Assembly: GCF_001482305.1 (NCBI RefSeq)
Contig: NZ_LOHP01000046.1
Location: 1-64,000 of the forward strand
Source of the DNA: Leucobacter sp. G161
Lineage (GTDB): Bacteria > Actinomycetota > Actinomycetes > Actinomycetales > Microbacteriaceae
Length of the DNA: 64,000 bases
Reading direction: 5' to 3'
Each line of letters starts with the position of its first letter. The first letter of the stretch is position 1. The position numbers and the translations under genes were made by a program. This document shows, one piece after another, positions 1 to 64,000 of the stretch. The notes below the pieces were generated by a model. That model was given only the letters and a program-made list of their open reading frames with translations. It was not told the DNA's origin and made no database searches.

Positions 1-62
1 CGAGGAGGCATAGGTTCATCCTTCCAGGCCAGCAGAAACTAGCCATGTTGAATGTCACCTAA
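1..62 (+). CDS. Possible C-terminal end of an upstream gene
   Basis: Reading from base 3, an open frame runs to TAA at 60-62 and ends in the residues LPGQQKLAMLNVT. It would overlap the start of the methyltransferase gene at 52 by 11 bases. That gene has no clear ribosome binding site of its own, so translational coupling to an upstream gene fits. A second frame ends at TAG 40-42 and cannot be excluded. Too little is present to name a function. Confidence 0.3.
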   Translation, partial: RRHRFILPGQQKLAMLNVT

Positions 63-2202
63 ACGTGCATCAGACCCCACAGACCTGCTCCGCCAGGTGC
101 GCGGCACCGATGCCCAGCTCGGGGCCGACCTTGAGAAGGAGTTCAGTGCGCTCACGAAACGACGCAGCTTCGGCCTCGTCTTCGAACGCCACCAACCCGA
201 GGCCGTTGAGCTGCCCGGCCAGCCGATACGACGCGGCGTAAAGGTACGCGTTCTGCAGCCACGCGGCGAGACCACAAAAGGTGACTCTCGTATGTGGCGA
301 GTCGATTCGATAGAGTCCAACTTCGCTGGAAAGCAAATCGCGCAACTCATCGAGCTTGTGCAGGAAGCTCCCGAGCGCATGACCGCTCCGACCGAAGACC
401 TTGTGGTGGTTGCCGAATTCGACGACAAGATCTACCCAGGTCTAGTCGAGACGGGACGCGTCGAACGTGGCGGCGATAAGCCCTTCCACACCGTCATCAA
501 CGCCGAGAACTTCCACGCGCTGGAAATGCTCACCTACACACACCGCGGCAAGGTCGACGCGATCTACATCGACCCTCCCTATAACACTGGGTCGCGCGAC
601 TGGAAGTACAACAACGACTATGTCGAGGGCGACGACGACTACCGTCACTCCAAGTGGCTCGCATTCATGGAACGCCGTTTACTTGTCGCGCGCAAACTAC
701 TCAACCCGGATGACTCGGTACTCATCGTCACCATCGACGAGAAGGAGTATCTGCGGCTCGGAATGCTTCTGGAGCAGATATTTCCTGAAGGGCGGCAGCA
801 GATGGTCTCAAGCGTCATCAATCCGGCTGGTAGTTCACGCCCCGGTTCATTCTCCAGAACTGACGAGTATGTCTTTGTCGTGCAGTTTGGGGATTCCTCG
901 ACAAGCCGGGTCCAGCTCTCAGATGATTGGAGAGTCAATCCAAACGACAAACGCACCACTAAAATGCTTTGGTCGATGCTTAAGCGTACTGGCACTGGCA
1001 AGAATCGAACTGACTCACCAAATCTCTTTTATCCGATATTTGTGAACGTCGCTGATGGCACATTCCACTCCGTAGGGGAAGTGATTCCTCTTGGAACCAG
1101 CAGGCGCTCGATAGAAGCACCTGAAGGAACTGTCGCCGCGTATCCGATCCATGACGATGGAGGCGAAGGCAGGTGGCAGGTTTCACGCGACTCGCTCTTT
1201 GAGCTTATTGAGAACGGTTACGTTCGTGTGGGCCGACCTTCTTCAACACAGGGCTACACAATCTCGTACTTAAAATCCGGTGAGCAAAAGAAAGTTCTTC
1301 AAGGCATCTATGAGATACATGGTAGGCGCGCTGATGGCTCGGTGATAAGTAATTCTGAGCTCCAGTCCTTCATCCCCGGGACAGCTTGGCGAGTGCCTTC
1401 GCATGATGCCAGCCGGCATGGGTCCAACATGATTAAGGCGCTCATGCCTGATCGCAAGTTCCCATTTCCTAAGTCATTGTTTGCGGTGGAGGATTCTCTT
1501 CGCTTTTTTGTCAAGGAGAAACCCAACGCGGTTATTCTCGACTTCTTCTCAGGTTCTGGAACTACAGCCCATGCCGTAATGCGACTCAACCGCCAGGACC
1601 AGGGCCGCCGCCAGTGCATCTCAATAACGAACAACGAAGTGAGCGCCGATGAGCAGGGCAAACTTCGTAAGCGAGGCCTGCGCCCTGGTGACGCAGAGTG
1701 GGAACGCTGGGGCATCTGTGATTACATCACGAAGCCACGCATCCGGGCAGCAATCACGGGAAAGACTTTTGATGGCGAGCCGATCAAGGGTGAGTACAAG
1801 TTCACCGATGAATTCCCGATGGCTGAGGGCTTCGAAGAGAACGCAGCGTTCTTTACACTGACTTACGAGGCGCCTCTCTCAGTGCGCCACAACCGAGCAT
1901 TCGAGCGGATCGCCTCGATGCTGTGGCTGCGAGCCGGTGCTACCGGTCGCATTATTGACGACCTCGGCGATCGCGGCTGGGACATCTCGTCTGTGTACGC
2001 GGTCCTGGAAAACATCGATGACGCAGAAAGCTTCTTTGGCGCTATGCGCGGTGCCGAAGCTGTTCACACGGTTTTCGTAGTGACCGATGACGATGCGGCG
2101 TTCCAGATGGTGTGCCGAGAGTTGGTATCAAACCTCAACGTCGTTCGACTGTACGAGTCATACCTACAGAACTTCGAGATTAACCAGGGGCGAGGTTTCT
2201 GA
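52..2202 (+). CDS. Type III-like site-specific DNA methyltransferase (Mod)
   Basis: This 716-residue protein is a beta-class amino-methyltransferase. The catalytic motif DPPYNTG is at residues 174-180 and the AdoMet-binding motif FFSGSGTT at about 498-505, in the order (IV before I) typical of beta-class Mod subunits. DPPY favours N6-adenine methylation. The roughly 300 residues between the motifs would include target recognition. The stop overlaps the start of the Res-like gene by one base (TGATG), so the two are coupled as a modification and translocase/restriction pair. The start ATG at 52 lacks a clear ribosome binding site and may be coupled to an upstream gene. Family is secure; recognition sequence is unknown. 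Confidence 0.9.
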   Translation: MSPKRASDPTDLLRQVRGTDAQLGADLEKEFSALTKRRSFGLVFERHQPEAVELPGQPIRRGVKVRVLQPRGETTKGDSRMWRVDSIESNFAGKQIAQLIELVQEAPERMTAPTEDLVVVAEFDDKIYPGLVETGRVERGGDKPFHTVINAENFHALEMLTYTHRGKVDAIYIDPPYNTGSRDWKYNNDYVEGDDDYRHSKWLAFMERRLLVARKLLNPDDSVLIVTIDEKEYLRLGMLLEQIFPEGRQQMVSSVINPAGSSRPGSFSRTDEYVFVVQFGDSSTSRVQLSDDWRVNPNDKRTTKMLWSMLKRTGTGKNRTDSPNLFYPIFVNVADGTFHSVGEVIPLGTSRRSIEAPEGTVAAYPIHDDGGEGRWQVSRDSLFELIENGYVRVGRPSSTQGYTISYLKSGEQKKVLQGIYEIHGRRADGSVISNSELQSFIPGTAWRVPSHDASRHGSNMIKALMPDRKFPFPKSLFAVEDSLRFFVKEKPNAVILDFFSGSGTTAHAVMRLNRQDQGRRQCISITNNEVSADEQGKLRKRGLRPGDAEWERWGICDYITKPRIRAAITGKTFDGEPIKGEYKFTDEFPMAEGFEENAAFFTLTYEAPLSVRHNRAFERIASMLWLRAGATGRIIDDLGDRGWDISSVYAVLENIDDAESFFGAMRGAEAVHTVFVVTDDDAAFQMVCRELVSNLNVVRLYESYLQNFEINQGRGF

Positions 2203-4781
2203 TGCGGTACACACTCAAGGACTACCAAGCTGAAGCCGTCGGGGACGTGCTAGGCAACCTTGTGCAAGCCAAAGATATGTACCATCGCTACGGATCATTG
2301 TCGCAGTTCTCGCTATCGGCCACGACCGGTGCGGGTAAGACAGTGATGGCAGCTGCGGTCATCGAGGCGCTTGTGATGGGCTCTGATGAGTTCGATTTCC
2401 CAGCGGACCCAGGTGCGGTGGTTCTGTGGTTCTCAGACGATCCTTCGTTGAATGAGCAGTCGCGTACGCGTATTCAGGCCGCGTCGAGCGAGCTGGATTG
2501 GCGGCTCAAGCTGATCACGAATGATTTCCGTGACACGTCGTTCCAGCCGGGTCACGTGTATTTCTTGAACACGCAGAAGCTGAGCAAGAGTTCAAACTTG
2601 GTGAAGGGGGCGGGTGCAAAACTTGATCCGACTGCCACGCTCGATGAGTTGACGCCTGCGCCGGATGAGATGCAGTCGAACATCTACGACACTCTCATCA
2701 ACACGATCGAGAACAAAGACCTCACCCTGTACCTCGTGCTTGATGAAGCACACCGGGGCATGAAACCGCAGCGTGATCGGGCGACGATTGTGCAGCGGCT
2801 CATCAACGGGCAAGGTGTTGTTCCACCGATTCCGATCGTGTTCGGCATCTCGGCCACGGTCGACCGGTTCGAGCAGGCGATGAAAGCCGTCACTGGGCGT
2901 TCTGCATTGCCGAGCGTGCAGGTTGATTCCGCGCTCGTGCAGGCATCGGGCCTACTCAAAGATGACATCGTTCTTACCATTCCCGCTGAAACGGGTGCCT
3001 TTGAGGGCGTACTACTTCGTCGCGCCGTCGAGAAGATTCGTGAAGCTGGACGCGCGTGGGACGAGTACACACGCGAGCAGGAGGAAGCCGATTCGGTCGT
3101 CCCGTTGTTAGTCGTGCAGATGGCCGACAAACCCAGTGACGAGAAACTCGTCAGTACGATCGACACGATCCTCGAGGCGTGGCCTGGACTGGGCAACGAA
3201 GCGATTGCAAATGTGTTTGGTGAGCACCAAGATCTCAAGCTCGGTGGTTATACCGTGCCGTACATCGAACCGCAGCGCGTGCAGGATTCGAAGCACATTC
3301 GTGTGCTGATCGCGAAGTCCGCAATCTCAACGGGGTGGGATTGCCCGCGTGCCGAGGTGTTGGTGTCGTTCCGCCCCGCATCTGACCCAACGAACATCAC
3401 CCAGCTGCTCGGCCGCATGATCCGCACACCCCTCGCGCGGCGCATCCCCGGCAACGAGGTGCTGAACTCGGTCGACTGCATGCTCCCATACTTCGATCGC
3501 GACACGGCGAAGCGCGTCGCAGAGATGCTGATGCACGGTGCCACATCGAAGGACGATGAAGGCGACAGCGGCGGCGGCGAAGGACGCCGCGTGCTGTTCG
3601 ACCCGGTGCTGCTGCACCCCAACGAAGAGTTGCCAGTCGAAGTGTGGGAAAAGTTTGAGTCGCTGCCGACCGTGACTATTCCAAAGCATCGCAGCAAGCC
3701 GATCAAGCGGTTCACCGCGCTTGCCGCAGCCCTCACCAAAGACAAAGTCATTGACCAGGCCGTCCGCAAATCGAACGATGAGCTGGATCGCGTGGTCGAG
3801 TCGCGTGCAATGCAGTACAAAGCGCAGGTGGATCGGGCGCGCGACGACGTGCTGACCATGTCAGGTGAGGAGCTGCGGGCCCGACTGGGCGGTGGGCTCT
3901 GGGTGAACTCTTCCTTTGAGCTTGCGGCTGACCCGCGGGCGATCATGGAGGCTTACAAGGTGGCCGAGCGTCATCTCAGCCCAGCACTATGCTCGTCGTA
4001 CGTCGACTACCTTGTACCCGAGGATGCAATCGAAGATGACCTGCTTGAGGCATACATCGAGGTAGCAGCTATCGGATTGGTGCCCGACATCGTCGCAAGT
4101 GTCGAAGCGGAAGCAGAACGACTTGCCCGCACGTGGCTGACCGACACACGAGTCGATCGGAAGAACCTCAGCGACGAGAAACAGGCAGAGTACGAACGGC
4201 TCGAAGGCATGTCGACCGAGCCTGAACGCATCAGTCTTGTGAGCCCGAAGACCGGGCAGACCGAGATGAAGATTCGACAGGCTGACGGTAGCGAAACGGA
4301 CCTTCCGTCGTACCGGAATCACCTCATGGTCACCGACAGCGGTGAATTCCCGGTTGAACTCAACGGGTGGGAACAGCGTGTTCTCGCAGTCGAGTCTGGA
4401 CGCAGCGGGTATGTCGGATGGTGGCGTAACCCTGACCGTGCCGTGAAGGAATCACTGGCGATCGCGTACAAGGACCCTTCACGAAATTGGAAGTCACTGC
4501 GTCCTGATTTCGTGTTCTTCGCGCAAGGACAAAACGGCATCGTCGTCGACCTCGTCGACCCGCACGGGCATCACCTCTCTGATGCGATGCCGAAGCTGCG
4601 CGGGCTCGCGGACTTCGTTGAAGAATGGGGTGACGAATTCCGACGGGTCGAGTCTGTCGCCGAAACGAATGGCGTCTACCGCGTGCTCGATTTGAAGCGG
4701 GACCAGGTACGGCAAGCCATCCGCGAGCATCATGACGCGAAGGCCTTGTACGAGTCTGACCTCGCAGGCGACTACCGGTAG
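2202..4781 (+). CDS. Type III-like restriction subunit Res (DEAD/DEAH helicase)
   Basis: This 859-residue protein has a Walker A motif GAGKT at residues 43-47, DEAH at 181-184 and SAT (motif III) near 216, followed by the second RecA-like lobe. These are the superfamily 2 translocase features of type III Res proteins. The C-terminus has a PD at 768-769, then aspartates at 783 and 786 in VVDLVDPHG, and a lysine at 798. This may be a variant PD-(D/E)XK nuclease, because the usual E/D-x-K triplet is not intact. It is coupled to mod by a one-base overlap and followed nine bases later by an SNF2 helicase. With Mod it probably forms a restriction-like or other defence complex; cleavage activity is inferred. 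Confidence 0.85.
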   Translation: MRYTLKDYQAEAVGDVLGNLVQAKDMYHRYGSLSQFSLSATTGAGKTVMAAAVIEALVMGSDEFDFPADPGAVVLWFSDDPSLNEQSRTRIQAASSELDWRLKLITNDFRDTSFQPGHVYFLNTQKLSKSSNLVKGAGAKLDPTATLDELTPAPDEMQSNIYDTLINTIENKDLTLYLVLDEAHRGMKPQRDRATIVQRLINGQGVVPPIPIVFGISATVDRFEQAMKAVTGRSALPSVQVDSALVQASGLLKDDIVLTIPAETGAFEGVLLRRAVEKIREAGRAWDEYTREQEEADSVVPLLVVQMADKPSDEKLVSTIDTILEAWPGLGNEAIANVFGEHQDLKLGGYTVPYIEPQRVQDSKHIRVLIAKSAISTGWDCPRAEVLVSFRPASDPTNITQLLGRMIRTPLARRIPGNEVLNSVDCMLPYFDRDTAKRVAEMLMHGATSKDDEGDSGGGEGRRVLFDPVLLHPNEELPVEVWEKFESLPTVTIPKHRSKPIKRFTALAAALTKDKVIDQAVRKSNDELDRVVESRAMQYKAQVDRARDDVLTMSGEELRARLGGGLWVNSSFELAADPRAIMEAYKVAERHLSPALCSSYVDYLVPEDAIEDDLLEAYIEVAAIGLVPDIVASVEAEAERLARTWLTDTRVDRKNLSDEKQAEYERLEGMSTEPERISLVSPKTGQTEMKIRQADGSETDLPSYRNHLMVTDSGEFPVELNGWEQRVLAVESGRSGYVGWWRNPDRAVKESLAIAYKDPSRNWKSLRPDFVFFAQGQNGIVVDLVDPHGHHLSDAMPKLRGLADFVEEWGDEFRRVESVAETNGVYRVLDLKRDQVRQAIREHHDAKALYESDLAGDYR

Positions 4782-4790
4782 GGCGGGGAA

Positions 4791-7655
4791 ATGGCGACAC
4801 CGCTGACCGCGCACCAAGCGAAGTTCTACGCGCACCAATTGGAACGTTCGTACGCGTCTGACCATGTGGGGCGTCTTGCCGGGTTGCTGTTTGATGCGCA
4901 AGTGGAGCCAAAACCGCACCAAATCGACGCGGCGCTGTTCGCTCTTCAAACATCGTCATCGCCCGGCGTCATCCTGGCCGATGAAGTCGGGTTGGGAAAG
5001 ACCATTGAAGCCGGAATCGTGCTCTGCCAGTATTGGGCAGAGCGGAAGCGGCGGATCCTGATCGTTGCCCCATCCTCGTTGCGCCAGCAGTGGCAGCAGG
5101 AGCTTGATGAGAAGTTTGCGATCCCGGCGAAGCTGCTCGACGCGAAGAACAAGCGCGAACTGCTAAAACCAGGAACCGGCTTGGCGGGCAGCGTCTTGAT
5201 CTGCTCGTATGAGTTCGTGCTGCGAAATGTCGACGACCTGGCACGCCATTGGGATCTGGTGATTGCCGACGAAGCACACCGACTGCGCTCGTTCTGGAAA
5301 GGCGACGCAAAGATCGCACAAGCTGTGTCGGAAGTGATCGGCTCTGCAAGCAAATCGCTGTTACTCACAGCCACGCCCTTGCAGAACCGACTGGAGGAAC
5401 TCTTCGGCCTGGTGTCAGTGTTTGACCCTGAGTTTTTCCACTCGATCGAGGGGTTCAAGGAACGCTACGTCGATCACCCCGAGGAATACGGCAATGACGA
5501 CCTTGCGATGAGAATCTCACACATCGCGAAACGTACCCTACGACGCGACGCGCAGAAGTACATCCGATTCACCGAGCGGATGCCACTCACCCTCGGCTTT
5601 ATGCCATCGAAGGCGGAGCAAGATCTTTACAACAAAGTCAACGAGTACTTGCAGCGGCCGTTCCTCTACGCATTCGCCAAGTCGCAACGGCACCTATCCG
5701 CCCTCATCCTCCGTAAACGGCTGGGGTCATCGACCTATGCAGTTGCCTCGACGCTAGAAGGCATCGCGAACCGCCTCGAAGCTGAGATGCTGTCCGGTCG
5801 GCGGCGCGACAACCGTGGGGGGCTCGTCGACGAAGATATGACCGATGAGGAGATTGAAGACACTGAGTCGACACTCTTCAGCCTGACGCCGTCACCTGTT
5901 GCCGAGGACGCCCGCAAGGAGATGGCGGAGGAAGTCGATGAGCTTCGCGCGTACGCACAGCTTGCCCGGTCGATCACGGTCAACCAGAAGGCCGTAAAGC
6001 TGCTGGATGCGCTCGACCAGGGCTTCTCGAAGCTCGCAGAGATCGGTGCACCACAGAAAGCAATCATTTTCACCGACTCCACAAAGACCCAGGAGTATCT
6101 TGCCGCTTCGTTGCGAGAGTCGGGGCATGGTGACGGTCTGGTGCTCTTCAACGGTTCCAACAATTCCCCTGAAGCAACGGAGACCTACCGCGAATGGTTG
6201 AAGGCCAACGAGGGATCTGATCTCATTACGGGCATCCCCTCAGCGGATCGCCGCAAGGCACTCGTCGATGAATTCCGAGAGCGCGGCACGATCATGATCG
6301 CGACCGAAGCCGCCGCGGAGGGCATCAACCTGCAGTTCTGTTCGATGTTGGTCAACTACGACCTGCCGTGGAACCCGCAGCGCGTCGAACAGCGTATCGG
6401 CCGTGTGCACCGATACGGGCAGCAGCACAATGTCATCGTCGTGAATTTCTCGAATCAGGGAAACCTCGCCGAAGAACGCATCCTCGAACTGCTGGACGAG
6501 AAGTTCAATCTCTTCAAGTCAGTCTTCGGCGCTTCAGACGAAGTACTCGGGACGATCGAGGACGGTCTCGACTTTGAGAAGAGAATCGCTGAGATCCTCG
6601 AACGATGCAAAACGGCGGACGAGATCAACACGGCGTTCGACGCGCTGGAACGCGAATACCAGAGCGAGATCAGCCACGAGATGCAGTCGGCCCGCGCCCG
6701 CGTCTTCGACAATCTCGACCCGAACGTGCAGGACAAGCTCAAGAGTTACGACGCCCAGCAAGGTGCAGTGCTCAACACCTTTGAACGGTTGCTACTGCAG
6801 GTCACGCGGCATGAGCTGGATCCCTTCGCCACGTTCGATGCCGATGGCTACAACTTCACACTTGCTGAAGCACCAGCCAACGGGATCCCCGTTGGCCGCT
6901 ACTTCTTCAAGTCGAAACCACAGCCTGGCGCGCACCAGTACCGTTACGGTAGCGATCTTGGTCAGTATGTGGTGCAGTCCGCTCTCACTGAGGAGACTCC
7001 GGAGCGGTCACTCGTCTTTTCGATCGATCAGTCTGAGCGCGTCGCATCCGCCGTGCGTGACCTCGTTGGGGAACACGGAACGCTAACTACCGAACTGCTC
7101 ACGTTCACTACGCGAGCTGGCGACGACACCGTCACCGAGTCATACATTCTCGCCGCAGGCCGATCGGACAGCGGCCTGATGCTTGATGCCGAACAAATTG
7201 AGCAGATCCTCGATCTCTCCTGCATTCGAATCGAACGTACCGAAGACATCGAAGTCAGTGACCTTCAGCCCGCGCTCGTCCAGCAGGCGGAGGCGTTCAC
7301 CGGCGAGGTACAGAACAGATCGGCACAATTTAGCATTGAGCAAGGCGACCTGATCGAATCACGGCTGAAAGACCATAAAGCGAAGTACGACGCCGATACG
7401 CGCAAGCTTGAGAAGGACCGGGCTGAGGCCCTCGCGCAAGAGCGCCGGACCGAGGATCTCACCGCGCGACTGAAATGTCGTAAAGAAGCACAGCGTCTCG
7501 CTCGTCGAGCGGACGACCTGTACGACGAATTCAAGATGGAGCGCGACCGACTCAGGAGCAAGGCCGACGAATATCTCGACATGATCGAACAGGCACTGAA
7601 AGGCACCGACGACCGGCAGCACATTTTTACCCTGAAGTGGGCAGTGGAAGCATGA
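4791..7655 (+). CDS. SNF2-family DEAD/DEAH helicase
   Basis: This 954-residue SNF2/Rad54-type ATPase has Walker A LADEVGLGKT (K70), DEAH at 160-163 and motif VI QRVEQRIGRVHRYGQ with its arginine near 531. A charged segment rich in Lys, Arg and Glu at about 850-935 looks like a coiled coil. The start follows a strong GGGCGGGG site nine bases after res. Helicases of this type occur beside Mod-Res pairs and in DISARM-like loci, but no DrmA, DrmB or DrmC is visible, so I do not call DISARM. It likely remodels or translocates on invading DNA together with the upstream pair. Confidence 0.85.
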   Translation: MATPLTAHQAKFYAHQLERSYASDHVGRLAGLLFDAQVEPKPHQIDAALFALQTSSSPGVILADEVGLGKTIEAGIVLCQYWAERKRRILIVAPSSLRQQWQQELDEKFAIPAKLLDAKNKRELLKPGTGLAGSVLICSYEFVLRNVDDLARHWDLVIADEAHRLRSFWKGDAKIAQAVSEVIGSASKSLLLTATPLQNRLEELFGLVSVFDPEFFHSIEGFKERYVDHPEEYGNDDLAMRISHIAKRTLRRDAQKYIRFTERMPLTLGFMPSKAEQDLYNKVNEYLQRPFLYAFAKSQRHLSALILRKRLGSSTYAVASTLEGIANRLEAEMLSGRRRDNRGGLVDEDMTDEEIEDTESTLFSLTPSPVAEDARKEMAEEVDELRAYAQLARSITVNQKAVKLLDALDQGFSKLAEIGAPQKAIIFTDSTKTQEYLAASLRESGHGDGLVLFNGSNNSPEATETYREWLKANEGSDLITGIPSADRRKALVDEFRERGTIMIATEAAAEGINLQFCSMLVNYDLPWNPQRVEQRIGRVHRYGQQHNVIVVNFSNQGNLAEERILELLDEKFNLFKSVFGASDEVLGTIEDGLDFEKRIAEILERCKTADEINTAFDALEREYQSEISHEMQSARARVFDNLDPNVQDKLKSYDAQQGAVLNTFERLLLQVTRHELDPFATFDADGYNFTLAEAPANGIPVGRYFFKSKPQPGAHQYRYGSDLGQYVVQSALTEETPERSLVFSIDQSERVASAVRDLVGEHGTLTTELLTFTTRAGDDTVTESYILAAGRSDSGLMLDAEQIEQILDLSCIRIERTEDIEVSDLQPALVQQAEAFTGEVQNRSAQFSIEQGDLIESRLKDHKAKYDADTRKLEKDRAEALAQERRTEDLTARLKCRKEAQRLARRADDLYDEFKMERDRLRSKADEYLDMIEQALKGTDDRQHIFTLKWAVEA

Positions 7656-7701
7656 TGAACGTCCCTCTCCGTTCACGGATTTGTGAACGAGAGATTTGCT
7701 T

Positions 7702-8175
7702 GTGACGACTGGCAATCCACGGCTCCTAGCGGTGCTTCACAGCGAGCCCGCGGGAAGCGGGGCGCTCACATTGGGTCGCGTCGAACTCGCCTGCAATGCA
7801 CTCAACTTTGCTTCGTTCACCGTGGCGAATCTCTATCCCGCACAACTTCCAAATACCAACACCTTTCCGAAGATCAAGGACGACCCAGTTTGGGCAAACG
7901 GCAGGGGCCAGATTCTGGATATCCTCGACGCAGAGGCGACAGGAGCAGTCCTCCTGGGCTACGGTGTTAGCCCGCCCAGCGGAGTTCAGAGAAGAAACTA
8001 CCTCGATCAGGTGTCGTGGCTGTCCGACGAGTTACGTCGTCGGACCATAGATGTTTGGACGTTCGGCAACCGAACGTCGCACCCCTCACGATGGCATCGT
8101 CATGTACACAAACAGGCTCCAGGCAAATCAATCGAAGAAACTGCCCGGCAGTTTCTCACACGATACGAACCCTAA
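7702..8175 (+). CDS. DUF1643-like small protein, last gene of the Mod-Res-SNF2 cluster
   Basis: The product has 157 residues. The start is set at GTG 7702 behind an AACGAGAG site; TTG 7696 is an alternative. The segments RVELACNALNFASFTVANLYP and LLGYG, and the C-terminal GNRTSHPSRWHRH, resemble in spacing the N-L-F/Y, LxWG and GxPxHP features of DUF1643 proteins. This is family recall and not a search. It lies 46 bases after the SNF2 helicase on the same strand, so it is probably the last gene of that transcription unit. Biochemical function is unknown. Confidence 0.55.
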   Translation: MTTGNPRLLAVLHSEPAGSGALTLGRVELACNALNFASFTVANLYPAQLPNTNTFPKIKDDPVWANGRGQILDILDAEATGAVLLGYGVSPPSGVQRRNYLDQVSWLSDELRRRTIDVWTFGNRTSHPSRWHRHVHKQAPGKSIEETARQFLTRYEP

Positions 8176-8228
8176 TGAGCAGCGGTTGAGTATGGTTTGC
8201 GAGTCCCCCACGGAGCTTCAGGTGAGTG

Positions 8229-9371
8229 TCAGGCTGACACGTGATTCGAAAGCCAGCAGCTAACGGCAGTGCGCCACCGGTTCGGATCCGAATTCCACGA
8301 CAGAGTGTGGCCTGCCCCGAAGCTTCTCAACTCCACGAGATCGGGACGTCGATCGTGAAGCGTTTCGGAGAGGGCTGCTGGAACCGAATCGTCGCGGTTG
8401 CCATGAAGAATCAGCGTTGGCACGGTGAGTTCATTTGCGCGCTGCGCCCAATCAAACTCCCGAAGCGGGATCCCGTTCGGAAGCCCGACCATCCGAGCAA
8501 GCGGGCCAAGCGTCAACCACGGAATCGCAAGATGGCCTGTTGCTGGGGGCAAACCGCTTCGCGCACAATTCGCTTTGATCACCTCGACCCAGTCGAGCAC
8601 CGGCGAGTCAAGCACGAGACCGGCGACTAGCTGCGCGTAGTCCGACCTATGCGCGAGCTCTAATGCAATCGCGGCGCCCATCGACCAGCCAAACAACACG
8701 AACCGCTCAGCTCCACGACGAACCGCATAACTGATCGCTGCTTCGACATCGTCTACCTCGGTTGCTCCGAGTGTTGAGCCACCGCCCCCGCTAGTCGGGC
8801 CGTCACCGTCGTTACGGTAGCTCACGACGAGAGACGTGTACCCCAGATTCGTCGCAACTTGCACGCCGCGAAGCGTGCCTGCGCGGGAGCTGCCAAGACC
8901 GTGAATATGAATTGCCCACGTCGACGAGCTGCCATCGAATCGCCATGCGGGTGCGTACCCCGACGGGGTGTAGATCATGATGTCATGAGCTTCGAGCCCC
9001 GCATCCGCTGGAGTAGCAAAGTAGATGCCGCTCCACGAGACGTTGTCACCCACTTGAACGTTGAGGTAGTTAGAAGCCCCAGTGACCGCACGGGCGATTC
9101 GGTTTGGACCGCGAGCCTGCATCTCGCTACCGAGCTGCACCCAACCGCCTCGTTCAAACCAAAGATTGTAGACACCTTGTGCAGCGGTGTTTGGCGTGCG
9201 GTCGAGCACAATCCAGCGCACGCCACCGTCGTCTTCAATGCCGCGAACAACGAGGTTGAAGGTTCGCACGCCGTCGGGCGCGGTGAGCTTGCGGGCGATA
9301 GCCCAGCCAAGAGCGGCTGCACCTGCGCCCAGCAGCGCGACGCCAGCGCCGAGGGTAAGCCCCACTCTCAC
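8229..9371 (-). CDS. Membrane-anchored alpha/beta hydrolase
   Basis: This 380-residue protein starts at GTG 9371 and overlaps the upstream membrane-protein gene by four bases. Residues about 3-26 form a glycine/alanine-rich membrane anchor. The nucleophile elbow GWSMGAA places the serine at 230, the acid is probably in NRDDS, and the histidine is in FGAGHTLSW near the C-terminus, completing the triad. HIHGLGSS before the elbow would form the oxyanion region. It probably acts as a serine hydrolase at the membrane on an unknown substrate. It is the last gene of an XRE-ImmA-7TM-hydrolase operon that appears to be ICE cargo. Confidence 0.8.
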   Translation of the reverse strand: MRVGLTLGAGVALLGAGAAALGWAIARKLTAPDGVRTFNLVVRGIEDDGGVRWIVLDRTPNTAAQGVYNLWFERGGWVQLGSEMQARGPNRIARAVTGASNYLNVQVGDNVSWSGIYFATPADAGLEAHDIMIYTPSGYAPAWRFDGSSSTWAIHIHGLGSSRAGTLRGVQVATNLGYTSLVVSYRNDGDGPTSGGGGSTLGATEVDDVEAAISYAVRRGAERFVLFGWSMGAAIALELAHRSDYAQLVAGLVLDSPVLDWVEVIKANCARSGLPPATGHLAIPWLTLGPLARMVGLPNGIPLREFDWAQRANELTVPTLILHGNRDDSVPAALSETLHDRRPDLVELRSFGAGHTLSWNSDPNRWRTAVSCWLSNHVSA

Positions 9372-10384
9372 GACGACTCCGCTTTGACCTCAACGTCAGA
9401 GGCCTTGCGCCGGTTCGTCTTCGGCACCTTCACTCCCAACAAGTGGGCCTCAGCACGTTCGAGCAATGTGCGGTCGGCATCGTCGATGGCGAAGGTCACC
9501 CGTGGGTCGATCATGGCGTCACGTATCTCGACAATGTTGCGATGCAGTCGCGCTTCGGATTCTTCGAGAATTCCCGGAGTGAGGTGGCTCCCGCTGAGAC
9601 CAGGCCTGAGGCTGGTTGCATCACGCCAGATCGGGTCGACCTGGGCGACGAGCACGTCGGTCTGCACATCACGCAGACGCTGCCGGAGCGAGCGCATCGC
9701 AGGCTGCGCAATGAAGCCAGCACAAAGAAACAGGAACGTCGCGATCATGAGCGGCCCGTATGCGAGATCAACCGCAAACATGACACTCAGTGCGCCGGTG
9801 CCGTGTGCGACGTCCATGATAATCACGGTGGCGCACAGTGCAATACCGCACCCAGCTCCGACCGCCAGCAGCATCGCGGGCACTCGAAGCACGCCTGAAG
9901 CAAGCCGAAACTGCCGCACGGCCAGCGCGAGCATGGCGGCGACAACAATGCCGCAGTACGCGAAGACGGTAATCGAGTAGATCGCAGCAGCGGGATGAGC
10001 GCCAAGATCACGCATGAACTCTGTGGTCGTCTCGCCGCGGTCGATGAAGAAGAACAGTACGGCGACGCAGGTAAGTGCAACGACGAGCGCCGGGAGCCCG
10101 ACGGCGATCTTGACCAGTTGGGGCCGGTAGTCTCCTGCCTTCATCACGCCCCGGCCCAGAAAGAAGAGACCCGTCATGAGCAAAGCATCGCTCGCAACGG
10201 TGACGAGGTTCGTTCCACTCAGTGCGGGATCGATCGCGAGGTAGATGTCGTCGATATTGAGCGTCATCGCAAGCGCGATGGCAACCGCAGCGTAAGTAAT
10301 ACTGCGGTCGGCACGCCCTCGCCGCAGAATGAGCAGGCTTGCGACCAGCGTCCACATGACGCCTGCGACAAGCATTTGGATCAA
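9368..10384 (-). CDS. Seven-transmembrane protein of unknown function
   Basis: The product has 338 residues with about seven hydrophobic helices in the first 235, followed by a charged cytoplasmic tail of about 100. I do not recognise a named family. Translation probably starts at TTG 10384, seven bases after GGAGA and overlapping the ImmA stop; an in-frame ATG at 10375 is less well placed. It overlaps both neighbours by four bases, so it is co-translated with the ImmA peptidase and the hydrolase. A membrane partner or substrate of those enzymes is a possibility, not shown by the sequence. Confidence 0.7.
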   Translation of the reverse strand: MIQMLVAGVMWTLVASLLILRRGRADRSITYAAVAIALAMTLNIDDIYLAIDPALSGTNLVTVASDALLMTGLFFLGRGVMKAGDYRPQLVKIAVGLPALVVALTCVAVLFFFIDRGETTTEFMRDLGAHPAAAIYSITVFAYCGIVVAAMLALAVRQFRLASGVLRVPAMLLAVGAGCGIALCATVIIMDVAHGTGALSVMFAVDLAYGPLMIATFLFLCAGFIAQPAMRSLRQRLRDVQTDVLVAQVDPIWRDATSLRPGLSGSHLTPGILEESEARLHRNIVEIRDAMIDPRVTFAIDDADRTLLERAEAHLLGVKVPKTNRRKASDVEVKAESS

Positions 10385-10857
10385 CCGAATATCTCCGTGT
10401 AGCTCGTCTCCGCAAACGCCGACCCGCGGATGCCCGCGGCCAGGCGATCAGCCAAGCTTTCAGCGGCGATCTCGTCTTCTGATTCCACGTCCTTCCGCGC
10501 CAGTACACGGGAGCGTAGAGAAGCAGGAATGTCGGGGAACAGTGTGTTGTGTACGACATCTTTGAGCGAGCAGCCCTCGCCATCACAGTGACCAAGAATG
10601 ATGTGCGCGAATTCGTGCAGCACGAACTGCTGGCTATGAAGGGCCGAGTCTGTACGGGCGTGGAGGATCAAGTCTTGATCCTCGCCGTAGAACAGCAACG
10701 CGCAAAGCCCGTCGTTTTCGCCTAGCTCCGCGAGTTCAGTAACCCGGATCTCTCGCCCTCGTTGCCGCTGCACAGCATCGGTGAGCGCGGCGAACGTGAA
10801 GTTTTCGCCCAGCTGCAAGCTCGCGACTGCGGTCGTTACGGTCCGTTCGATATTCAC
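10381..10857 (-). CDS. immA: ImmA/IrrE-type zinc metallopeptidase
   Basis: This 158-residue protein has HEFAH at 81-85 followed by IILGH, the zinc-binding signature of ImmA/IrrE (COG2856) peptidases. In ICEBs1 and related elements ImmA cleaves the XRE-type repressor ImmR to switch on transfer. Here the XRE regulator is the next gene upstream, so the same pairing is inferred. The start is GTG 10857. A four-base overlap couples it to the downstream membrane protein. Unlike ICEBs1, the operon continues into a 7-TM protein and a hydrolase. Confidence 0.85.
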   Translation of the reverse strand: MNIERTVTTAVASLQLGENFTFAALTDAVQRQRGREIRVTELAELGENDGLCALLFYGEDQDLILHARTDSALHSQQFVLHEFAHIILGHCDGEGCSLKDVVHNTLFPDIPASLRSRVLARKDVESEDEIAAESLADRLAAGIRGSAFAETSYTEIFG

Positions 10858-10926
10858 TGCGTGCTCACTATCTGCTTCGGAAGCATCCTCGGCGCCAGCC
10901 TTGTGAGCGACACCGGTGGCGCTCGC

Positions 10927-11352
10927 CTACTGTGTCATCTCTTGATCCAAGAATTGGGTGATCGCCCGAAGCGTTTCCGGCGAAAGATCACCAAGCGTAC
11001 GCGTCGCATACGATTTCACTTTTCCTGCCCGCATCGAGCGCACAAGATCAATCTGGGCCTTCACCTTCTCGGGCGTTGAGGCATCGCTATCACCGGTGAT
11101 GAAGTCGACGTCAACGTCGAAGAACTCGGCGAGCCCCGCAAACACCTCAGCGTCATCGACCTTTCGGTGCCCGTTGATCATGTAGGTCCAGCGGGATCGC
11201 GACAGGTTCGTACCGCGCTCTCTCAAGAATGCGGCGATCTCCGAAAACGACGGTTCAGCGCCGGTCTCGGCAGCTTTGACGTCGAGCAGCAGACGCAGAC
11301 GTTTCTCAAGAAGCTCGGCCGCGGCCTTGTTCTGATCTTCGGTCTGTTGCAT
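10927..11352 (-). CDS. XRE-family helix-turn-helix regulator (ImmR-like)
   Basis: This 141-residue protein begins at ATG 11352 behind a strong AGGGAAGGGAA site; a longer reading from 11397 lacks such a site. An N-terminal HTH follows FSEIAAFLRERGTNLSRSRW and the typical YMINGHRKV turn, so about residues 25-75 bind DNA. The C-terminal part is probably for dimerisation. It is divergent from ardC across a control region containing a perfect palindrome (11393-11410), which is probably its operator. With the adjacent ImmA it likely forms the repressor and antirepressor switch of the ICE. Confidence 0.8.
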   Translation of the reverse strand: MQQTEDQNKAAAELLEKRLRLLLDVKAAETGAEPSFSEIAAFLRERGTNLSRSRWTYMINGHRKVDDAEVFAGLAEFFDVDVDFITGDSDASTPEKVKAQIDLVRSMRAGKVKSYATRTLGDLSPETLRAITQFLDQEMTQ

Positions 11353-11392
11353 AGTTCCCTTCCCTTCGGGATGGGTTTGTCGATTGTCAAAC

Positions 11393-11410
11393 ATCACCTC
11401 TTGAGGTGAT
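11393..11410. promoter_or_regulatory. Palindromic operator in the divergent control region
   Basis: ATCACCTC-TT-GAGGTGAT is a perfect 8-2-8 inverted repeat, 41 bases upstream of the XRE start. On the minus strand a CATAAT sequence (11414-11409) overlaps its edge and could be the -10 of the XRE promoter, which would fit autorepression. Binding by the XRE protein is inferred. Confidence 0.55.
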
Positions 11411-11436
11411 TATGCATGATCAATGTACCTCTTGGT

Positions 11437-11511
11437 CATGCTCAAATCAAGGGTTGCGCATGCTCAAATGTGATGTTAGACAGTAGATCACATGATTTTG
11501 GGCATGCTCAA
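11437..11511 (+). repeat. Three CATGCTCAA direct repeats on a 22-bp lattice
   Basis: Exact copies lie at 11437-11445, 11459-11467 and 11503-11511, spaced 22 and 44 bases apart, that is two and four helical turns. An imperfect inverted copy TTGAGTGTG is at 11521-11529. Same-face spacing suggests binding of a regulator or an iteron-type initiator. The region 11353-11678 is otherwise non-coding control DNA between the XRE regulator and ardC. Confidence 0.6.
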
Positions 11512-11678
11512 CGACGGGTGTTGAGTGTGCACCCGTCTCTGCGCCGAGGAGGTGCACCATGCGCTTCAACCATGCCAAAAGCCGGTTACTCTGTCGCCGA
11601 TCCGGACACCCACGCGCACCTCTCAGATGTACTGCCGCACGAGTTCGCCGCGCGGCACGTCAGAGAGGAGATCCAGTT

Positions 11679-12770
11679 ATGGCCACGATCGAGGATCGCC
11701 AAGCCGCCAGAGACGCAAAGCTCGATGAGCTGCACGAAAAGCTCGCGGGGTCCGTCGAAGAACTCGTATCTGGTGACGATTGGAAGCGGGCCTTGGCGTT
11801 CGCGGCCAACTTTCGAAGCCGTTCTTTCAACAACACACTGCTGATCTGGGTGCAGCATCAGGCGGCCCACGAGCAGGGCCTTGTGCCTGATCCGATGCCG
11901 ACCTACGTCGCCGGATACAAGCAATGGCAAGATCTCGGCCGCCAAGTGCAGAAGGGGCAACCCGGGTATCAGATCCTCGCGCCCGTCACCGGCCGCTTCG
12001 CTTCTGCCACGCCAGCAAATGCAGATTCGTGGAGGCGACTAAAGAAGTTCGAGAAACCTCGGCCAGGTGAGGCGGTGCGATCAAAGATGATCGGCGTTCG
12101 CCCGGCCTACGTGTGGGATGCCTCTCAGACCGCGGGCGGTCCACTTCCTGAGCTACCCGCCCCGACTCTGCTTGAGGGCGAAGCACCCGCCGGGCTTTGG
12201 GAAGGGCTCGCGAAACAGGTTGAAGCCGCGGGATTCTCGTTGGGCGATGTGCCCGATACACCGTCAATTCACGGGGCGAATGGCGTCACGAACTACACCG
12301 AGAAGAGCGTGCTCGTGCGCGCAGACATGGATGCTGCAGCAAGAGTGAAGACGCTCGCGCACGAGTTGGGACACGTGCTTATGCACGACCCTGAGAATGC
12401 CGATACTCGACTGCACCGCGGCATCGGCGAGGTCGAAGCAGAATCTGTCGCACTGATGATCGGCGCAGCGCATGGCATGGACACCTCGGAGTACACAATC
12501 CCCTACGTCGCCTCTTGGTCGGCACACGTCGATGGGAAGGAACCCGTCGACGTGATCAAATCCACCGGTGAGAGAGTACGTGCCACCGCCATCAAGATTC
12601 TCGATCAACTCGACACCCCCATGACCGGCAACGGTACCCCTCCGGGTATCGAGCGGGAATCGACGCATCGCAGCGTCGCGGCAGCTCAGCGTGCGAGCGC
12701 TTCACATACGCCTTCGGCTACAGCTGCCCCAAAACAGGTGGCGCTGGCAGACGTCCGGGGAATGCGATGA
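11679..12770 (+). CDS. ArdC-like antirestriction protein with metallopeptidase domain
   Basis: The product has 363 residues. The ATG at 11679 follows AGAGAGGAGA. An N-terminal ArdC/DUF1738-type ssDNA-binding region (about 1-130, including FNNTLLIWVQ and GYKQWQDLGRQVQKG) precedes a C-terminal zinc peptidase domain with HELGHVLMHD, HELGH at 228-232. ArdC proteins of conjugative plasmids protect incoming DNA from restriction or assist its establishment. It is the first gene of the plus-strand transfer and maintenance operon and overlaps the primase gene by four bases. An upstream in-frame ATG at 11559 would add 40 arginine-rich residues without coding character, so it is not used. Confidence 0.85.
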   Translation: MATIEDRQAARDAKLDELHEKLAGSVEELVSGDDWKRALAFAANFRSRSFNNTLLIWVQHQAAHEQGLVPDPMPTYVAGYKQWQDLGRQVQKGQPGYQILAPVTGRFASATPANADSWRRLKKFEKPRPGEAVRSKMIGVRPAYVWDASQTAGGPLPELPAPTLLEGEAPAGLWEGLAKQVEAAGFSLGDVPDTPSIHGANGVTNYTEKSVLVRADMDAAARVKTLAHELGHVLMHDPENADTRLHRGIGEVEAESVALMIGAAHGMDTSEYTIPYVASWSAHVDGKEPVDVIKSTGERVRATAIKILDQLDTPMTGNGTPPGIERESTHRSVAAAQRASASHTPSATAAPKQVALADVRGMR

Positions 12771-13690
12771 GTTCATCGAAAGCGTTCACCACGACGCTCG
12801 ATCATGTTGGTCGCGGGATGCCGCTCGAACAGGGCGCACTCGCATTTGCCGACTCCGGCTTCCCCGTGTTCCCCTGTGCCGCAGGTGCGAAACGCCCCGT
12901 CGTTGCGGGCGGATTTAATTCGGCCCGCAGCGATCCCGAGCTGATTCGTCGCTGGTGGAGTGCGATTCCCTCCGCAAATATCGGGATGCCGACCGGTACA
13001 ACCTCTGGACTCGTTGTCGTCGATGTAGACGTGCACGGTTCTGTCAACGGCTACGACGCTCTCGATGGTGCCTGGCGCGCGGGATTGCTGAGCGGCTGGG
13101 AGGCTGCGGTCAGGACTCCATCCGGTGGGCTACATCTCTATTTCCCCGCAGACCCGAACATCGAACAACGCTCGTGGCAATCTGCGCGGGCGGGGATCGA
13201 TTTCCGTGGTGATGGCGGATACGTCATCGTCCCTCCCTCGCTACGCATGCTCGACGGGCAATCACGGCAATACGAGACACTCCGGTTGGCTCGTGAACCT
13301 GGTCGTGCGCTCGATTCGCAGCAACTCCGCGACTATCTTGATCCACCGCAACGTAACGAGGCGCATCAAAGTGGGCGATCAGCACAGCAGCCGGTCGATG
13401 TGCAGCGCCTCGCAGATTGGGTTGCGCGGCGCCACGAAGGCGAACGCAACCATGGACTCTTCTGGGCCGCTTGCAAAATGGCTGAACAGCGAGTGCCGAC
13501 AGTCGAAGCGCTCGAAGCGCTGAGTCCCGCCGCTGAGCGGGCAGGCCTTAGCCACCGCGAAACTACGACGACAGTGCAGTCAGCTTACCGAGCGGTGCAG
13601 GGCGCCCTGCCGCAGCAGTCGACACGAGTCAGCGCACCAACTTCACACGACCGACCGCCGCCTTCATCGACCTTTCGGGCGCTGTCATGA
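12767..13690 (+). CDS. Bifunctional DNA primase-polymerase (Prim-Pol)
   Basis: This 307-residue protein carries an N-terminal Prim-Pol domain (PF09250 type). FPVFPCAAGAKRP opens the fold, VVDVDVH gives catalytic aspartates at 86 and 88, and RTPSGGLHLYF supplies the later conserved histidine. There is no attached helicase, unlike the large plasmid Prim-Pol replicases. It would prime or copy the transferred or excised element DNA. It overlaps ardC and the next gene by four bases each, so the three are translationally coupled. Confidence 0.85.
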   Translation: MSSSKAFTTTLDHVGRGMPLEQGALAFADSGFPVFPCAAGAKRPVVAGGFNSARSDPELIRRWWSAIPSANIGMPTGTTSGLVVVDVDVHGSVNGYDALDGAWRAGLLSGWEAAVRTPSGGLHLYFPADPNIEQRSWQSARAGIDFRGDGGYVIVPPSLRMLDGQSRQYETLRLAREPGRALDSQQLRDYLDPPQRNEAHQSGRSAQQPVDVQRLADWVARRHEGERNHGLFWAACKMAEQRVPTVEALEALSPAAERAGLSHRETTTTVQSAYRAVQGALPQQSTRVSAPTSHDRPPPSSTFRALS

Positions 13691-14310
13691 GTGACTTCAA
13701 CGGACGACGGTGGGCAGTTTCGACAGCTGTGGCAGGCACCGTCTTCATTGCCGCCGGAGCCTTCTGGCTGTCGTTCACCTCGCTCGCAGACCTTGCCGCA
13801 CGGTCTGGAATTGGTGATGGCCAAGCATGGGCATGGCCACTGATTGTTGACGGAGCCATCGTCGTCTCGACCGTCGCCGTCGTCGCGCTGGCAGGAGCCC
13901 GCGCCGCCTGGTACCCCTGGACATTACTCGCTGGTGCGGCAGCCGTGTCGGTCACGGCGAATTCAATCCATGCCGTAGTCGCCGCGGATGCCGATGTGCC
14001 GCGCCTTCTTGCCGCTGCGGTCGCCGCAGTTCCACCCGTGGTCTTGCTGGCGATCACGCATCTCACCGTGCTCCTGATCCGGACTCCCGCGACTACTGAA
14101 AATTCCGAACGCACTGAGGCATCAACCGTTCATGCCTCACCCCAAGACTCTGCGATGACGTTGCGCGATGCCGGTTGGTCGAACAAGGCCATCGCACGCG
14201 AACTGAATGTGCACCCTTCCACCGTGGGGCGCTGGTTCGCCAGCATCCCGCTCACCGTTGAGGGCCTTAAGCCCTCCCCCGCAACAACATCCGAGGAGGA
14301 GCCGAAATGA
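13687..14310 (+). CDS. DUF2637/SpdB-like membrane protein with C-terminal HTH
   Basis: This 207-residue protein has four hydrophobic helices in about residues 8-130, the layout of DUF2637 (SpdB-type spread proteins of actinobacterial plasmids). After residue 150, TLRDAGWSNKAIARELNVHP looks like a helix-turn-helix able to bind DNA. A membrane DNA-binding role in transfer or spread is inferred. Four-base overlaps couple it to the primase-polymerase and to the next gene. Confidence 0.7.
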   Translation: MSDFNGRRWAVSTAVAGTVFIAAGAFWLSFTSLADLAARSGIGDGQAWAWPLIVDGAIVVSTVAVVALAGARAAWYPWTLLAGAAAVSVTANSIHAVVAADADVPRLLAAAVAAVPPVVLLAITHLTVLLIRTPATTENSERTEASTVHASPQDSAMTLRDAGWSNKAIARELNVHPSTVGRWFASIPLTVEGLKPSPATTSEEEPK

Positions 14311-14678
14311 ACGAGATAGAGAAGGAAGCTTTGACTGTCAGTGCCGATCGTCATGTGGCAGACGATTATCTCTTGCCAGACGCTGTCGAGGCTGCGAGCG
14401 TTCAGCGTCGACGCACGCGTGCGGGGATTGATCCCACGGTCTACCGAGGCCGAGGAGTCGAATGGGTTCGACCAACAGACCTGATTGCACGCGGGAGTTC
14501 GCGCCTCGCTGGGGCGGGGATCAACTTCCAAACCGAACTCCGGCGCCGCACGTTTGAAGTGACTGCGGCGAGCGCCCGCGGCATCGCAGACCGGGCCCGG
14601 CACCTCCCACCGTTATCCGCGTTCGGCCATGGCAATTACCGTCATGGTGCTGAACGAGGCGCGATCGGGACGCACTGA
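14307..14678 (+). CDS. Small conserved-looking ICE protein, function unknown
   Basis: The product has 123 residues and is basic in its second half, with no membrane helix. RARTRAG- and RGRGVEWVRPTDL-like basic stretches suggest nucleic-acid contact, but no family is recognised. It overlaps the DUF2637 gene by four bases, which is the main reason to accept it as real. A 93-base gap with a small hairpin separates it from the next gene. Confidence 0.55.
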   Translation: MNEIEKEALTVSADRHVADDYLLPDAVEAASVQRRRTRAGIDPTVYRGRGVEWVRPTDLIARGSSRLAGAGINFQTELRRRTFEVTAASARGIADRARHLPPLSAFGHGNYRHGAERGAIGTH

Positions 14679-14724
14679 TCGTTGGTCTTGACCTCTCATG
14701 GGCACTTCACGGACACCTAAGAAC

Positions 14725-14761
14725 CCGCTGGGGAGCGGGCGCGCACCTGCTTGTCAGGAGG
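14725..14761 (+). promoter_or_regulatory. Leader with hairpin and GCGCACCT motif before the 14772 gene
   Basis: CCCGCT-GGGG-AGCGGG forms a hairpin at 14725-14740. It is followed by GCGCACCTG (14741-14749) and the ribosome binding site AGGAGG (14756-14761). CCTG at 14746-14749 can pair with CAGG just before the site, which would mask it. This is one of several leaders in the ICE carrying the GYGCACCT motif. Confidence 0.45.
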
Positions 14762-14771
14762 TTCCCACACC

Positions 14772-15629
14772 ATGACCAATTCAAGCCACTCTGCATCACA
14801 ACCTCGCGAGGACTACACGACCAGCGAAGGGCTCCGCGCCCTCCTGCATCGGCTGCACCGCTCGGGTTCACATGCCTGGAAGCACGACCGCGTCGCCGCT
14901 GACCTCGCCGCATTTGCCGCAGAAAAGTACGCGGCGTTGGCTCGCAAGCATGGCCTCGATCCTTGGGAGGCAGCGTCGGCAGCCTTCGACGTTATGAGGA
15001 CGCGATCCGCTCGTGAGGCGATTGATCCTTGGGCCGTGGTAACTCGCGGTGTTCAAGTCACCTGCATCGCTGAAGAGCGGGGACAGGGATTGCTCTGCGC
15101 GACCCATCAAGCACGTCGACCCCATATTTCAGCGTTTCATGACCCGGAGCGTTTTGCCGACCGAGAGAACCCACTGGCCGATTATCACCCGGCATTTCAC
15201 GTGGTGGATCGGTACTCGGTCGCTGAAGACGATGACCCCGACGTTACCCGCGATGTTGACACTGCTCGCCGCGCAATCGACGCGTCGATCACCCTGTTTA
15301 CAACGTTGGGCTGGCCCGAAAGCACTGCCCGTACCGCGATCGAACACGTTTGCAGCGCGGTGGCACGTGCCGGGTCTCGACAGAGTGCGTACGAACTGCT
15401 GCGTCGAGACAAGCACGCCCGGGCACTGCTCGATTTGCCCGCCGACTCTTGGTCGGCGCTATTGCAAGTGTTGCTCGGGCACCCCCATCCCGCGTATCGC
15501 GCGACGAGCACCGGACGGGGCATCCTTCTTCGAATACTCGTCGGTGAAGCGCTCGCAACACTCCTCAGCGACGATGACCTGGTCACGGCTATCGCGATGT
15601 CGGTCCCTACCCACGGGAGCAACCAATGA
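14772..15629 (+). CDS. Hypothetical ICE protein
   Basis: This 285-residue soluble protein starts at ATG 14772, eleven bases after a perfect AGGAGG. Its N-terminal half (EKYAALARKHGLDPWEAASAAF) and middle (TARRAIDASITLFTTLGWPE) are mostly helical by residue pattern. No catalytic motif or membrane segment is visible, and no family is recognised. It overlaps parB by four bases, suggesting a role in partition, replication control or transfer regulation. That is inference from context only. Confidence 0.6.
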   Translation: MTNSSHSASQPREDYTTSEGLRALLHRLHRSGSHAWKHDRVAADLAAFAAEKYAALARKHGLDPWEAASAAFDVMRTRSAREAIDPWAVVTRGVQVTCIAEERGQGLLCATHQARRPHISAFHDPERFADRENPLADYHPAFHVVDRYSVAEDDDPDVTRDVDTARRAIDASITLFTTLGWPESTARTAIEHVCSAVARAGSRQSAYELLRRDKHARALLDLPADSWSALLQVLLGHPHPAYRATSTGRGILLRILVGEALATLLSDDDLVTAIAMSVPTHGSNQ

Positions 15630-16642
15630 GTCGGGACGGCGGACACATCGAGTTGGACCGTGCCGTCGAATCGATCCGCGTTGGGCGCCGTCACCGCACT
15701 GGGCTCGGCGACCTCGACTCGCTCGCTGCCTCGATTGAGCGTGATGGTTTGCTCCAGCCGATCACGGTCACGCCCGACGGGATCCTGGTATGCGGTGCGC
15801 GACGATTGGCCGCGATCAAGCAGCTCGGCTGGCAGCACGTCAAGGTTTGGGTGCGTTCAGGTATCTCGGGAGATCTCGCGCACCTGCTTGCTGAACAAGA
15901 TGACAACATGCTGCACAAGCCGCTCACCCAACTGGAGGGTGCAGCGCTCTATCGGGAGATCAAGGCGCTGATGACTGAAGATGCTGCTCGTCGGCAGGAA
16001 GCGTCGCGTTTCAGCAGCGAAAATCAGCCGGGAAGTGACGGTGCAGCAAATTTTGCGCCACCGTCAGAATCACCGGGACAATCTCGCGCCCAGGCCGCTG
16101 CGATGATCCCCGATGGTGCTTCACACACCACGCTCGAGAAGATCAACTACCTGCAGCAGATCGCTGAGGACCAAGACCAATCAGAGACAGTTCGTGTGGG
16201 AGTTGCCGCCGAGCTCGAACTCATCGGTTCAGGCGGACCGGTACACCCGAGTTATCTGCGGGCCCGCCAGCTTGTCGCGGAGGCGGACGACGATGCACCT
16301 GAGGAAGATGTCGCGAAGCTGGCGGAAGAAGCTCTGGCGCGTCTCAAGAGCACGCCGCGCACCAAGCGCCGCTCTTCGCCGAGTCCGCAGACGAATCGTG
16401 CGGACGACGACGAGCCGTGGCCAGTTCGCGCGTTCGTTGTTACCTGGACTGAGCTCGATGGGTGGTGGCGTCACTTTGATGTCGACGACCTCGCTCTCAA
16501 ACTGAGTGCTGCTGAAGTCGAGTTGTTCTTGCGGGCAGTGGATGCAACCTCAGACTTCGCGGAGCGACTCCGAACAGCACTCGATACCAACGTTGATACC
16601 GCTGAGCAGCCAAAGGAGATAAGGAACCTCCGAGCGATCTAA
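15626..16642 (+). CDS. ParB/Spo0J-family DNA-binding protein
   Basis: This 338-residue protein begins with a ParB N-terminal domain: LDSLAASIERDGLLQPITVT and ILVCGARRLAAIKQLGW correspond to the ParB box and the GxRR CTPase motif. A central HTH-like region follows, then an acidic linker near 205-250 and a C-terminal domain. No ParA partner is present nearby, so it may act as a KorB-like regulator or in element maintenance. Starts overlap the upstream gene by four bases. Confidence 0.8.
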   Translation: MSRDGGHIELDRAVESIRVGRRHRTGLGDLDSLAASIERDGLLQPITVTPDGILVCGARRLAAIKQLGWQHVKVWVRSGISGDLAHLLAEQDDNMLHKPLTQLEGAALYREIKALMTEDAARRQEASRFSSENQPGSDGAANFAPPSESPGQSRAQAAAMIPDGASHTTLEKINYLQQIAEDQDQSETVRVGVAAELELIGSGGPVHPSYLRARQLVAEADDDAPEEDVAKLAEEALARLKSTPRTKRRSSPSPQTNRADDDEPWPVRAFVVTWTELDGWWRHFDVDDLALKLSAAEVELFLRAVDATSDFAERLRTALDTNVDTAEQPKEIRNLRAI

Positions 16643-16672
16643 TGCGCGGCCGACGCTGCGCACCTTCCAGGC

Positions 16673-17356
16673 ATGAAGCTTCTGACCGCGCCCCGTTCAC
16701 GCCGCACCCTTGTGGCCCTCTTCGCCACCTCCGTGGTGGTGCTCCTCGTCTCGGGCATTGGTGTCTATGGGCTCATCGCAGGATCCCGCGTGCCCAGCGA
16801 GTCACCCGATCCAACTTTGTCGAGCGCTGAGCAAACCACAGAGCCCTGGCATGCACCAGAGACCACAGCTCGTCAGATCCCTGCCATCCCATCCAGCACC
16901 GATCCGGAAACCTTCGCGCGCAAGGTCGCGACGGCGCTCTTTACGTGGGACACCGGCAGCGGATTCCTGCCGCTGGACTACACCGACGTCGTCCTCGATG
17001 TCGGTGACCCCACCGGCACCGAACAGCCCGGGCTCGCAGCCGACATCGCGACGTACCTACCCACCCACGATGCGTGGGTGCAATTGCGACTGTACGCAAC
17101 AAGGCAGAGCTTAGAAGTTTCGTCCGTATACGTGCCGGATGCTTGGGCCGATGCGCTCGCGCAAGCTCAACGAGGCCAGCTCCCCGAAGGTGCCACCGCG
17201 TTCACGATCGAGGGAACCCGCCATCGCTCCGGCGACTGGAATGGTGACCCGGTCAGTGCCGACCAACAGGTCGCTTTCACTATTTTCATCGCCTGCCCGC
17301 CCAAAGACACCTGCCATGTCTTGCGGCTTTCACAGCTGAATAATCCGCTGCGGTAG
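16673..17356 (+). CDS. Membrane-anchored mating-channel protein (VirB8/TcpC-like, tentative)
   Basis: This 227-residue protein has one membrane helix (about residues 13-34), a Ser/Thr/Pro-rich linker and an extracellular domain of about 150 residues with two late cysteines (CPPKDTC). This topology matches the VirB8/TcpC assembly factors of Gram-positive conjugation systems. It precedes the wall hydrolase gene by 12 bases. A GCGCACCTT motif sits 7 bases before the ATG and there is no good ribosome binding site, so the start is moderately certain. Function is inferred from position and topology. Confidence 0.6.
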   Translation: MKLLTAPRSRRTLVALFATSVVVLLVSGIGVYGLIAGSRVPSESPDPTLSSAEQTTEPWHAPETTARQIPAIPSSTDPETFARKVATALFTWDTGSGFLPLDYTDVVLDVGDPTGTEQPGLAADIATYLPTHDAWVQLRLYATRQSLEVSSVYVPDAWADALAQAQRGQLPEGATAFTIEGTRHRSGDWNGDPVSADQQVAFTIFIACPPKDTCHVLRLSQLNNPLR

Positions 17357-17368
17357 GAAGCCCGGCTC

Positions 17369-18583
17369 ATGATGAAGAAACTCGCGATCGCAGTCGTCGC
17401 GCTCATGTTCCTCGCACCAACACTGGGGCTCGTCACCATCGGTCTCGTGATGAATCCCGCCGCTATTGCGTGCCTCTCATCGTCAAGTCTCACACTCGGT
17501 AACGTGCCGGACTCTCTCGTGGTGACAACTGCAAATGGGGAGACGTTCACGCTCAACAAGCAACAGCTGACGCATGCCGCAACGATCATCACCGTGGGCT
17601 CAGGCATCGAAGGTGTCACACGCGATGGCGTGCAGATCGCGCTCATGGCCGCCCTCACCGAGTCAACGCTGCGGCAACTCGCGAACACGGGAACCTACCC
17701 AGAATCCGGGGACTACCCAAACGATGGAAATGGATCCGATCACGACTCGCTCGGCCTCTTTCAGATGCGCCCGCAATCGGGGTGGGGATCTGTCGCTGGC
17801 CTGATGGACCCCGAATATCAGGCTGCCGCTTTCTTCGGAGGGCCGTCGGGGCCTAACTATCCGTCGCCTCGCGGCCTGCTCGATATCCCCGGCTGGCAGA
17901 GCATGGGCAAGGGCGAAGTAGCACAAGCTGTCGAGGTGTCTGCGTACCCGGATCGGTACAACAATTACGAACCCGTTGCCGAGAAGATTCTCGCAACGCT
18001 CACGATCGGCGCCTCAACGTCGACGACGACCGCACCCTCAACGACGACTCCGCCAACGACATCACCGTCATCACCTGACGCAGTAGCGAGATCCTCCCGT
18101 GTCGTATTTCCACTGCCGGAAGGGTCCTGGGTTCATACCGGCGACTTCGGGCCGCGTATTGACCCCATAACCGGCGAAAGCGCCTTCCATACCGGCACCG
18201 ATCTTGCCGCGGCCGACGGGACACCCATTCTCGCCGCAGCGGATGGAGTGGTGACCGTCGCAGAGTTCTCCGGTGGTTGGGGCGGGCTGATCGTCATCGA
18301 ACACCACATCGACAGCACTACCGTCGCCACCGCGTACGCGCACATGTGGCAAACCGGCATCCACGTCACCGTCGGAGACCGTGTCATCGCCGGTCAGCAC
18401 ATCGGTGATGTCGGTTCATCGGGGCGTTCAACCGGACCACATTTGCATTTTGAAGTCCGTCCAGGCGGCACCTATGCGGAGGCGATCGATGCGGCGAAAT
18501 GGCTCAACGATCACGACGCCGCTGATCTCCCAGAGGCGACTGCTGGTGCTGGATGTTCTGCGATGACAGGAGGCACGTCATGA
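17369..18583 (+). CDS. Bifunctional peptidoglycan hydrolase (lysozyme-like plus M23 peptidase)
   Basis: This 404-residue protein has a signal or anchor segment at about 4-24. A muramidase/transglycosylase-like region (about 60-210) follows, with ALTESTLRQL and SLGLFQMRP. A Thr/Ser/Pro linker leads to a C-terminal M23 domain (about 250-385) with HTGTDLAA and GPHLHFE zinc-ligand motifs. Such VirB1-like double hydrolases open the wall for the mating channel. AGGAAG precedes tandem ATGs at 17369/17372. The stop overlaps the next gene by four bases. Confidence 0.85.
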   Translation: MMKKLAIAVVALMFLAPTLGLVTIGLVMNPAAIACLSSSSLTLGNVPDSLVVTTANGETFTLNKQQLTHAATIITVGSGIEGVTRDGVQIALMAALTESTLRQLANTGTYPESGDYPNDGNGSDHDSLGLFQMRPQSGWGSVAGLMDPEYQAAAFFGGPSGPNYPSPRGLLDIPGWQSMGKGEVAQAVEVSAYPDRYNNYEPVAEKILATLTIGASTSTTTAPSTTTPPTTSPSSPDAVARSSRVVFPLPEGSWVHTGDFGPRIDPITGESAFHTGTDLAAADGTPILAAADGVVTVAEFSGGWGGLIVIEHHIDSTTVATAYAHMWQTGIHVTVGDRVIAGQHIGDVGSSGRSTGPHLHFEVRPGGTYAEAIDAAKWLNDHDAADLPEATAGAGCSAMTGGTS

Positions 18584-18846
18584 ATGTATTTCCAGACTTC
18601 GGCAGCATGAGCGGCATCGGTGATCTCAAGGTTGTCATCGGAGCGATGCTCACGATCATCCTCATCGTTGCCGTCCTCATGATCATCGTCAGCGCAATCA
18701 TCTGGGCAATCTCGACCTCCAACGGCAACCCCGCGGTCGCTACTAAGGCACGCGCGGGGGTCTTCGTAGCTCTGGGCGCCGCGATCCTCGCAGGTGGCGG
18801 CGTGACCTGGCTGAACTGGCTCATTCATTTGGGCGAGCAGTTGTAG
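18580..18846 (+). CDS. DUF6112-type small membrane protein, copy 1
   Basis: The product has 88 residues with two hydrophobic helices (about 17-45 and 58-80) joined by a short loop with SNGNPAVATKARAG. The layout and the GN-x-K/R-G loop match DUF6112 proteins found next to SCO6880 in actinobacterial conjugation loci; a VirB2/VirB3-like channel role is inferred. The start is ATG 18580, behind AGGAGG and overlapping the hydrolase stop. The next gene is a paralogue. Confidence 0.7.
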   Translation: MNVFPDFGSMSGIGDLKVVIGAMLTIILIVAVLMIIVSAIIWAISTSNGNPAVATKARAGVFVALGAAILAGGGVTWLNWLIHLGEQL

Positions 18847-18946
18847 CGCTCTGCCGCATTCCGGCGAACGGGAACGGGCTGTGCACCTGGCTCTCGACAA
18901 TGTTTCGTCTGCCGCCGTCGGCGGTGTTCACGCAAAAGGAGCCATC

Positions 18947-19258
18947 GTGTTTGAACTCATCACGACCATCGCCGCAGTCCTGCCGATGGACATCGACATC
19001 ACACCGAATGACTCCGGCCTGCCGGGGATCGCGCAGTTGCGGACCATCGTCGGAGCCGTCATGACCGTCGGGCTCATCCTTTCCGTACTCGCGCTGATCA
19101 TCTCCGCGATCGTGTGGGGATTCGGATCGAACTCGTCGAACCCGCACCTCGCGGGTCGCGGCAAGCTCGGTGTACTCATCTCGTGTGGTGCGGCAGTCAT
19201 CTGCGGCGCATCCGTGACCCTGATCAATTTCTTCTGGAACGTCGGACAGCAGGTCTGA
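18947..19258 (+). CDS. DUF6112-type small membrane protein, copy 2
   Basis: The product has 103 residues and starts at GTG 18947 behind AAAAGGAG. The helix at about 27-55 is followed by a SNSSNPHLAGRGKLG loop and a second helix at about 62-85, so it is a paralogue of the preceding gene with a longer extracytoplasmic N-terminus. It is probably a structural component of the conjugation channel. A GTGCACCTG motif lies at 18881-18889 in the 100-base gap upstream, which otherwise holds no gene. Confidence 0.7.
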   Translation: MFELITTIAAVLPMDIDITPNDSGLPGIAQLRTIVGAVMTVGLILSVLALIISAIVWGFGSNSSNPHLAGRGKLGVLISCGAAVICGASVTLINFFWNVGQQV

Positions 19259-19292
19259 GGCTCACCCATCCACTACTTCAGGGAAGCCTGCG

Positions 19293-20621
19293 ATGAGTGT
19301 CTGCGATATCCCCGTCATATCCAACGTCTGCGATGCCGTCGGTGAAGGCGCCGCGACTCTGGTGTCGGCGCCTTTCGACTGGCTCGCCTCCACGATGGGT
19401 CAAGCCGCGGGCTGGCTCATCGAAGCCATGTGGACTGTCTTCGACAGCACGACTCTCGTGGACGTCCAATCAGAGGGTTACCTCGATGTCTACAACCTGC
19501 TCTTTGGCATCGGTGTCTTCATCGTCTTGTTGTTCTTCTGCTTCCAACTCGTCCTCGGCCTCATCAGACGCGAGCCCGCCGCGCTCTCCCGCGCAGCACT
19601 CGGCGCAGCCAAAGCCGTTCTCGGCTCCTTCGTCGTCATCACGTTGACGGCAACTGCTCTGGAGATTGTGGATCAGTTGTGCATCGGGGTCGTTCAGGCC
19701 GCAGGCGAGACCACTGAAACCATGGGTGACAAGATCGCCCTCCTCACCGCCGGGCTCACCACAATCAACATCGCGGCTCCAGGCGTCGGCGCGATCGTTA
19801 CGATCTTCCTCGCCGGGCTGATGATCTGTGCGGTCGCGATTGTCTGGTTCTCGCTCCTGATCCGTAAAGCGTTGTTGCTCGTTGCGATCGTGCTCGCACC
19901 CATCGCATTCGCTGGAGCGGCCTGGGATGTCACCCGCGGATGGATCGGTAAATGGGCCGCGTTCGTTGTCGCGCTCATCATCTCCAAGCTCGTCCTCGTC
20001 GTCGTGTTCCTCATCGCGATCACTCAGGTCTCAACGCCGATTGAGGCCGATTTGTCTTCCGTGACTGAACCGATCTCAGGCATCGTGCTGCTATTCATTG
20101 CAGCCTTCGCGCCATACATGGTCTACCGGTTCATCTCGTTCCTCGGCTTCGATCTTTACCACGCGATGGGAAGCGAGCAAGAAGCAAAGAGCGCCGTGAA
20201 CCGGCCCGTGCCGGTGCCGTCGAAACCGCAGAGCGACGGAGTCAAGAAGGTGCTCGATGGTGGCTCCGGCGGCGGTGCGACGCCGAACGCCAGTCCCGCA
20301 GCAACCGGTGCGCCCCGCACCTCTGCTTCAGCTGCCGGTGCGGGCACAGGATCTGGCGCGGGGGCCAGCGGTGCTGCCGCGGCGGCTGGCCCCGCGGCAG
20401 CGGTCGTCATCGGCGCGGAGGTCGTCAAAGGTGCCGCTACTGCCGGACCTCAGCTCGGAGGCGCTGTTGGCGGGACGGCCGAATCGGCGGCCGCTGGTGC
20501 GGATGGATCGGACGCAGCTCCAGCTGCACACCCTTCAACGCCTCAGCCTCCCACGCCTCGATCGGACCCTGCACCGCCCAGGCACCAGCCTCCGCAGCCG
20601 CACTCGACCGGGAAGGAATAA
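19293..20621 (+). CDS. VirB6/TrbL-like polytopic conjugation protein
   Basis: This 442-residue protein has about six to eight membrane helices in residues 15-290. A long low-complexity tail rich in Ala, Gly and Pro (about 300-442) follows and is probably cytoplasmic. The layout is that of VirB6/TrbL channel proteins of actinobacterial ICEs. It starts 34 bases after DUF6112 copy 2 and ends six bases before the SCO6880 gene. The tail sequence is repetitive and offers no domain. Confidence 0.75.
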   Translation: MSVCDIPVISNVCDAVGEGAATLVSAPFDWLASTMGQAAGWLIEAMWTVFDSTTLVDVQSEGYLDVYNLLFGIGVFIVLLFFCFQLVLGLIRREPAALSRAALGAAKAVLGSFVVITLTATALEIVDQLCIGVVQAAGETTETMGDKIALLTAGLTTINIAAPGVGAIVTIFLAGLMICAVAIVWFSLLIRKALLLVAIVLAPIAFAGAAWDVTRGWIGKWAAFVVALIISKLVLVVVFLIAITQVSTPIEADLSSVTEPISGIVLLFIAAFAPYMVYRFISFLGFDLYHAMGSEQEAKSAVNRPVPVPSKPQSDGVKKVLDGGSGGGATPNASPAATGAPRTSASAAGAGTGSGAGASGAAAAAGPAAAVVIGAEVVKGAATAGPQLGGAVGGTAESAAAGADGSDAAPAAHPSTPQPPTPRSDPAPPRHQPPQPHSTGKE

Positions 20622-20627
20622 CCCACC

Positions 20628-22094
20628 ATGTCGAAGACATATAACGATCAGCGAGCCGGTGATCTCGTCCCGGTGAAGTTCTCTCGGCTGACGCGACGGG
20701 GCGTTCTGCTTGGCCTGTCGCTCTCGCAGCTGATCGCCCTCGGACTTGGCGTCGGATCACTGGTGTGGGCGTTCTACGCCGGAGGCGGCATGTTCATCGC
20801 GTTCTCGGCACCCGTGTGGCTCTCCGCCGCAGCGACGGCCTGGATCCGGATCTCTGGACGGGCGATCGTCGAATGGATTCCCGTCATTTTCTGGTGGCTC
20901 TGGAAGACCTCCGGTGGCCAGTTACTCTATCGGCGACGCGTTGTGAGGCCACGGCCTGAGGGTTCGCTCGCGCTGCCCGGCGACATGGCGCGGCTGCGTG
21001 AGTATGAGGATCCGATCACGGGCGCCGGGATGGTTCATGACCCGACCGCGAGCACTCTCACCGCCATCGTTGCGGTTTCACACCCAGCATTCGTGCTCCT
21101 CGATCCTGGCGAGCAGGAGCGGCGCGTCAGTTCTTGGGGGCGTGTGCTTGCGACCGTGTGCCGATCCGGTCGACTCTCGATGCTGCAAGTGCTTGAGCGC
21201 ACACTGCCAGACTCCGGCACCGGACTCGCAGAATGGTGGGCGTCACACGGCAGTGCCGACGGTTCGTGGGCGTCAACAACGTATGCCGAACTGATTGAAC
21301 GCGCCGGGCCCGCCGGAGAGCGCCACGCCACGACACTTTCCCTCTCGCTCGACATGCAAGGAGCGGCACGGCAGATCCGCACTGCCGGTGGCGGAATCCG
21401 CGGCGCTGCGGCTGTTCTCCGCCAAGAGATGTCCACGCTGGTTGCGGCGCTGCGATCAGCAGACCTCGCTCCGTCGGATTGGCTGTCGTGCGGCGAGATC
21501 GCTGTGATCCTACGTTCCGCGTATGACCCTGCGATCGCAGCGACACTCGAACGCCACGGTGAACTCGGCCAGTCGCTTGCCACCGCGGGGCCCGTCGCCG
21601 TGAACGAGTCGTGGTCAAGGCTGCGCACAGACTCGGCCTTCCACGCAGTGTTGTGGATCTCGGAATGGCCCCGCTCGGTGGTCTACCCCGGGTTCTTAGC
21701 ACCGGTGCTCTTGTCGAGCGGGATCCAGCGGTCCTTCTCGCTGCTTTGCACCCCGATGCGCTCGGACCAGGCGGCGCGCGATATCCGCAAGAAGAAGACA
21801 GAGTACATCTCAGACGCGGCCCAGCGCCAGCGCATCGGTCAGATCGAGGATGCCTCGCAGACCGCCGAGTTTCAGGATGTGCTCCAGCAGGAAGCCGACC
21901 TCACCGCGGGACACGGAATCTTGCGTTACACAGGACTCATCTCGGTCTCAGCACGAACCGCTGACGAACTCGACGCGGCTGTCGCCGCGATCGAGCAGGC
22001 CGCGATTCAAGCTTCATGCGAGACGAGACTCCTCGTCGGCCAGCAGGCTCAGGCGTTCACTGCCGCGGCGCTACCGTTATGTCGAGTGGTGTGA
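20628..22094 (+). CDS. SCO6880-family type IV secretion protein
   Basis: This 488-residue protein opens with a PrgI/VirB3-like segment: two membrane helices at about residues 25-70, after VPVKFSRLTRRGVLLGLS. A large cytoplasmic region follows, resembling a VirB4 N-terminal domain without a Walker motif. SCO6880 proteins are constant partners of VirB4 ATPases in actinobacterial ICEs. Here the expected downstream genes (28318, VirB4) are separated by about 6 kb of minus-strand cargo. The C-terminus (AALPLCRVV) ends 48 bases from that cargo. Confidence 0.8.
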   Translation: MSKTYNDQRAGDLVPVKFSRLTRRGVLLGLSLSQLIALGLGVGSLVWAFYAGGGMFIAFSAPVWLSAAATAWIRISGRAIVEWIPVIFWWLWKTSGGQLLYRRRVVRPRPEGSLALPGDMARLREYEDPITGAGMVHDPTASTLTAIVAVSHPAFVLLDPGEQERRVSSWGRVLATVCRSGRLSMLQVLERTLPDSGTGLAEWWASHGSADGSWASTTYAELIERAGPAGERHATTLSLSLDMQGAARQIRTAGGGIRGAAAVLRQEMSTLVAALRSADLAPSDWLSCGEIAVILRSAYDPAIAATLERHGELGQSLATAGPVAVNESWSRLRTDSAFHAVLWISEWPRSVVYPGFLAPVLLSSGIQRSFSLLCTPMRSDQAARDIRKKKTEYISDAAQRQRIGQIEDASQTAEFQDVLQQEADLTAGHGILRYTGLISVSARTADELDAAVAAIEQAAIQASCETRLLVGQQAQAFTAAALPLCRVV

Positions 22095-22142
22095 TGGCAC
22101 CGCACGCGAAGGCATTTTCACCGGGGTTCGCTGGCTGTGTAG

Positions 22143-23009
22143 TCAGGCGTTTTCGGTCTGTTCATCATTGTGCTCAGGGGACTCGTCTTGCGCTACAACA
22201 AGCTCGTCCTGGGGTGAATCGTCAACGACTTCTAAATCGATCACCGTAGTGTCTTCGTTACGGTGGCCGGGCTTCGTCAATTCCAAACTTGCCAGATGCT
22301 TCTGAAGTCGCTTCGACATTGGAAGGAACGTGGCGAGGGTGAGGCCGCCCGAGAGAACGGCACCCACGATCGGGATGGCCTTAGCAACGCCACTCGCAAA
22401 CAGCTTCTTTGTCATGCTGACGCCGATGTATCCCGCGACTTTCTTGACCACGGGATAGATGAGGCCCTTGGTGAGCGCCTGTTGAGGCAGCTTTTTAGCT
22501 ACATTCGCGGCAATCATTCCGGCGACTTTTGCCACTCCTCCCTGAGCAATCTGGACACCGAACATGACACCAACGAAAAGGGTCAGAACACTCTCTGTCG
22601 CCTCATCGATTTCCTCACCCTCGGCAAAGAGATCAGGCCAGCTGTACAGGTACGCAAGCTTTTGTGCAATACGCAGCATATGGCCCATGTACTGAACAAG
22701 ATCGGCTGGCACAGTGCCAATCATTGCGAGACCACCAGGTATCCCTGCAACTGTGGATAGCCCGGTCACCTTTGAAGTCTCGTACTTGATTGACGTGTTC
22801 GCGGCCTGTGTGACAATCGAAAGCGGTATCCCTGCGGCAGCTGGACTCTCGTTAACGGCAAGCTCGATTTGTTCGGCAGTGCAGTACCGCTTCAGTGAGG
22901 CACGCAGATACGCCGCTCGATTGATCCGAACACCGGGCAACTTTGCAGCCGCGTCCAGCACCTGGGTGAATTTGGTCCCCGGATTCTCAATTACTTTGGT
23001 GTCCGTCAT
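22143..23009 (-). CDS. EcsC-like protein
   Basis: The product has 288 residues. The segments AAKLPGVRINRAAYLR, AIPGG-like IPGGLAMIGTVPADLVQYMGH and LRIAQKLAYLYSWPDLF resemble the EcsC-like family; several amphipathic glycine-rich helices at about 150-235 could bind membranes. ATG 23009 is chosen because the family-like region begins there. There is no ribosome binding site, but TACGAT seven bases before the ATG fits a leaderless start. An upstream extension to 23096 is possible. It forms the downstream end of the cargo island, and its function is unknown. Confidence 0.55.
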   Translation of the reverse strand: MTDTKVIENPGTKFTQVLDAAAKLPGVRINRAAYLRASLKRYCTAEQIELAVNESPAAAGIPLSIVTQAANTSIKYETSKVTGLSTVAGIPGGLAMIGTVPADLVQYMGHMLRIAQKLAYLYSWPDLFAEGEEIDEATESVLTLFVGVMFGVQIAQGGVAKVAGMIAANVAKKLPQQALTKGLIYPVVKKVAGYIGVSMTKKLFASGVAKAIPIVGAVLSGGLTLATFLPMSKRLQKHLASLELTKPGHRNEDTTVIDLEVVDDSPQDELVVAQDESPEHNDEQTENA

Positions 23010-23115
23010 GGGACCAATCGTACTGATGAGCACCGACATCGAGAGGAATAAGGCGTGCACTTCACCTGGCAACTGCATGCCCAGGTTGTGCAGCACCGCT
23101 TACGGCGGCAATCGG

Positions 23116-25419
23116 TTAGAGTCCGGCCGCAACCAGGTCCTGAAGCAGGGCGGAACATTTACGTACACGATCCTCGCTGTCGATAGCCTCTCCGGTGTGG
23201 CTATTCTGCTCAACACGCAAGAATGATTCGACTGCGCCGTGTCGCTCACACACCTGTTGCCAGAGTGCAGCAGCACGTTCGTCAAGAGGAGCGCTCAGCT
23301 CGAATCCTTCATTGATGCATCGAATCCCACCCTCGCTTTTGGTAAGTCGGAGCCACCTTGGTTCTGTTTCGTAGCCTCGGAACCACGGGTCGCGGACAGC
23401 GTCGCCGACGCCACTCTGGTTCCAGACTGCCAGTAGGAAGGGGTCGCGGTAGTACGCCGACCCGGTGAGACTGTCGGTCCTGAGCATGCACATCGAGTAG
23501 TTCCAAGTGCCGTTCGCCCGGAGGTGTTCACCGAAGTAGATGCCCGTCCTTCCCTCGCGCATCTCGTCATATGCGGCAAGGTAGTAGCGCCAGTCGAACC
23601 GTTGCGCTTCGCGGCATTGTGTCAAGAACTCGGTGATGATCGATAAGAGAGTTTCAGACGTACTCGCGGCGCCGCCCGCCACCGCATCAAGCACCCGGTT
23701 CAGCGCTAAACGGAGCGCGGCGCTTTTCTCACGTCCTCTTCGTGTGAACACGTCACGCCAACGGCTCTCTTGCTCGCTGGAACCGAATTGGTAGCCACGC
23801 TGTCCGAGCGGGAGCCCGTAGTTCGTTTCATTGGCGAGGAGCACAGCGGTCAGTTGCGGCCAAAGCTCCTTCGGAGTGATCCTCTCGAACGCCTCGACGC
23901 GTGACGCGAGTCTGTCGGGTTCCAGGTCGAAAGCAAAAACTCTGCCTCGTAATAGCGGATGATCTTCAAGTCGATGAAGCACGGCGACTTGGTCCGGATG
24001 TGCGACAAGATACTTTCGCTTTTCAATCTCGTCCATTACGCGGTCTTGATTGAAACCACGAAGGTCCTCGAGTTCACCAGTGCGGATAAGACGTTCAGTG
24101 CTCTGGAGCAGATCGGGCATGCGCTCCTCTCGGACCTCATCGTCTGCCCGGTCGGTCAGATTGCGCAGGACTCTGAGCCGCGCCTGGATTTCTGTGGTGT
24201 CGAATTGCCGATGGATCAGGGTCGCGAATAAGAAAAGGGTCTCGGATAGCGTGAACAGACGCGCGCGACCACGTTTCTGCCCGTAGCGGCGGCAGCAATC
24301 CTGGAAGAGGTTCGGATTCGCTGAATCGAAAAGCAGAACCTGGTCCCCAACCGATGCTCCAGTATCCGACGCGCTCGCCAGATGAACTCCGAAAACTTCA
24401 CCAATATCGACCGGACGCCTCGACGTGGGTTCGACCCATGTGTCGAAGGCATGGAAAAGAAATGCCACGTTGGTCTCGTCGCCTGCGGCGAAGGCGCGTT
24501 CCGCGCGGTCAAGCAGTCGACCCTGTGACGGCACTCCTTGCCGCCACTCGCAGACCTCGATAATGAACTCGAGGTATCTGAGGAACTCATCGTCAACGAT
24601 GTAGTCACCGTCGTGGTAAGGCCAAAGCACATCAGCCCAAGCGCCATCGATCTTATGGACAAGCTCCCTGAACCGATCCGGCGCCAGAGCATTCGCGAGG
24701 ATCTTCTCGAACCGGGCCTTGAAGTTCTCGAACTCGGTCAGGGGCTTCCCGCGTGAGTTCATCTTGATGTAGAGCTCTTCACCAGACGGCATGTCATCAA
24801 TCGGAAGAAAATGGAAGGAAATCGGCGGGCTAACGGTGTCGACAAGTCGATCCCAAACGAAGGAGAGGACGACATGCTCTCCACTCAGTCGTTCGTGAAT
24901 GGCATCAAGCATCACAAGCATTGACTGAACCGTTGGATCGTGGCGCCAACTAAACAGGTACCATGGCTGGTCGGTGATCCAGCTTGACGGCCTGACGAAG
25001 CTATCGGTGAGCGGGTGCTTAGGGCTGACCAGCTGTCGGCAGAAATGCTCCGCTGTTTGACGGGTCGCGTAGGAGAATCTCAGCCAGGTACTCGCCTCTT
25101 CAAGTCGCCCAAGCCGCGCAGCGACATACCAGTGGATCAGGAAGAGCGTTGTGAGTCGTTGTTGCCCGTCGAGGGGACGGAGAACGTGCGTTTCGCGGCT
25201 GATTTCACCGTAGACGAAGTCGAGGTCGACCGGGTCTCCTCCAGTGACTGCTCCGACCAGCACGTCAAGGAAGTCCCGCCGAATCACTTCGACATCGGCG
25301 CCCTGGCGTCCTTGCGCATAGTCGCGCTGGATGAGCGGGATCTCGACAAGGTTCACCGTGGGCATGCCGTCATGTCGAGGTTGAAACATTCCGACAAAAG
25401 AAGTCTTGTAGCCCTTCAT
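23116..25419 (-). CDS. DUF262-domain protein (stand-alone, large)
   Basis: This 767-residue protein has an N-terminal DUF262 domain of the GmrS/ParB-like fold. QRDYAQGR is at 31-38, DGQQR at 84-88, and KMNSRGKPLTEFENFKA gives the NxRG motif. The C-terminal 400 residues are unassigned and lack the DUF1524 HNH signature of the partner gene. Its ATG overlaps the stop of the upstream DUF262-DUF1524 gene by four bases, so the two are made together. DUF262 proteins hydrolyse nucleotides in type IV and BREX-linked restriction. A defence role is inferred. Confidence 0.8.
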   Translation of the reverse strand: MKGYKTSFVGMFQPRHDGMPTVNLVEIPLIQRDYAQGRQGADVEVIRRDFLDVLVGAVTGGDPVDLDFVYGEISRETHVLRPLDGQQRLTTLFLIHWYVAARLGRLEEASTWLRFSYATRQTAEHFCRQLVSPKHPLTDSFVRPSSWITDQPWYLFSWRHDPTVQSMLVMLDAIHERLSGEHVVLSFVWDRLVDTVSPPISFHFLPIDDMPSGEELYIKMNSRGKPLTEFENFKARFEKILANALAPDRFRELVHKIDGAWADVLWPYHDGDYIVDDEFLRYLEFIIEVCEWRQGVPSQGRLLDRAERAFAAGDETNVAFLFHAFDTWVEPTSRRPVDIGEVFGVHLASASDTGASVGDQVLLFDSANPNLFQDCCRRYGQKRGRARLFTLSETLFLFATLIHRQFDTTEIQARLRVLRNLTDRADDEVREERMPDLLQSTERLIRTGELEDLRGFNQDRVMDEIEKRKYLVAHPDQVAVLHRLEDHPLLRGRVFAFDLEPDRLASRVEAFERITPKELWPQLTAVLLANETNYGLPLGQRGYQFGSSEQESRWRDVFTRRGREKSAALRLALNRVLDAVAGGAASTSETLLSIITEFLTQCREAQRFDWRYYLAAYDEMREGRTGIYFGEHLRANGTWNYSMCMLRTDSLTGSAYYRDPFLLAVWNQSGVGDAVRDPWFRGYETEPRWLRLTKSEGGIRCINEGFELSAPLDERAAALWQQVCERHGAVESFLRVEQNSHTGEAIDSEDRVRKCSALLQDLVAAGL

Positions 25420-27140
25420 ACGAGCTCCTCATCGGGTAGGAGATAGGGCGTGAGCGCCGTTTGGATCGCGGCCAAGTAGGACACTCGGTCCGCAACACTC
25501 CAGTAGTGAACCTGTTGCGCGTCGGCAACTGTGTAGTACTTCAAAAACACGTTCCGCGTGCAAGCTGGGATGTATGAACCGGCGCGATCCCGTCGCAGAA
25601 TTTCTTGACGCTTGACTTCGAAAACCGAGTTGCTCAAAGCGCTGTTGTCTCCGCTGGCAAGCAACGCAAGATTTGAGATCGAGTGGATACTCTCATCGGC
25701 ATCCGATGACGTGAGTGCCGACTCCACTTTCGCCTTCACAGAGTCGAAACGGGGACCAATCCCGTGCGAACGTTCGTCCTCGATTGCTTCTAACACTTCA
25801 TCGATCTCAGCAATCAGTCTGGACTGCGTATTCGTGCCGAGATCAGGAACGCTGAGGAGTGCATGACGATGCAGCCGCAACCATTCAGCCCAGATCTTCT
25901 CGTCCCGTTTGAGCGGTTGAGTGTTCTGGGCGTGAATATGCTCCAGAGACCATGCTCCCCGCGCATGTGCTCGGAACGAGTACCGTTCGGATGATTCCGC
26001 ACGGGTCCGCACGGTCTCGACATTCATGAGTAGAAGCGCTTCCTCGCACTTCCTACCTTTCGATTCATAGTCGAGCTCGGTCAGTTGCTCTGCCGTGAGG
26101 CTGAGCCGATCCCGAATCCTGCTGTCGAGTGCATAGTGGAGTGCGCTCTGTGTCAGCCCAGCTGTGGAGTCGAGGAGTGCCGCAAATGATTCACCGACCG
26201 CGACGAGGTAGCCAATCTTGTGGAAGATGTCGCGATCTTCATACCAACCCACGATAAGCGAGTGGAGCCTGACAACGTCATCCCAGAATGCTTGCGGGTC
26301 GCTCTCTATCTTCGGCCGAAGAGTCTCGAAGGTGTGGTACCTGGGCCGATGCCGCCCCTCGGTGTTACCTCCGATCCGGTCAGCGAGGGTGTCAAGAATG
26401 AGCCCGATGTGCGTGGCTTCGTCTTCATGCCTAGCTGTAATGAAGGACCAGACCTCAGGCGTACGCAATTCTCGTTCGAAGCCATCCCACTGGGCGGCAA
26501 TCTGCTCACTCTTATCGGCGACACCAGGCATGCGCCGACTGCTGGAAAGGACGAGCGCCTTCACTAGCTCTGAATCTGTGAGTGGGATGCGTCCGACGTT
26601 GAGTCGAGTAAATAGCGAGACCGAATCGAATTCAGGCTCATCAGGAGCCTCATACCAAATGACTTTTACGCTCTCGAAGAGGTAGCCGTAGAGCTTGTTC
26701 GCAGCCCACTGTTGTCTGTGATCGTGTGCTTCAAACCACGCACGGATGTGTTCATAGGCGACATAGATGTGATGAAAGTCGATGTTGTGCTCACGCTCAT
26801 CAGCATTTGGAGCCTGAAGGAACGCCTGACTCCCCTCACGCGTCTCGTACTCCATCGTGTATCCAGCACCCGCACTTTGCAGTCCGTGTGTCTGCATGAA
26901 ATTGAAAATTAGATACAAGGTCGTAAGGCGTTGCTGGCCGTCGATGAGCTCTAAGCGGCCATCCGGCATCGCCTTCACGACAATGGGCTGAAGATAGTAT
27001 GGTTTCCCTTCGCTGGCCCAAATATCTGAGAGAAGTCGATCTACTTCATCCGCACCCCAGCGATAGCCACGCTGGTATGCAGGGACGTAGAACGCACCAG
27101 TGATGTCACCCACGGTCTTGGGTTCCAGGAGCGCATCCAT
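25416..27140 (-). CDS. DUF262-DUF1524 (GmrSD-like) HNH nuclease
   Basis: The product has 574 residues. ATG 27140 follows AAAGGG; a longer reading to 27221 is not supported. The N-terminal DUF262 domain has PAYQRGYRW at 20-28 and DGQQR at 67-71, and FTRLNVGRIPL provides the NxG element. The C-terminal region has SLEHIHAQN with EHIHAQN at 400-406, the DUF1524/GmrD His-Me (HNH) nuclease motif. This is the architecture of type IV restriction GmrSD fusions, which cut modified phage DNA. It is coupled by overlap to a second, larger DUF262 protein, an arrangement differing from classical GmrSD. Confidence 0.85.
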   Translation of the reverse strand: MDALLEPKTVGDITGAFYVPAYQRGYRWGADEVDRLLSDIWASEGKPYYLQPIVVKAMPDGRLELIDGQQRLTTLYLIFNFMQTHGLQSAGAGYTMEYETREGSQAFLQAPNADEREHNIDFHHIYVAYEHIRAWFEAHDHRQQWAANKLYGYLFESVKVIWYEAPDEPEFDSVSLFTRLNVGRIPLTDSELVKALVLSSSRRMPGVADKSEQIAAQWDGFERELRTPEVWSFITARHEDEATHIGLILDTLADRIGGNTEGRHRPRYHTFETLRPKIESDPQAFWDDVVRLHSLIVGWYEDRDIFHKIGYLVAVGESFAALLDSTAGLTQSALHYALDSRIRDRLSLTAEQLTELDYESKGRKCEEALLLMNVETVRTRAESSERYSFRAHARGAWSLEHIHAQNTQPLKRDEKIWAEWLRLHRHALLSVPDLGTNTQSRLIAEIDEVLEAIEDERSHGIGPRFDSVKAKVESALTSSDADESIHSISNLALLASGDNSALSNSVFEVKRQEILRRDRAGSYIPACTRNVFLKYYTVADAQQVHYWSVADRVSYLAAIQTALTPYLLPDEELV

Positions 27141-27217
27141 CGATCCCCTTTCGCTGTCCAGTTCGTCGTAACTGGTTGTTCTCTCGATCGGCCCCAGTCT
27201 ACTGAGCCGGTGCGCTC

Positions 27218-28132
27218 TCACGCCGAGACTGTAGCCGTGCCGGGCAGGATAGAGGCGATGTGTCGCCCGATACGAATCTGCGATGTCGCCGATGCTGTGG
27301 CTGCGTGTAGCGAGTCTCCAGCGAGATGCGAATCGAGGTCCACGTCCTTCTGTGAAGTATCGGGCGCGTAGTGCATGAGCAGTACGTCACGCTTCGCTCT
27401 AGAGCGAAGCTGCTCGATCTCTTCAGGCGCGAGATGCGAGGCAGAGCCGCCGAGAACGAGAACAGTGTCGTACCTGCTTCCACACAGAACGCGTCGCCGC
27501 TCAGCCTCCGCGTAGGTCATAGGATGAACGCCCGCGAGGACGGGATGCTTCATAACGAGGGCGTTAAGCATCGCGTTGGACGGGTCGATGCCGACGTAGC
27601 GCACCGGCTCCACGAGCCCCAAGTCGAGCGGGAGTCCGGTTCCGCACCCTACATCGAGCGTGCGCCACAACTTCTCGCCGAACGTTGCGTGGACGAGACT
27701 CGCGGTTGCCTGTTTTTCACTCTCGGTCATCCCGTGAGCTCGATCCCATCTGGTGGCCAAGCCATCGTAACCGGACGTTATTTCAGAGGTAGTTCGAGGC
27801 ATGTTCTGGATGCCGTAGACGTGCTCCACGCGGCCACGGTTGATGAGTGTCACGGTGTCGTCGTCGATGGTGCTGCCCTGCATGTCCCAGTGCTTCCACC
27901 CCATGGGTGTCACCAAGTAGATGCGAGTGTCCTTGTAGAACTTCATCGGCTCGCCATATGTCCGGATGACATGGGCTGCCCGAGCAACGTCATCATCGCT
28001 CAGCCCAGGGGTCTTGCCTGCTACGACGTACTCATGCGGCGCCCCAGCCGCATACGTCGTGGCAAACTGCCAATCGAGTTCGGCTTCAAGGTTTAGCCAC
28101 CAGCTCAGGTCGGTTTTCGTGATCACGGTCAT
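27218..28132 (-). CDS. SAM-dependent methyltransferase with extra N-terminal domain
   Basis: This 304-residue protein has a class I Rossmann methyltransferase in its C-terminal half. LDVGCGTGLPLDLG is motif I and YVGIDPSNAML contains the ribose-binding acidic residue. The first 115 residues form a separate domain (including YLVTPMGWKHWDMQG and DDDTVTLINRGRVEHVYG) that I cannot assign. There is no DPPY-type motif, so DNA adenine methylation is unlikely; a small-molecule or protein substrate is possible. It is the promoter-proximal gene of the cargo island, 77 bases upstream of the DUF262-DUF1524 gene. Confidence 0.75.
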   Translation of the reverse strand: MTVITKTDLSWWLNLEAELDWQFATTYAAGAPHEYVVAGKTPGLSDDDVARAAHVIRTYGEPMKFYKDTRIYLVTPMGWKHWDMQGSTIDDDTVTLINRGRVEHVYGIQNMPRTTSEITSGYDGLATRWDRAHGMTESEKQATASLVHATFGEKLWRTLDVGCGTGLPLDLGLVEPVRYVGIDPSNAMLNALVMKHPVLAGVHPMTYAEAERRRVLCGSRYDTVLVLGGSASHLAPEEIEQLRSRAKRDVLLMHYAPDTSQKDVDLDSHLAGDSLHAATASATSQIRIGRHIASILPGTATVSA

Positions 28133-28267
28133 CTCCTCGTCTCACACGGCCCTCGAAGTCCGTGCTCACCAAGTATCGACGCGACCACTGACATTTCGTA
28201 TCGGACTGCGGTCAGAGTGATTGGGGTTCAGCCGAGATCCGTCCGACCTCCACTTGAGAATCTCCGA

Positions 28268-28313
28268 GCGCACCTTTCCAATGTTCAAGTTCTTACTTCG
28301 ATTGTTGGGAGGT
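28268..28313 (+). promoter_or_regulatory. 5' leader with GCGCACCTT motif before the 28318 gene
   Basis: GCGCACCTT lies at 28268-28276 and the ribosome binding site GGGAGGT at 28307-28313. ACCT-TT-CC in and after the motif can pair with GG-GAGGT, so the site could be masked. This is one of the recurrent ICE leaders. The rest of 28133-28317 holds no gene. Confidence 0.4.
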
Positions 28314-28317
28314 CACC

Positions 28318-29100
28318 ATGCCCACGTTCTATGATCCCGGCGCTGATGCCGGTGAAGCATCCGAGGCATTGCGCGGGCTCGCGCACGCCACACGCTCGTT
28401 CGAGAATCCGCAGGATCTGTATAGCGTGCTCGGTTACCTGCTGTCCGGTGTGCGATCTCTCAAACAGGTACTCGATCAGCTCGCTACCGCGCATGCCGAG
28501 AATCGTCCTCGCGCGCTTGATGACCACGGCGACCAAGCCATCGGTTCGAAGGACGCTCTTGTGGCCGCCGACGAACTCCACCAGGCCGCAACTCTGATCG
28601 ACCAGGCAGAAGAGCGACTCGACGCAGCGGCAGCGGCTACGAGCCGCGTTGCTTGGCGCGACGATCCAGCCGCAAACGTACCCCAGGCTGCTCGATGGAT
28701 CAGCGTCGTCTTCTTGCAAGGCCAAGAGGCAGGCGACGTGCTGGACATGATCGATGCCGACGGCGCTCTCGCCGGGCTCGACCATCTAAAGTCCTGGGAC
28801 TTTGGTGACGAGACCACCAGCGCAGCGATGGAAAACGGCTACGTTTACAACGTTCCGCCGAGCGGCCCACTTGAGCGTGAGGTACGAGATGGCGATTACC
28901 ATCTCGCTTACAGCCACAGCTTCGAGCACGTCGCCCTGTATCGACTCCATGGTGTTGCATCAGCTGACCAACTACCCGACGACAACAGAACACCTTGCAT
29001 TCCATCGGCATCGAACCGGACCCGTGAGCAACAGCGAACGTCGTGGTTCGAGCCCGCCAGCATCACCGCGATCAAGCAGCAGCGGGGACTGGGACTATGA
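28318..29100 (+). CDS. Conjugation-locus protein, apparent two-domain fusion, function unknown
   Basis: The product has 260 residues. Residues 1-120 are helical and charged (ALRGLAHATRSFENPQDLYSVLG and a helix ending in EERLDAAAA), like a small structural protein. Residues about 125-260 form a second part with IDADGALAGLDHLKSWDFG and ETTSAAMENGYVY, a pattern I recall from hypothetical proteins of actinobacterial plasmids. ATG 28318 follows GGGAGGT. It overlaps virB4 by four bases. It would normally follow SCO6880 directly, but cargo now separates them. Confidence 0.6.
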   Translation: MPTFYDPGADAGEASEALRGLAHATRSFENPQDLYSVLGYLLSGVRSLKQVLDQLATAHAENRPRALDDHGDQAIGSKDALVAADELHQAATLIDQAEERLDAAAAATSRVAWRDDPAANVPQAARWISVVFLQGQEAGDVLDMIDADGALAGLDHLKSWDFGDETTSAAMENGYVYNVPPSGPLEREVRDGDYHLAYSHSFEHVALYRLHGVASADQLPDDNRTPCIPSASNRTREQQRTSWFEPASITAIKQQRGLGL

Positions 29101-30593
29101 GCCACGATGATTCCGAGCGCCTGCACACCTCGGTCCTCGTCGCTCCAGCATCCGAGAAGCGACGCGTGCGTAAGCAGCGTAGTCAGGCGGCCGCGAAGTT
29201 ACAGGCTGAGCAGCAGAGAGCTGAACATCAGGCGGCGCGCGCAAAGTACGCCGCCGAATTGGCAGAGCACCGGGCGACCACGTACCTCCCGGCAGCTGGA
29301 GAGCCAGGACCTGCCCAGCTGCGTTCGCCCGGAAAACTTCGCCTGCCGCGGCATCAAGATACTTCGGCGACCCTCGCTGGTGCCTACCCATTCCTGGCCG
29401 AAGGCGGCCTCGGGCCTGACGGGGTTTTCGTTGGGCAGGATCTGTACTCCGGTGGGTCTTTCGTATACGACCCATGGGTGCTCTATGCGCGCGGCTTGAT
29501 CACTGCCCCAAATCTCGTGCTCGCGGGCATTGTCGGCTCTGGAAAGTCCAGCTTGGCAAAGAGCCTCTATACCCGGTCCCTTCCGTTCGGGCGCCGTGTC
29601 TACGTTCCTGGCGATCCGAAGGGCGAGCACACCGCGGTAGCCGAAGCCGTCGGCGGCAAAGCAATCGTTCTCGGTCATGGACTCTCTACCCGACTGAATC
29701 CTCTCGACGACGGCTATCGACCTGCAGGAATGAGTGAGGAAAGCTGGGCATCCACCGTCTCAGCACGACGGCGCGATCTCATCGGTGCACTCGCGGAAAC
29801 AGTTCTGACGCGCCCGCTCACTCCACTGGAACACACGTCGATCGACACAGCACTGACCGAGGTCGTGCGCAGAAACGATGTACCGATCCTTCCGATGGTC
29901 GTCGATCACATCCTTGCCCCGACTCCTGAGGCGGATCTCGACGGACGTCTCGCCGAGGACGGACGTCTCGTAGGGCATGCGCTGCGGCGGTTGGTCTCCG
30001 GCGACCTCGCCGGGCTCTTCGATGGCCCGTCGACAGTCACATTCGATCCGACATTGCCGATGATCTCGCTTGACCTGTCACGGGTGACAGAGAACTCGAC
30101 GCTAATGTCGGTGCTCATGACTTGCTCGTCGGCATGGATGGAGTCCGCACTCCTCGACCCGAACGGTGGCCAGCGCTGGTGTATCTACGACGAGGCATGG
30201 CGTCTCATGTCTCATCCGGCGTTGCTGCGACGCATGGATGCTCACTGGCGGCTGGCGCGCCACTACGGGATCGCAAACATGCTGATCTTTCACAAGCTAA
30301 CTGATCTGGAGAACGTCGGGGATCAGGGATCCGCAATGCGAGCCCTCGCCAACAGCCTGCTCGCGAATGCCGAAACGCGGATCATCTACCGGCAGGAGTC
30401 CGATCAGCTTGGAGCAACTGCGAGAGCACTCGGACTGACCGGTACCGAGCAGAAGTTGCTGCCGGGGCTCGGCGTTGGCCAGGGGCTTTGGCGGATCAAA
30501 GATCGCTCATTCGTTTGCCAACACCAGCTGCACCCCGCCGAGCTGGAACTCTTCGACACGACGGGGCGGATGACGCCAAGTCAGCTCAACTAG
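29097..30593 (+). CDS. VirB4-like conjugation ATPase
   Basis: The product has 498 residues. ATG 29097 overlaps the upstream stop. A basic, probably coiled N-terminus (about 20-60) precedes the ATPase. Walker A is GIVGSGKSS with K150, VYVPGDPKGEHTA follows, and Walker B is RWCIYDEAWRLM with DEA. ANSLLANAETRIIYRQ and the Q-L-G-A-T-A region match VirB4/TraC motor domains. It powers substrate transfer and channel assembly and pairs functionally with the SCO6880 protein, which supplies the missing N-terminal VirB4 region. It is followed by a minus-strand orphan gene. Confidence 0.85.
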   Translation: MSHDDSERLHTSVLVAPASEKRRVRKQRSQAAAKLQAEQQRAEHQAARAKYAAELAEHRATTYLPAAGEPGPAQLRSPGKLRLPRHQDTSATLAGAYPFLAEGGLGPDGVFVGQDLYSGGSFVYDPWVLYARGLITAPNLVLAGIVGSGKSSLAKSLYTRSLPFGRRVYVPGDPKGEHTAVAEAVGGKAIVLGHGLSTRLNPLDDGYRPAGMSEESWASTVSARRRDLIGALAETVLTRPLTPLEHTSIDTALTEVVRRNDVPILPMVVDHILAPTPEADLDGRLAEDGRLVGHALRRLVSGDLAGLFDGPSTVTFDPTLPMISLDLSRVTENSTLMSVLMTCSSAWMESALLDPNGGQRWCIYDEAWRLMSHPALLRRMDAHWRLARHYGIANMLIFHKLTDLENVGDQGSAMRALANSLLANAETRIIYRQESDQLGATARALGLTGTEQKLLPGLGVGQGLWRIKDRSFVCQHQLHPAELELFDTTGRMTPSQLN

Positions 30594-30619
30594 GTCAAGA
30601 TCCAAATCCGTAAGTAGGA

Positions 30620-31555
30620 TCAATCCGCCTTGAGCCTGTCGGAAATTTTCAGGAGATAGATCACTAGCGTGGCAAGTCTCGAGAATAGATAGTCCTGCCC
30701 TTCCGGACGAGGCACCGGATGTTTGTCGGTCTCGTGATGCCTTATTCGAAACTCGTTTCCAATCTTGGTGAGGGCGACCATCTCATCATCAATCTTTTCG
30801 CGAAGTGGCTCCGAATCGACTCTCCGGAGCAATGCTGCAACCTGTGCCTTCTTGTCCTTTCCTGGCTCAATTGTCTTGAGCCGTTCGAAAGCATCCCATA
30901 ACTTTTCGAGGCCGCTCTGGCGATCTTGTGATTTTGGAGAACGAAATAGTTCGCGAGCTTCAACGATGAGCGCATCAAGTTCTTCGTCGCCTGTATCCGG
31001 CTGAAGATCCACGAGCGCAGCTCGCACCTCCGGCGTACCTATGCGTTCGATTTTGCCCTGGTCTGTGATCTCAAATAGCGTCGCTCCAGCTCGAAGCATC
31101 TCGTTTATCTCGTCTCTGAATGCACTTCTGCCTTTTCGCTCATCAAATTCGAGCTCATAGTGGCGCATGAAATCATGCCAGCGCTGGTTCTTTGGAGTCG
31201 CGACACGGGACGCGAAGAACTCGATTAGGTCGAAGAGCACTCCATCGCTGACATCCTCGCCAGGGGGCCATTCGAGGTCTGAAACTAAGGCTTCCATCGT
31301 TCTTTTCGCATGACGGAGGTCGGTTCCGCAGATAGTGTTGCCGTCTGAGCAATACTCCGGAAACTGATGAGCAAGCATATTTCGATTGAGCGAACCCGTA
31401 AGAACCGCGACAATTCCTCGTTTGGTTGGCAAAGGGAGGATCTCGAATACGCGTGGTCGAGACCCTTCAGTTCGTTCACGGTAAAGTTCCACGCTAATCG
31501 TCCCCTCCTGCAGTCGAGACTCCATTCTGTCGCAAGCACCACTTGTGGCGCTCAT
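30620..31555 (-). CDS. Orphan protein resembling abortive-infection/HEPN-type proteins
   Basis: This 311-residue soluble protein starts at ATG 31555 behind AGAGG. The C-terminal helical part contains SGLEKLWDAFERLKTIEPGKDKKAQV and ends in FRIRHHETDKH; R272 and H279 form an R-x6-H pair of the HEPN nuclease type. The N-terminal half is unassigned. It is alone on the minus strand between virB4 and virD4, and looks more AT-rich than the transfer genes. I infer a cargo toxin or abortive-infection gene inserted into the transfer operon; the family call is by pattern memory only. Confidence 0.6.
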   Translation of the reverse strand: MSATSGACDRMESRLQEGTISVELYRERTEGSRPRVFEILPLPTKRGIVAVLTGSLNRNMLAHQFPEYCSDGNTICGTDLRHAKRTMEALVSDLEWPPGEDVSDGVLFDLIEFFASRVATPKNQRWHDFMRHYELEFDERKGRSAFRDEINEMLRAGATLFEITDQGKIERIGTPEVRAALVDLQPDTGDEELDALIVEARELFRSPKSQDRQSGLEKLWDAFERLKTIEPGKDKKAQVAALLRRVDSEPLREKIDDEMVALTKIGNEFRIRHHETDKHPVPRPEGQDYLFSRLATLVIYLLKISDRLKAD

Positions 31556-31667
31556 AAACGACCTCTACCAGCAGCGAGATTGCCATTCCTCGTCTCAACG
31601 TTGTTCACAGCTGCATAAAGATCACGGCCACTCTTAAAAGTTGAATCTAGCTGTGCACCTACACGGC

Positions 31668-32198
31668 ATGAACAGTCAGAACGCGTCCTTCGACAATCCC
31701 ACGCAAATTACTCTGCCGCTAGCCGTGGTCACCGTTGGAGAGATGGGCGCGGTGAGCGTCACAGTCGATGGTGATGAGTTCCGTCCACCAAACCAGGCCG
31801 AGCATTGGACTCGGACGCGGTTCGGCGAGCTGCTCGATGCGCTCACACTTGGCCGTAAACGCACGGTAAGGATTGAGGTGCACGAGATCGATGGCTCCAT
31901 TTTCACCGACATCATCCACGCAGTGCGAAAAGAACGCGTCGCAGTCAATGTCGAGCAGCCTAATGCGATGCGGCGAGCGCGGCACCGCCCAGCGCATCAG
32001 CTGTTCGAGATTACCGGGTCCGGGTTCATTCCTGGCGAAGACGTCACCGTTGCGCTGGGAGTGTCCAGCGCCGAGGGATCCGCTGATGGAAAGGCTCGTG
32101 GGCTCGTCGACCTGAGCCAGTTGGCGGATCACCGTTCAGAGATCATGCTCATCGGACGCGTTTCGGGCGTTATCGTCTCGGAACGCTTACCGTCATGA
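31668..32198 (+). CDS. Hypothetical conjugation-locus protein upstream of virD4
   Basis: This 176-residue soluble protein has alternating beta-rich stretches (LPLAVVTVGEMGAVSVTVDGDEF; FEITGSGFIPGEDVTVALG) and RTRFGELLDALTLGRKRTVRIEV in between. No named family is recognised. ATG 31668 is preferred; a TTG at 31641 is in frame. GTGCACCTA sits 7 bases before the ATG and no ribosome binding site is evident. It overlaps virD4 by four bases, so a relaxosome-adaptor or coupling-protein accessory role is possible. Confidence 0.55.
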   Translation: MNSQNASFDNPTQITLPLAVVTVGEMGAVSVTVDGDEFRPPNQAEHWTRTRFGELLDALTLGRKRTVRIEVHEIDGSIFTDIIHAVRKERVAVNVEQPNAMRRARHRPAHQLFEITGSGFIPGEDVTVALGVSSAEGSADGKARGLVDLSQLADHRSEIMLIGRVSGVIVSERLPS

Positions 32199-33973
32199 GT
32201 GCTCCACACGCGCAGGGGCGTGGTCTCGGCGATGAGTTGACCAACGCCTTGATGATTGTCCTTGTCGCAGTCTTTGGTGTTGCCGTAGTCCTGCGAGCAG
32301 CAGGTTCGATTTCTGCCTTCCTCACTGGGACAACGCAACCAGATGTCGGAATTGCCGGTGGTGTCAACGTTCTCTTTGATCCGTTGGACCCGGCGGCGGC
32401 ACTCCAGGCGCCCGCGCTCAATGCGATCATCTACTGGGCGGTGGCTATGACGTTGCTTCTCGGACTCGGTGGCGCGATCGGCTGGACCGGGATGAGGTGG
32501 CGTCGCCATTCTCGAGCCGCGGATGCCGATCCGCACAAGCTCGCGGGCACTGCCACGAGCCACGAGGTCGTAGCCAATGCGTCCGCGAAGTCGCTCTTGC
32601 ACCGGGCTGCCACGCTTCGTCCTTCGCTGGAAAAGCCAATGCCTGAGGACGTGGGCTACTTGTTGGGCCGGTCACGTGGCAATCAGATTTGGGCCAGCGT
32701 CGAAGACTCGATCTTGCTGATCGGGCCACCGCGCTCAGGCAAAGGTCTGCACATCGTCATCCCGGCGATCCTTGATGCACCGGGCGCGGTCGTCACGACG
32801 TCGACGAGGCCCGACAACCTCACCGCAACGCTCAGAGCACGAGCGCGGCTCGGGCCGGTCGCCGTCTTCGATCCACAACGCCTCGCTGAAGGTATCCCTG
32901 CCGGGCTGCGGTGGTCTCCGATCCGCGGATGTGAGGATCCACTCACCGCAATGATCCGGGCAACCGGGCTGGCCGCGGCCACCGAGTTGTCTTCGGGCGG
33001 CGTCGAAGGCGGCGGGTTCTGGGAGGGAAAGACGCGCATTGCGTTGCAGGCACTCTTGCACGCTGCAGCTCTCGACCACCGCAGCCCGACTGAACTCTTC
33101 CGGTGGACGCTCGATCCTTCGGCGGCGGCCGAAGCAGTTGCAATCTTGATCGGGTCGCCACACGCCGCAACGGGTTGGGCCGAGTCGCTGGAGGCGATGC
33201 TCGATGCCGACCCGCGCACGCGTGACAGCATCTGGCAGGGTGTTTCCCTCGCGCTCTCGGCACTGGCAGATCCGCGGGTGCTCGATGCCGTCAGTCCGTC
33301 GGACGGTGAGCACTTCGACCCCGAGACGTTCATTCGCAGTCGCGGCACGCTCTATCTACTGGCAACCGGTGCGGGTGCTGGGAACAGTTCTGCTCTCGTC
33401 GCGGCATTCGTCGAAGACCTCGTCGAGACGGCCCGCCGCATGGCCGCACGATCACCGGGCGCCCGGCTTGATCCGCCGCTACTACTCGCACTCGATGAGA
33501 TCGGAAACCTCGCACCGCTCCCCTCGCTCCCGACACTCATGGCAGAAGGTGGCGGCACGGGGATCACCACGATGCCCGTGCTCCAGTCACTCGCCCAAGC
33601 GCGAGACAAATGGTCCGAGAATCAAGCGGCGGCCATCTGGGATGCCAGCATCGCAAAGATCATCCTCGGCGGCGCATCCAACTCACGCGACCTCCAAGAC
33701 CTCTCCACGCTGATCGGAGAACGAGACGAGTTCACTAACTCGATCACGTTGGGTGACTACGGTTCGCGCTCGAACCAGCGCTCCATTCGCCGCGTTCCGA
33801 TCCTGCCACCCGACCGCATTCGAACCCTGCCATTTGGCACTGGGGTCATCTTGCTGCGATCGGCACCGCCGATCATCACCGACCTGCATCCGTGGCCGAA
33901 GCGGACCGACAGCCCACAGCTCAAAGCCGATCGCACGGTGGTTGAGGCATTGCTGGAACGCCCCGCAACGTAG
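32195..33973 (+). CDS. VirD4/TraG-like type IV coupling protein
   Basis: This 592-residue protein has two membrane helices at about 17-45 and 75-98, then the ATPase. Walker A is LLIGPPRSGKG with K183. Walker B is LLLALDEIGNLAPLPSLP. QSLAQARDKWSENQAAAIWDA is the TraM/TraD-recognition region, and the all-alpha domain lies between. It recruits the DNA-relaxase substrate to the mating channel. Its presence shows that the element codes for type IV conjugation and not for a TraB/FtsK-like dsDNA pump. Confidence 0.9.
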   Translation: MSAPHAQGRGLGDELTNALMIVLVAVFGVAVVLRAAGSISAFLTGTTQPDVGIAGGVNVLFDPLDPAAALQAPALNAIIYWAVAMTLLLGLGGAIGWTGMRWRRHSRAADADPHKLAGTATSHEVVANASAKSLLHRAATLRPSLEKPMPEDVGYLLGRSRGNQIWASVEDSILLIGPPRSGKGLHIVIPAILDAPGAVVTTSTRPDNLTATLRARARLGPVAVFDPQRLAEGIPAGLRWSPIRGCEDPLTAMIRATGLAAATELSSGGVEGGGFWEGKTRIALQALLHAAALDHRSPTELFRWTLDPSAAAEAVAILIGSPHAATGWAESLEAMLDADPRTRDSIWQGVSLALSALADPRVLDAVSPSDGEHFDPETFIRSRGTLYLLATGAGAGNSSALVAAFVEDLVETARRMAARSPGARLDPPLLLALDEIGNLAPLPSLPTLMAEGGGTGITTMPVLQSLAQARDKWSENQAAAIWDASIAKIILGGASNSRDLQDLSTLIGERDEFTNSITLGDYGSRSNQRSIRRVPILPPDRIRTLPFGTGVILLRSAPPIITDLHPWPKRTDSPQLKADRTVVEALLERPAT

Positions 33974-33993
33974 CGATTCGCGCGGGAATCCAA

Positions 33994-34049
33994 GCGCACC
34001 TTCCTGTTGCAGTGACCGAACAAAGCCGGTCACCCGAGCAGACAGGAAG
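33994..34049 (+). promoter_or_regulatory. Structured ssb leader that can mask the ribosome binding site
   Basis: GCGCACCTT is at 33994-34002. CTTCCTGT (34000-34007) pairs perfectly with ACAGGAAG (34042-34049), which is the ribosome binding site of ssb (ATG 34055). Inside, GTGACCG (34012-34018) and CGGTCAC (34027-34033) form a perfect hairpin with an 8-base loop. The nested fold would block initiation until opened, for example by an RNA- or ssDNA-binding protein. Confidence 0.6.
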
Positions 34050-34054
34050 AGAAC

Positions 34055-34513
34055 ATGTCGATTCACACGCAAGAATCCGTCTCAGGCTTTGTCGCCACCG
34101 ACCCCAAGCTGACGACCTCGACAAACGGAAACCAGCGTCTCTATTTCCGCTTTGGGCAGGAGCATTTTCGTCGCGAAGAGGACGGCAGCTTCACGCAGCT
34201 CGAGACGAGCTTCCATCATCTCGTCATGTTTGGGCGCTCAGCGGAACTGGCAAATGAACGGTTCACGAAAGGCGACAACTTCATCGCCGTGGGCTATCAC
34301 CGCCCCGTGAGTTATGAACGTGAGGGCCAAGCTGTCGAAAGCGATGAATTCGTGGCGAAGCGCATCGGCCATGATGCTGTTCGCACCCGGTACGACGTGG
34401 ATCGCTCACCTCGCAAAGTTGCAGGCCAAGACGCTCCCGCGCGGGATCAGAGTCGAGCGTTTGAATCCCCCGCACAGCGATCAGTATTCAGCCCACCGGC
34501 GCTCGGCCTCTAA
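34055..34513 (+). CDS. ssb: Single-stranded DNA-binding protein
   Basis: The product has 152 residues. The N-terminal OB-fold region (about 5-105) shows VSGFVATDPKLTTSTNGNQRLYFRFG and HHLVMFGRSAELANERFTKGDNFIAVGY, the SSB strand pattern. The C-terminus ends PPALGL and lacks the acidic DDDxPF tip, so it may not recruit host SSB partners in the usual way. It is preceded by a structured leader that can hide its AGGAAG site. It likely coats transferred single strands in the recipient. Confidence 0.75.
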   Translation: MSIHTQESVSGFVATDPKLTTSTNGNQRLYFRFGQEHFRREEDGSFTQLETSFHHLVMFGRSAELANERFTKGDNFIAVGYHRPVSYEREGQAVESDEFVAKRIGHDAVRTRYDVDRSPRKVAGQDAPARDQSRAFESPAQRSVFSPPALGL

Positions 34514-34534
34514 CGCACGAATGGAGATCGAAGC

Positions 34535-35101
34535 ATGAACGCTCAGGAGGATCCTGATGAAAGCGATGACCGCACTCACGCACCGTGGGGCGATGGCAAT
34601 CTGGCGGCTGAACCGCCACACCCAGTCAACTGGAACCTGCTCACCTCGCACGACCTTGAACAAGAGCTGCTTGAACTCAATCGCTGGGTGGACTGGCTCC
34701 GACTGGAGTACGGGCTCCCAGCGTCAGTGATCCCACCGCTCTGGCACCGACACCCCGAGCTGCTCTGGGAGCTGTCTGCGCTCAATCTGCACTGGCTCTG
34801 CGCCTATGACGCGAACCAAGACGGCTCTGCCCCACTGGGCTGGCATCGAGACTTCGCTGACGCGCGGCAGCGGCTCCGTGACTGGGTGGCTGCGAGTGGC
34901 ACCCGTCTCGATCGAGACCGGCCCACACGGCTGACAATCTGGCCCGGTGAGGATCACACGGTCGAAAACGTCGAGCAGGTCATCACTGACCGCGATGCCG
35001 ACTTCGTACAATTCGTCGTCGACCAGGTTCAAGTACGCGAAGCCGCCGAAGATGCCTTTTACGCGAGTATCGACGAGCACACGGGAGAAGTGCCCAACTA
35101 A
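34535..35101 (+). CDS. DUF4913-like protein
   Basis: This 188-residue acidic protein has tryptophan-rich segments WVDWLRLEYGLPASVIPPLWHRHPELLWELSALNLHW and a later GWHRDFADARQRLRDW. They match the spacing of the DUF4913 family common on actinobacterial plasmids and ICEs (W-x2-HPE-x-L-x2-L-x2-W, then W-x3-F). It starts 21 bases after ssb. Function of the family is unknown. A strong bidirectional terminator follows. Confidence 0.65.
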   Translation: MNAQEDPDESDDRTHAPWGDGNLAAEPPHPVNWNLLTSHDLEQELLELNRWVDWLRLEYGLPASVIPPLWHRHPELLWELSALNLHWLCAYDANQDGSAPLGWHRDFADARQRLRDWVAASGTRLDRDRPTRLTIWPGEDHTVENVEQVITDRDADFVQFVVDQVQVREAAEDAFYASIDEHTGEVPN

Positions 35102-35106
35102 TCGCC

Positions 35107-35144
35107 GTCACCGGCTGAGCAAAGTGTTGGGCTCAGCCGGTGAC
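35107..35144. terminator. Hairpin between convergent ICE genes
   Basis: GTCACCGGCTGAGC (35107-35120) and GCTCAGCCGGTGAC (35131-35144) form a perfect 14-bp stem with a 10-base loop. It separates the plus-strand DUF4913-like gene from the minus-strand membrane-protein gene, whose stop codon lies inside the stem. Confidence 0.7.
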
Positions 35145-35473
35145 TCGTGCATGGCTACCTCTCTGCGGGCGACTGCCTCAAAATGCTTCCACCGCAACAA
35201 CAGCATCACGCTGACCGGGCCCATGACGATGAACTTTATTGCGTTCCAGATACAGATCATGATCACGAGGTGTAGCCACCCCGGCTGACCGTGATCGATC
35301 AGGTCTAAACACCACACGGCAGCCAGCGCGTAGGGCACGGCAAGCAACATCGCTGGCACACCCCACTTCAGCCCACGACGCCGCCGAATGAAAGCGATGA
35401 GGATGTTGGTCGGCATGCAGTGCTGCATGAACGAGCGAACGTAGATACTCAAGATCCAGATTGAGCGAATCAT
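35108..35473 (-). CDS. Small membrane protein of actinobacterial ICEs
   Basis: The product has 121 residues. ATG 35473 follows GGGAGG; the longer reading to 35584 is not used. Two to three hydrophobic helices (GVPAMLLAVPYALAAVWCL; LVIMICIWNAIKFIVMG; VSVMLLLRW) follow an N-terminal YVRSFMQHCMPTNILI segment. Homologues are sometimes labelled sulfate permease, but it is far too short for SulP, so no transport function is assigned. Confidence 0.65.
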   Translation of the reverse strand: MIRSIWILSIYVRSFMQHCMPTNILIAFIRRRRGLKWGVPAMLLAVPYALAAVWCLDLIDHGQPGWLHLVIMICIWNAIKFIVMGPVSVMLLLRWKHFEAVARREVAMHESPAEPNTLLSR

Positions 35474-35663
35474 GGCGGGCCTCCCGATATACATACTTCC
35501 CCGAAGAGGAGGCGACATATGATCGAGTTCCCGTGAGGGCCACCCCGAAGGGCCTATTACTTGTGGACGTGCCTCACCTTCCAATGAACGCCCGCTTTTG
35601 CAGATGCGAAAGGGTCAGATGAGGCGCACCTTCTAGAAGAAGTCACTCTCGAAGGAGGCCACC

Positions 35664-36644
35664 ATGCCCGCGCTCACCGCTCTTGCTAGGGATGATCGAT
35701 CCGCCCGCGTATTGCTGTCGATGATCGACGCCCCCGGCAACGTCACCACGGGAAACCTGCTCGCCGAGGTAGGCGCAGCAGAGCTGATCTCAATCGCCGA
35801 GGGGGACGGCACGGTCCCGGGCATGGATCGCGTTGAGGCTGCGGTGTGGCGCGATCGGCTCCTTTCAGCTGCCACCCCGGATCTCCTTGCCGAGCGAATA
35901 GTTGAGGCCAGCAAGTTCCGTGTAATCATTCCCAGCGACCCCGACTGGCCAACGTCACTCAACGATCTCGGCGCTCGTGCCCCATACGCGCTCTGGGCAA
36001 AGGGACGCACGGAGTTGCTCGCTGAGCCGCTCCCGCAGCGCATCACCGTCACGGGCGCCCGCGCCGCCACCTCATACGGCGCACACGTCACCGACGAACT
36101 GTGCGGGGACCTCGCTCAAGACGGTAGAACGCTGGTAGCCGGGGCCGCGTACGGGATCGAGGCCTCCGCACACCGTGCCGCCCTCATTCGAGATGCGAAC
36201 ACGATCGCGGTGCTCGCTTCTGGCGTCGATCGCCCATACCCCGCGGGCCACGCTGACCTCATCGATCGCATTGCCCGAGAGGGCCTGGTGCTGTCCGAGG
36301 TGCCACCGTCGGTCGCGCCGACTCGCCAGCGGTTTATCGACCGATCGCGCATCCTCGCCGCTCTGTCGAGCGCGATAATCATCGTTGAAGCAGGATCCCG
36401 GTCAGGTTCGTTGCACACGGCCACCGAGGCGGCGCAGCTTGGACGCCTCGTCGGCGCAGTCCCCGGGCCGGTAACGAGTGCCGCCAGCACGGGCACCAAC
36501 CTGCTGCTGCAAAGCGGTCACGCCCGTGTCATTACCGATGGAGCCGACATCGCACGAATACTAGAGGGCGAAGCAAACGCCCCCGCGCGGAGTGTGATCC
36601 GAGCGGGGGCGCCGCATACCTCACCCAAAAGTCGGGTGCTGTAG
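35664..36644 (+). CDS. DprA-like DNA-processing protein
   Basis: This 326-residue protein carries the DprA/Smf Rossmann domain (about 130-300): ITVTGARAATSYGAHVTDEL, GRTLVAGAAYGIEASAHRAAL, VLASGVDRPYPAGHADL and IIIVEAGSRSGSLHTATEA. DprA loads RecA on single strands during transformation. Related Smf proteins on mobile elements occur near integrases and may help handle incoming single-stranded DNA. The leader has GCGCACCTT at 35624-35632 and an AAGGAGG site. It ends three bases before the convergent excisionase gene. Confidence 0.8.
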   Translation: MPALTALARDDRSARVLLSMIDAPGNVTTGNLLAEVGAAELISIAEGDGTVPGMDRVEAAVWRDRLLSAATPDLLAERIVEASKFRVIIPSDPDWPTSLNDLGARAPYALWAKGRTELLAEPLPQRITVTGARAATSYGAHVTDELCGDLAQDGRTLVAGAAYGIEASAHRAALIRDANTIAVLASGVDRPYPAGHADLIDRIAREGLVLSEVPPSVAPTRQRFIDRSRILAALSSAIIIVEAGSRSGSLHTATEAAQLGRLVGAVPGPVTSAASTGTNLLLQSGHARVITDGADIARILEGEANAPARSVIRAGAPHTSPKSRVL

Positions 36645-36647
36645 CTG

Positions 36648-36854
36648 CTACCTTGCCGTTGGCATCTCTACGACCAGACTCTGTCGAAGCTCGTCGAGGT
36701 CAACGCGAATGAGGCGCCCGACCCGATACCCGCGGATGGTGCCGTCAGCGATTCGACGTCTGATGGTCTTGACCGAAACTCCCAGGTTCTCGGCCGCGAC
36801 CGCCAATGGAACCAGCGCGGATTCGTGTGCATCAGATGGAGTGCGAGCAGTCAT
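36648..36854 (-). CDS. Excisionase-like helix-turn-helix protein
   Basis: This 68-residue protein has a MerR/excisionase-type winged HTH: AAENLGVSVKTIRRRIADGTIRGYRVGRLIRV. ATG 36854 follows GGGAGG; the longer reading to 36977 overlaps the integrase and lacks a site. It lies 58 bases downstream of the integrase on the same strand, the usual int-xis arrangement, and would direct the integrase toward excision. Confidence 0.8.
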   Translation of the reverse strand: MTARTPSDAHESALVPLAVAAENLGVSVKTIRRRIADGTIRGYRVGRLIRVDLDELRQSLVVEMPTAR

Positions 36855-36912
36855 GGTGTTACCTCCCTGTAAGCGAATGAGTGTCACTCCACAGGTGTCC
36901 GCGGCTGTCCTG

Positions 36913-38193
36913 TTAGGTCTCCTCTCCCCCAGCACCTTCTTTCTTCGCTCGGGCAATACTCGAGCTGACACGGTCACTCATACGGTCGGCCAGCTCCCGG
37001 TCTCGGTTCATCGTGGCGTGCTGGTAGCGCAGCACGATGTGGATGTCAGCGTGCCCGCCCCGCCGCATCAGCTCCGCGAGCGTCGCCCCCTCTTGTGCGA
37101 AGATCGTCAGCCCCGTGTGCCTCAGGTCATGAAACCTGAAGCGATGAGGCAGCCCCGCGACTCCATCTCGCACGTCGGCCCAGATGTATCCCCACCGGGT
37201 GTTCGACAGCGGGATGCTCCCCCGACGGTCGGCGGGGAGCACAGGCGCCTTCGCGTCGGACGAAACGTAGTCCTCCAAGTGCTGCTGCAGGCGACCGATC
37301 ATGAGCTTCGGAATACTGAGGGATCGCCTGCCAGCCTCACTCTTCAGGTCGGTGTAGCCACCGGTGTTGGCGTTGAGCTGGCGCCGCACATGCAGCGTGG
37401 CACTTCCGTCGTCATGCCACTCGATATCACGACGCTGCAAGCCGAGGCACTCACCTCGGCGCAGCTGACACCATGCCGCGAGCAGCACCGCGATAGCCCA
37501 CTGATCTGGAACCGCCTCGTACAGTGCTTCAACCTGTATGGGATTCGCAACGTCTTCACCCGCGTCGTGGTCTGCGTCGTGCCTCACCGACTCTTGCCGC
37601 GGTACCGAGACATTCGGTGCCGCCGGGATGATGCCGTCTCGTGCGGCCTGCCGAAGGATCATCATGAGCACGATGAGCACCGGTCTCGTAATGCCGTTGA
37701 ACTTCGAGTTCGGGTTGAGCGGCGCGGGGATCTGATCAAGCCGGTCCGTCATCACCTTGATGCGGGCGGCGTCGATCTCGCGCACCGGAGTGCTTCCGAA
37801 CTCTGGAACGAGGTAGCCGGTAACCTTCCCCTGGTACGAGCGCACCGTACCAACCGCCCGTTTCTTACCGCTGCGATTGGGTTCGGTACGGATCATTTCA
37901 AGCCAACGCTTGGAATACTCCTCGAAGCCCAACGACTGCGCCTGTTCGATCTCCAGCTCGGCTTGCAGCCGCGCTGCGATCTCCTCCGGTGGCTCCCAAA
38001 GGCCCCGTGCCATCTTCGATTGCACCCCGGCAAGCCAGGTTCGTGCATCCGTTTTGGTGAGAAAGGTGAGCGGCCGGTCTTGATCGGTTCTGGCCGTGTA
38101 GGTCGTTCCGTCGAGTCCTGGGTATCGAGCTTGCCAGCGGCCCGATGGGAGCTTGCGCAGGCTCCCCCAATTCTCGCGTTTGCTGTTGCTCAT
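36913..38193 (-). CDS. int: Tyrosine-type site-specific integrase
   Basis: The product has 426 residues. ATG 38193 follows GGGAGGG, whereas the longer reading to 38241 has no site. An AP2/SAM-like N-terminal arm-binding domain (GSLRKLPSGRWQARYPG) and a core-binding domain precede the catalytic domain. Catalytic residues are the arginine of QLRRGECL (about 243), H355 and R358 in HDLRHTG, the histidine of GGHADI, and the nucleophile Y390 in VLRYQHA. It integrates and excises the ICE. Clustered GTGCCAC repeats just upstream are candidate arm sites. Confidence 0.9.
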   Translation of the reverse strand: MSNSKRENWGSLRKLPSGRWQARYPGLDGTTYTARTDQDRPLTFLTKTDARTWLAGVQSKMARGLWEPPEEIAARLQAELEIEQAQSLGFEEYSKRWLEMIRTEPNRSGKKRAVGTVRSYQGKVTGYLVPEFGSTPVREIDAARIKVMTDRLDQIPAPLNPNSKFNGITRPVLIVLMMILRQAARDGIIPAAPNVSVPRQESVRHDADHDAGEDVANPIQVEALYEAVPDQWAIAVLLAAWCQLRRGECLGLQRRDIEWHDDGSATLHVRRQLNANTGGYTDLKSEAGRRSLSIPKLMIGRLQQHLEDYVSSDAKAPVLPADRRGSIPLSNTRWGYIWADVRDGVAGLPHRFRFHDLRHTGLTIFAQEGATLAELMRRGGHADIHIVLRYQHATMNRDRELADRMSDRVSSSIARAKKEGAGGEET

Positions 38194-38234
38194 GATGCCC
38201 TCCCATGGACTCGAACGGACGCTGGCGGACCGTC

Positions 38235-38421
38235 GTGCCACTTCGTGCCACTCGACCTCACACCCCTCCTAGATCCGCATGATTCCGCGGATCTCCGGGG
38301 GTTGATTCGATCGTTCGTGGCACGAAGTGGCACGGCTTGGGCGGTGCAGCAACCGCAAATTCCGGTCGCTACCTCGCCCTCCTTCCGCATGGAAGGTGCG
38401 CGCGTGCCATCCCCGTGCCAC
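38235..38421. repeat. Paired GTGCCAC sites beside int (candidate integrase arm sites)
   Basis: GTGCCAC occurs in pairs: 38235 and 38245 (plus, 10 bp apart), 38317 and 38327 as GTGGCAC (minus, 10 bp apart), and 38404 (as GTGCCAT) and 38415 (plus). The first two pairs form a 17-bp inverted repeat. Between them AGATCCGC (38271-38278) and GCGGATCT (38287-38294) form an 8-bp inverted repeat that might be the core region. No tRNA is present; 38194-38483 contains no gene. Confidence 0.5.
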
Positions 38422-38483
38422 TTCGGGTGGGTATTCCTGTTCATTTCTGTTCTCCTCTGTCTTTCGACTGGGAGACACGAAAA

Positions 38484-38519
38484 CGCCCCTGATCTGCGAA
38501 AACTCGCGGATCAGGGGCG
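38484..38519 (-). terminator. Intrinsic terminator of nrdHIEF
   Basis: CGCCCCTGATCTGCG and CGCGGATCAGGGGCG form a 15-bp stem (one T-G wobble) around AAAACT. On the minus strand it is followed by TTTTCG, the T-tract. It lies 37 bases after the nrdF stop and marks the start of chromosomal sequence next to the ICE. Confidence 0.8.
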
Positions 38520-38556
38520 TGAACAGGTATTTACCTGGAGCCTCTAGAAAGAAATC

Positions 38557-39579
<1,023 letters not shown>

Positions 39580-41736
39580 TTAGAGCATGCAGCTGACGCA
39601 CTCTTCCATGTCGGTGCCCTCGAGCGCGAGCTGGCGCAGGCGGATGTAGTAGATCGTCTTGATCCCCTTGCGCCACGCGTAGATCTGCGCCTTGTTGATG
39701 TCGCGCGTCGTCGCAGTGTCCTTGAAGAACAGCGTGAGCGACAGGCCCTGATCGACGTGCTGCGTTGCCGCGGCGTAGGTGTCGATGATCTTCTCGGGGC
39801 CGATCTCGTAGGCATCCTCGTAGAACTCGAGGTTGTCGTTCGTCATGAACGGAGCCGGGTAGTAGACGCGGCCGAGCTTGCCTTCCTTGCGGATCTCCAC
39901 CTTCGACGCGATCGGGTGGATCGAGCTCGTCGAGTTGTTGATGTAGGAGATCGAGCCGGTCGGCGGCACAGCCTGGAGGTTCTGGTTGTAGATACCGTGC
40001 TCCATGATGCTCGCCTTCAGCGCGCGCCAATCGTCCTGCGTCGGGATCTCGACGCCGGCCTGCGCGAAGAGCTCGGCACCCCGAACGGTCGCGGGCTCCC
40101 AGACCTCGTCGGTGTACTTGTCGAAGAACTCGCCCGACGCGTACTTCGAATCCTCGAAGCCGCCGAAGACCTGCTTCCGCTCCATCGCGATCTTGTTCGA
40201 CGCGGTGAGCGCGTGGAACAGCACGGTGTAGAAGTAGATGTTCGTGAAGTCGATGCCCTCTTCGGAGCCGTAGTGCACGTGCTCACGAGCGAGGTAACCG
40301 TGGAGGTTCATCTGGCCGAGGCCGATGGCGTGCGACTGCGCGTTGCCGTCTTCGATCGACCGCACCGAACGGATGGCGCTCATGTCGCTGACCGCGGTGA
40401 GCGAGCGGATCGCGAGATCAACGGTGCCACCGAAGTCGCCGCCGTCCATCGCCATCGCGATGTTCATCGAGCCAAGGTTGCAGGAGATGTCCTTGCCGAT
40501 CTCCTTGTAGCTGAGGTCCTCGTTGTACGTGGTCGGGGTGTTGACCTGGAGGATCTCGGAGCAGAGGTTCGACATGTTGATGCGGCCCTTGATCGGGTTC
40601 GCCTTGTTCACGGTGTCTTCGAACACGATGTACGGGTATCCCGACTCGAACTGCAGCTCTGCCACCGTCTGGAAGAAGTGGCGTGCGCTGATCTTCGTCT
40701 TCGAGATGCGCGAATCGTCGACCATCTCGTAATACTTCTCGGAGACCGAGATATCGCCGAACGGGATCCCGTAGACGCGCTCGACGTCGTACGGCGAGAA
40801 CAGGTACATGTCCTCGTTCTTCTTCGCGAGTTCGAACGTGATGTCGGGCACGACAACGCCGAGCGAGAGCGTCTTGATGCGGATCTTCTCGTCCGCGTTC
40901 TCGCGCTTCGTGTCGAGGAACTTCATGATGTCGGGGTGGTGCGCCGAGAGGTACACCGCGCCGGCACCCTGGCGTGCGCCGAGCTGGTTCGCGTAGCTGA
41001 AGCTGTCTTCGAGAAGCTTCATCACGGGGATGATGCCCGAGGACTGGTTCTCGATCTTCTTGATCGGGGCACCGGCCTCGCGCACGTTCGAGAGTGACAG
41101 TGCGACGCCGCCGCCGCGCTTCGACAACTGCAGCGAGGAGTTGATGCCGCGCGAGATCGACTCCATGTTGTCCTCAACACGAAGCAGGAAGCAGGAGACG
41201 AGCTCGCCGCGCTGCGCCTTACCGAGGTTCAGGAAGGTCGGAGTTGCCGGCTGGAAGCGGCCCGAAATCATCTCGCGCATGAAGCCGCGCGCGAGCTCCT
41301 CGTTGCCCTGGGCGAGCCCGAGCGAGACCATGACCACGCGATCCTCGAAGCGCTCAAGGTAGCGCTTGCCGTCGAACGTCTTCAGCGCGTACGAGGTGAA
41401 GAACTTGAATGCGCCGAGGAAGGCTGGGAAGCGGAACTTCAGGGCGTATGCCTCGTCGGTGAGCTGCTCGACGAACTTCGTCGAGTACTGGTCGAGCAGC
41501 GCCTTCTCGTAGTAGTCGTTGTCGATGAGGTAGCGCAGGCGCTCCTCGAAGTTGTGGAAGAACACCATGTTCTGGTTGACGTGCTGCAGGAAGTACTGCC
41601 TGGCAGCCTCGCGATCCTTGTCGAACTGGATCTTGCCATTTGCATCGTACAGATTCAGCATCGCGTTCAGCGAGTGGTAGTCCATCTCGCTAATCTTCGA
41701 TGACTCAAGCCCCGGCTCCATTACTGCTGTTTCCAA
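39580..41736 (-). CDS. nrdE: Class Ib ribonucleotide reductase, alpha subunit
   Basis: This 718-residue protein is full length for Nrd[18 protein letters not shown] contains the active-site cysteine region, MNLHGYL and [11 protein letters not shown] carry conserved catalytic positions, and the C-terminus ends in MEECVSCML, the redox-active CxxC tail reduced by NrdH. Class Ib enzymes lack the N-terminal ATP cone, as here. Its start overlaps the nrdI end by 16 bases, showing translational coupling. Expression is probably controlled by NrdR at boxes upstream of nrdH. Confidence 0.95.
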
Positions 41737-42131
41737 AACTTATCCAATCCTTTTTGGACGGCTGTGACGTCGTCCGGTGTTCCAAACACTTCAAATCGAT
41801 ACAGAAAGGGCACCTGGCATTTGCGGGAAATAATGTCGCCCGCAATACAGAAGCCCTCTCCAAAGTTGAGGTTGCCCGCGGCAATTACGCCCCGAATGAG
41901 TGATCTGTTCTGCTCGTCGTTGAGGAACTTGATCACCTGTTTCGGAACCGCTCGTAGCGCGGGCCCCCCGCCGTAGGTTGGCACAAGAAGCACGTAGGGT
42001 TCGGTGACCTCTAGCGGCTCTTCTCGCGCGTACAACGGAATGCGTTTTGCTGGCATACCGAGCTTCTCAACGAAGCGGTGCGTGTTCCCCGAAACGCTGG
42101 AAAAATACACCAAATTACTCACGGTAACCAC
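41721..42131 (-). CDS. nrdI: NrdI flavodoxin-like protein
   Basis: This 136-residue protein has the phosphate-binding loop [12 protein letters not shown] and the NrdI core TYGGGP and [14 protein letters not shown] that contact FMN. NrdI produces the oxidant that activates the manganese cofactor of NrdF. The start is GTG 42131, with GTG three codons later as an alternative. It lies 11 bases after nrdH and overlaps nrdE by 16 bases. Confidence 0.93.
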
Positions 42132-42142
42132 ACATCACAGAG

Positions 42143-42376
42143 CTAGAGCATCCGACCGGCGAGCTCCGCGATCTTGTCGGGACGGAAACCCGACCAGTGC
42201 TCATCATCGGTGACCACAACTGGCGCCTGCAGGTAGCCCAATTCCTTGACCGCCTGCAGTGCAGTTTCGTCCTCGGAAAGGTCGAGAACTTCGTACTCGA
42301 TGCCCTTGCTGTCGAGAGCTCGGTAGGTTGCCGTGCACTGCACGCACGACGGCTTGGTGTAGACCGTAACTGCCAT
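42143..42376 (-). CDS. nrdH: NrdH glutaredoxin-like electron donor
   Basis: This 77-residue protein has the redox motif CVQC at 11-14 (YTKPSCVQCTATYRAL) and the C-terminal WSGFRPDKI signature of NrdH redoxins. It accepts electrons from thioredoxin reductase and reduces NrdE. It is the first gene of the operon. GGGAAGGG precedes the ATG, and two NrdR boxes lie 39-86 bases upstream. Confidence 0.95.
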   Translation of the reverse strand: MAVTVYTKPSCVQCTATYRALDSKGIEYEVLDLSEDETALQAVKELGYLQAPVVVTDDEHWSGFRPDKIAELAGRML

Positions 42377-42414
42377 TTTTATGCCCTTCCCTCAAAAGTC
42401 TTTGCTCGTGTGAG

Positions 42415-42462
42415 CCACAACATCTAGTGAACCACACCGGGGGCGACCACAAGATGATGTAG
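42415..42462 (-). promoter_or_regulatory. Two NrdR boxes upstream of nrdH
   Basis: Box 1 at 42415-42430 reads CCACAACATCTAGTGA, close to the consensus acaCwAtATaTwGtgt. Box 2 at 42447-42462 reads CCACAAGATGATGTAG and is weaker. Their starts are 32 bases apart, about three helical turns, which is the normal spacing for cooperative NrdR repression. A GATGTAGTT direct repeat (42456 and 42470) overlaps box 2. Confidence 0.7.
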
Positions 42463-42552
42463 TTACAGCGATGTAGTTTTCTCGAAGCTTTCCACCGATG
42501 ATTGGTTGAACTTGGGGAGAACTTTTGGCGCAGTTCCGCCCCAAATCGGAGG

Positions 42553-42561
42553 TTATCCACA
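42553..42561. promoter_or_regulatory. Consensus DnaA box upstream of nrdHIEF
   Basis: TTATCCACA at 42553-42561 is a perfect DnaA box about 180 bases upstream of the nrdH start. DnaA controls nrd transcription in Escherichia coli, so a replication link is possible here. The rest of the 42377-42805 gap holds a small hairpin (42643-42655, CGCCT-GAG-AGGCG) and no gene I can support. Confidence 0.45.
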
Positions 42562-42805
42562 AGCTGGGGAGACAAAAAGAATTTTCATCCACTGCCCAGC
42601 CTCGGCGTGTCGCGAGAAGCTCCACACCCCTACATATTGCAACGCCTGAGAGGCGCCTTTTATGCCCGTATGAGCGCCTGCCTCAGCCCCAAGATTTCGC
42701 GTGTTTCGTGTCCCTGGCATCACCGCTCGCGGCCGCTACAGCGACCCGAGTGGGACACATCGCACACAACCCAAGAGAGCTCGCCTGTGTGGGCCGCCGC
42801 GGGGC

Positions 42806-43165
42806 TCACTCGACAGCAATCGGCCAGAGGAGTTCCGTTCCGTCGGGTTGGAACCAGCGGAGCACGAGCATCGCGTCGTGCGCCGCAGCGGCGGCATCCG
42901 CCCCACTGCCACGCACGACGACGCGCACCCGCTCGCCCGGCTCCACTGTCCTCGGAAGCGAGAGCCCGAGCATTCCGGCGCCGGACAGCGCGAACCGCAC
43001 CGAGAGCGCGGTCTCGGTGCCGCGGTGCTCGATCTCGATCACCCCGAGCCCGCGGCGCACCACGCGCCAGGGCACCGGCACCGGCGCCGGGCCCGCGCGC
43101 ACAGGCCGCACTGCTCCTGACGAGCGCGACGGAAGCGTTCGGGTGCTGAGTCGAAACGGGGCCAT
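42806..43165 (-). CDS. Small hypothetical protein
   Basis: This 119-residue protein starts at ATG 43165. After a basic, proline-rich N-terminus, residues 30-119 are beta-rich (RVVRRGLGVIEIEHRGTETALSVRF; GERVRVVVRGSGADAAAAAHDAMLVLRWF). This may be a small immunoglobulin-like or PilZ-like fold. No family is recognised. It follows rlmH on the same strand by 52 bases, which gives moderate support that it is expressed. Confidence 0.5.
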   Translation of the reverse strand: MAPFRLSTRTLPSRSSGAVRPVRAGPAPVPVPWRVVRRGLGVIEIEHRGTETALSVRFALSGAGMLGLSLPRTVEPGERVRVVVRGSGADAAAAAHDAMLVLRWFQPDGTELLWPIAVE

Positions 43166-43217
43166 GCGGAGAGAGTAGCCGCAACCTCTGACACCGCTGC
43201 CACGCAGCTCCAACCGC

Positions 43218-43676
43218 TTACACGTGGTGGTACGGGCGCCCGCCCGCGATCTCCTGCGCACGGTACAGCTGTTCGGCAAGGATGAGTCGCACGAGCTGGT
43301 GGGGGAACACGAGCTTCGAGAGACTCCACTGAAAGTCTGCGCGCCCCCGCACCCGATCGTCGACGCCGTAGGCGCCGCCGATCACGATCACCATGGGCTT
43401 TCCGGCGTCGAAGGCGGACTGGAGTCTCGCGGCGAGCGCGGGCGAGTCAACGTTCGTGCCGCGCTCGTCGAGCAGCACGAGGAACGCATCGCGATCCACT
43501 TTCTGCAGGATTCGCTCCGACTCCTCCGCTCGCGCGCTGTCGCCCTCGCGTGCGGAGTGCGACAGCAGCTGCCAGGACACGTCGAAGGGTTTACGCAGCC
43601 GCTTTTCGTAGCGATCGATGCCATCGGTCACCCAGTTCTCGTGCTTCTTCCCGACCGCGAGAATCTTGATGCTCAC
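43218..43676 (-). CDS. rlmH: 23S rRNA pseudouridine-1915 N3-methyltransferase
   Basis: This 152-residue protein matches RlmH (SPOUT family) over its full length. IKILAVGKKHENWVTDGIDRYEKRL opens it. LLDERGTNVDSPALAARLQ and VIVIGGAYGVDDRVRGRADFQWSLSKLVFPHQLVRLILAEQLYRA form the trefoil-knot AdoMet site, and RPYHHV is the conserved C-terminus. It methylates helix 69 of 23S rRNA in the assembled ribosome. It lies 40 bases downstream of the aminotransferase gene. Confidence 0.95.
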   Translation of the reverse strand: MSIKILAVGKKHENWVTDGIDRYEKRLRKPFDVSWQLLSHSAREGDSARAEESERILQKVDRDAFLVLLDERGTNVDSPALAARLQSAFDAGKPMVIVIGGAYGVDDRVRGRADFQWSLSKLVFPHQLVRLILAEQLYRAQEIAGGRPYHHV

Positions 43677-43716
43677 CGTGTTTGCCCCGTTCTGGCCGCG
43701 CGGTGCGCGCCCACGA

Positions 43717-44946
43717 CTACGCTACCCGCACGGTATCGAGGTGCTCGGCGATACGACCGATCGCCTCTGCAAGCACGGTGACCTCCGGGAGTGTGACGAA
43801 GCGCAGGTGGTCTGGCGTCGGGAGGTTGAACCCACGGCCGTTGGTCACGAGCACGCGGGTCGCACGGAGAAGATCGATAACGAAGGCCTGATCGTCAGCG
43901 ATGGGGTACATGGTGGGGTCGAGCCGCGGGAACAGGTACATCGCGCCACCCGGCAGCTCGCAGCTCACGCCTGGGATCGCGGTGAGTAGCCGGTGCGCGG
44001 TGTTGCGTTGTTCGAGGAGCCTGCCGCCGGGGGCGCAGAGCGCATCGATCGACGACTCGATGCCGAGCGCCACCGGAATCGCGTACTGCGCTGGCGCGTT
44101 CGAGCACATCCGCATGTTCGCAAGCAGTGTGAGCCCTTCGAGGAAGTCCGCGGCGCGCGCCAGGTTCCCCGAGGCAACCAACCAGCCAGCCCGGTATCCG
44201 GCAACGCGCTGCGCCTTCGAGAGCCCGCTGAACGTCAGGCAGAGCGTTTCGGTGACGTGCAGTGCGGCGTGCTCGTGATTCACCCCGTCGTAGAGGATCC
44301 GATCGTAGATCTCGTCGGCCATGAGCACGAGCCCGTGCCGTTCGGCGATCGCCGCGAAGCCGCGCACGAGCTCTGGCGAGTACACCGCGCCCGTCGGGTT
44401 GTTCGGGTTGATGAGCACGATGCCACGGGTCTCCGGAGTGATGAGCGACTCGATCTCGGCGAGGTCTGGCATCCAGCCGTTCGATTCGTCGCACGGGTAG
44501 TGCACGGCTTTCCCACCCTGCAGCGTGACCTGCGCAGTCCACAGCGGGTAGTCGGGGGCCGGCACGAGGATCTCGTCGCCCCGGCTCACGAGCGCCTGCA
44601 GCACGAGCGAGATGAGCTCGCTCACCCCGTTACCGAGGAAGACGTTGTCCGGGGTGACACCCGCAACACCGATCCCGGTGTAGTGCTCGGCGACCGCCTC
44701 GCGGGCCGGGAGGATCCCGCGGGAGTCGGTGTAGCCCTGTGCGTGCGGGAGCGCGTCCCGCATCGCGTCGACGATCTCGGGTGGCGCTTCGAAGCCGAAC
44801 GGCGCCGGATTGCCGATGTTGAGCTTCAGGATCTGCTCGCCCGCGCGTTCGAGCCGCTCCGCTTCCTGGAGGATCGGCCCGCGCACGTCGTAGCGCACGC
44901 CGGCGAGCTTATTGGACTGGGTTATCTGTCGCGTCGTCGAGCTCAC
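43717..44946 (-). CDS. PLP-dependent aminotransferase (AlaA/AspC type)
   Basis: This 409-residue fold-type I aminotransferase has NIGNPAPFGFEAP near the start, LINPNNPTGAVYSPE and DEIYDRILYDG around the PLP ring, and FSGLSKAQRVAGYRAGW with the Schiff-base lysine. Sequence features are closest to AlaA, which makes alanine from pyruvate and glutamate. The start ATG 44946 is 97 bases downstream (minus direction) of the structured repeat element at 45043-45123, which could lie in its leader. Confidence 0.88.
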   Translation of the reverse strand: MSSTTRQITQSNKLAGVRYDVRGPILQEAERLERAGEQILKLNIGNPAPFGFEAPPEIVDAMRDALPHAQGYTDSRGILPAREAVAEHYTGIGVAGVTPDNVFLGNGVSELISLVLQALVSRGDEILVPAPDYPLWTAQVTLQGGKAVHYPCDESNGWMPDLAEIESLITPETRGIVLINPNNPTGAVYSPELVRGFAAIAERHGLVLMADEIYDRILYDGVNHEHAALHVTETLCLTFSGLSKAQRVAGYRAGWLVASGNLARAADFLEGLTLLANMRMCSNAPAQYAIPVALGIESSIDALCAPGGRLLEQRNTAHRLLTAIPGVSCELPGGAMYLFPRLDPTMYPIADDQAFVIDLLRATRVLVTNGRGFNLPTPDHLRFVTLPEVTVLAEAIGRIAEHLDTVRVA

Positions 44947-45042
44947 GGGGCGAGTTTACTCCCGTGTGTCTGTGCGATGCTGCGCACGCAGCGCCGAAAC
45001 GGGTGGGTGATGGCGCGAGGCAGGACGGCAGGCAGACCTTCT

Positions 45043-45123
45043 TCCCCACTGCCCCGAGTTATCTAGTCTGAGCCTTGTGCAGCCCAAACAAAGCTCATAC
45101 AGGAAAAATCGGGGCAGTGGGGA
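45043..45123. ncRNA. Structured repeat element, copy A
   Basis: A perfect 15-bp inverted repeat (45043-45057 with 45109-45123) encloses a 51-base core. Inside, TGAGCCTTGT (45069-45078) pairs with ACAAAGCTCA (45088-45097), with one mismatch and a 9-base loop GCAGCCCAA. The core is about 70% identical to copy B at 53159-53245, which also has paired outer arms of different sequence. It sits between the aminotransferase start and the DUF4097 gene. Strand and function are unknown; no T-tract follows, so a terminator is unlikely. Confidence 0.55.
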
Positions 45124-45171
45124 TGGAGCAGGGGCAGGGGCACAGGGGCAGGCCGGGGCCCACGGGGTGGC

Positions 45172-46014
45172 TTAGCGTGTCTCGGAGAGCGTGATGTCGC
45201 CGAGGTCCACCTTCGCGGAAATCCGGTTGGGGGCACCGGGAGCCGTGTTGAGCTCGTTGTCGAGGCTTCCCGATGCGCGCGCGGGGGTCACGTCATAGAT
45301 GCCAGCCGGCACTGCGAGATCGATCGATCCAGCACTCACCTTGAGGGTCACATCGCGCGGCGGATCCCCCTTGAGGACGAGCGCGAGGTCTCCGAGCGAG
45401 ACCTCGGCATTTACGGTGGCTGCGCCAGTAATCTCGCCCTCGAACGTGCCCATTCCGATGACGAGGTCAAGGTCCGTTGCCGTGCCGCTGATGAAGGCAT
45501 CGCCCGCGTCAACCTGCACATCGAGCTCACCGAAGGTGCCGTCTGTCCTGACGCTGCCGACGCCGATCGTGATGTCTGCGTCGAGGGCTTGCGTCGCGAA
45601 TGCGCGCGGCAGCGTGAGGGTTGCCGTCACCTGCTGCCCGCGCGTCGACGGGCAGACGCCGAAGAAGCAGAATCCTGAGTTGGCGTTTGGGGCGCGCACC
45701 ACGAGTTCATCCCCGTCTCGGCCGAACTGCCACCGCTCGGCGGAGCCACCGGTCGCCGTCAGCGTCGCTTCAGTGACGCTGCCGTATTCGAGCCGGAGGT
45801 CGGCGACGCCAACGTTCAGGTCCAGGCCGGTGATTCCGGTGGCGTCAACGGGCGCCAGTGCGCTTGCCTGCGTGGTGAGGGCATCGGCCCGCTGCGAGGA
45901 CGCTGCCATCGCAAACGCGGCAGAGGCGCCGAGCCCGAGCAGAACAACACCGCCAACGACGGCGGTCGCAATCGCGATGCCCCGCCGTCCGGAGGTGGGT
46001 GGGTTCGTAGTCAT
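45172..46014 (-). CDS. DUF4097-like membrane-anchored beta-repeat protein
   Basis: This 280-residue protein has one membrane helix (about 15-37) followed by a beta-rich extracellular region. The region has repeated short strands of the putative-adhesin/DUF4097 type (LDLNVGVADLRLEYG; ADITIGVGSVRTDGTFGELDVQVDAGDAFISG; LVIGMGTFEGEITGAATVNAEVSLGDLALVLKG). It overlaps the response regulator by four bases and is the last gene of a kinase-regulator-DUF4097 operon, like envelope-stress (LiaFSR-type) loci where a membrane protein modulates the kinase. Confidence 0.75.
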   Translation of the reverse strand: MTTNPPTSGRRGIAIATAVVGGVVLLGLGASAAFAMAASSQRADALTTQASALAPVDATGITGLDLNVGVADLRLEYGSVTEATLTATGGSAERWQFGRDGDELVVRAPNANSGFCFFGVCPSTRGQQVTATLTLPRAFATQALDADITIGVGSVRTDGTFGELDVQVDAGDAFISGTATDLDLVIGMGTFEGEITGAATVNAEVSLGDLALVLKGDPPRDVTLKVSAGSIDLAVPAGIYDVTPARASGSLDNELNTAPGAPNRISAKVDLGDITLSETR

Positions 46015-46715
46015 CGTGCGGTTCCTGTCTCTGGAAAGTTCGGTGTCTGGGGCGGCCGCGGCACGCCCCCGGTGCTCTGCAGGTGCGCGATCGCGGCGAG
46101 CACCCGGCGGTTACCGGACTCGGCCTGTTCAAGCTCAAGTTTTTGAAAGATTGCGGTGATGTGTTTCTCGATGCTGGCCTCCGAGAGGAAAAGCAGTGCG
46201 GCGATCGCCTGGTTCGACCGCCCCTCAGCAAGCGCCGCGAGCACCGTACGTTCGCGGGCAGTGAGCCGCTCCATCCGGGTGTCGCTACTGCGCCGGGTGA
46301 GCAGCTGCGCGACGACCTCCGGATCGAGGACAGTCGCCCCGCCCGCGACGCGCTCGAGGGTCTCCACGAAGTCGGTGACGTCGGCGACACGATCCTTCAG
46401 CAGGTACCCGAAGGCACCGCCCTGCCCGACGATGAGTTCGTTCGCGTACTGCTCCTCAACGTACTGCGACAGTACGAGCACCGGCAGCTGCGGGTGCGCC
46501 GCCCGGAGCTCGAGTGCGAGCTTGATACCCTCGTCGGTGAACGTCGGCGGCATCCGCACGTCGAGGATGCACAGATCGGGCGTCTCGCGCGCAACCGCTT
46601 CGCTGACGCCAACGGTATCGGCGAAGGCCCCCGCAATCTCGTGGCCCGAGTGTTCGAGCAGTCGCACGAGGCCCTCGCGCAGCAGCACAGAGTCCTCGCA
46701 GATCAGGATGCGCAT
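46011..46715 (-). CDS. NarL/LuxR-family response regulator
   Basis: The product has 234 residues. ATG 46715 is used because the receiver domain begins directly (MRILICEDSVLLREGL with the acidic pair); the longer reading to 46868 is arginine-rich and overlaps the kinase gene deeply. The phospho-acceptor aspartate is in LCILDVRMPP. The C-terminal LuxR-type HTH contains LTARERTVLAALAEGRSNQAIAALLFLSEASIEKHITAIFQKL. It overlaps the kinase by 13 bases and the DUF4097 gene by four. Confidence 0.9.
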   Translation of the reverse strand: MRILICEDSVLLREGLVRLLEHSGHEIAGAFADTVGVSEAVARETPDLCILDVRMPPTFTDEGIKLALELRAAHPQLPVLVLSQYVEEQYANELIVGQGGAFGYLLKDRVADVTDFVETLERVAGGATVLDPEVVAQLLTRRSSDTRMERLTARERTVLAALAEGRSNQAIAALLFLSEASIEKHITAIFQKLELEQAESGNRRVLAAIAHLQSTGGVPRPPQTPNFPETGTAR

Positions 46716-48001
46716 GGGATGCCCACCTCCAGGGATGTCGGGCCGCCAAGCGGACTGTCGAGCCGGAATGTACCGCCGGCTGCGAGCACGCGGTTCGTGA
46801 TGCCGTCGAGGCCGCCGCCTGGCAGCACACGTGCGCCACCGGCACCGTTGTCCTCGACCCGCGCCCACAGTGTCGTGCGGTCACGAAGCCGGACGGTGAC
46901 GCGGAGTTCGCTCGCCCGTGAATGCTTCGCGGCGTTCGTGAGCGATTCGGCGATGACAAAGTACACGGCAGTCTCGGCCTCCCGGCTGCACCGTGCGGCG
47001 AGCTGCACATCGAGTGCGACCGGAATATGGGATCGGCCGGCGAGCGCCGAGAGCGCCGCGTCGAGGCCGCGATCCTCGAGCACTGACGGGTGGATGCCAC
47101 GCGCGAGCTGTCGCAGCTCAGTAATGGCCGCCTTCGTCGAGGTGTGCGCCTCGGCGATGAGCGCCTTCGCGCCATCCGGATCGGACTCGATCTGCTGCTG
47201 GGCAAGCCCGAGCGTCATACCCACCGACACGAGCCGGGGTTGCACGCCGTCATGCAGGTCACGTTCGAGGCGGGTGCGCTCCACGTCCGCGGCTCGCACG
47301 GCGCCAGCGCGCTGCTGCTCGGCGATCCGCGCGGCGTCCTGCAACTGGGCGGCCTCGGCACCCGCGCCGGCGATCCAGATCGTGATGAGCCGATGGAGTA
47401 GCGCGATCCCCACCATGGCCGCCACGCTGAGCACCGCAATCCCGAGGTACACGAGCGGATGCAGCGCACTGTACTGCGCGATAAACAGTGGGCCCAGTGC
47501 GGGGTGGTACTCGACGGACCGCCCACCAGCGCTCAGCCCCGTAGCCGCCAACCCCCAGACCGCGTTCTGCGCACACGCAATGAGGACGAGGCCGAGGAGC
47601 CCCGCGACCGTGAAGCTCGCGATCCCCTGCCACATGCGCGCATCAATGACCTGCGCACCGAGCGTGCGGAGGAACCCGCCGAGCCCCGCACCGCGCTGGG
47701 GAGCCGTGCGCAGGCTTGGGCCGTCGAGGGCGTACAGCCCGTTCACCCGCTCGATCTCGAACCAGGCGATGCCGAATAAGACATAGACGAGTGCGACGAG
47801 GAAGAGCAAGCCGATCCCGAAGACGAGCGTGAGCCCGAGGCCCACACCGAGCAGCACCATGGTGAGCGCGAAAACGAGTGATCCGAAGAGCCCGAGGGTC
47901 ACGAGATGCAGGATGGTCGTGCCGATGCGTAGAGGCGGGCGCGGGCGCGCGGGTGTGGCCGGTCCTGCGGTCACAGCTTGGGATCCCAGTGGGTTGCTCA
48001 T
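46703..48001 (-). CDS. Sensor histidine kinase, HisKA_3 type
   Basis: This 432-residue protein has an N-terminal membrane sensor region with about five to six helices (about 25-215, putative-sensor type). HisKA_3 follows with RTRLERDLHDGVQPRLVSVGM, where the histidine of DLHDG is phosphorylated, and then an HATPase domain with ESLTNAAKHS and ARVEDNGAGG. It is the first gene of the operon with the response regulator and the DUF4097 protein. Envelope-stress sensing is inferred from this arrangement. Confidence 0.9.
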   Translation of the reverse strand: MSNPLGSQAVTAGPATPARPRPPLRIGTTILHLVTLGLFGSLVFALTMVLLGVGLGLTLVFGIGLLFLVALVYVLFGIAWFEIERVNGLYALDGPSLRTAPQRGAGLGGFLRTLGAQVIDARMWQGIASFTVAGLLGLVLIACAQNAVWGLAATGLSAGGRSVEYHPALGPLFIAQYSALHPLVYLGIAVLSVAAMVGIALLHRLITIWIAGAGAEAAQLQDAARIAEQQRAGAVRAADVERTRLERDLHDGVQPRLVSVGMTLGLAQQQIESDPDGAKALIAEAHTSTKAAITELRQLARGIHPSVLEDRGLDAALSALAGRSHIPVALDVQLAARCSREAETAVYFVIAESLTNAAKHSRASELRVTVRLRDRTTLWARVEDNGAGGARVLPGGGLDGITNRVLAAGGTFRLDSPLGGPTSLEVGIPCAS

Positions 48002-48127
48002 GCTTCTACGTTAGAGCCCGCTGCGCACCCGCGGCACCAGGGTGACCCGAGACCCGTATTCGGGTTTTCCCTACCCGCGCGGGTGCGGCCGGGCCGGCAG
48101 CTCCGCGCGGGAGCGTCGCCCGCCCGC

Positions 48128-50002
<1,875 letters not shown>

Positions 50003-50072
50003 GTCATGAGCGTACCGGGCGGCGGGGACAACCGGGCGGCTGTCCGCCACCCCCGCTCACCCGTGTCGGCCG

Positions 50073-51569
50073 TTAGGCGGCCTTGACCGGCGGTACCTCG
50101 ACGCGCACGGGCCCCGTGCGGGGCGGCCGCGGAGCGAACGCGAGGGTCAGCGCCGCACCCACCGCGATCGCGGCGACCGGGAGGAGCAGCGACTGCCCCA
50201 TCGCTGCGGCGAAGCCCTCCTGGACCGCTGCGGGAAGTTGCCCGCCGCCCATCCCCGCTGCGTCACCGTCGCCGAGTTCGGCGGCAAGGCGCGATGCCAT
50301 CAGCGCCGTGATCGACGCGGAGCCGAGCACGGCACCCACCTGGCGGCTCGTGTTGTACACGCCAGAACCCGCGCCGGCGAGGTCCATTGGGAGGTTGAAC
50401 GTCGTGATTGCTGACAGCGGACCCCACATGCAGGCGTTTGCGACGCCAAGCACCGCGCTCGGGATGAGCAGCAGCCAAATCGGAGTATCGGGCTGCAGCA
50501 GGACGAAGTAGAGGAGCATGCCAGCGGCGAGGAGCAGCAACCCAACGGTTGCGATCCGGCGGGGATCCCCGCGATCGATGAGGATCCCGATCGGGCGGGC
50601 CATCCCCGCCGAAATCACCGCCATCGGTACCAGCATGAGCGCGGACTGCGTCGGGGTGAGACCTCGCACCAACTGGAAGAAGAACATCAGCGGCATGCTC
50701 ATGCTCGTGACCGCAAATCCGACGGTGACGATCGCTGAGGTTCCGACCGAGAAGTTGCGGTCACGGAAGATCCGCAGCGGCAGCAGTGGCTCGCCGCGCT
50801 GCACGTGCTGCCACCAGACAAACAGACCGAGCACGACGAGCCCGACGCCGATGAGCAGCCAGACCGAGATCGGGCCCCAGATCTGGCCCCAGTTGAAGTT
50901 CTCACCCTCCTGAATGCCGAAGACCACGAGGAACATTCCGACCGCGCTGAGCACTACCCCGAGCCAGTCGAGTCGGTGCGCGTGCGTCTCGAGTCGCGGA
51001 ACGTACTTGAGTGCGAGCACGAAGCCGACAATCGCGACCGGCACGTTGATGAAGAAGATCCACTCCCAGCCCACTGCGTCGATGAGGAATCCACCGAGGA
51101 TCGGGCCGACGAGCGTGGCAACACCGGCCGTGATCCCCCAGACTGCCATCGCCTGGCCGCGCTCCCGCGGCGCGAAAATGCGAGTGATGACGGCCATGGT
51201 CTGCGGGGTCATGAGCGCAGCACCAAAGCCCTGGAAGACGCGCGCGACGACGAGCATCTCGATCGTCGGCGACAGCCCGCACGCGAGCGAGGAGAGCGCG
51301 AACACGGTGAGCCCGATGAGGTACACGCGACGCGGGCCGAAGCGGTCGCCGAGCCTGCCCGTGATGAGCAGCGGCACCGCGTAGGCAAGCAGATAGGCGC
51401 TTGTGGCCCAGAGGGTCGCCGTCATATCAGTGTTGAGGCTCTTCATGATCGTCGGGTTCGCCACCGAGACGATGGTCGTGTCAACGAGGATCATGAAGAA
51501 ACCGAGGACGAGTGTCCAGAGCGCTGCCCAGGGGCGGATCTCTGCGGGATCAGTAAATTTCTTGGGCAC
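50073..51569 (-). CDS. MFS drug efflux transporter (DHA2, 14-TM type)
   Basis: This 498-residue protein has about 14 hydrophobic helices. GRLGDRFGPRRVYLIGL is the MFS motif A loop between helices 2 and 3, and GITAGVATLVGPILGGFLIDAVGWEWIFFINVPVAIV is the motif C region that marks EmrB/QacA-type antiporters. It probably exports toxic compounds using the proton gradient. It lies 70 bases upstream (minus direction) of the ABC exporter gene, and no regulator is adjacent. Confidence 0.9.
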   Translation of the reverse strand: MPKKFTDPAEIRPWAALWTLVLGFFMILVDTTIVSVANPTIMKSLNTDMTATLWATSAYLLAYAVPLLITGRLGDRFGPRRVYLIGLTVFALSSLACGLSPTIEMLVVARVFQGFGAALMTPQTMAVITRIFAPRERGQAMAVWGITAGVATLVGPILGGFLIDAVGWEWIFFINVPVAIVGFVLALKYVPRLETHAHRLDWLGVVLSAVGMFLVVFGIQEGENFNWGQIWGPISVWLLIGVGLVVLGLFVWWQHVQRGEPLLPLRIFRDRNFSVGTSAIVTVGFAVTSMSMPLMFFFQLVRGLTPTQSALMLVPMAVISAGMARPIGILIDRGDPRRIATVGLLLLAAGMLLYFVLLQPDTPIWLLLIPSAVLGVANACMWGPLSAITTFNLPMDLAGAGSGVYNTSRQVGAVLGSASITALMASRLAAELGDGDAAGMGGGQLPAAVQEGFAAAMGQSLLLPVAAIAVGAALTLAFAPRPPRTGPVRVEVPPVKAA

Positions 51570-51598
51570 CGGACTAGCTTACGCTGCGCACGGAAACA

Positions 51599-51636
51599 CG
51601 AAACCCCCGGGCAGCAACAGCCGCACGGGGGTTTCG
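51599..51636 (-). terminator. Terminator of the HU gene
   Basis: CGAAACCCCCG (51599-51609) and CGGGGGTTTCG (51626-51636) form a perfect 11-bp stem, 12 bases after the HU stop codon on the minus strand. The following minus-strand sequence is TGTTTCC. Confidence 0.75.
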
Positions 51637-51647
51637 AGAAATGAAAG

Positions 51648-51926
51648 CTACTTCACGGCAGCCTTGAGCTTCGAGCCAACCGAAACCTTGACGCGCTTGC
51701 CAGCGGGGATGTCAATGGTCTCACCGGTGCGCGGGTTGCGGCCGGTGCGAGCAGCGGTGGTCGCCGTCTCGAACGAGAGCCAGCCGGGGATCGAAACCTT
51801 CTCGCCTGCGGCGACGGTCTCGGAAACAGCTGCGAACAGGCCGTCAAGCACGTTCGAAACTGCAGCCTGGCTCTGGCCAGTCTCAGCGGCGATCTTTGCG
51901 ACGAGCTCGGTCTTGTTGAGTGCCAT
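51648..51926 (-). CDS. hup: HU-family DNA-binding protein
   Basis: This 92-residue protein is the standard HU length. LNKTELVAKIAAETGQSQAAVSNVLDGLFAAV forms the helical body, GWLSFETATTAARTGRNPRTGETI the beta arm that bends DNA, and IPAGKRVKVSVGSKLKAAVK the end. The long lysine/alanine tail of mycobacterial HupB is absent. AAAGGAC precedes the ATG. It is monocistronic with its own terminator, consistent with high expression. Confidence 0.95.
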   Translation of the reverse strand: MALNKTELVAKIAAETGQSQAAVSNVLDGLFAAVSETVAAGEKVSIPGWLSFETATTAARTGRNPRTGETIDIPAGKRVKVSVGSKLKAAVK

Positions 51927-52121
51927 GTTGTGTCCTTTCAGGGCGGTGACCGATAGATGGCCGGCCCCTGATCTATTCGGGGTGTCACCTCCGCTAAGAG
52001 GTTCCGATCAGTTTGATCGGTATGAATCTACCCTACGTTTGCCGAAAAGCGGCGCGATTACGCGGATTTCTTCGGACTGCGTGTCGGTTTCGCTGTCGGT
52101 GAACGACCGCGGGCGAACGCA

Positions 52122-52165
52122 GAGAGGGGCGGGGAGGATCATTTCTGATCCCACCCGCCCCTCTC
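52122..52165 (-). terminator. Terminator of rpmB-rpmG-rpsN
   Basis: GAGAGGGGCGGG (52122-52133) and CCCGCCCCTCTC (52154-52165) form a perfect 12-bp stem, with an additional inner GATC/GATC pairing. It lies 35 bases past the rpsN stop on the minus strand. No other gene lies in 51927-52199. Confidence 0.7.
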
Positions 52166-52199
52166 AGTGAAGCGTTGCTACTGGCTCAGCAGCAGGTGC

Positions 52200-52505
52200 T
52201 TACCAGCTCGACTTGGTGATACCGGGCAGCTCGCCACGGTGTGCCATGTCGCGGAAGCGAACACGCGAAACGCCGTACTTCGTCAGCACGCCACGGGGGC
52301 GGCCGTCGATGACGTCGCGGCTCCGCACGCGTACGGGCGACGCGTTACGGGGCAGCTTCTGCAGGCCCACACGAGCAGCCTCGCGGCTCTCGTCGGTGCC
52401 GTTGGGGTCGATGAGCGCCTTCTTGAGCTCGAGACGCTTTTCAGCGTAACGCGCAACAATCGCCTGGCGCTGCTTGTTCTTCGCAATCATGCTCTTCTTA
52501 GCCAT
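52200..52505 (-). CDS. rpsN: 30S ribosomal protein S14, zinc-free form
   Basis: This 101-residue protein is the long, cysteine-free S14 type: [13 protein letters not shown] start, RCxxxGR-type region replaced by [35 protein letters not shown]. The zinc-binding CxxC pairs of the short form are absent. It is the last gene of the rpmB-rpmG-rpsN cluster, two bases after rpmG. In several actinobacteria such zinc-free paralogues are induced when zinc is scarce. No Zur box is evident upstream here. Confidence 0.95.
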
Positions 52506-52507
52506 GC

Positions 52508-52675
52508 TTAGCGCTCCTCTCGGAAGTCAACGTGCTTACGGACAACCGGATCGTACTTCTTGAGCACGAGGCGGTCGGGGGTGTTGCGACGGTTCTTGCG
52601 GGTCACGTAGGTGAACCCGGTTCCTGCCGTCGACTTCAGCTTGATGATCGGACGTACGTCCTTGTCCTTAGCCAT
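52508..52675 (-). CDS. rpmG: 50S ribosomal protein L33, zinc-free form
   Basis: The product has 55 residues and is short: [20 protein letters not shown] to the end HVDFREER, with the typical [21 protein letters not shown] core. There are no cysteines, so it is the C-minus form. Its ATG overlaps the rpmB stop by one base (TAATG), and rpsN starts two bases after its stop. Confidence 0.95.
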
Positions 52676-52911
52676 TAGAACTTCACCCCGCGCTTCTTGA
52701 GGTCAGAGACCACTGCCTCGATGCCACGTGCATCGATGACCTTGATGCCCTTCACCGAAAGGGTGAGGGTCACCTTGCGGCCGAGTGACGGCACAAAGTA
52801 AGTCTTCTTCTGGATATTCGGATCGAACCGACGCTTGGTGCGACGGTGCGAGTGTGAAATGTTGTGTCCGAAGCCGGGAACGGCGCCGGTCACCTGGCAC
52901 ACTGCTGCCAT
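52675..52911 (-). CDS. rpmB: 50S ribosomal protein L28
   Basis: This 78-residue protein starts at ATG 52911 ([20 protein letters not shown]) with AGAGGAAAC before it. The core [16 protein letters not shown] is typical of L28. It has only one cysteine, so it cannot form the four-cysteine zinc site of C-plus L28. It is the first gene of the cluster. A longer reading to 53013 has no support. The upstream region to 53283 contains a hairpin, a tandem repeat and structured element B. Confidence 0.95.
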
Positions 52912-53065
52912 GATGTTTCCTCTCATACCGTGAGACCGGACGGCCTCACCCAAGATTTCTTGTCTGCGAGATCCTGCCGAGGCACTCCTCAACAAACGGT
53001 TCCCGCGGTACATGCACTGGGACGGCGCACGACCAAGGGTTAAGCTTACGGGTTTTGTGCCGTTC

Positions 53066-53087
53066 GCGCAACGCCCGAGCGTTGCGC
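53066..53087. other. Perfect hairpin in the rpmB-trhO intergenic region
   Basis: GCGCAACGC-CCGA-GCGTTGCGC is a 9-bp stem with a 4-base loop, about 155 bases upstream of rpmB. There is no T-tract on either side. It could be part of the rpmB leader; no function is assigned. Confidence 0.5.
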
Positions 53088-53150
53088 TGCTGACTGGCTG
53101 GCTGGCTGGCGGCCGGGCTGACTGGCTGACTGGCTGCCGGGCTGAGGGCC
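53088..53150. repeat. Imperfect tandem repeat of CTGACTGG/CTGGCTGG units
   Basis: About 60 bases are built from 4-base GGCT/GACT units (for example GGCTGACTGGCTGACTGGCT at 53117-53136). This is a low-complexity slippage-prone tract between rpmB and trhO. It is not coding. Confidence 0.7.
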
Positions 53151-53158
53151 GCCCTCAC

Positions 53159-53245
53159 CGCTCCTCTCCCCCTCGTGTAATCTCTTCCGACCCTTGTACA
53201 GGCCGAATAGGGCTCAGTTCCAATAAAACGGGTGAGAGAGGAGCG
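53159..53245. ncRNA. Structured repeat element, copy B
   Basis: Outer arms CGCTCCTCTC (53159-53168) and GAGAGGAGCG (53236-53245) pair perfectly. Inside, CGACCCTTGT (53188-53197) faces ATAGGGCTCA (53207-53216) across a 9-base loop ACAGGCCGA; most positions pair, two by wobble. The 46-base central stretch matches copy A (45043-45123) without gaps at about 33 positions, while the outer arms are unrelated in sequence. It ends 39 bases before trhO. Function and strand are unknown. Confidence 0.55.
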
Positions 53246-53283
53246 CGGAAGGCGCAGCGCCCCGCCCAGCTCGAGGCCGTACC

Positions 53284-54234
53284 ATGGGAAGCGTGAGCCA
53301 CCCCAAGATTCTCCTGTACTACGCGTTTGCCCCCGTGAGTGATCCCGAGGCGGTGCGGCTGTGGCAGCGCGAGCTCTGCGAGTCGCTTGGCCTGCGCGGC
53401 CGCATCATCATCTCCGAGCACGGCATCAACGGCACCGTCGGTGGCGAGATCGACGCGTGCAAGCAGTACCTCAAGCGCACGCGCGAGTACGGGCCGTTCT
53501 CAGGCCTCGACGTGAAGTGGAGTGAGGGCACCGGCTTCGATGCGGTCGCACCGACCACCCTCAAGGGCGTCGATCGCAGCGTCCCTTGGCAGGCAATCTC
53601 AGATTTCCCGAAGCTCAGCGTGAAGGTGCGCGACGAGCTCGTTGCCTTCGGCATCCCCGAGGAGACGGTCGTCGACGAGACTGGTGTTGTCGGCGGCGGC
53701 ACCCATCTCTCGCCCGAAAAGGTGAACGAGCTCGTTGCGGAACGCGGCGACGATGTCGTGTTCTTCGACGGCCGCAACGCGTGGGAGGCCGACATCGGCC
53801 GCTTCAAGGGCGCTGTCGTTCCCGACGTGAAGACCACACACGACTTCATCGCGCAGATCGAGTCCGGCGCCTTCGACGACATCAAGGGCAAGCCGATCGT
53901 CACCTACTGCACGGGCGGGATCCGCTGCGAGATCCTCTCCGCGGCGATGGTTGCGCGCGGATTCGAAGAGGTCTACCAGATCGACGGCGGTATCGTCCGT
54001 TACGGCGAAGCCTTCGGCAACGACGGCCTCTGGGAGGGCTCGCTCGCGGTGTTCGACGGTCGCGAGGCGATGGACTTCGCGCCGGGCGCTTCGGTCATCG
54101 GCCGCTGCACGGTGTGCAGTACCGCGACCTCACACCTCGTCGACTGCGCGGAAAACTCCTGCCGTACGCGCTTCGTCGCGTGCGCCAGCCACGACGCCCC
54201 GCGCTGCGACGCGCACGCGCTCACGACCGCATAA
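53284..54234 (+). CDS. trhO: tRNA uridine-34 hydroxylase, rhodanese family
   Basis: This 316-residue protein has the TrhO (UPF0176) layout. An N-terminal acylphosphatase-like domain ([28 protein letters not shown]) is followed by a rhodanese domain with [19 protein letters not shown] and the catalytic loop [10 protein letters not shown]209. A C-terminal zinc-type region carries C-x2-C pairs ([16 protein letters not shown]). It makes 5-hydroxyuridine at the wobble position of tRNAs. GTG 53293 is an alternative start. Element B lies in its leader. Confidence 0.92.
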
Positions 54235-54257
54235 CGATCGAACGGAAGAGACACAGA

Positions 54258-54291
54258 CGAAGCGCCCGGAGGAGTTCCTCCGGGCGCTTCG
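54258..54291. terminator. Bidirectional terminator between trhO and the ABC-2 permease
   Basis: CGAAGCGCCCGGAGGA and TCCTCCGGGCGCTTCG form a perfect 16-bp stem with GT at the tip. It is followed on the plus strand by TTGTTGG. It lies between convergent genes and probably serves both. Confidence 0.8.
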
Positions 54292-54312
54292 TTGTTGGTG
54301 CTGCGTCAGCGG

Positions 54313-55440
54313 CTATCCCTTGATCGCCTCTGAGAACTTCACGCGGGCACCGGTCTTCATGATCGAGTTTTCGTAGATGCGCGATCCCAGCCATAGCGCG
54401 ACCGCGATCGACACGATGAGCACGCCGAGCGACACGATCGGCTCCCACCACGCCGCATCTCCGAAGTACAGCCGCATCGGCATCGCGGTCGGCGCCGAGA
54501 ACGGCACGTAGCTCATGATCGCGAGCACCTGCGGGTTGTCGAAGAAGAAGATAATGAGGAAGAACGGCGCCATCACGAGCAGCATCACCGGGCTCGACAC
54601 CGAGCCGATGTCCTCCTGCCGTGACACGAGCGCCGCACTCGCCGCGTACATCCCCGCGACGAGCACGAAGCCGAAGGCAAAGAGAATGGCGAACCAGATG
54701 AGCGCGGTGCCAAGCTCCCCGAGCAGGATGTCTTGGCCGGTCGCGAGCATGCCGACGGCGGCGAGCGCGACGGTCGCGACCACCATGCCCAGCGCGAGGA
54801 TGCTGTTGCCGAGGATCTTGCCGGCGAGCAGCGTGCGCGCCGAGATCGTCGCGAGCAGGATCTCGACAATGCGCGTCTGCTTCTCTTCGACGACGCTCTG
54901 CGCGATCGTCATACCGAAGGTCATTGCGGTCATGTAGAACACCATGCCGAAGCCCATCGCGATGAGGTAGCCGAGCAGGTAGCTCGTCTCGCTCGGGTCG
55001 AGCAGCTCGATCGCGGGGGCCGCCGACAGCGCCTGGAGCACGTCGGTCGGCGGGTTGTCGTTCGCGATGACGGTCAGCCCAACGGGGGTGTCCCCTCCCT
55101 CCACGATTGCGGCATCAACATCGCCGTCGCGAACGAGCTGTTCGGCAGCGGCGCGGTCGGCGACTGCGCTCACCTCAAAGCCGTCGCCCAGCTCAGCCTG
55201 CGCTCCCGCCACCACGGCGACCTTCGTGTCCGAGCTGCCGAAGCCGCCCTGCGATACGAGCCCGCCGATGACGACGCCGGCGAGCACGACGATGAGGAGG
55301 ATCGCGTTCGAAATCACGAACGCCTTGCTCTTCAGCCGCGTCATGATCTCGCGCTCGGCGACGATCCACGCCCCCTGCGCTGGGCTGAGCTGGCGGTGCG
55401 TCGCGCTCGGGCGAAGCGAGTGGGTCTGTGGTGCGCTCAC
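54313..55440 (-). CDS. ABC-2 type transporter permease (NatB-like)
   Basis: This 375-residue protein has a helix at about 38-60, an extracellular domain of about 110 residues, and five more helices from about 160 to 355. This is the NatB/YhaP-type ABC-2 permease layout. Its GTG start overlaps the ATPase gene by four bases. With that ATPase it probably exports ions or a toxic peptide. The divergent two-component pair at 56483 may control it. Confidence 0.88.
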   Translation of the reverse strand: MSAPQTHSLRPSATHRQLSPAQGAWIVAEREIMTRLKSKAFVISNAILLIVVLAGVVIGGLVSQGGFGSSDTKVAVVAGAQAELGDGFEVSAVADRAAAEQLVRDGDVDAAIVEGGDTPVGLTVIANDNPPTDVLQALSAAPAIELLDPSETSYLLGYLIAMGFGMVFYMTAMTFGMTIAQSVVEEKQTRIVEILLATISARTLLAGKILGNSILALGMVVATVALAAVGMLATGQDILLGELGTALIWFAILFAFGFVLVAGMYAASAALVSRQEDIGSVSSPVMLLVMAPFFLIIFFFDNPQVLAIMSYVPFSAPTAMPMRLYFGDAAWWEPIVSLGVLIVSIAVALWLGSRIYENSIMKTGARVKFSEAIKG

Positions 55441-56336
55441 TGGATGACCTCCCTAAAGATCTGTGCGAGAGACGGGGTAACGGGGGCGAAACTCCGCACG
55501 ACGGTGTCGCTGAGCTGCACGGCGTGCGCGAGCACGGCCTGCGCCGCCTCGTCGCTGTCGGCCTCGAACCGTGCGAAGCCGCCGTCGAGGTGCGTCACCG
55601 AGACGCCCGGTTGCTCGCGCACCCAGCCGGCGTCGGCTGCGGATCCGGCAAGGTCGAGCTCGAACACGCGGCCAGCATGCTCGGCACGCAGCCCCTCGCG
55701 GGAGCCCTGCGCGCGGATCTTGCCGCCGCCGATGACGACAACGTCGTCGCAGAGGCGCTCAACAATGTCGAGCTGGTGCGAGGAGAACAAGACCGGAGCG
55801 CCCTGGGCCGCGTAGTCCTGCAGCACGCCGAGGACAACCTCAACCGCCATCGGGTCGAGGCCTGAGAACGGCTCATCGAGCACGAGGGCAATCGGTTCGT
55901 GTACGAGTGCGGCGGCGATCTGCGCGCGCTGCTGGTTGCCGAGCGACAGGCTCTCAAGGTGATCACCCGCGCGCTCGCCGAGCCCGAGTCGGTCGAGCAG
56001 CCCGGTTGCCGAAGCTTTAGCGTCGGCCGTGGACATGCCGTGCAGGCGGCCGAGATAGATGAGCTGATCGAGCACCGCCATCTTCGGGTACAGGCCGCGC
56101 TCCTCCGGCATGTAGCCGAAGCGTGATCGATCCCCCGCGGTGAGCGGCTGACCGTTCAGGCTCACCGTGCCGCTGTCGGCCGCGAGCACTCCGAGAATAA
56201 TGCGCATCGTCGTGGTCTTGCCGGCACCGTTCGCGCCCACGAAGCCCGTCATGCGCCCACTCTCGACGCGGAAGTTCACGTCGTCGAGCACCGTACGGTC
56301 GCCGAAGCTGCGGGAGATTCCTGCAATGTCGATCAT
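55437..56336 (-). CDS. ABC transporter ATP-binding protein (NatA-like)
   Basis: This 299-residue protein has Walker A VGANGAGKTTT, Q-loop region YMPEERGLYPKM, signature LSLGNQQRAQIAAALVHEP, Walker B ALVLDEPFSGLDP and H-loop SSHQLDIVE. The EERGLYPKM form of the Q-loop region is typical of NatA/YhaQ-type importers or exporters. It carries a C-terminal extension (about 225-299). It overlaps its permease by four bases and is divergent from the kinase gene, with 146 bases between. Confidence 0.92.
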   Translation of the reverse strand: MIDIAGISRSFGDRTVLDDVNFRVESGRMTGFVGANGAGKTTTMRIILGVLAADSGTVSLNGQPLTAGDRSRFGYMPEERGLYPKMAVLDQLIYLGRLHGMSTADAKASATGLLDRLGLGERAGDHLESLSLGNQQRAQIAAALVHEPIALVLDEPFSGLDPMAVEVVLGVLQDYAAQGAPVLFSSHQLDIVERLCDDVVVIGGGKIRAQGSREGLRAEHAGRVFELDLAGSAADAGWVREQPGVSVTHLDGGFARFEADSDEAAQAVLAHAVQLSDTVVRSFAPVTPSLAQIFREVIQ

Positions 56337-56482
56337 GTTGCTCCTTTCGTTGCCTCAAGGCTAAGACGCCAACCGCCCCGCGCACCTCCCCCGCACGACG
56401 GAACCGCCTCCGCCGCTCGGCCGGTTTCGCTCCGCCCCGCGGTGGAAGCACCCAGGCCTGGCGAGCGCCTACGCTTACAGAT

Positions 56483-57826
56483 ATGAGAGTGCCCTTGCTG
56501 ACTGCGGCCCCTGCCTGGGCGAGGCCCCGGCCCGACGCGGACGGCCGCCGCTTTGACGTGCTGCTCGCGGTCGTGCTCGCGGTCGGCGCGACGACCACCT
56601 CGCTGCTGTACGCGCGCACCGGCATGTACGGCAGCACGCCGGAACTGTGGGTGTGGATCCTCGGCCTCGCACTCGCCACGCTGCCGCTCGCGCTGCGCCG
56701 GGTGGCGCCGATCCCCGTCATGCTGGTGGTCGCAGTCGGGTTCTTCGTGTGCGGGCAGTTCGGCGTCCCCGAGGTGCTCATCGTGAACATTTGCCTGTTC
56801 ATCGCGATTTACACGGTGACCGCGTGGGAGCCGCGCCGCGCGCTCGCCACGTGGATGGTGCTCGGCGTCACCTGCGCGATGCTTGTCTGGCTCGTCATCT
56901 CACTCACCCTCGCGTCGTCCGCAGACGAGATGGATGAGGTCTTTCCAGGGATGCGCTCCGGGATTTTTTCGGCGTATGCGACATTCGCCGTAATCCAGAT
57001 CATCACGAACCTCTTGTACTTCGGCGGCGCGATCGCCTTCGGGCAGCGCGCCTGGCTCGCCGCGCGCACGCAGGCGAAGCTCGAGGCACAGGGCAAGGAA
57101 CTCGAACTCGAGCGCCAAACGAGTGCGGCGCAGGCCGTCGCGCTCGACCGCATCGCCGTCGCCCGCGAGCTCCACGACGTCGTCGCCCACCACGTCTCCG
57201 TGATGGGGATCCAGGCGGCCGCAGCACGGCGCACCCTGGAACGCGATCCCGCCACCGCGGCGACTGCGCTGGAGATCGTCGAGGAGAGCGCACACACGAC
57301 CGTCGCGGAACTGCGCGGGCTCGTGCACACCCTCCGCACCCCCGAGAATGAGGGAAGCTCGAGCACCATCGGCATCGCGCAGATCCCGCTGCTCGTCGCC
57401 GAGTCGCAGCGAGCGGGCACCCCGACGACCTTCATCGTTGCGGGCGAGGCACGGCCCGTGCCGCTACTCGTCGACGTCGCGCTGTACCGCATCGTCCAGG
57501 AGGCGCTCACGAACGTGCGCAAGCACGCGGGGCGCGGAGCGGAGGCCGTCGTGCGGCTGCGGTTCGCAAGTGACGCCATCGAGGTCGAGGTGAGCGACGA
57601 CGGCATGGCCCGCCGCCTCACCGGCGCCGGCGAACTCGCCTCGGGCGTCCCGTCTGGCAGGGCCGGGCTGGGGCTGCGCGGCATGCGTGAGAGGATCGGC
57701 GCGGTCGGCGGCAGCGTGTCAGCCGGACGGCGCGAACGCGAAGGATTTATGGTGCGCGCCCGGGTCCCGCTCGCCGAGCGCGCGGAACCCCCAACACCCC
57801 CACGAGCAGAACGGACTCAGCCGTGA
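56483..57826 (+). CDS. Sensor histidine kinase, HisKA_3 type
   Basis: This 447-residue protein has about five membrane helices (about 28-200), a short coiled segment (QAKLEAQGKELELERQ), then HisKA_3 with AVARELHDVVAHHVSVMGIQ, the phosphorylated histidine being in ELHDV. The HATPase domain has QEALTNVRKHAG and VEVSDDG and ends with LGLRGMRERIGAVGG. This is the DesK/LiaS class. It overlaps its response regulator by four bases and is divergent from the NatAB transporter genes. Confidence 0.92.
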   Translation: MRVPLLTAAPAWARPRPDADGRRFDVLLAVVLAVGATTTSLLYARTGMYGSTPELWVWILGLALATLPLALRRVAPIPVMLVVAVGFFVCGQFGVPEVLIVNICLFIAIYTVTAWEPRRALATWMVLGVTCAMLVWLVISLTLASSADEMDEVFPGMRSGIFSAYATFAVIQIITNLLYFGGAIAFGQRAWLAARTQAKLEAQGKELELERQTSAAQAVALDRIAVARELHDVVAHHVSVMGIQAAAARRTLERDPATAATALEIVEESAHTTVAELRGLVHTLRTPENEGSSSTIGIAQIPLLVAESQRAGTPTTFIVAGEARPVPLLVDVALYRIVQEALTNVRKHAGRGAEAVVRLRFASDAIEVEVSDDGMARRLTGAGELASGVPSGRAGLGLRGMRERIGAVGGSVSAGRREREGFMVRARVPLAERAEPPTPPRAERTQP

Positions 57827-58527
57827 CAATTCGCGTGCTCCTCGCAGACGACCAGGCGCTCGTGCGCTCAGGGTTTCGCATCATCCTCGAGTCCGAGCCC
57901 GACATCGAGGTGGTCGGAGAGGCCGAGAACGGCGCGCAGGCGGTCGAGCTTGCGGCACAGCTCAGCCCAGACGTCATCTGCATGGACGTCGAGATGCCCG
58001 AGATGAACGGCATCGAGGCTTCCAGGCGGATCCTCACAGCCCCCACCCCGGGTACAGCGATTCTCGTGCTCACAACGTTTGGACACGACGCGTACCTCTT
58101 CGATGCCCTCGCAGCCGGCGTCAGCGGGTTTCTGCTGAAAACCTCGCGGGCGGAGCAACTCATCGACGCTGTCCGGGTGATCGCGCGCGGCGGATCACTG
58201 CTCGGCCCAGAGGTCACCGGGGCGGTACTCAGCCGTGTCCGTGGCGCTGGAGCAGCAGCCGACACCGGCACCGACAGCGCTGCGGCCACCGGCGAGTCCC
58301 TCACGCAGCCAGGCGGCGCGCTCGATGAGGCTATCGATGCCGCCGGGCTCACCCCGCGCGAGCGCGCGGTGCTACTCATGCTCGCGAAGGGGCACACCAA
58401 CGCGGAGATCGCCGGCAAGCTATTCCTCGGCGAGGCGACAGTCAAAACCCACGTCTCGAATGTGCTGCAGAAACTCGCCGTTCGTGATCGGCTGCAGGCC
58501 GTCGTGTGGGCGCACACCCGCGGCTAG
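57823..58527 (+). CDS. NarL/LuxR-family response regulator
   Basis: This 234-residue protein has a receiver domain with RVLLADDQALVRSGF (acidic pair), the phospho-acceptor aspartate in ICMDVEMPEMNG, and TTFGHDAYLFDALAAGVSGFLLKTS with the conserved Thr and Lys. An Ala/Thr-rich linker (about 145-165) leads to the LuxR HTH (LTPRERAVLLMLAKGHTNAEIAGKLFLGEATVKTHVSNVL). It is paired with the upstream kinase and probably regulates the divergent NatAB-like transporter. Confidence 0.92.
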   Translation: MTIRVLLADDQALVRSGFRIILESEPDIEVVGEAENGAQAVELAAQLSPDVICMDVEMPEMNGIEASRRILTAPTPGTAILVLTTFGHDAYLFDALAAGVSGFLLKTSRAEQLIDAVRVIARGGSLLGPEVTGAVLSRVRGAGAAADTGTDSAAATGESLTQPGGALDEAIDAAGLTPRERAVLLMLAKGHTNAEIAGKLFLGEATVKTHVSNVLQKLAVRDRLQAVVWAHTRG

Positions 58528-58551
58528 GCGGGCGGGCGCTGGGCCGTTACG

Positions 58552-59619
58552 TTAGGCTGCGGCCTTCAGCTCGGCAAGATCCACGAACACCGCGGTGTTG
58601 AAGGCATACGCTGCGCGCACCTCTTCGATCATGCGCTGCTGCTCTCCCTCGTCGAGGGTTTCGCCGAGGGCATCGAGGCCGTCGCGGTAGTTCTCCTTGA
58701 ACGCCTTCAGGTCGCCCAGTGACGCGAAGTCATAGAACGCGACCCCTGCGCCGTCGAAACCGTGCTGACGAGCAACGCGCCGCGCAATGATCTGCCCACC
58801 AGAGAGGTCACCGAGGTACCGGGTGTAGTGGTGCGCGATGATGCCAGGCAGCCAGCCCTCTGCAGCGACCTCGCGGATGCGGGCCGCGTACGCTGCCGAT
58901 GCGGGAACGGGGCGAATCTCGTCGCGCCAGTTCGCGCCGAGGAGATGCTCAAGGTCGACCTCGAGCGTGCCGAGCCGCACGAGTGCTGCAGGGTGCAGGC
59001 CGGCGTACGCCGGGTCGGATGCAAGCTGCGTCGCCGCCTCCTCGAGCGCCTCGTACATGAAGAAATGCTGAGCGACGAGGTCGATGTAATCCTGCTTCGA
59101 GGCGACACCACGCATGATGTCTTCCATGAAGTTCGCGCCCTCGCTGCTCGAATGATCGGACCACGAGCTCTCGCGGACGACGCGGGAGAACGGCTTCGGG
59201 CCGTCCGCCGCTTCTTCGGCCGCGTGCGGGTTGTGGCCGTGCGGGCTGCTTCCGGCGTGCGGGTGTGCCTCGCCGTGCGCGTGGCCGTGGGCGGCGGCCT
59301 CGGCCGGCTCGTGTTCGTCGCGCGCGGGCACGCCAAGTGTCGCGCATGCCGCCTTGTACAGTTCGACGACCTGACGGCGAACCTGTGGCCGGTCAGCGAT
59401 CGGCGCACCCGGCCAGTCGACCCGGAGCTCGTGCTCACCGGCTGCATCGGTGACTCGCCAGACGCCTGCCTGTTCGTCAAGGCCGGTCATGGTGCTCGCA
59501 GTTGCGTTGGGGTAGCCAAACGCCTTCGCGATGAGCAGATTGTCATCGAGATGGTCGTCGTTCATGTGGCCCGTAACGGCAGCGATCACTGCGGCATCAA
59601 AATTCATCACATCTTTCAT
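58552..59619 (-). CDS. DUF2470-heme oxygenase fusion with histidine-rich linker
   Basis: The product has 355 residues. Residues 1-98 are a DUF2470 domain (HMNDDHLDDNLLIAKAFG), the C-terminal heme-binding piece of HugZ-type proteins. Residues 103-132 form a linker with nine histidines. Residues about 142-355 are a biliverdin-producing heme oxygenase: H156 in SSWSDHSS is the probable proximal ligand, and YLGDLSGGQ (269-276) is the distal glycine helix. It degrades heme to release iron. The linker could bind metal. No heme-uptake genes are adjacent. Confidence 0.88.
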   Translation of the reverse strand: MKDVMNFDAAVIAAVTGHMNDDHLDDNLLIAKAFGYPNATASTMTGLDEQAGVWRVTDAAGEHELRVDWPGAPIADRPQVRRQVVELYKAACATLGVPARDEHEPAEAAAHGHAHGEAHPHAGSSPHGHNPHAAEEAADGPKPFSRVVRESSWSDHSSSEGANFMEDIMRGVASKQDYIDLVAQHFFMYEALEEAATQLASDPAYAGLHPAALVRLGTLEVDLEHLLGANWRDEIRPVPASAAYAARIREVAAEGWLPGIIAHHYTRYLGDLSGGQIIARRVARQHGFDGAGVAFYDFASLGDLKAFKENYRDGLDALGETLDEGEQQRMIEEVRAAYAFNTAVFVDLAELKAAA

Positions 59620-59717
59620 TCTACGCTCCCGGCACGCTCAGCGACACTGGGAGTCGCACAGAGTATCATCGAGAGATTCGTGCTCCCGCGCGCCTGCGGG
59701 TCGAGATTGGCGGTTTC

Positions 59718-60977
59718 GTGTTTTCAAGAGTCAAACGAGTTGGACCCATTGCTGCGCTCAGCATGCTCGCAGTGGTCGGACTGACGCTCACTGCGTGCAC
59801 CAGCAGCAGCTCCGGAACGGGCAACTCGGACCAGAACACCGTGGCCCCCGAGCTCGCAACCGCAATCGATGAGGCCGTAGCGAATGCGCTGAGCCTCAGC
59901 GGATCTACCGAAGCCGTGGTTGGGGTCTGGCAGGGCGACGACGCCGCGTACGTTCGGGGCTACGGTGAAGGCGTCACCGCTGGCACCACGTTCCGCGGCG
60001 CGCAGGCATCGCAGCCCGTGATGTGCGCGCTGCTGCTCGAACTCGTCGATCAGGGCCAGATCAAGCTCGGCCGTCAGGTGTCCAAGGATCTCCCCCGTCA
60101 GGCCGGGATCGCGGACATCACCTACGGACAGCTCTGTGACCAGACCTCGGGTCTCGCGGACTTCAAGGGCGGCTTCACCGAACGCTTCACGAACAATCCG
60201 TCCCGCCTTTGGCCCGAGCAGGAGCTCATCGCGAACGGGCTTGCCCGGTCGCCGCTTCCCTGGCCAGGGAAGAATGTCTACCTCTCGGATACGAATGCGG
60301 TGGTGCTCGACCGGGCGATCCGGCTGAACTCGCGGGGCGAGACCTACGAGCTCCTCGAGGCGAATGTGTTCCAGAAGGCTGGCATGTCGGCGAGCTCGTA
60401 TCCCGACAGCTTCAGTGAGACCGAGATCCCCTCGGGGAGCATGCACCCCCTCACCTATCCGCTCGCCGGCGATGCAGCCGTATGCGAGGCTGGCGTCACC
60501 GAAATCGCGGAGCTCTCTCCCTCGATGATGCGCGGCGCCGGAGCCACGCTCACCACGGTGACCGACCTCAAGGACTTCTACACGACGTACCTCGCTGGCG
60601 GCTTCGGCGGCGAAGGCTCCAAGGAGCTCGTCGCGAGCTTCCAGCCCGCGAAAAACCCCGAGCGCGATGAAGCAGGCGAGCCGACCAGCGAGCCCGACAC
60701 CGCCGGCAATCAGGTGGGATTCGGTATCGAACAGGTCGGCCCACTGCTGGGCAGGAGCGGCGCGATGCCAGGCTCGATCACCGCAGCATACGCTGACCCC
60801 GCTTCCGGTCTCACGGTCGTCGTGGCAATGAACAATTCGTCGGCAGGCGCCGGATTCGCCGGGGCACTCGCCTTCCAGCTGTCTGCACTCACGGGCGTCG
60901 AGCTTCCCTGGAGCGCTGAAGACCAGGCAGCACGACTCGCCGAGATGGCGGTCTGCCAGCCAGCAGCAGAAGGATAA
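59718..60977 (+). CDS. Serine-hydrolase/beta-lactamase-fold lipoprotein lacking catalytic residues
   Basis: This 419-residue protein starts at GTG 59718. A lipoprotein signal peptide ends in LTLTAC, lipidated Cys27. The body follows the class C beta-lactamase/DD-peptidase fold by pattern: LLLELVDQGQIKLGRQVSKDLP, DITYGQLCDQTSGLADF and VYLSDTNAVVLDRAI. However, the SxxK nucleophile motif is replaced by QASQ (96-99), and the late HxG region reads RSGAMPG. It is therefore probably non-catalytic: a binding or regulatory lipoprotein. A terminator follows. Confidence 0.8.
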   Translation: MFSRVKRVGPIAALSMLAVVGLTLTACTSSSSGTGNSDQNTVAPELATAIDEAVANALSLSGSTEAVVGVWQGDDAAYVRGYGEGVTAGTTFRGAQASQPVMCALLLELVDQGQIKLGRQVSKDLPRQAGIADITYGQLCDQTSGLADFKGGFTERFTNNPSRLWPEQELIANGLARSPLPWPGKNVYLSDTNAVVLDRAIRLNSRGETYELLEANVFQKAGMSASSYPDSFSETEIPSGSMHPLTYPLAGDAAVCEAGVTEIAELSPSMMRGAGATLTTVTDLKDFYTTYLAGGFGGEGSKELVASFQPAKNPERDEAGEPTSEPDTAGNQVGFGIEQVGPLLGRSGAMPGSITAAYADPASGLTVVVAMNNSSAGAGFAGALAFQLSALTGVELPWSAEDQAARLAEMAVCQPAAEG

Positions 60978-60983
60978 GTTTCA

Positions 60984-61018
60984 CCGGCGTGCCGTTCCCG
61001 TTCGGAGCGGCACGCCGG
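60984..61018 (+). terminator. Terminator after the lipoprotein gene
   Basis: CCGGCGTGCCGTTCC (60984-60998) and GGAGCGGCACGCCGG (61004-61018) form a 15-bp stem with one G-T wobble and a 5-base loop. It begins 7 bases after the stop codon and is followed by ATTCT, a weak T-tract. Confidence 0.7.
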
Positions 61019-61067
61019 ATTCTGCTACGCTCATACGGGTCGGGATGCATCCCGATCAGCCCCACCC

Positions 61068-61141
61068 GGGGCCGTCGTCTAATGGTAAGACATCAGCTTC
61101 CCAAGCTGAGAACGCGGGTTCGATTCCCGTCGGCCCCTCCA
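61068..61141 (+). tRNA. tRNA-Gly (anticodon CCC)
   Basis: The acceptor stem GGGGCCG pairs with CGGCCCC, the D arm is GTCT/AGAC, the anticodon stem TCAGC/GCTGA encloses TTCCCAA with anticodon CCC, and the T arm is GCGGG-TTCGATT-CCCGT. Discriminator T is followed by an encoded CCA. All stems pair, so the gene looks functional. It lies between the lipoprotein gene and ogt. Confidence 0.95.
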
Positions 61142-61209
61142 TCTGCAGGCCTCGCACCTGCGCGGCCACTCCAGCTCGTCCCAGGAAGCGCGACGTTACA
61201 CTTGTCGCC

Positions 61210-61725
61210 ATGACCTCCCGCCACGGCACGTTCGAGACCTCCCTCGGTACACTGCTCTTCGTGGCGGAAGCCAGCGCACTCGTCGGTGTGTACTTTCCGG
61301 ATCACCGCTACCCGCCCGATCCCAACGACATCGGCGATGATCTGGGACAGGAGCCCCGCGACGTGACGCTCTCGGCCGCCGCGGAACAACTCACCGAATA
61401 CCTCGCCGGAGACCGAACCGAGTTCGACCTCGAACTCGCCCCACGCGGCGACGATTTCTCGCAACGGGTGTGGGACATGCTGCGCGCGATCCCGTTCGGC
61501 GCGACAACAACCTACGGCGCCCTCGCGGTCGGCCTCGGCAATCGCGCACTCGCGCAGCGCGTCGGTCAGGCCGTCGGGCACAACCCGATCAGTGTCATCA
61601 TCCCCTGCCACCGGGTTGTGGGCGCAGACGGATCGCTCACCGGATACGCCGGCGGACTCGACCGTAAGCGGCAGCTCCTCCGGCTCGAGGAGCCCGATCC
61701 CTCGGCAGCCGGTCGGCTGTTCTAG
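61210..61725 (+). CDS. ogt: Methylated-DNA-protein-cysteine methyltransferase
   Basis: This 171-residue protein starts at ATG 61210; an earlier reading would run through the tRNA. The active-site motif IPCHRVVG has the acceptor C133. RVWDMLRAIPFGATTTYGALA forms the DNA-binding helix region and GYAGGLDRKRQLLRLE the C-terminus. It removes O6-alkyl groups from guanine in a suicide reaction. It overlaps the convergent SpoU gene by four bases. Confidence 0.93.
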   Translation: MTSRHGTFETSLGTLLFVAEASALVGVYFPDHRYPPDPNDIGDDLGQEPRDVTLSAAAEQLTEYLAGDRTEFDLELAPRGDDFSQRVWDMLRAIPFGATTTYGALAVGLGNRALAQRVGQAVGHNPISVIIPCHRVVGADGSLTGYAGGLDRKRQLLRLEEPDPSAAGRLF

Positions 61726-62401
61726 TTCGCGGGTCCACCCACGCGCGGCACGAGGGGCGAGTGCTTCGTCACCCACGAGTACATGGCGACAGCCGCCGCT
61801 GCGGAGGCGTTGATGGACCGGGTCGAGCCGTACTGGGTGATCTCGACCACGGCCTCGGCGGCGTCAATCGCCTCAGCTGACAGCCCGGGCCCCTCCTGAC
61901 CGAAGAGCATCACGCATCGTTCCGGCCAGTCAAACGTCTCCATCGGCACACACCCGGGCACGTTGTCGATAGCGATGATCGGGATCCCTTCCGCGCGCGC
62001 CCAGGCAACGAGCGATTCGACGTCCTCGCGGTGCTCAACGTGCTGGTAGCGGTCGGTGACCATCGCGCCTCGCTTGTTCCACCGGCGACGGCCAACGATC
62101 TGCACGGTATCGGCGGCGAAGGCGTTCGCGCTGCGCACGATCGACCCGATGTTCATGTCGTGCTGCCAGTTCTCGATGGCGACATGGAACGGGTGCCGCT
62201 GTTCGTCAAGGTCGGCGACGATCGCGTCCATGGTCCAGTACCGGTAGCGGTCGACGACGTTACGGCTGTCCCGTGCGCTAGGAGCTCGGGGTCGTAGTGC
62301 GCCTCGCTCGGCCACTCGTCTGGGCCGCCTGGCCACGGCCCAACGCCAGCCGTGGTGCGCTCGGGGTGCGTGTTGGTGTCGGGCTTAGGGGTGTCGCTCA
62401 C
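61722..62401 (-). pseudogene. SpoU/TrmH RNA methyltransferase, interrupted by a single-base frameshift
   Basis: The C-terminal 190 residues are an intact SPOUT domain: HVAIENWQHDMNIGSIVRSANAF, VMLFGQEGPGLS and ITQYGSTRSINASAAAAVAMY give motifs 1, 2 and 3. The N-terminus typical of these proteins (starting GTG 62401, DTHPERTT-like, then DEWPSEAHYDPELLAHG) lies in another frame. Adding one G to the GGG run at 62270-62272 joins LLAHG directly to DSRNVVDRYRYW. Either a real frameshift or a sequencing error in a homopolymer is present. The open part, 61722-62336, could still start internally. Confidence 0.8.
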
Positions 62402-62430
62402 TCGGCCATTCTTCCAGGCTTTCGGGGTCG

Positions 62431-63021
62431 CTATTCGCAGCCAACCCCATCACCGTCCCGGTCGAGGTGCCTACCGTAGCCAGGGTCGCCTGCGTACACC
62501 GGAGCTGCACCCGCGTTGCGAGCAGCGGTGCAGTTGTCGAAGTACGCCGCGGCAGGTTGCGGCGCCGGGGCGGCGGGCGCCTGCGCTTCGGGGGCGGCCT
62601 GCTTCGGGGCCGCAAACGGGATGGGCTCCGGGACAGCGGCTGCCTGAGCCTCAGCTGCTGCGGCTGCCGCTTCGAGGTCACGAACCTGCGCTTGAAGCTC
62701 CTCGACCTGGGCGGTGAGCGCTCGCACGTTCTCCTCCCGATCGCTGAGGGACTCAGTGCGTTCGTCGAGTGCACTCGTTGCCACCCGCAGGTCCTCCACC
62801 GTGGACGTGTGCTTGGCCTCGAGTGTGGCAACGTCGGTTGTCAGCGACTGCTCGGCGAGTCGGAGTTCGCTGATCTCAGTGTGAGCGCCGGTCGCGGAGG
62901 CCCCTGCTCCCAACGCGAGGCCGACAACCCCCGCAAGGATCGGGATCCCGAGGGTCTTCAGTGTGTTTCGCTTGCCGGGCCGATCTTCCGCCACATACGG
63001 CGTCCCATCGTGGAACTGCAT
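62431..63021 (-). CDS. Excalibur-domain protein with coiled coil
   Basis: This 196-residue protein has a membrane helix at about 23-45 (ILAGVVGLALGAGASATGA), an extracellular coiled coil (about 50-115, LRLAEQSLTTDVATLEAKHTSTVEDL onward), an Ala/Pro linker, and a C-terminal Excalibur domain (FDNCTAARNAGAAPVYAG and HLDRDGDGVGCE). DxDxDGxxCE binds calcium in this family. It is probably a cell-surface protein; ligand unknown. Confidence 0.88.
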   Translation of the reverse strand: MQFHDGTPYVAEDRPGKRNTLKTLGIPILAGVVGLALGAGASATGAHTEISELRLAEQSLTTDVATLEAKHTSTVEDLRVATSALDERTESLSDREENVRALTAQVEELQAQVRDLEAAAAAAEAQAAAVPEPIPFAAPKQAAPEAQAPAAPAPQPAAAYFDNCTAARNAGAAPVYAGDPGYGRHLDRDGDGVGCE

Positions 63022-63106
63022 GCGCCATACTCCTTCGCGAGCACGCCGCGCGAGATGCCCGGCAACCGAATCTCAGGCTCACAGTAGAGACATTGCAGAG
63101 AAAAAG

Positions 63107-64000
63107 CTAGCGAGCGTTGAAGGCCTGACCCATCCGTTCGATGGCTTCCCGCATCAGCGGCCGGGGCATCGCGAAGATAAACCTCGCGCATCCCTGCCCT
63201 GCGTCACCGCAAGCGGCCCCGTCGGTGAGGCCAACGCCAGCGTGCTCACGGAAGAACTCTCCGGGGCGTTCGATGCCGACGTCGCGGAAGTCGAGCCAGC
63301 CCACGTATGTCGCCTCGGGCACGGTGAAGTGCACGCCGGGGAGGTGTTCGGCGACAAGTTCGACGAGCTCGTCACGGTTGCCTTGCAGATAGGCAAGCGC
63401 CTCACCGAGCCACTCGTCCCCCTCGGCATAGGCAACCGTGCTCGCAATGATTCCGGGCGTTGCTGCCCCGCGACCTGCCCAGTGCGCGATCTCGTTCATG
63501 GTGCGGAGGTCCGCCTCGTTCGACACCACGAGCTGCGCGCACTTCAGCCCGGGGAGATTCCACGCTTTTGAGGCCGCCGTGCCCGTGATCGTGTGCCCAG
63601 CGGTCACCTCGTTGATGGTCGCGTAGGGCACCAGCTCTGTCCCCGGGTAGATGAGCGGCGCCCAGATCTCATCGGAGAACACCCGCCCGTTGTTACGCTC
63701 GACGACCTCGCTCACAGCGAGGAGTTCTTCCTCGGTGAACACGCGCCCGAGCGGGTTGTAGGGATTACACAGCATGAGAATGTTTCCGCCAGCATCGAAT
63801 GCCGCTTGCAGGCCGTCGAGATCGTACTGCCAGACGCCATCTATGCGCAGCATCGGCACCTCGATCACCTCACGCCCGAGCGCTCCCGGCACCGTCAAGA
63901 ACGGCATATAGGAGGGCGTGGGCACGATGATCTTCGAGTCCGGGGTGGAGAAGTGTTGGATCGAGACCTCGAGCGCGGTAATGACGTCTGGGACCTGGAA
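63107..64000 (-). CDS. MalY/PatB-type PLP enzyme (cystathionine beta-lyase), partial
   Basis: The reading frame continues through the window end, so the N-terminus is missing; 297 residues are visible. IIVPTPSYMPFL, LMLCNPYNPLGRVFTEEEL and VFSDEIWAPLIYPG match MalY/PatB aminotransferase-like C-S lyases. TGTAASKAWNLPGLKCAQLV has the PLP lysine, and FIFAMPRPLMREAIERM the C-terminal arginine. It probably cleaves cystathionine to homocysteine, pyruvate and ammonia. Confidence 0.88.
   Translation of the reverse strand, partial: FQVPDVITALEVSIQHFSTPDSKIIVPTPSYMPFLTVPGALGREVIEVPMLRIDGVWQYDLDGLQAAFDAGGNILMLCNPYNPLGRVFTEEELLAVSEVVERNNGRVFSDEIWAPLIYPGTELVPYATINEVTAGHTITGTAASKAWNLPGLKCAQLVVSNEADLRTMNEIAHWAGRGAATPGIIASTVAYAEGDEWLGEALAYLQGNRDELVELVAEHLPGVHFTVPEATYVGWLDFRDVGIERPGEFFREHAGVGLTDGAACGDAGQGCARFIFAMPRPLMREAIERMGQAFNAR

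Follow-up and report, generated by a model that had tools for sequence, protein, structure and literature searches.

A dispersed palindromic repeat of about 85 bp in the intergenic DNA of Leucobacter, probably a non-autonomous element of REPIN-like or bare MITE type

MITEs and the ERIC, RUP and Correia-type repeats are imperfect intergenic palindromes of about 80-130 bp and are non-autonomous. The ends of Tn7, Mu and Tn5053 each contain two direct transposase-binding sites of about 19-22 bp, and the two ends are inverted. REPs and REPINs are dispersed intergenic palindromes composed of inverted like halves, each REP half being a short hairpin. They form lineage-specific families, are vertically inherited, carry a GTAG foot and are accompanied by RAYT tyrosine transposases, and REPs reach high copy number. 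CGTC-tagged palindromic repeats have stems of 8-9 bp and end in a CGTC tag. They are reported from five phyla, Actinobacteria not among them, and their spread without a dedicated transposase is raised there as an open question (PMC3733652). Within the literature text that the search covered, no paper on a palindromic repeat or MITE family in Leucobacter or Microbacteriaceae was found.

The repeat described here was found in Leucobacter sp. G161 (the own genome, G000) and in relatives of the same genus. It is best explained, with somewhat better than even confidence, as a family of non-coding, dispersed, non-autonomous palindromic DNA repeats that are REPIN-like or bare MITEs. As in MITEs, it has inverted repeats at both ends, is non-coding and is dispersed; as in REPs and REPINs, it is a dispersed intergenic inverted doublet, lineage-specific in sequence and vertically inherited. 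Unlike a REP, each half consists of two direct units of 18-19 bp, no GTAG foot is seen, and there are about 40 copies. A Y1 transposase gene (PF01797) was found in 0 of 25 genomes, including the own genome, G006 and G015, in a set that excluded G017, G020, G070 and G074; the control was positive in 5 of 14. In contrast to MITEs and the ERIC, RUP and Correia types, neither a target duplication nor a parent insertion sequence was found. Among 81 elements, nothing exceeded the permutation null for duplications of 2-9 nt, and old duplications could have decayed. No arm occurs outside an element at up to three mismatches in the own draft assembly of 109 contigs. The anatomy resembles two transposon ends of two tandem units each, set back to back. 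It differs from Tn7, Mu and Tn5053 in having no cargo between the ends and no target duplication, and such a transposase was not identified. The likeness to CGTC repeats lies in the palindromy and in the lack of a dedicated transposase reported for them (PMC3733652).

The window is the whole stretch of 64,000 nucleotides that was analyzed (contig NZ_LOHP01000046.1, positions 1 to 64,000), and it contains two copies, A and B. Both are placed between called genes, as the first-pass annotation had said. The features at the two loci are as follows.

43717-44946, minus strand: aminotransferase class I/II gene (PF00155) flanking copy A
44964-45186, no strand: stretch at copy A including GC-rich flanks; 18 bp in G003, about 10 bp in G006 and 23 bp in G020, against about 206-221 bp here
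45041-45125, no strand: copy A, whole quasi-palindrome (about 85 bp); model match 45044-45121, ends from the palindromy profile
45041-45077, plus strand: left arm of copy A, two units of about 19 bp each
45078-45088, no strand: centre of copy A, 11 bases separating the arms
45089-45125, minus strand: right arm of copy A, inverted
45052-45077 and 45089-45114: arms of copy A as matched by the arm pattern
45172-46014, minus strand: gene for a DUF4097 protein (PF13349) flanking copy A
52675-52917, minus strand: ribosomal protein L28 gene (PF00830) flanking copy B
53051-53277, no strand: stretch at copy B including simple repeats; 52 bp in G003, about 37 bp in G006 and 13 bp in G020, against 188-227 bp here
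53089-53145, no strand: GCTG-type short tandem repeats adjoining copy B
53160-53244, no strand: copy B, whole quasi-palindrome (about 85 bp); model match 53163-53240, ends from the palindromy profile
53160-53196, plus strand: left arm of copy B, two units of about 19 bp each
53208-53244, minus strand: right arm of copy B, inverted
53171-53196 and 53208-53233: arms of copy B as matched by the arm pattern
53284-54234, plus strand: gene for a UPF0176/rhodanese-domain protein (PF17773, PF00581) flanking copy B

The ungapped match of 46 bases first noticed between the two, starting at TGAGC on the minus strand, is real: 33 of 46 positions are identical (45052-45097 against 53171-53216), and the similarity continues over 78 columns. 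Copy A itself aside, copy B is the best match of the A core in the window; the best unrelated place reaches 26 of 46, and the top score among 40 random sequences of 64 kb from a first-order Markov model is 27. The range originally given for copy A, 45043-45123, is slightly short, and palindromy extends about 42 nt to each side of the axis. The shared inner hairpin geometry is found intact in A, where the 10-position stem is complete, and is looser in B, where 3 of the 10 pairs are non-standard and the best minus-strand fold by RNAfold lacks this stem. The RNAfold z-score is -6.3 for copy A and about -2.1 for copy B on either strand. The outer stem is 13 bp long and, in B, has four complementary double changes and two mispairs. 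The A/B stem counts are equalled or exceeded by 19 of 500 shuffles. The loop RCAGSCCRA reads as described on the plus strand of A and B; other copies have different loops.

The window also contains ordinary short near-perfect intergenic hairpins, terminator-like in appearance, at 54257-54292 and 52122-52165, the former with a similar hairpin in G003 and G020. G003 and G020 lack about 650 bp at 62419-63105, which look coding on the minus strand.

Searching with a covariance model of copies A and B alone (R1), as the annotation had proposed, gave 70 rows in the own genome at E up to 10. They correspond to 38 distinct places, most of which score on both strands; relatives were matched after retraining. 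The weakest places are non-significant by R1 and receive E-values of 3e-4 or better from R2, a model for which only own copies served as the training set. An arm scan with a degenerate pattern, allowing up to three mismatches, gave 62 matches, compared with 2 for the reversed control. Fifty of these arms form 25 pairs spaced exactly 37 nt from start to start. Each of the other 12 lies inside an element found by R1, with the partner arm over the mismatch limit. The arm pattern contributes two further places (C29, C67) and R2 one more (C60:273052, E 0.0019), bringing the own genome to about 41 copies. The idea that A and B are two hairpins alike by chance was discarded on the 38 R1 places; with the excess of arm matches and a random maximum of 27 of 46, its probability is negligible, and nothing but the low copy number within the window speaks for it.

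The element is about 85 bp long. In own and other copies, palindromy is sharply lost, down to background, once the distance from the axis exceeds 41-42 nt. Each arm is composed of two direct repeats of 18-19 bp, giving a layout of four units, D1 D2 / D2' D1'. At a shift of 19 bp, the fraction of letters repeated within an arm is 0.43 in G000, 0.68 in G074, 0.52 in G070, 0.57 in G015, 0.54 in G020 and 0.57 in G006; at a shift of 18 bp it is 0.81 in G017 and 0.73 in Leucobacter ruminantium. The remaining shifts score 0.10-0.39, except for 0.50 at a neighbouring shift in G006, which is represented by two copies only. The direct repeat is thus found in all eight genomes sampled, and all species groups have this layout in common, with different letters. 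Loops are not conserved across copies. By eye, element ends in the own and other genomes begin 5'-C(A/G), two copies (L176, L178) have extra tandem units in their arms, and no common GTAG or CGTC foot is seen at the ends. Likewise by eye, the copies show no attC-type R'/R'' boxes and lie outside cassette arrays. Short tandem repeats adjoin many of the palindromes in the own and other species (window 53089-53145; L173, L175).

Genes were called with a crude codon-score caller that assigned 72% of 464 kb as coding and missed some genes. Overlap with any called gene is at most 35 bp at all places. Among 40 own places, 22 lie between convergent genes, 16 between tandem genes, 1 between divergent genes and 1 at a contig edge; the 41 places in other species give 23, 14, 3 and 1, respectively. 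An earlier, cruder caller placed 38 own copies as 22, 13, 2 and 1. Gene pairs in the own sample, which was partly picked around elements and in which convergent gaps make up 23% of the intergenic bases, include 57 convergent, 226 tandem and 59 divergent. The convergent bias is therefore 45 of 79 copies against 57 of 342 background pairs (p 1.8e-12), and 22 of 39 for own copies only (p 2e-7). At tandem sites, 25 of 30 copies are nearer the upstream stop, and at some sites the element almost spans the gap separating two stop codons. Neighbouring genes recur only as common families and orthologous neighbourhoods, by eye, which counts against a mobile element; the largest neighbour cluster, of 13 loci, is ABC transporter-like by eye.

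This placement is what would be expected of bidirectional transcription terminators or 3'-end insulators that serve the host and are selected between convergent genes. The convergent excess, the proximity to upstream stops and the nearly filled stop-to-stop gaps all favor such a role. A U-tract follows the hairpin on only 1 of 162 strands, at one of four offsets, and a C-rich, G-poor entry region of the Rho type appears only as a slight C excess in the 20 nt adjoining the element. With sibling genomes that have 0-58 bp and no counterpart at several of the sites, and with 43 of 54 Leucobacter genomes lacking a match, a terminator role is unlikely. The Rfam search gave no match above gathering score, and the matches below it were mostly to eukaryotic miRNA hairpin models.

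The first-pass annotation had offered two readings, a small non-autonomous repeat and an undescribed structured RNA; the former is supported and the latter is not. A structured non-coding RNA or mRNA element would account for the stable predicted fold of copy A and for double changes in the stems. On three of five measures, none of 500 shuffles reaches the covariation counts, which come from an alignment that used both strands of each palindrome and was fitted to the structure. Yet most places score on both strands, and the loops vary. At tandem sites there are 61 G-U against 50 A-C mispairs on the transcript strand (p 0.34), and at convergent sites 82 G-U against 102 A-C. We read the symmetry as a property of the DNA because there is no G-U excess, U-tract, Rfam family or fixed loop, and an RNA is very improbable.

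R2 gave full-length matches in 5 of 54 genomes of the genus, including the own genome, at E up to 0.01. A model trained on copies from five genomes (R3) matched 11 of the 54, and the other 43 have no R3 match at E up to 0.01. In the training genomes, R3 returned 82 rows for G000, 78 for G015, 45 for G070, 36 for G074 and 36 for G020; in the others, 12 for G017, 10 for G006, 10 for G069, 4 for G008, 2 for G025 and 2 for G007. There are about two rows per place, and the number of places is the number of rows halved. A family confined to a single genome had been considered, as R1 gave two marginal matches besides the own genome among 60 genomes, and an exact pattern gave 0 matches elsewhere. The retrained models overturned this, and the exact pattern fits just 5 of 36 own elements.

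Among 398 sampled genomes of the bacterial family, with 11 candidates scored per genome, only G000, G017 and G352 matched at E up to 0.001. G352 belongs to another genus, and its single place (L180:1501-1578) is a strong palindrome scoring 44 bits with R3, whose letters look unrelated to the Leucobacter groups. A G017-type pattern matched 24 stretches, five of which are Leucobacter ruminantium loci that look palindromic by eye. By model, L215 is clear (24.9 bits), L213, L210 and L221 score 11.8-14.8 bits, and L223 has no match. L224, one of the 19 other stretches, was viewed and is not palindromic; the rest were taken as chance. The L. ruminantium locus L210 and the own locus L148 are 74-88% identical over 422-2253 bp.

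By sequence, the copies fall into five groups: G000; G074; G015 with G070; G020 with G006; and G017 with L. ruminantium. Based on 38, 4, 11, 17, 6, 3, 2 and 4 copies, mean similarity is 0.60-0.84 within a genome or sister pair and 0.34-0.57 across groups, compared with 0.37 for shuffled letters. The G017/L. ruminantium group is 0.34-0.48 similar to the others, near the shuffled baseline, and its kinship with them therefore rests on the model and the layout. Copy A is unmatched in phage and plasmid collections, as are three copies searched in plasmids and two subfamily patterns searched in viral contigs. One viral match (L111) is a single arm in which no inverted partner was seen and was dismissed as chance. 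A look-alike hairpin of similar layout in G020 (L040:1378-1454) was kept out of the family; it has one strong counterpart (89%, G006) among 40 genomes and is apparently single copy in each.

A host role as chromosomal protein-binding sites, of nucleoid, segregation or gyrase type, would explain four spaced sites of 18-19 bp distributed along the chromosome, a fixed four-unit layout in every group and the constant spacing in the own genome. Such a role fits poorly with sequences specific to each lineage, with the many Leucobacter genomes that lack the element and with positions that vary among siblings, and it is quite unlikely.

Sibling genomes were compared at the sites of own copies. At A and B, the difference (about 175-200 bp) exceeds the length of the element, roughly 90-115 bp of additional low-complexity sequence surrounding the copies; no clean insertion is therefore seen, which counts against a mobile element. 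Ten further own sites were compared and seven were readable; C68, C52 and C46:131632 were left out, as both flanks are not close together in the siblings. The gaps at C69 and C51 are short in each of the three siblings, -1 to 17 bp by extrapolation. Sites C84 and C77 are 11-58 bp in G003 and G006 and have a palindrome in G020. Site C61, read in G020 only, has a palindrome there. Site C74 has a palindrome in G020 and, in G006, 106 bp without a model match. At C1, each of the three siblings has 265-342 bp, in which other palindromes and repeats can be made out by eye; the sibling sites are not empty there, and this was counted against a mobile element.

Of the G020 palindromes, those at C77 (L190, 24.8 bits) and C74 (L205, 30.2 bits) belong to the family by model and that at C61 (L194) by eye only; that at C84 (L189) looks unrelated. 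The own and G020 elements at C77 and C74 are no closer than other pairs. This makes some of the sites either hot spots or old ones with turned-over sequence. L189, L191, L192 and L193 are other palindromes with tandem repeats that stand in siblings at own-element sites.

Five sites are common to G015 and G070 by flank comparison of 17 and 11 sampled copies, and in these sister species the sites are shared by descent. Their same-site elements are 0.71-0.85 alike, compared with 0.65 for other pairs, and from 0 to 31 of 186 other pairs reach the same-site similarity. The own copy C78:81688 and L258 of G070 occupy a common site with a similarity of 0.61 against 0.49. The own copy C17:4106 and L263 of G020 also occupy a common site, and the sequence is not shared. 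Across 200 paired positions in the five ortholog pairs, 23 are changed on both arms, whereas 10.4 would be expected if the changes were independent, and 13 of the 23 are complementary. A further 36 one-sided changes create or destroy a pair, which counts against the mobile-element explanation. In L167/L175, three adjacent changes are complementary. Such block changes are compatible with template switching between arms or with a conversion event in which another copy is the donor, and would also arise under selection for symmetry.

Local repeat dynamics, in which slippage and template switching form palindromes in place without mobility, would also produce block-wise double changes. Short tandem repeats beside several copies, the extra units in the arms of L176 and L178, and the other palindromes seen by eye at the same sibling sites are all in keeping with it. 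It leaves the shared sequence and spacing at dozens of unrelated sites unexplained and is improbable.

The non-autonomous repeat is the favored explanation. The absence of copies from relatives, or of compensatory changes, had been named as telling against the element; relatives are matched and double changes are seen. About 41 own copies, relatives with the same layout, short sibling sites and double arm changes argue for it, and we infer mobility because of the copy number, the lineage-specific sequence and the short sibling sites. Transposition itself, the moving enzyme and any host function are putative. Each unit of 18-19 bp may be a binding site for a transposase or recombinase acting in trans, and the inverted pair of halves would be the entire mobile unit. 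New copies would persist mostly downstream of genes and most of all in convergent gaps, where they may do the least harm or which may be targeted. Once placed, copies would be inherited vertically. Selection could keep the arms alike, or arm-to-arm conversion could do so, with templates switched at the hairpin. Lineages would then drift to sequences of their own, with unit length, spacing and symmetry nearly fixed.

A more specific class is tentatively proposed, as a possibility that we consider rather doubtful. The elements would be bare inverted transposon ends with two putative enzyme-binding units of 18-19 bp each, moved without target duplication by a putative actinobacterial enzyme outside the Y1/HUH type. 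Rapid co-evolution of enzyme and element would leave every Leucobacter lineage with a sequence of its own, carried by a four-unit frame that hardly changes. The missing enzyme and arm conversion are directly testable in this genus because the family combines a nearly fixed geometry with lineage-specific sequence, occupies both shared and unshared sites and shows visible co-change of arms, in a genus of which at least 54 species are sequenced.

Other intergenic repeats were observed in the same genome. A second palindromic family of about 85 bp, unrelated in sequence, occurs at six places in the own sequence sampled (L060:3107-3206, L148:10636-10732, L058:3416-3512, L143:19330-19416, L054:2935-3033 and L151:11805-11883); 160 kb of sequence from G003 and G020 contain no copy of it. 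A third common intergenic piece of 40-70 bp lies near some elements (L148:10786-10855, L058:3338-3393 and L054:3104-3145).
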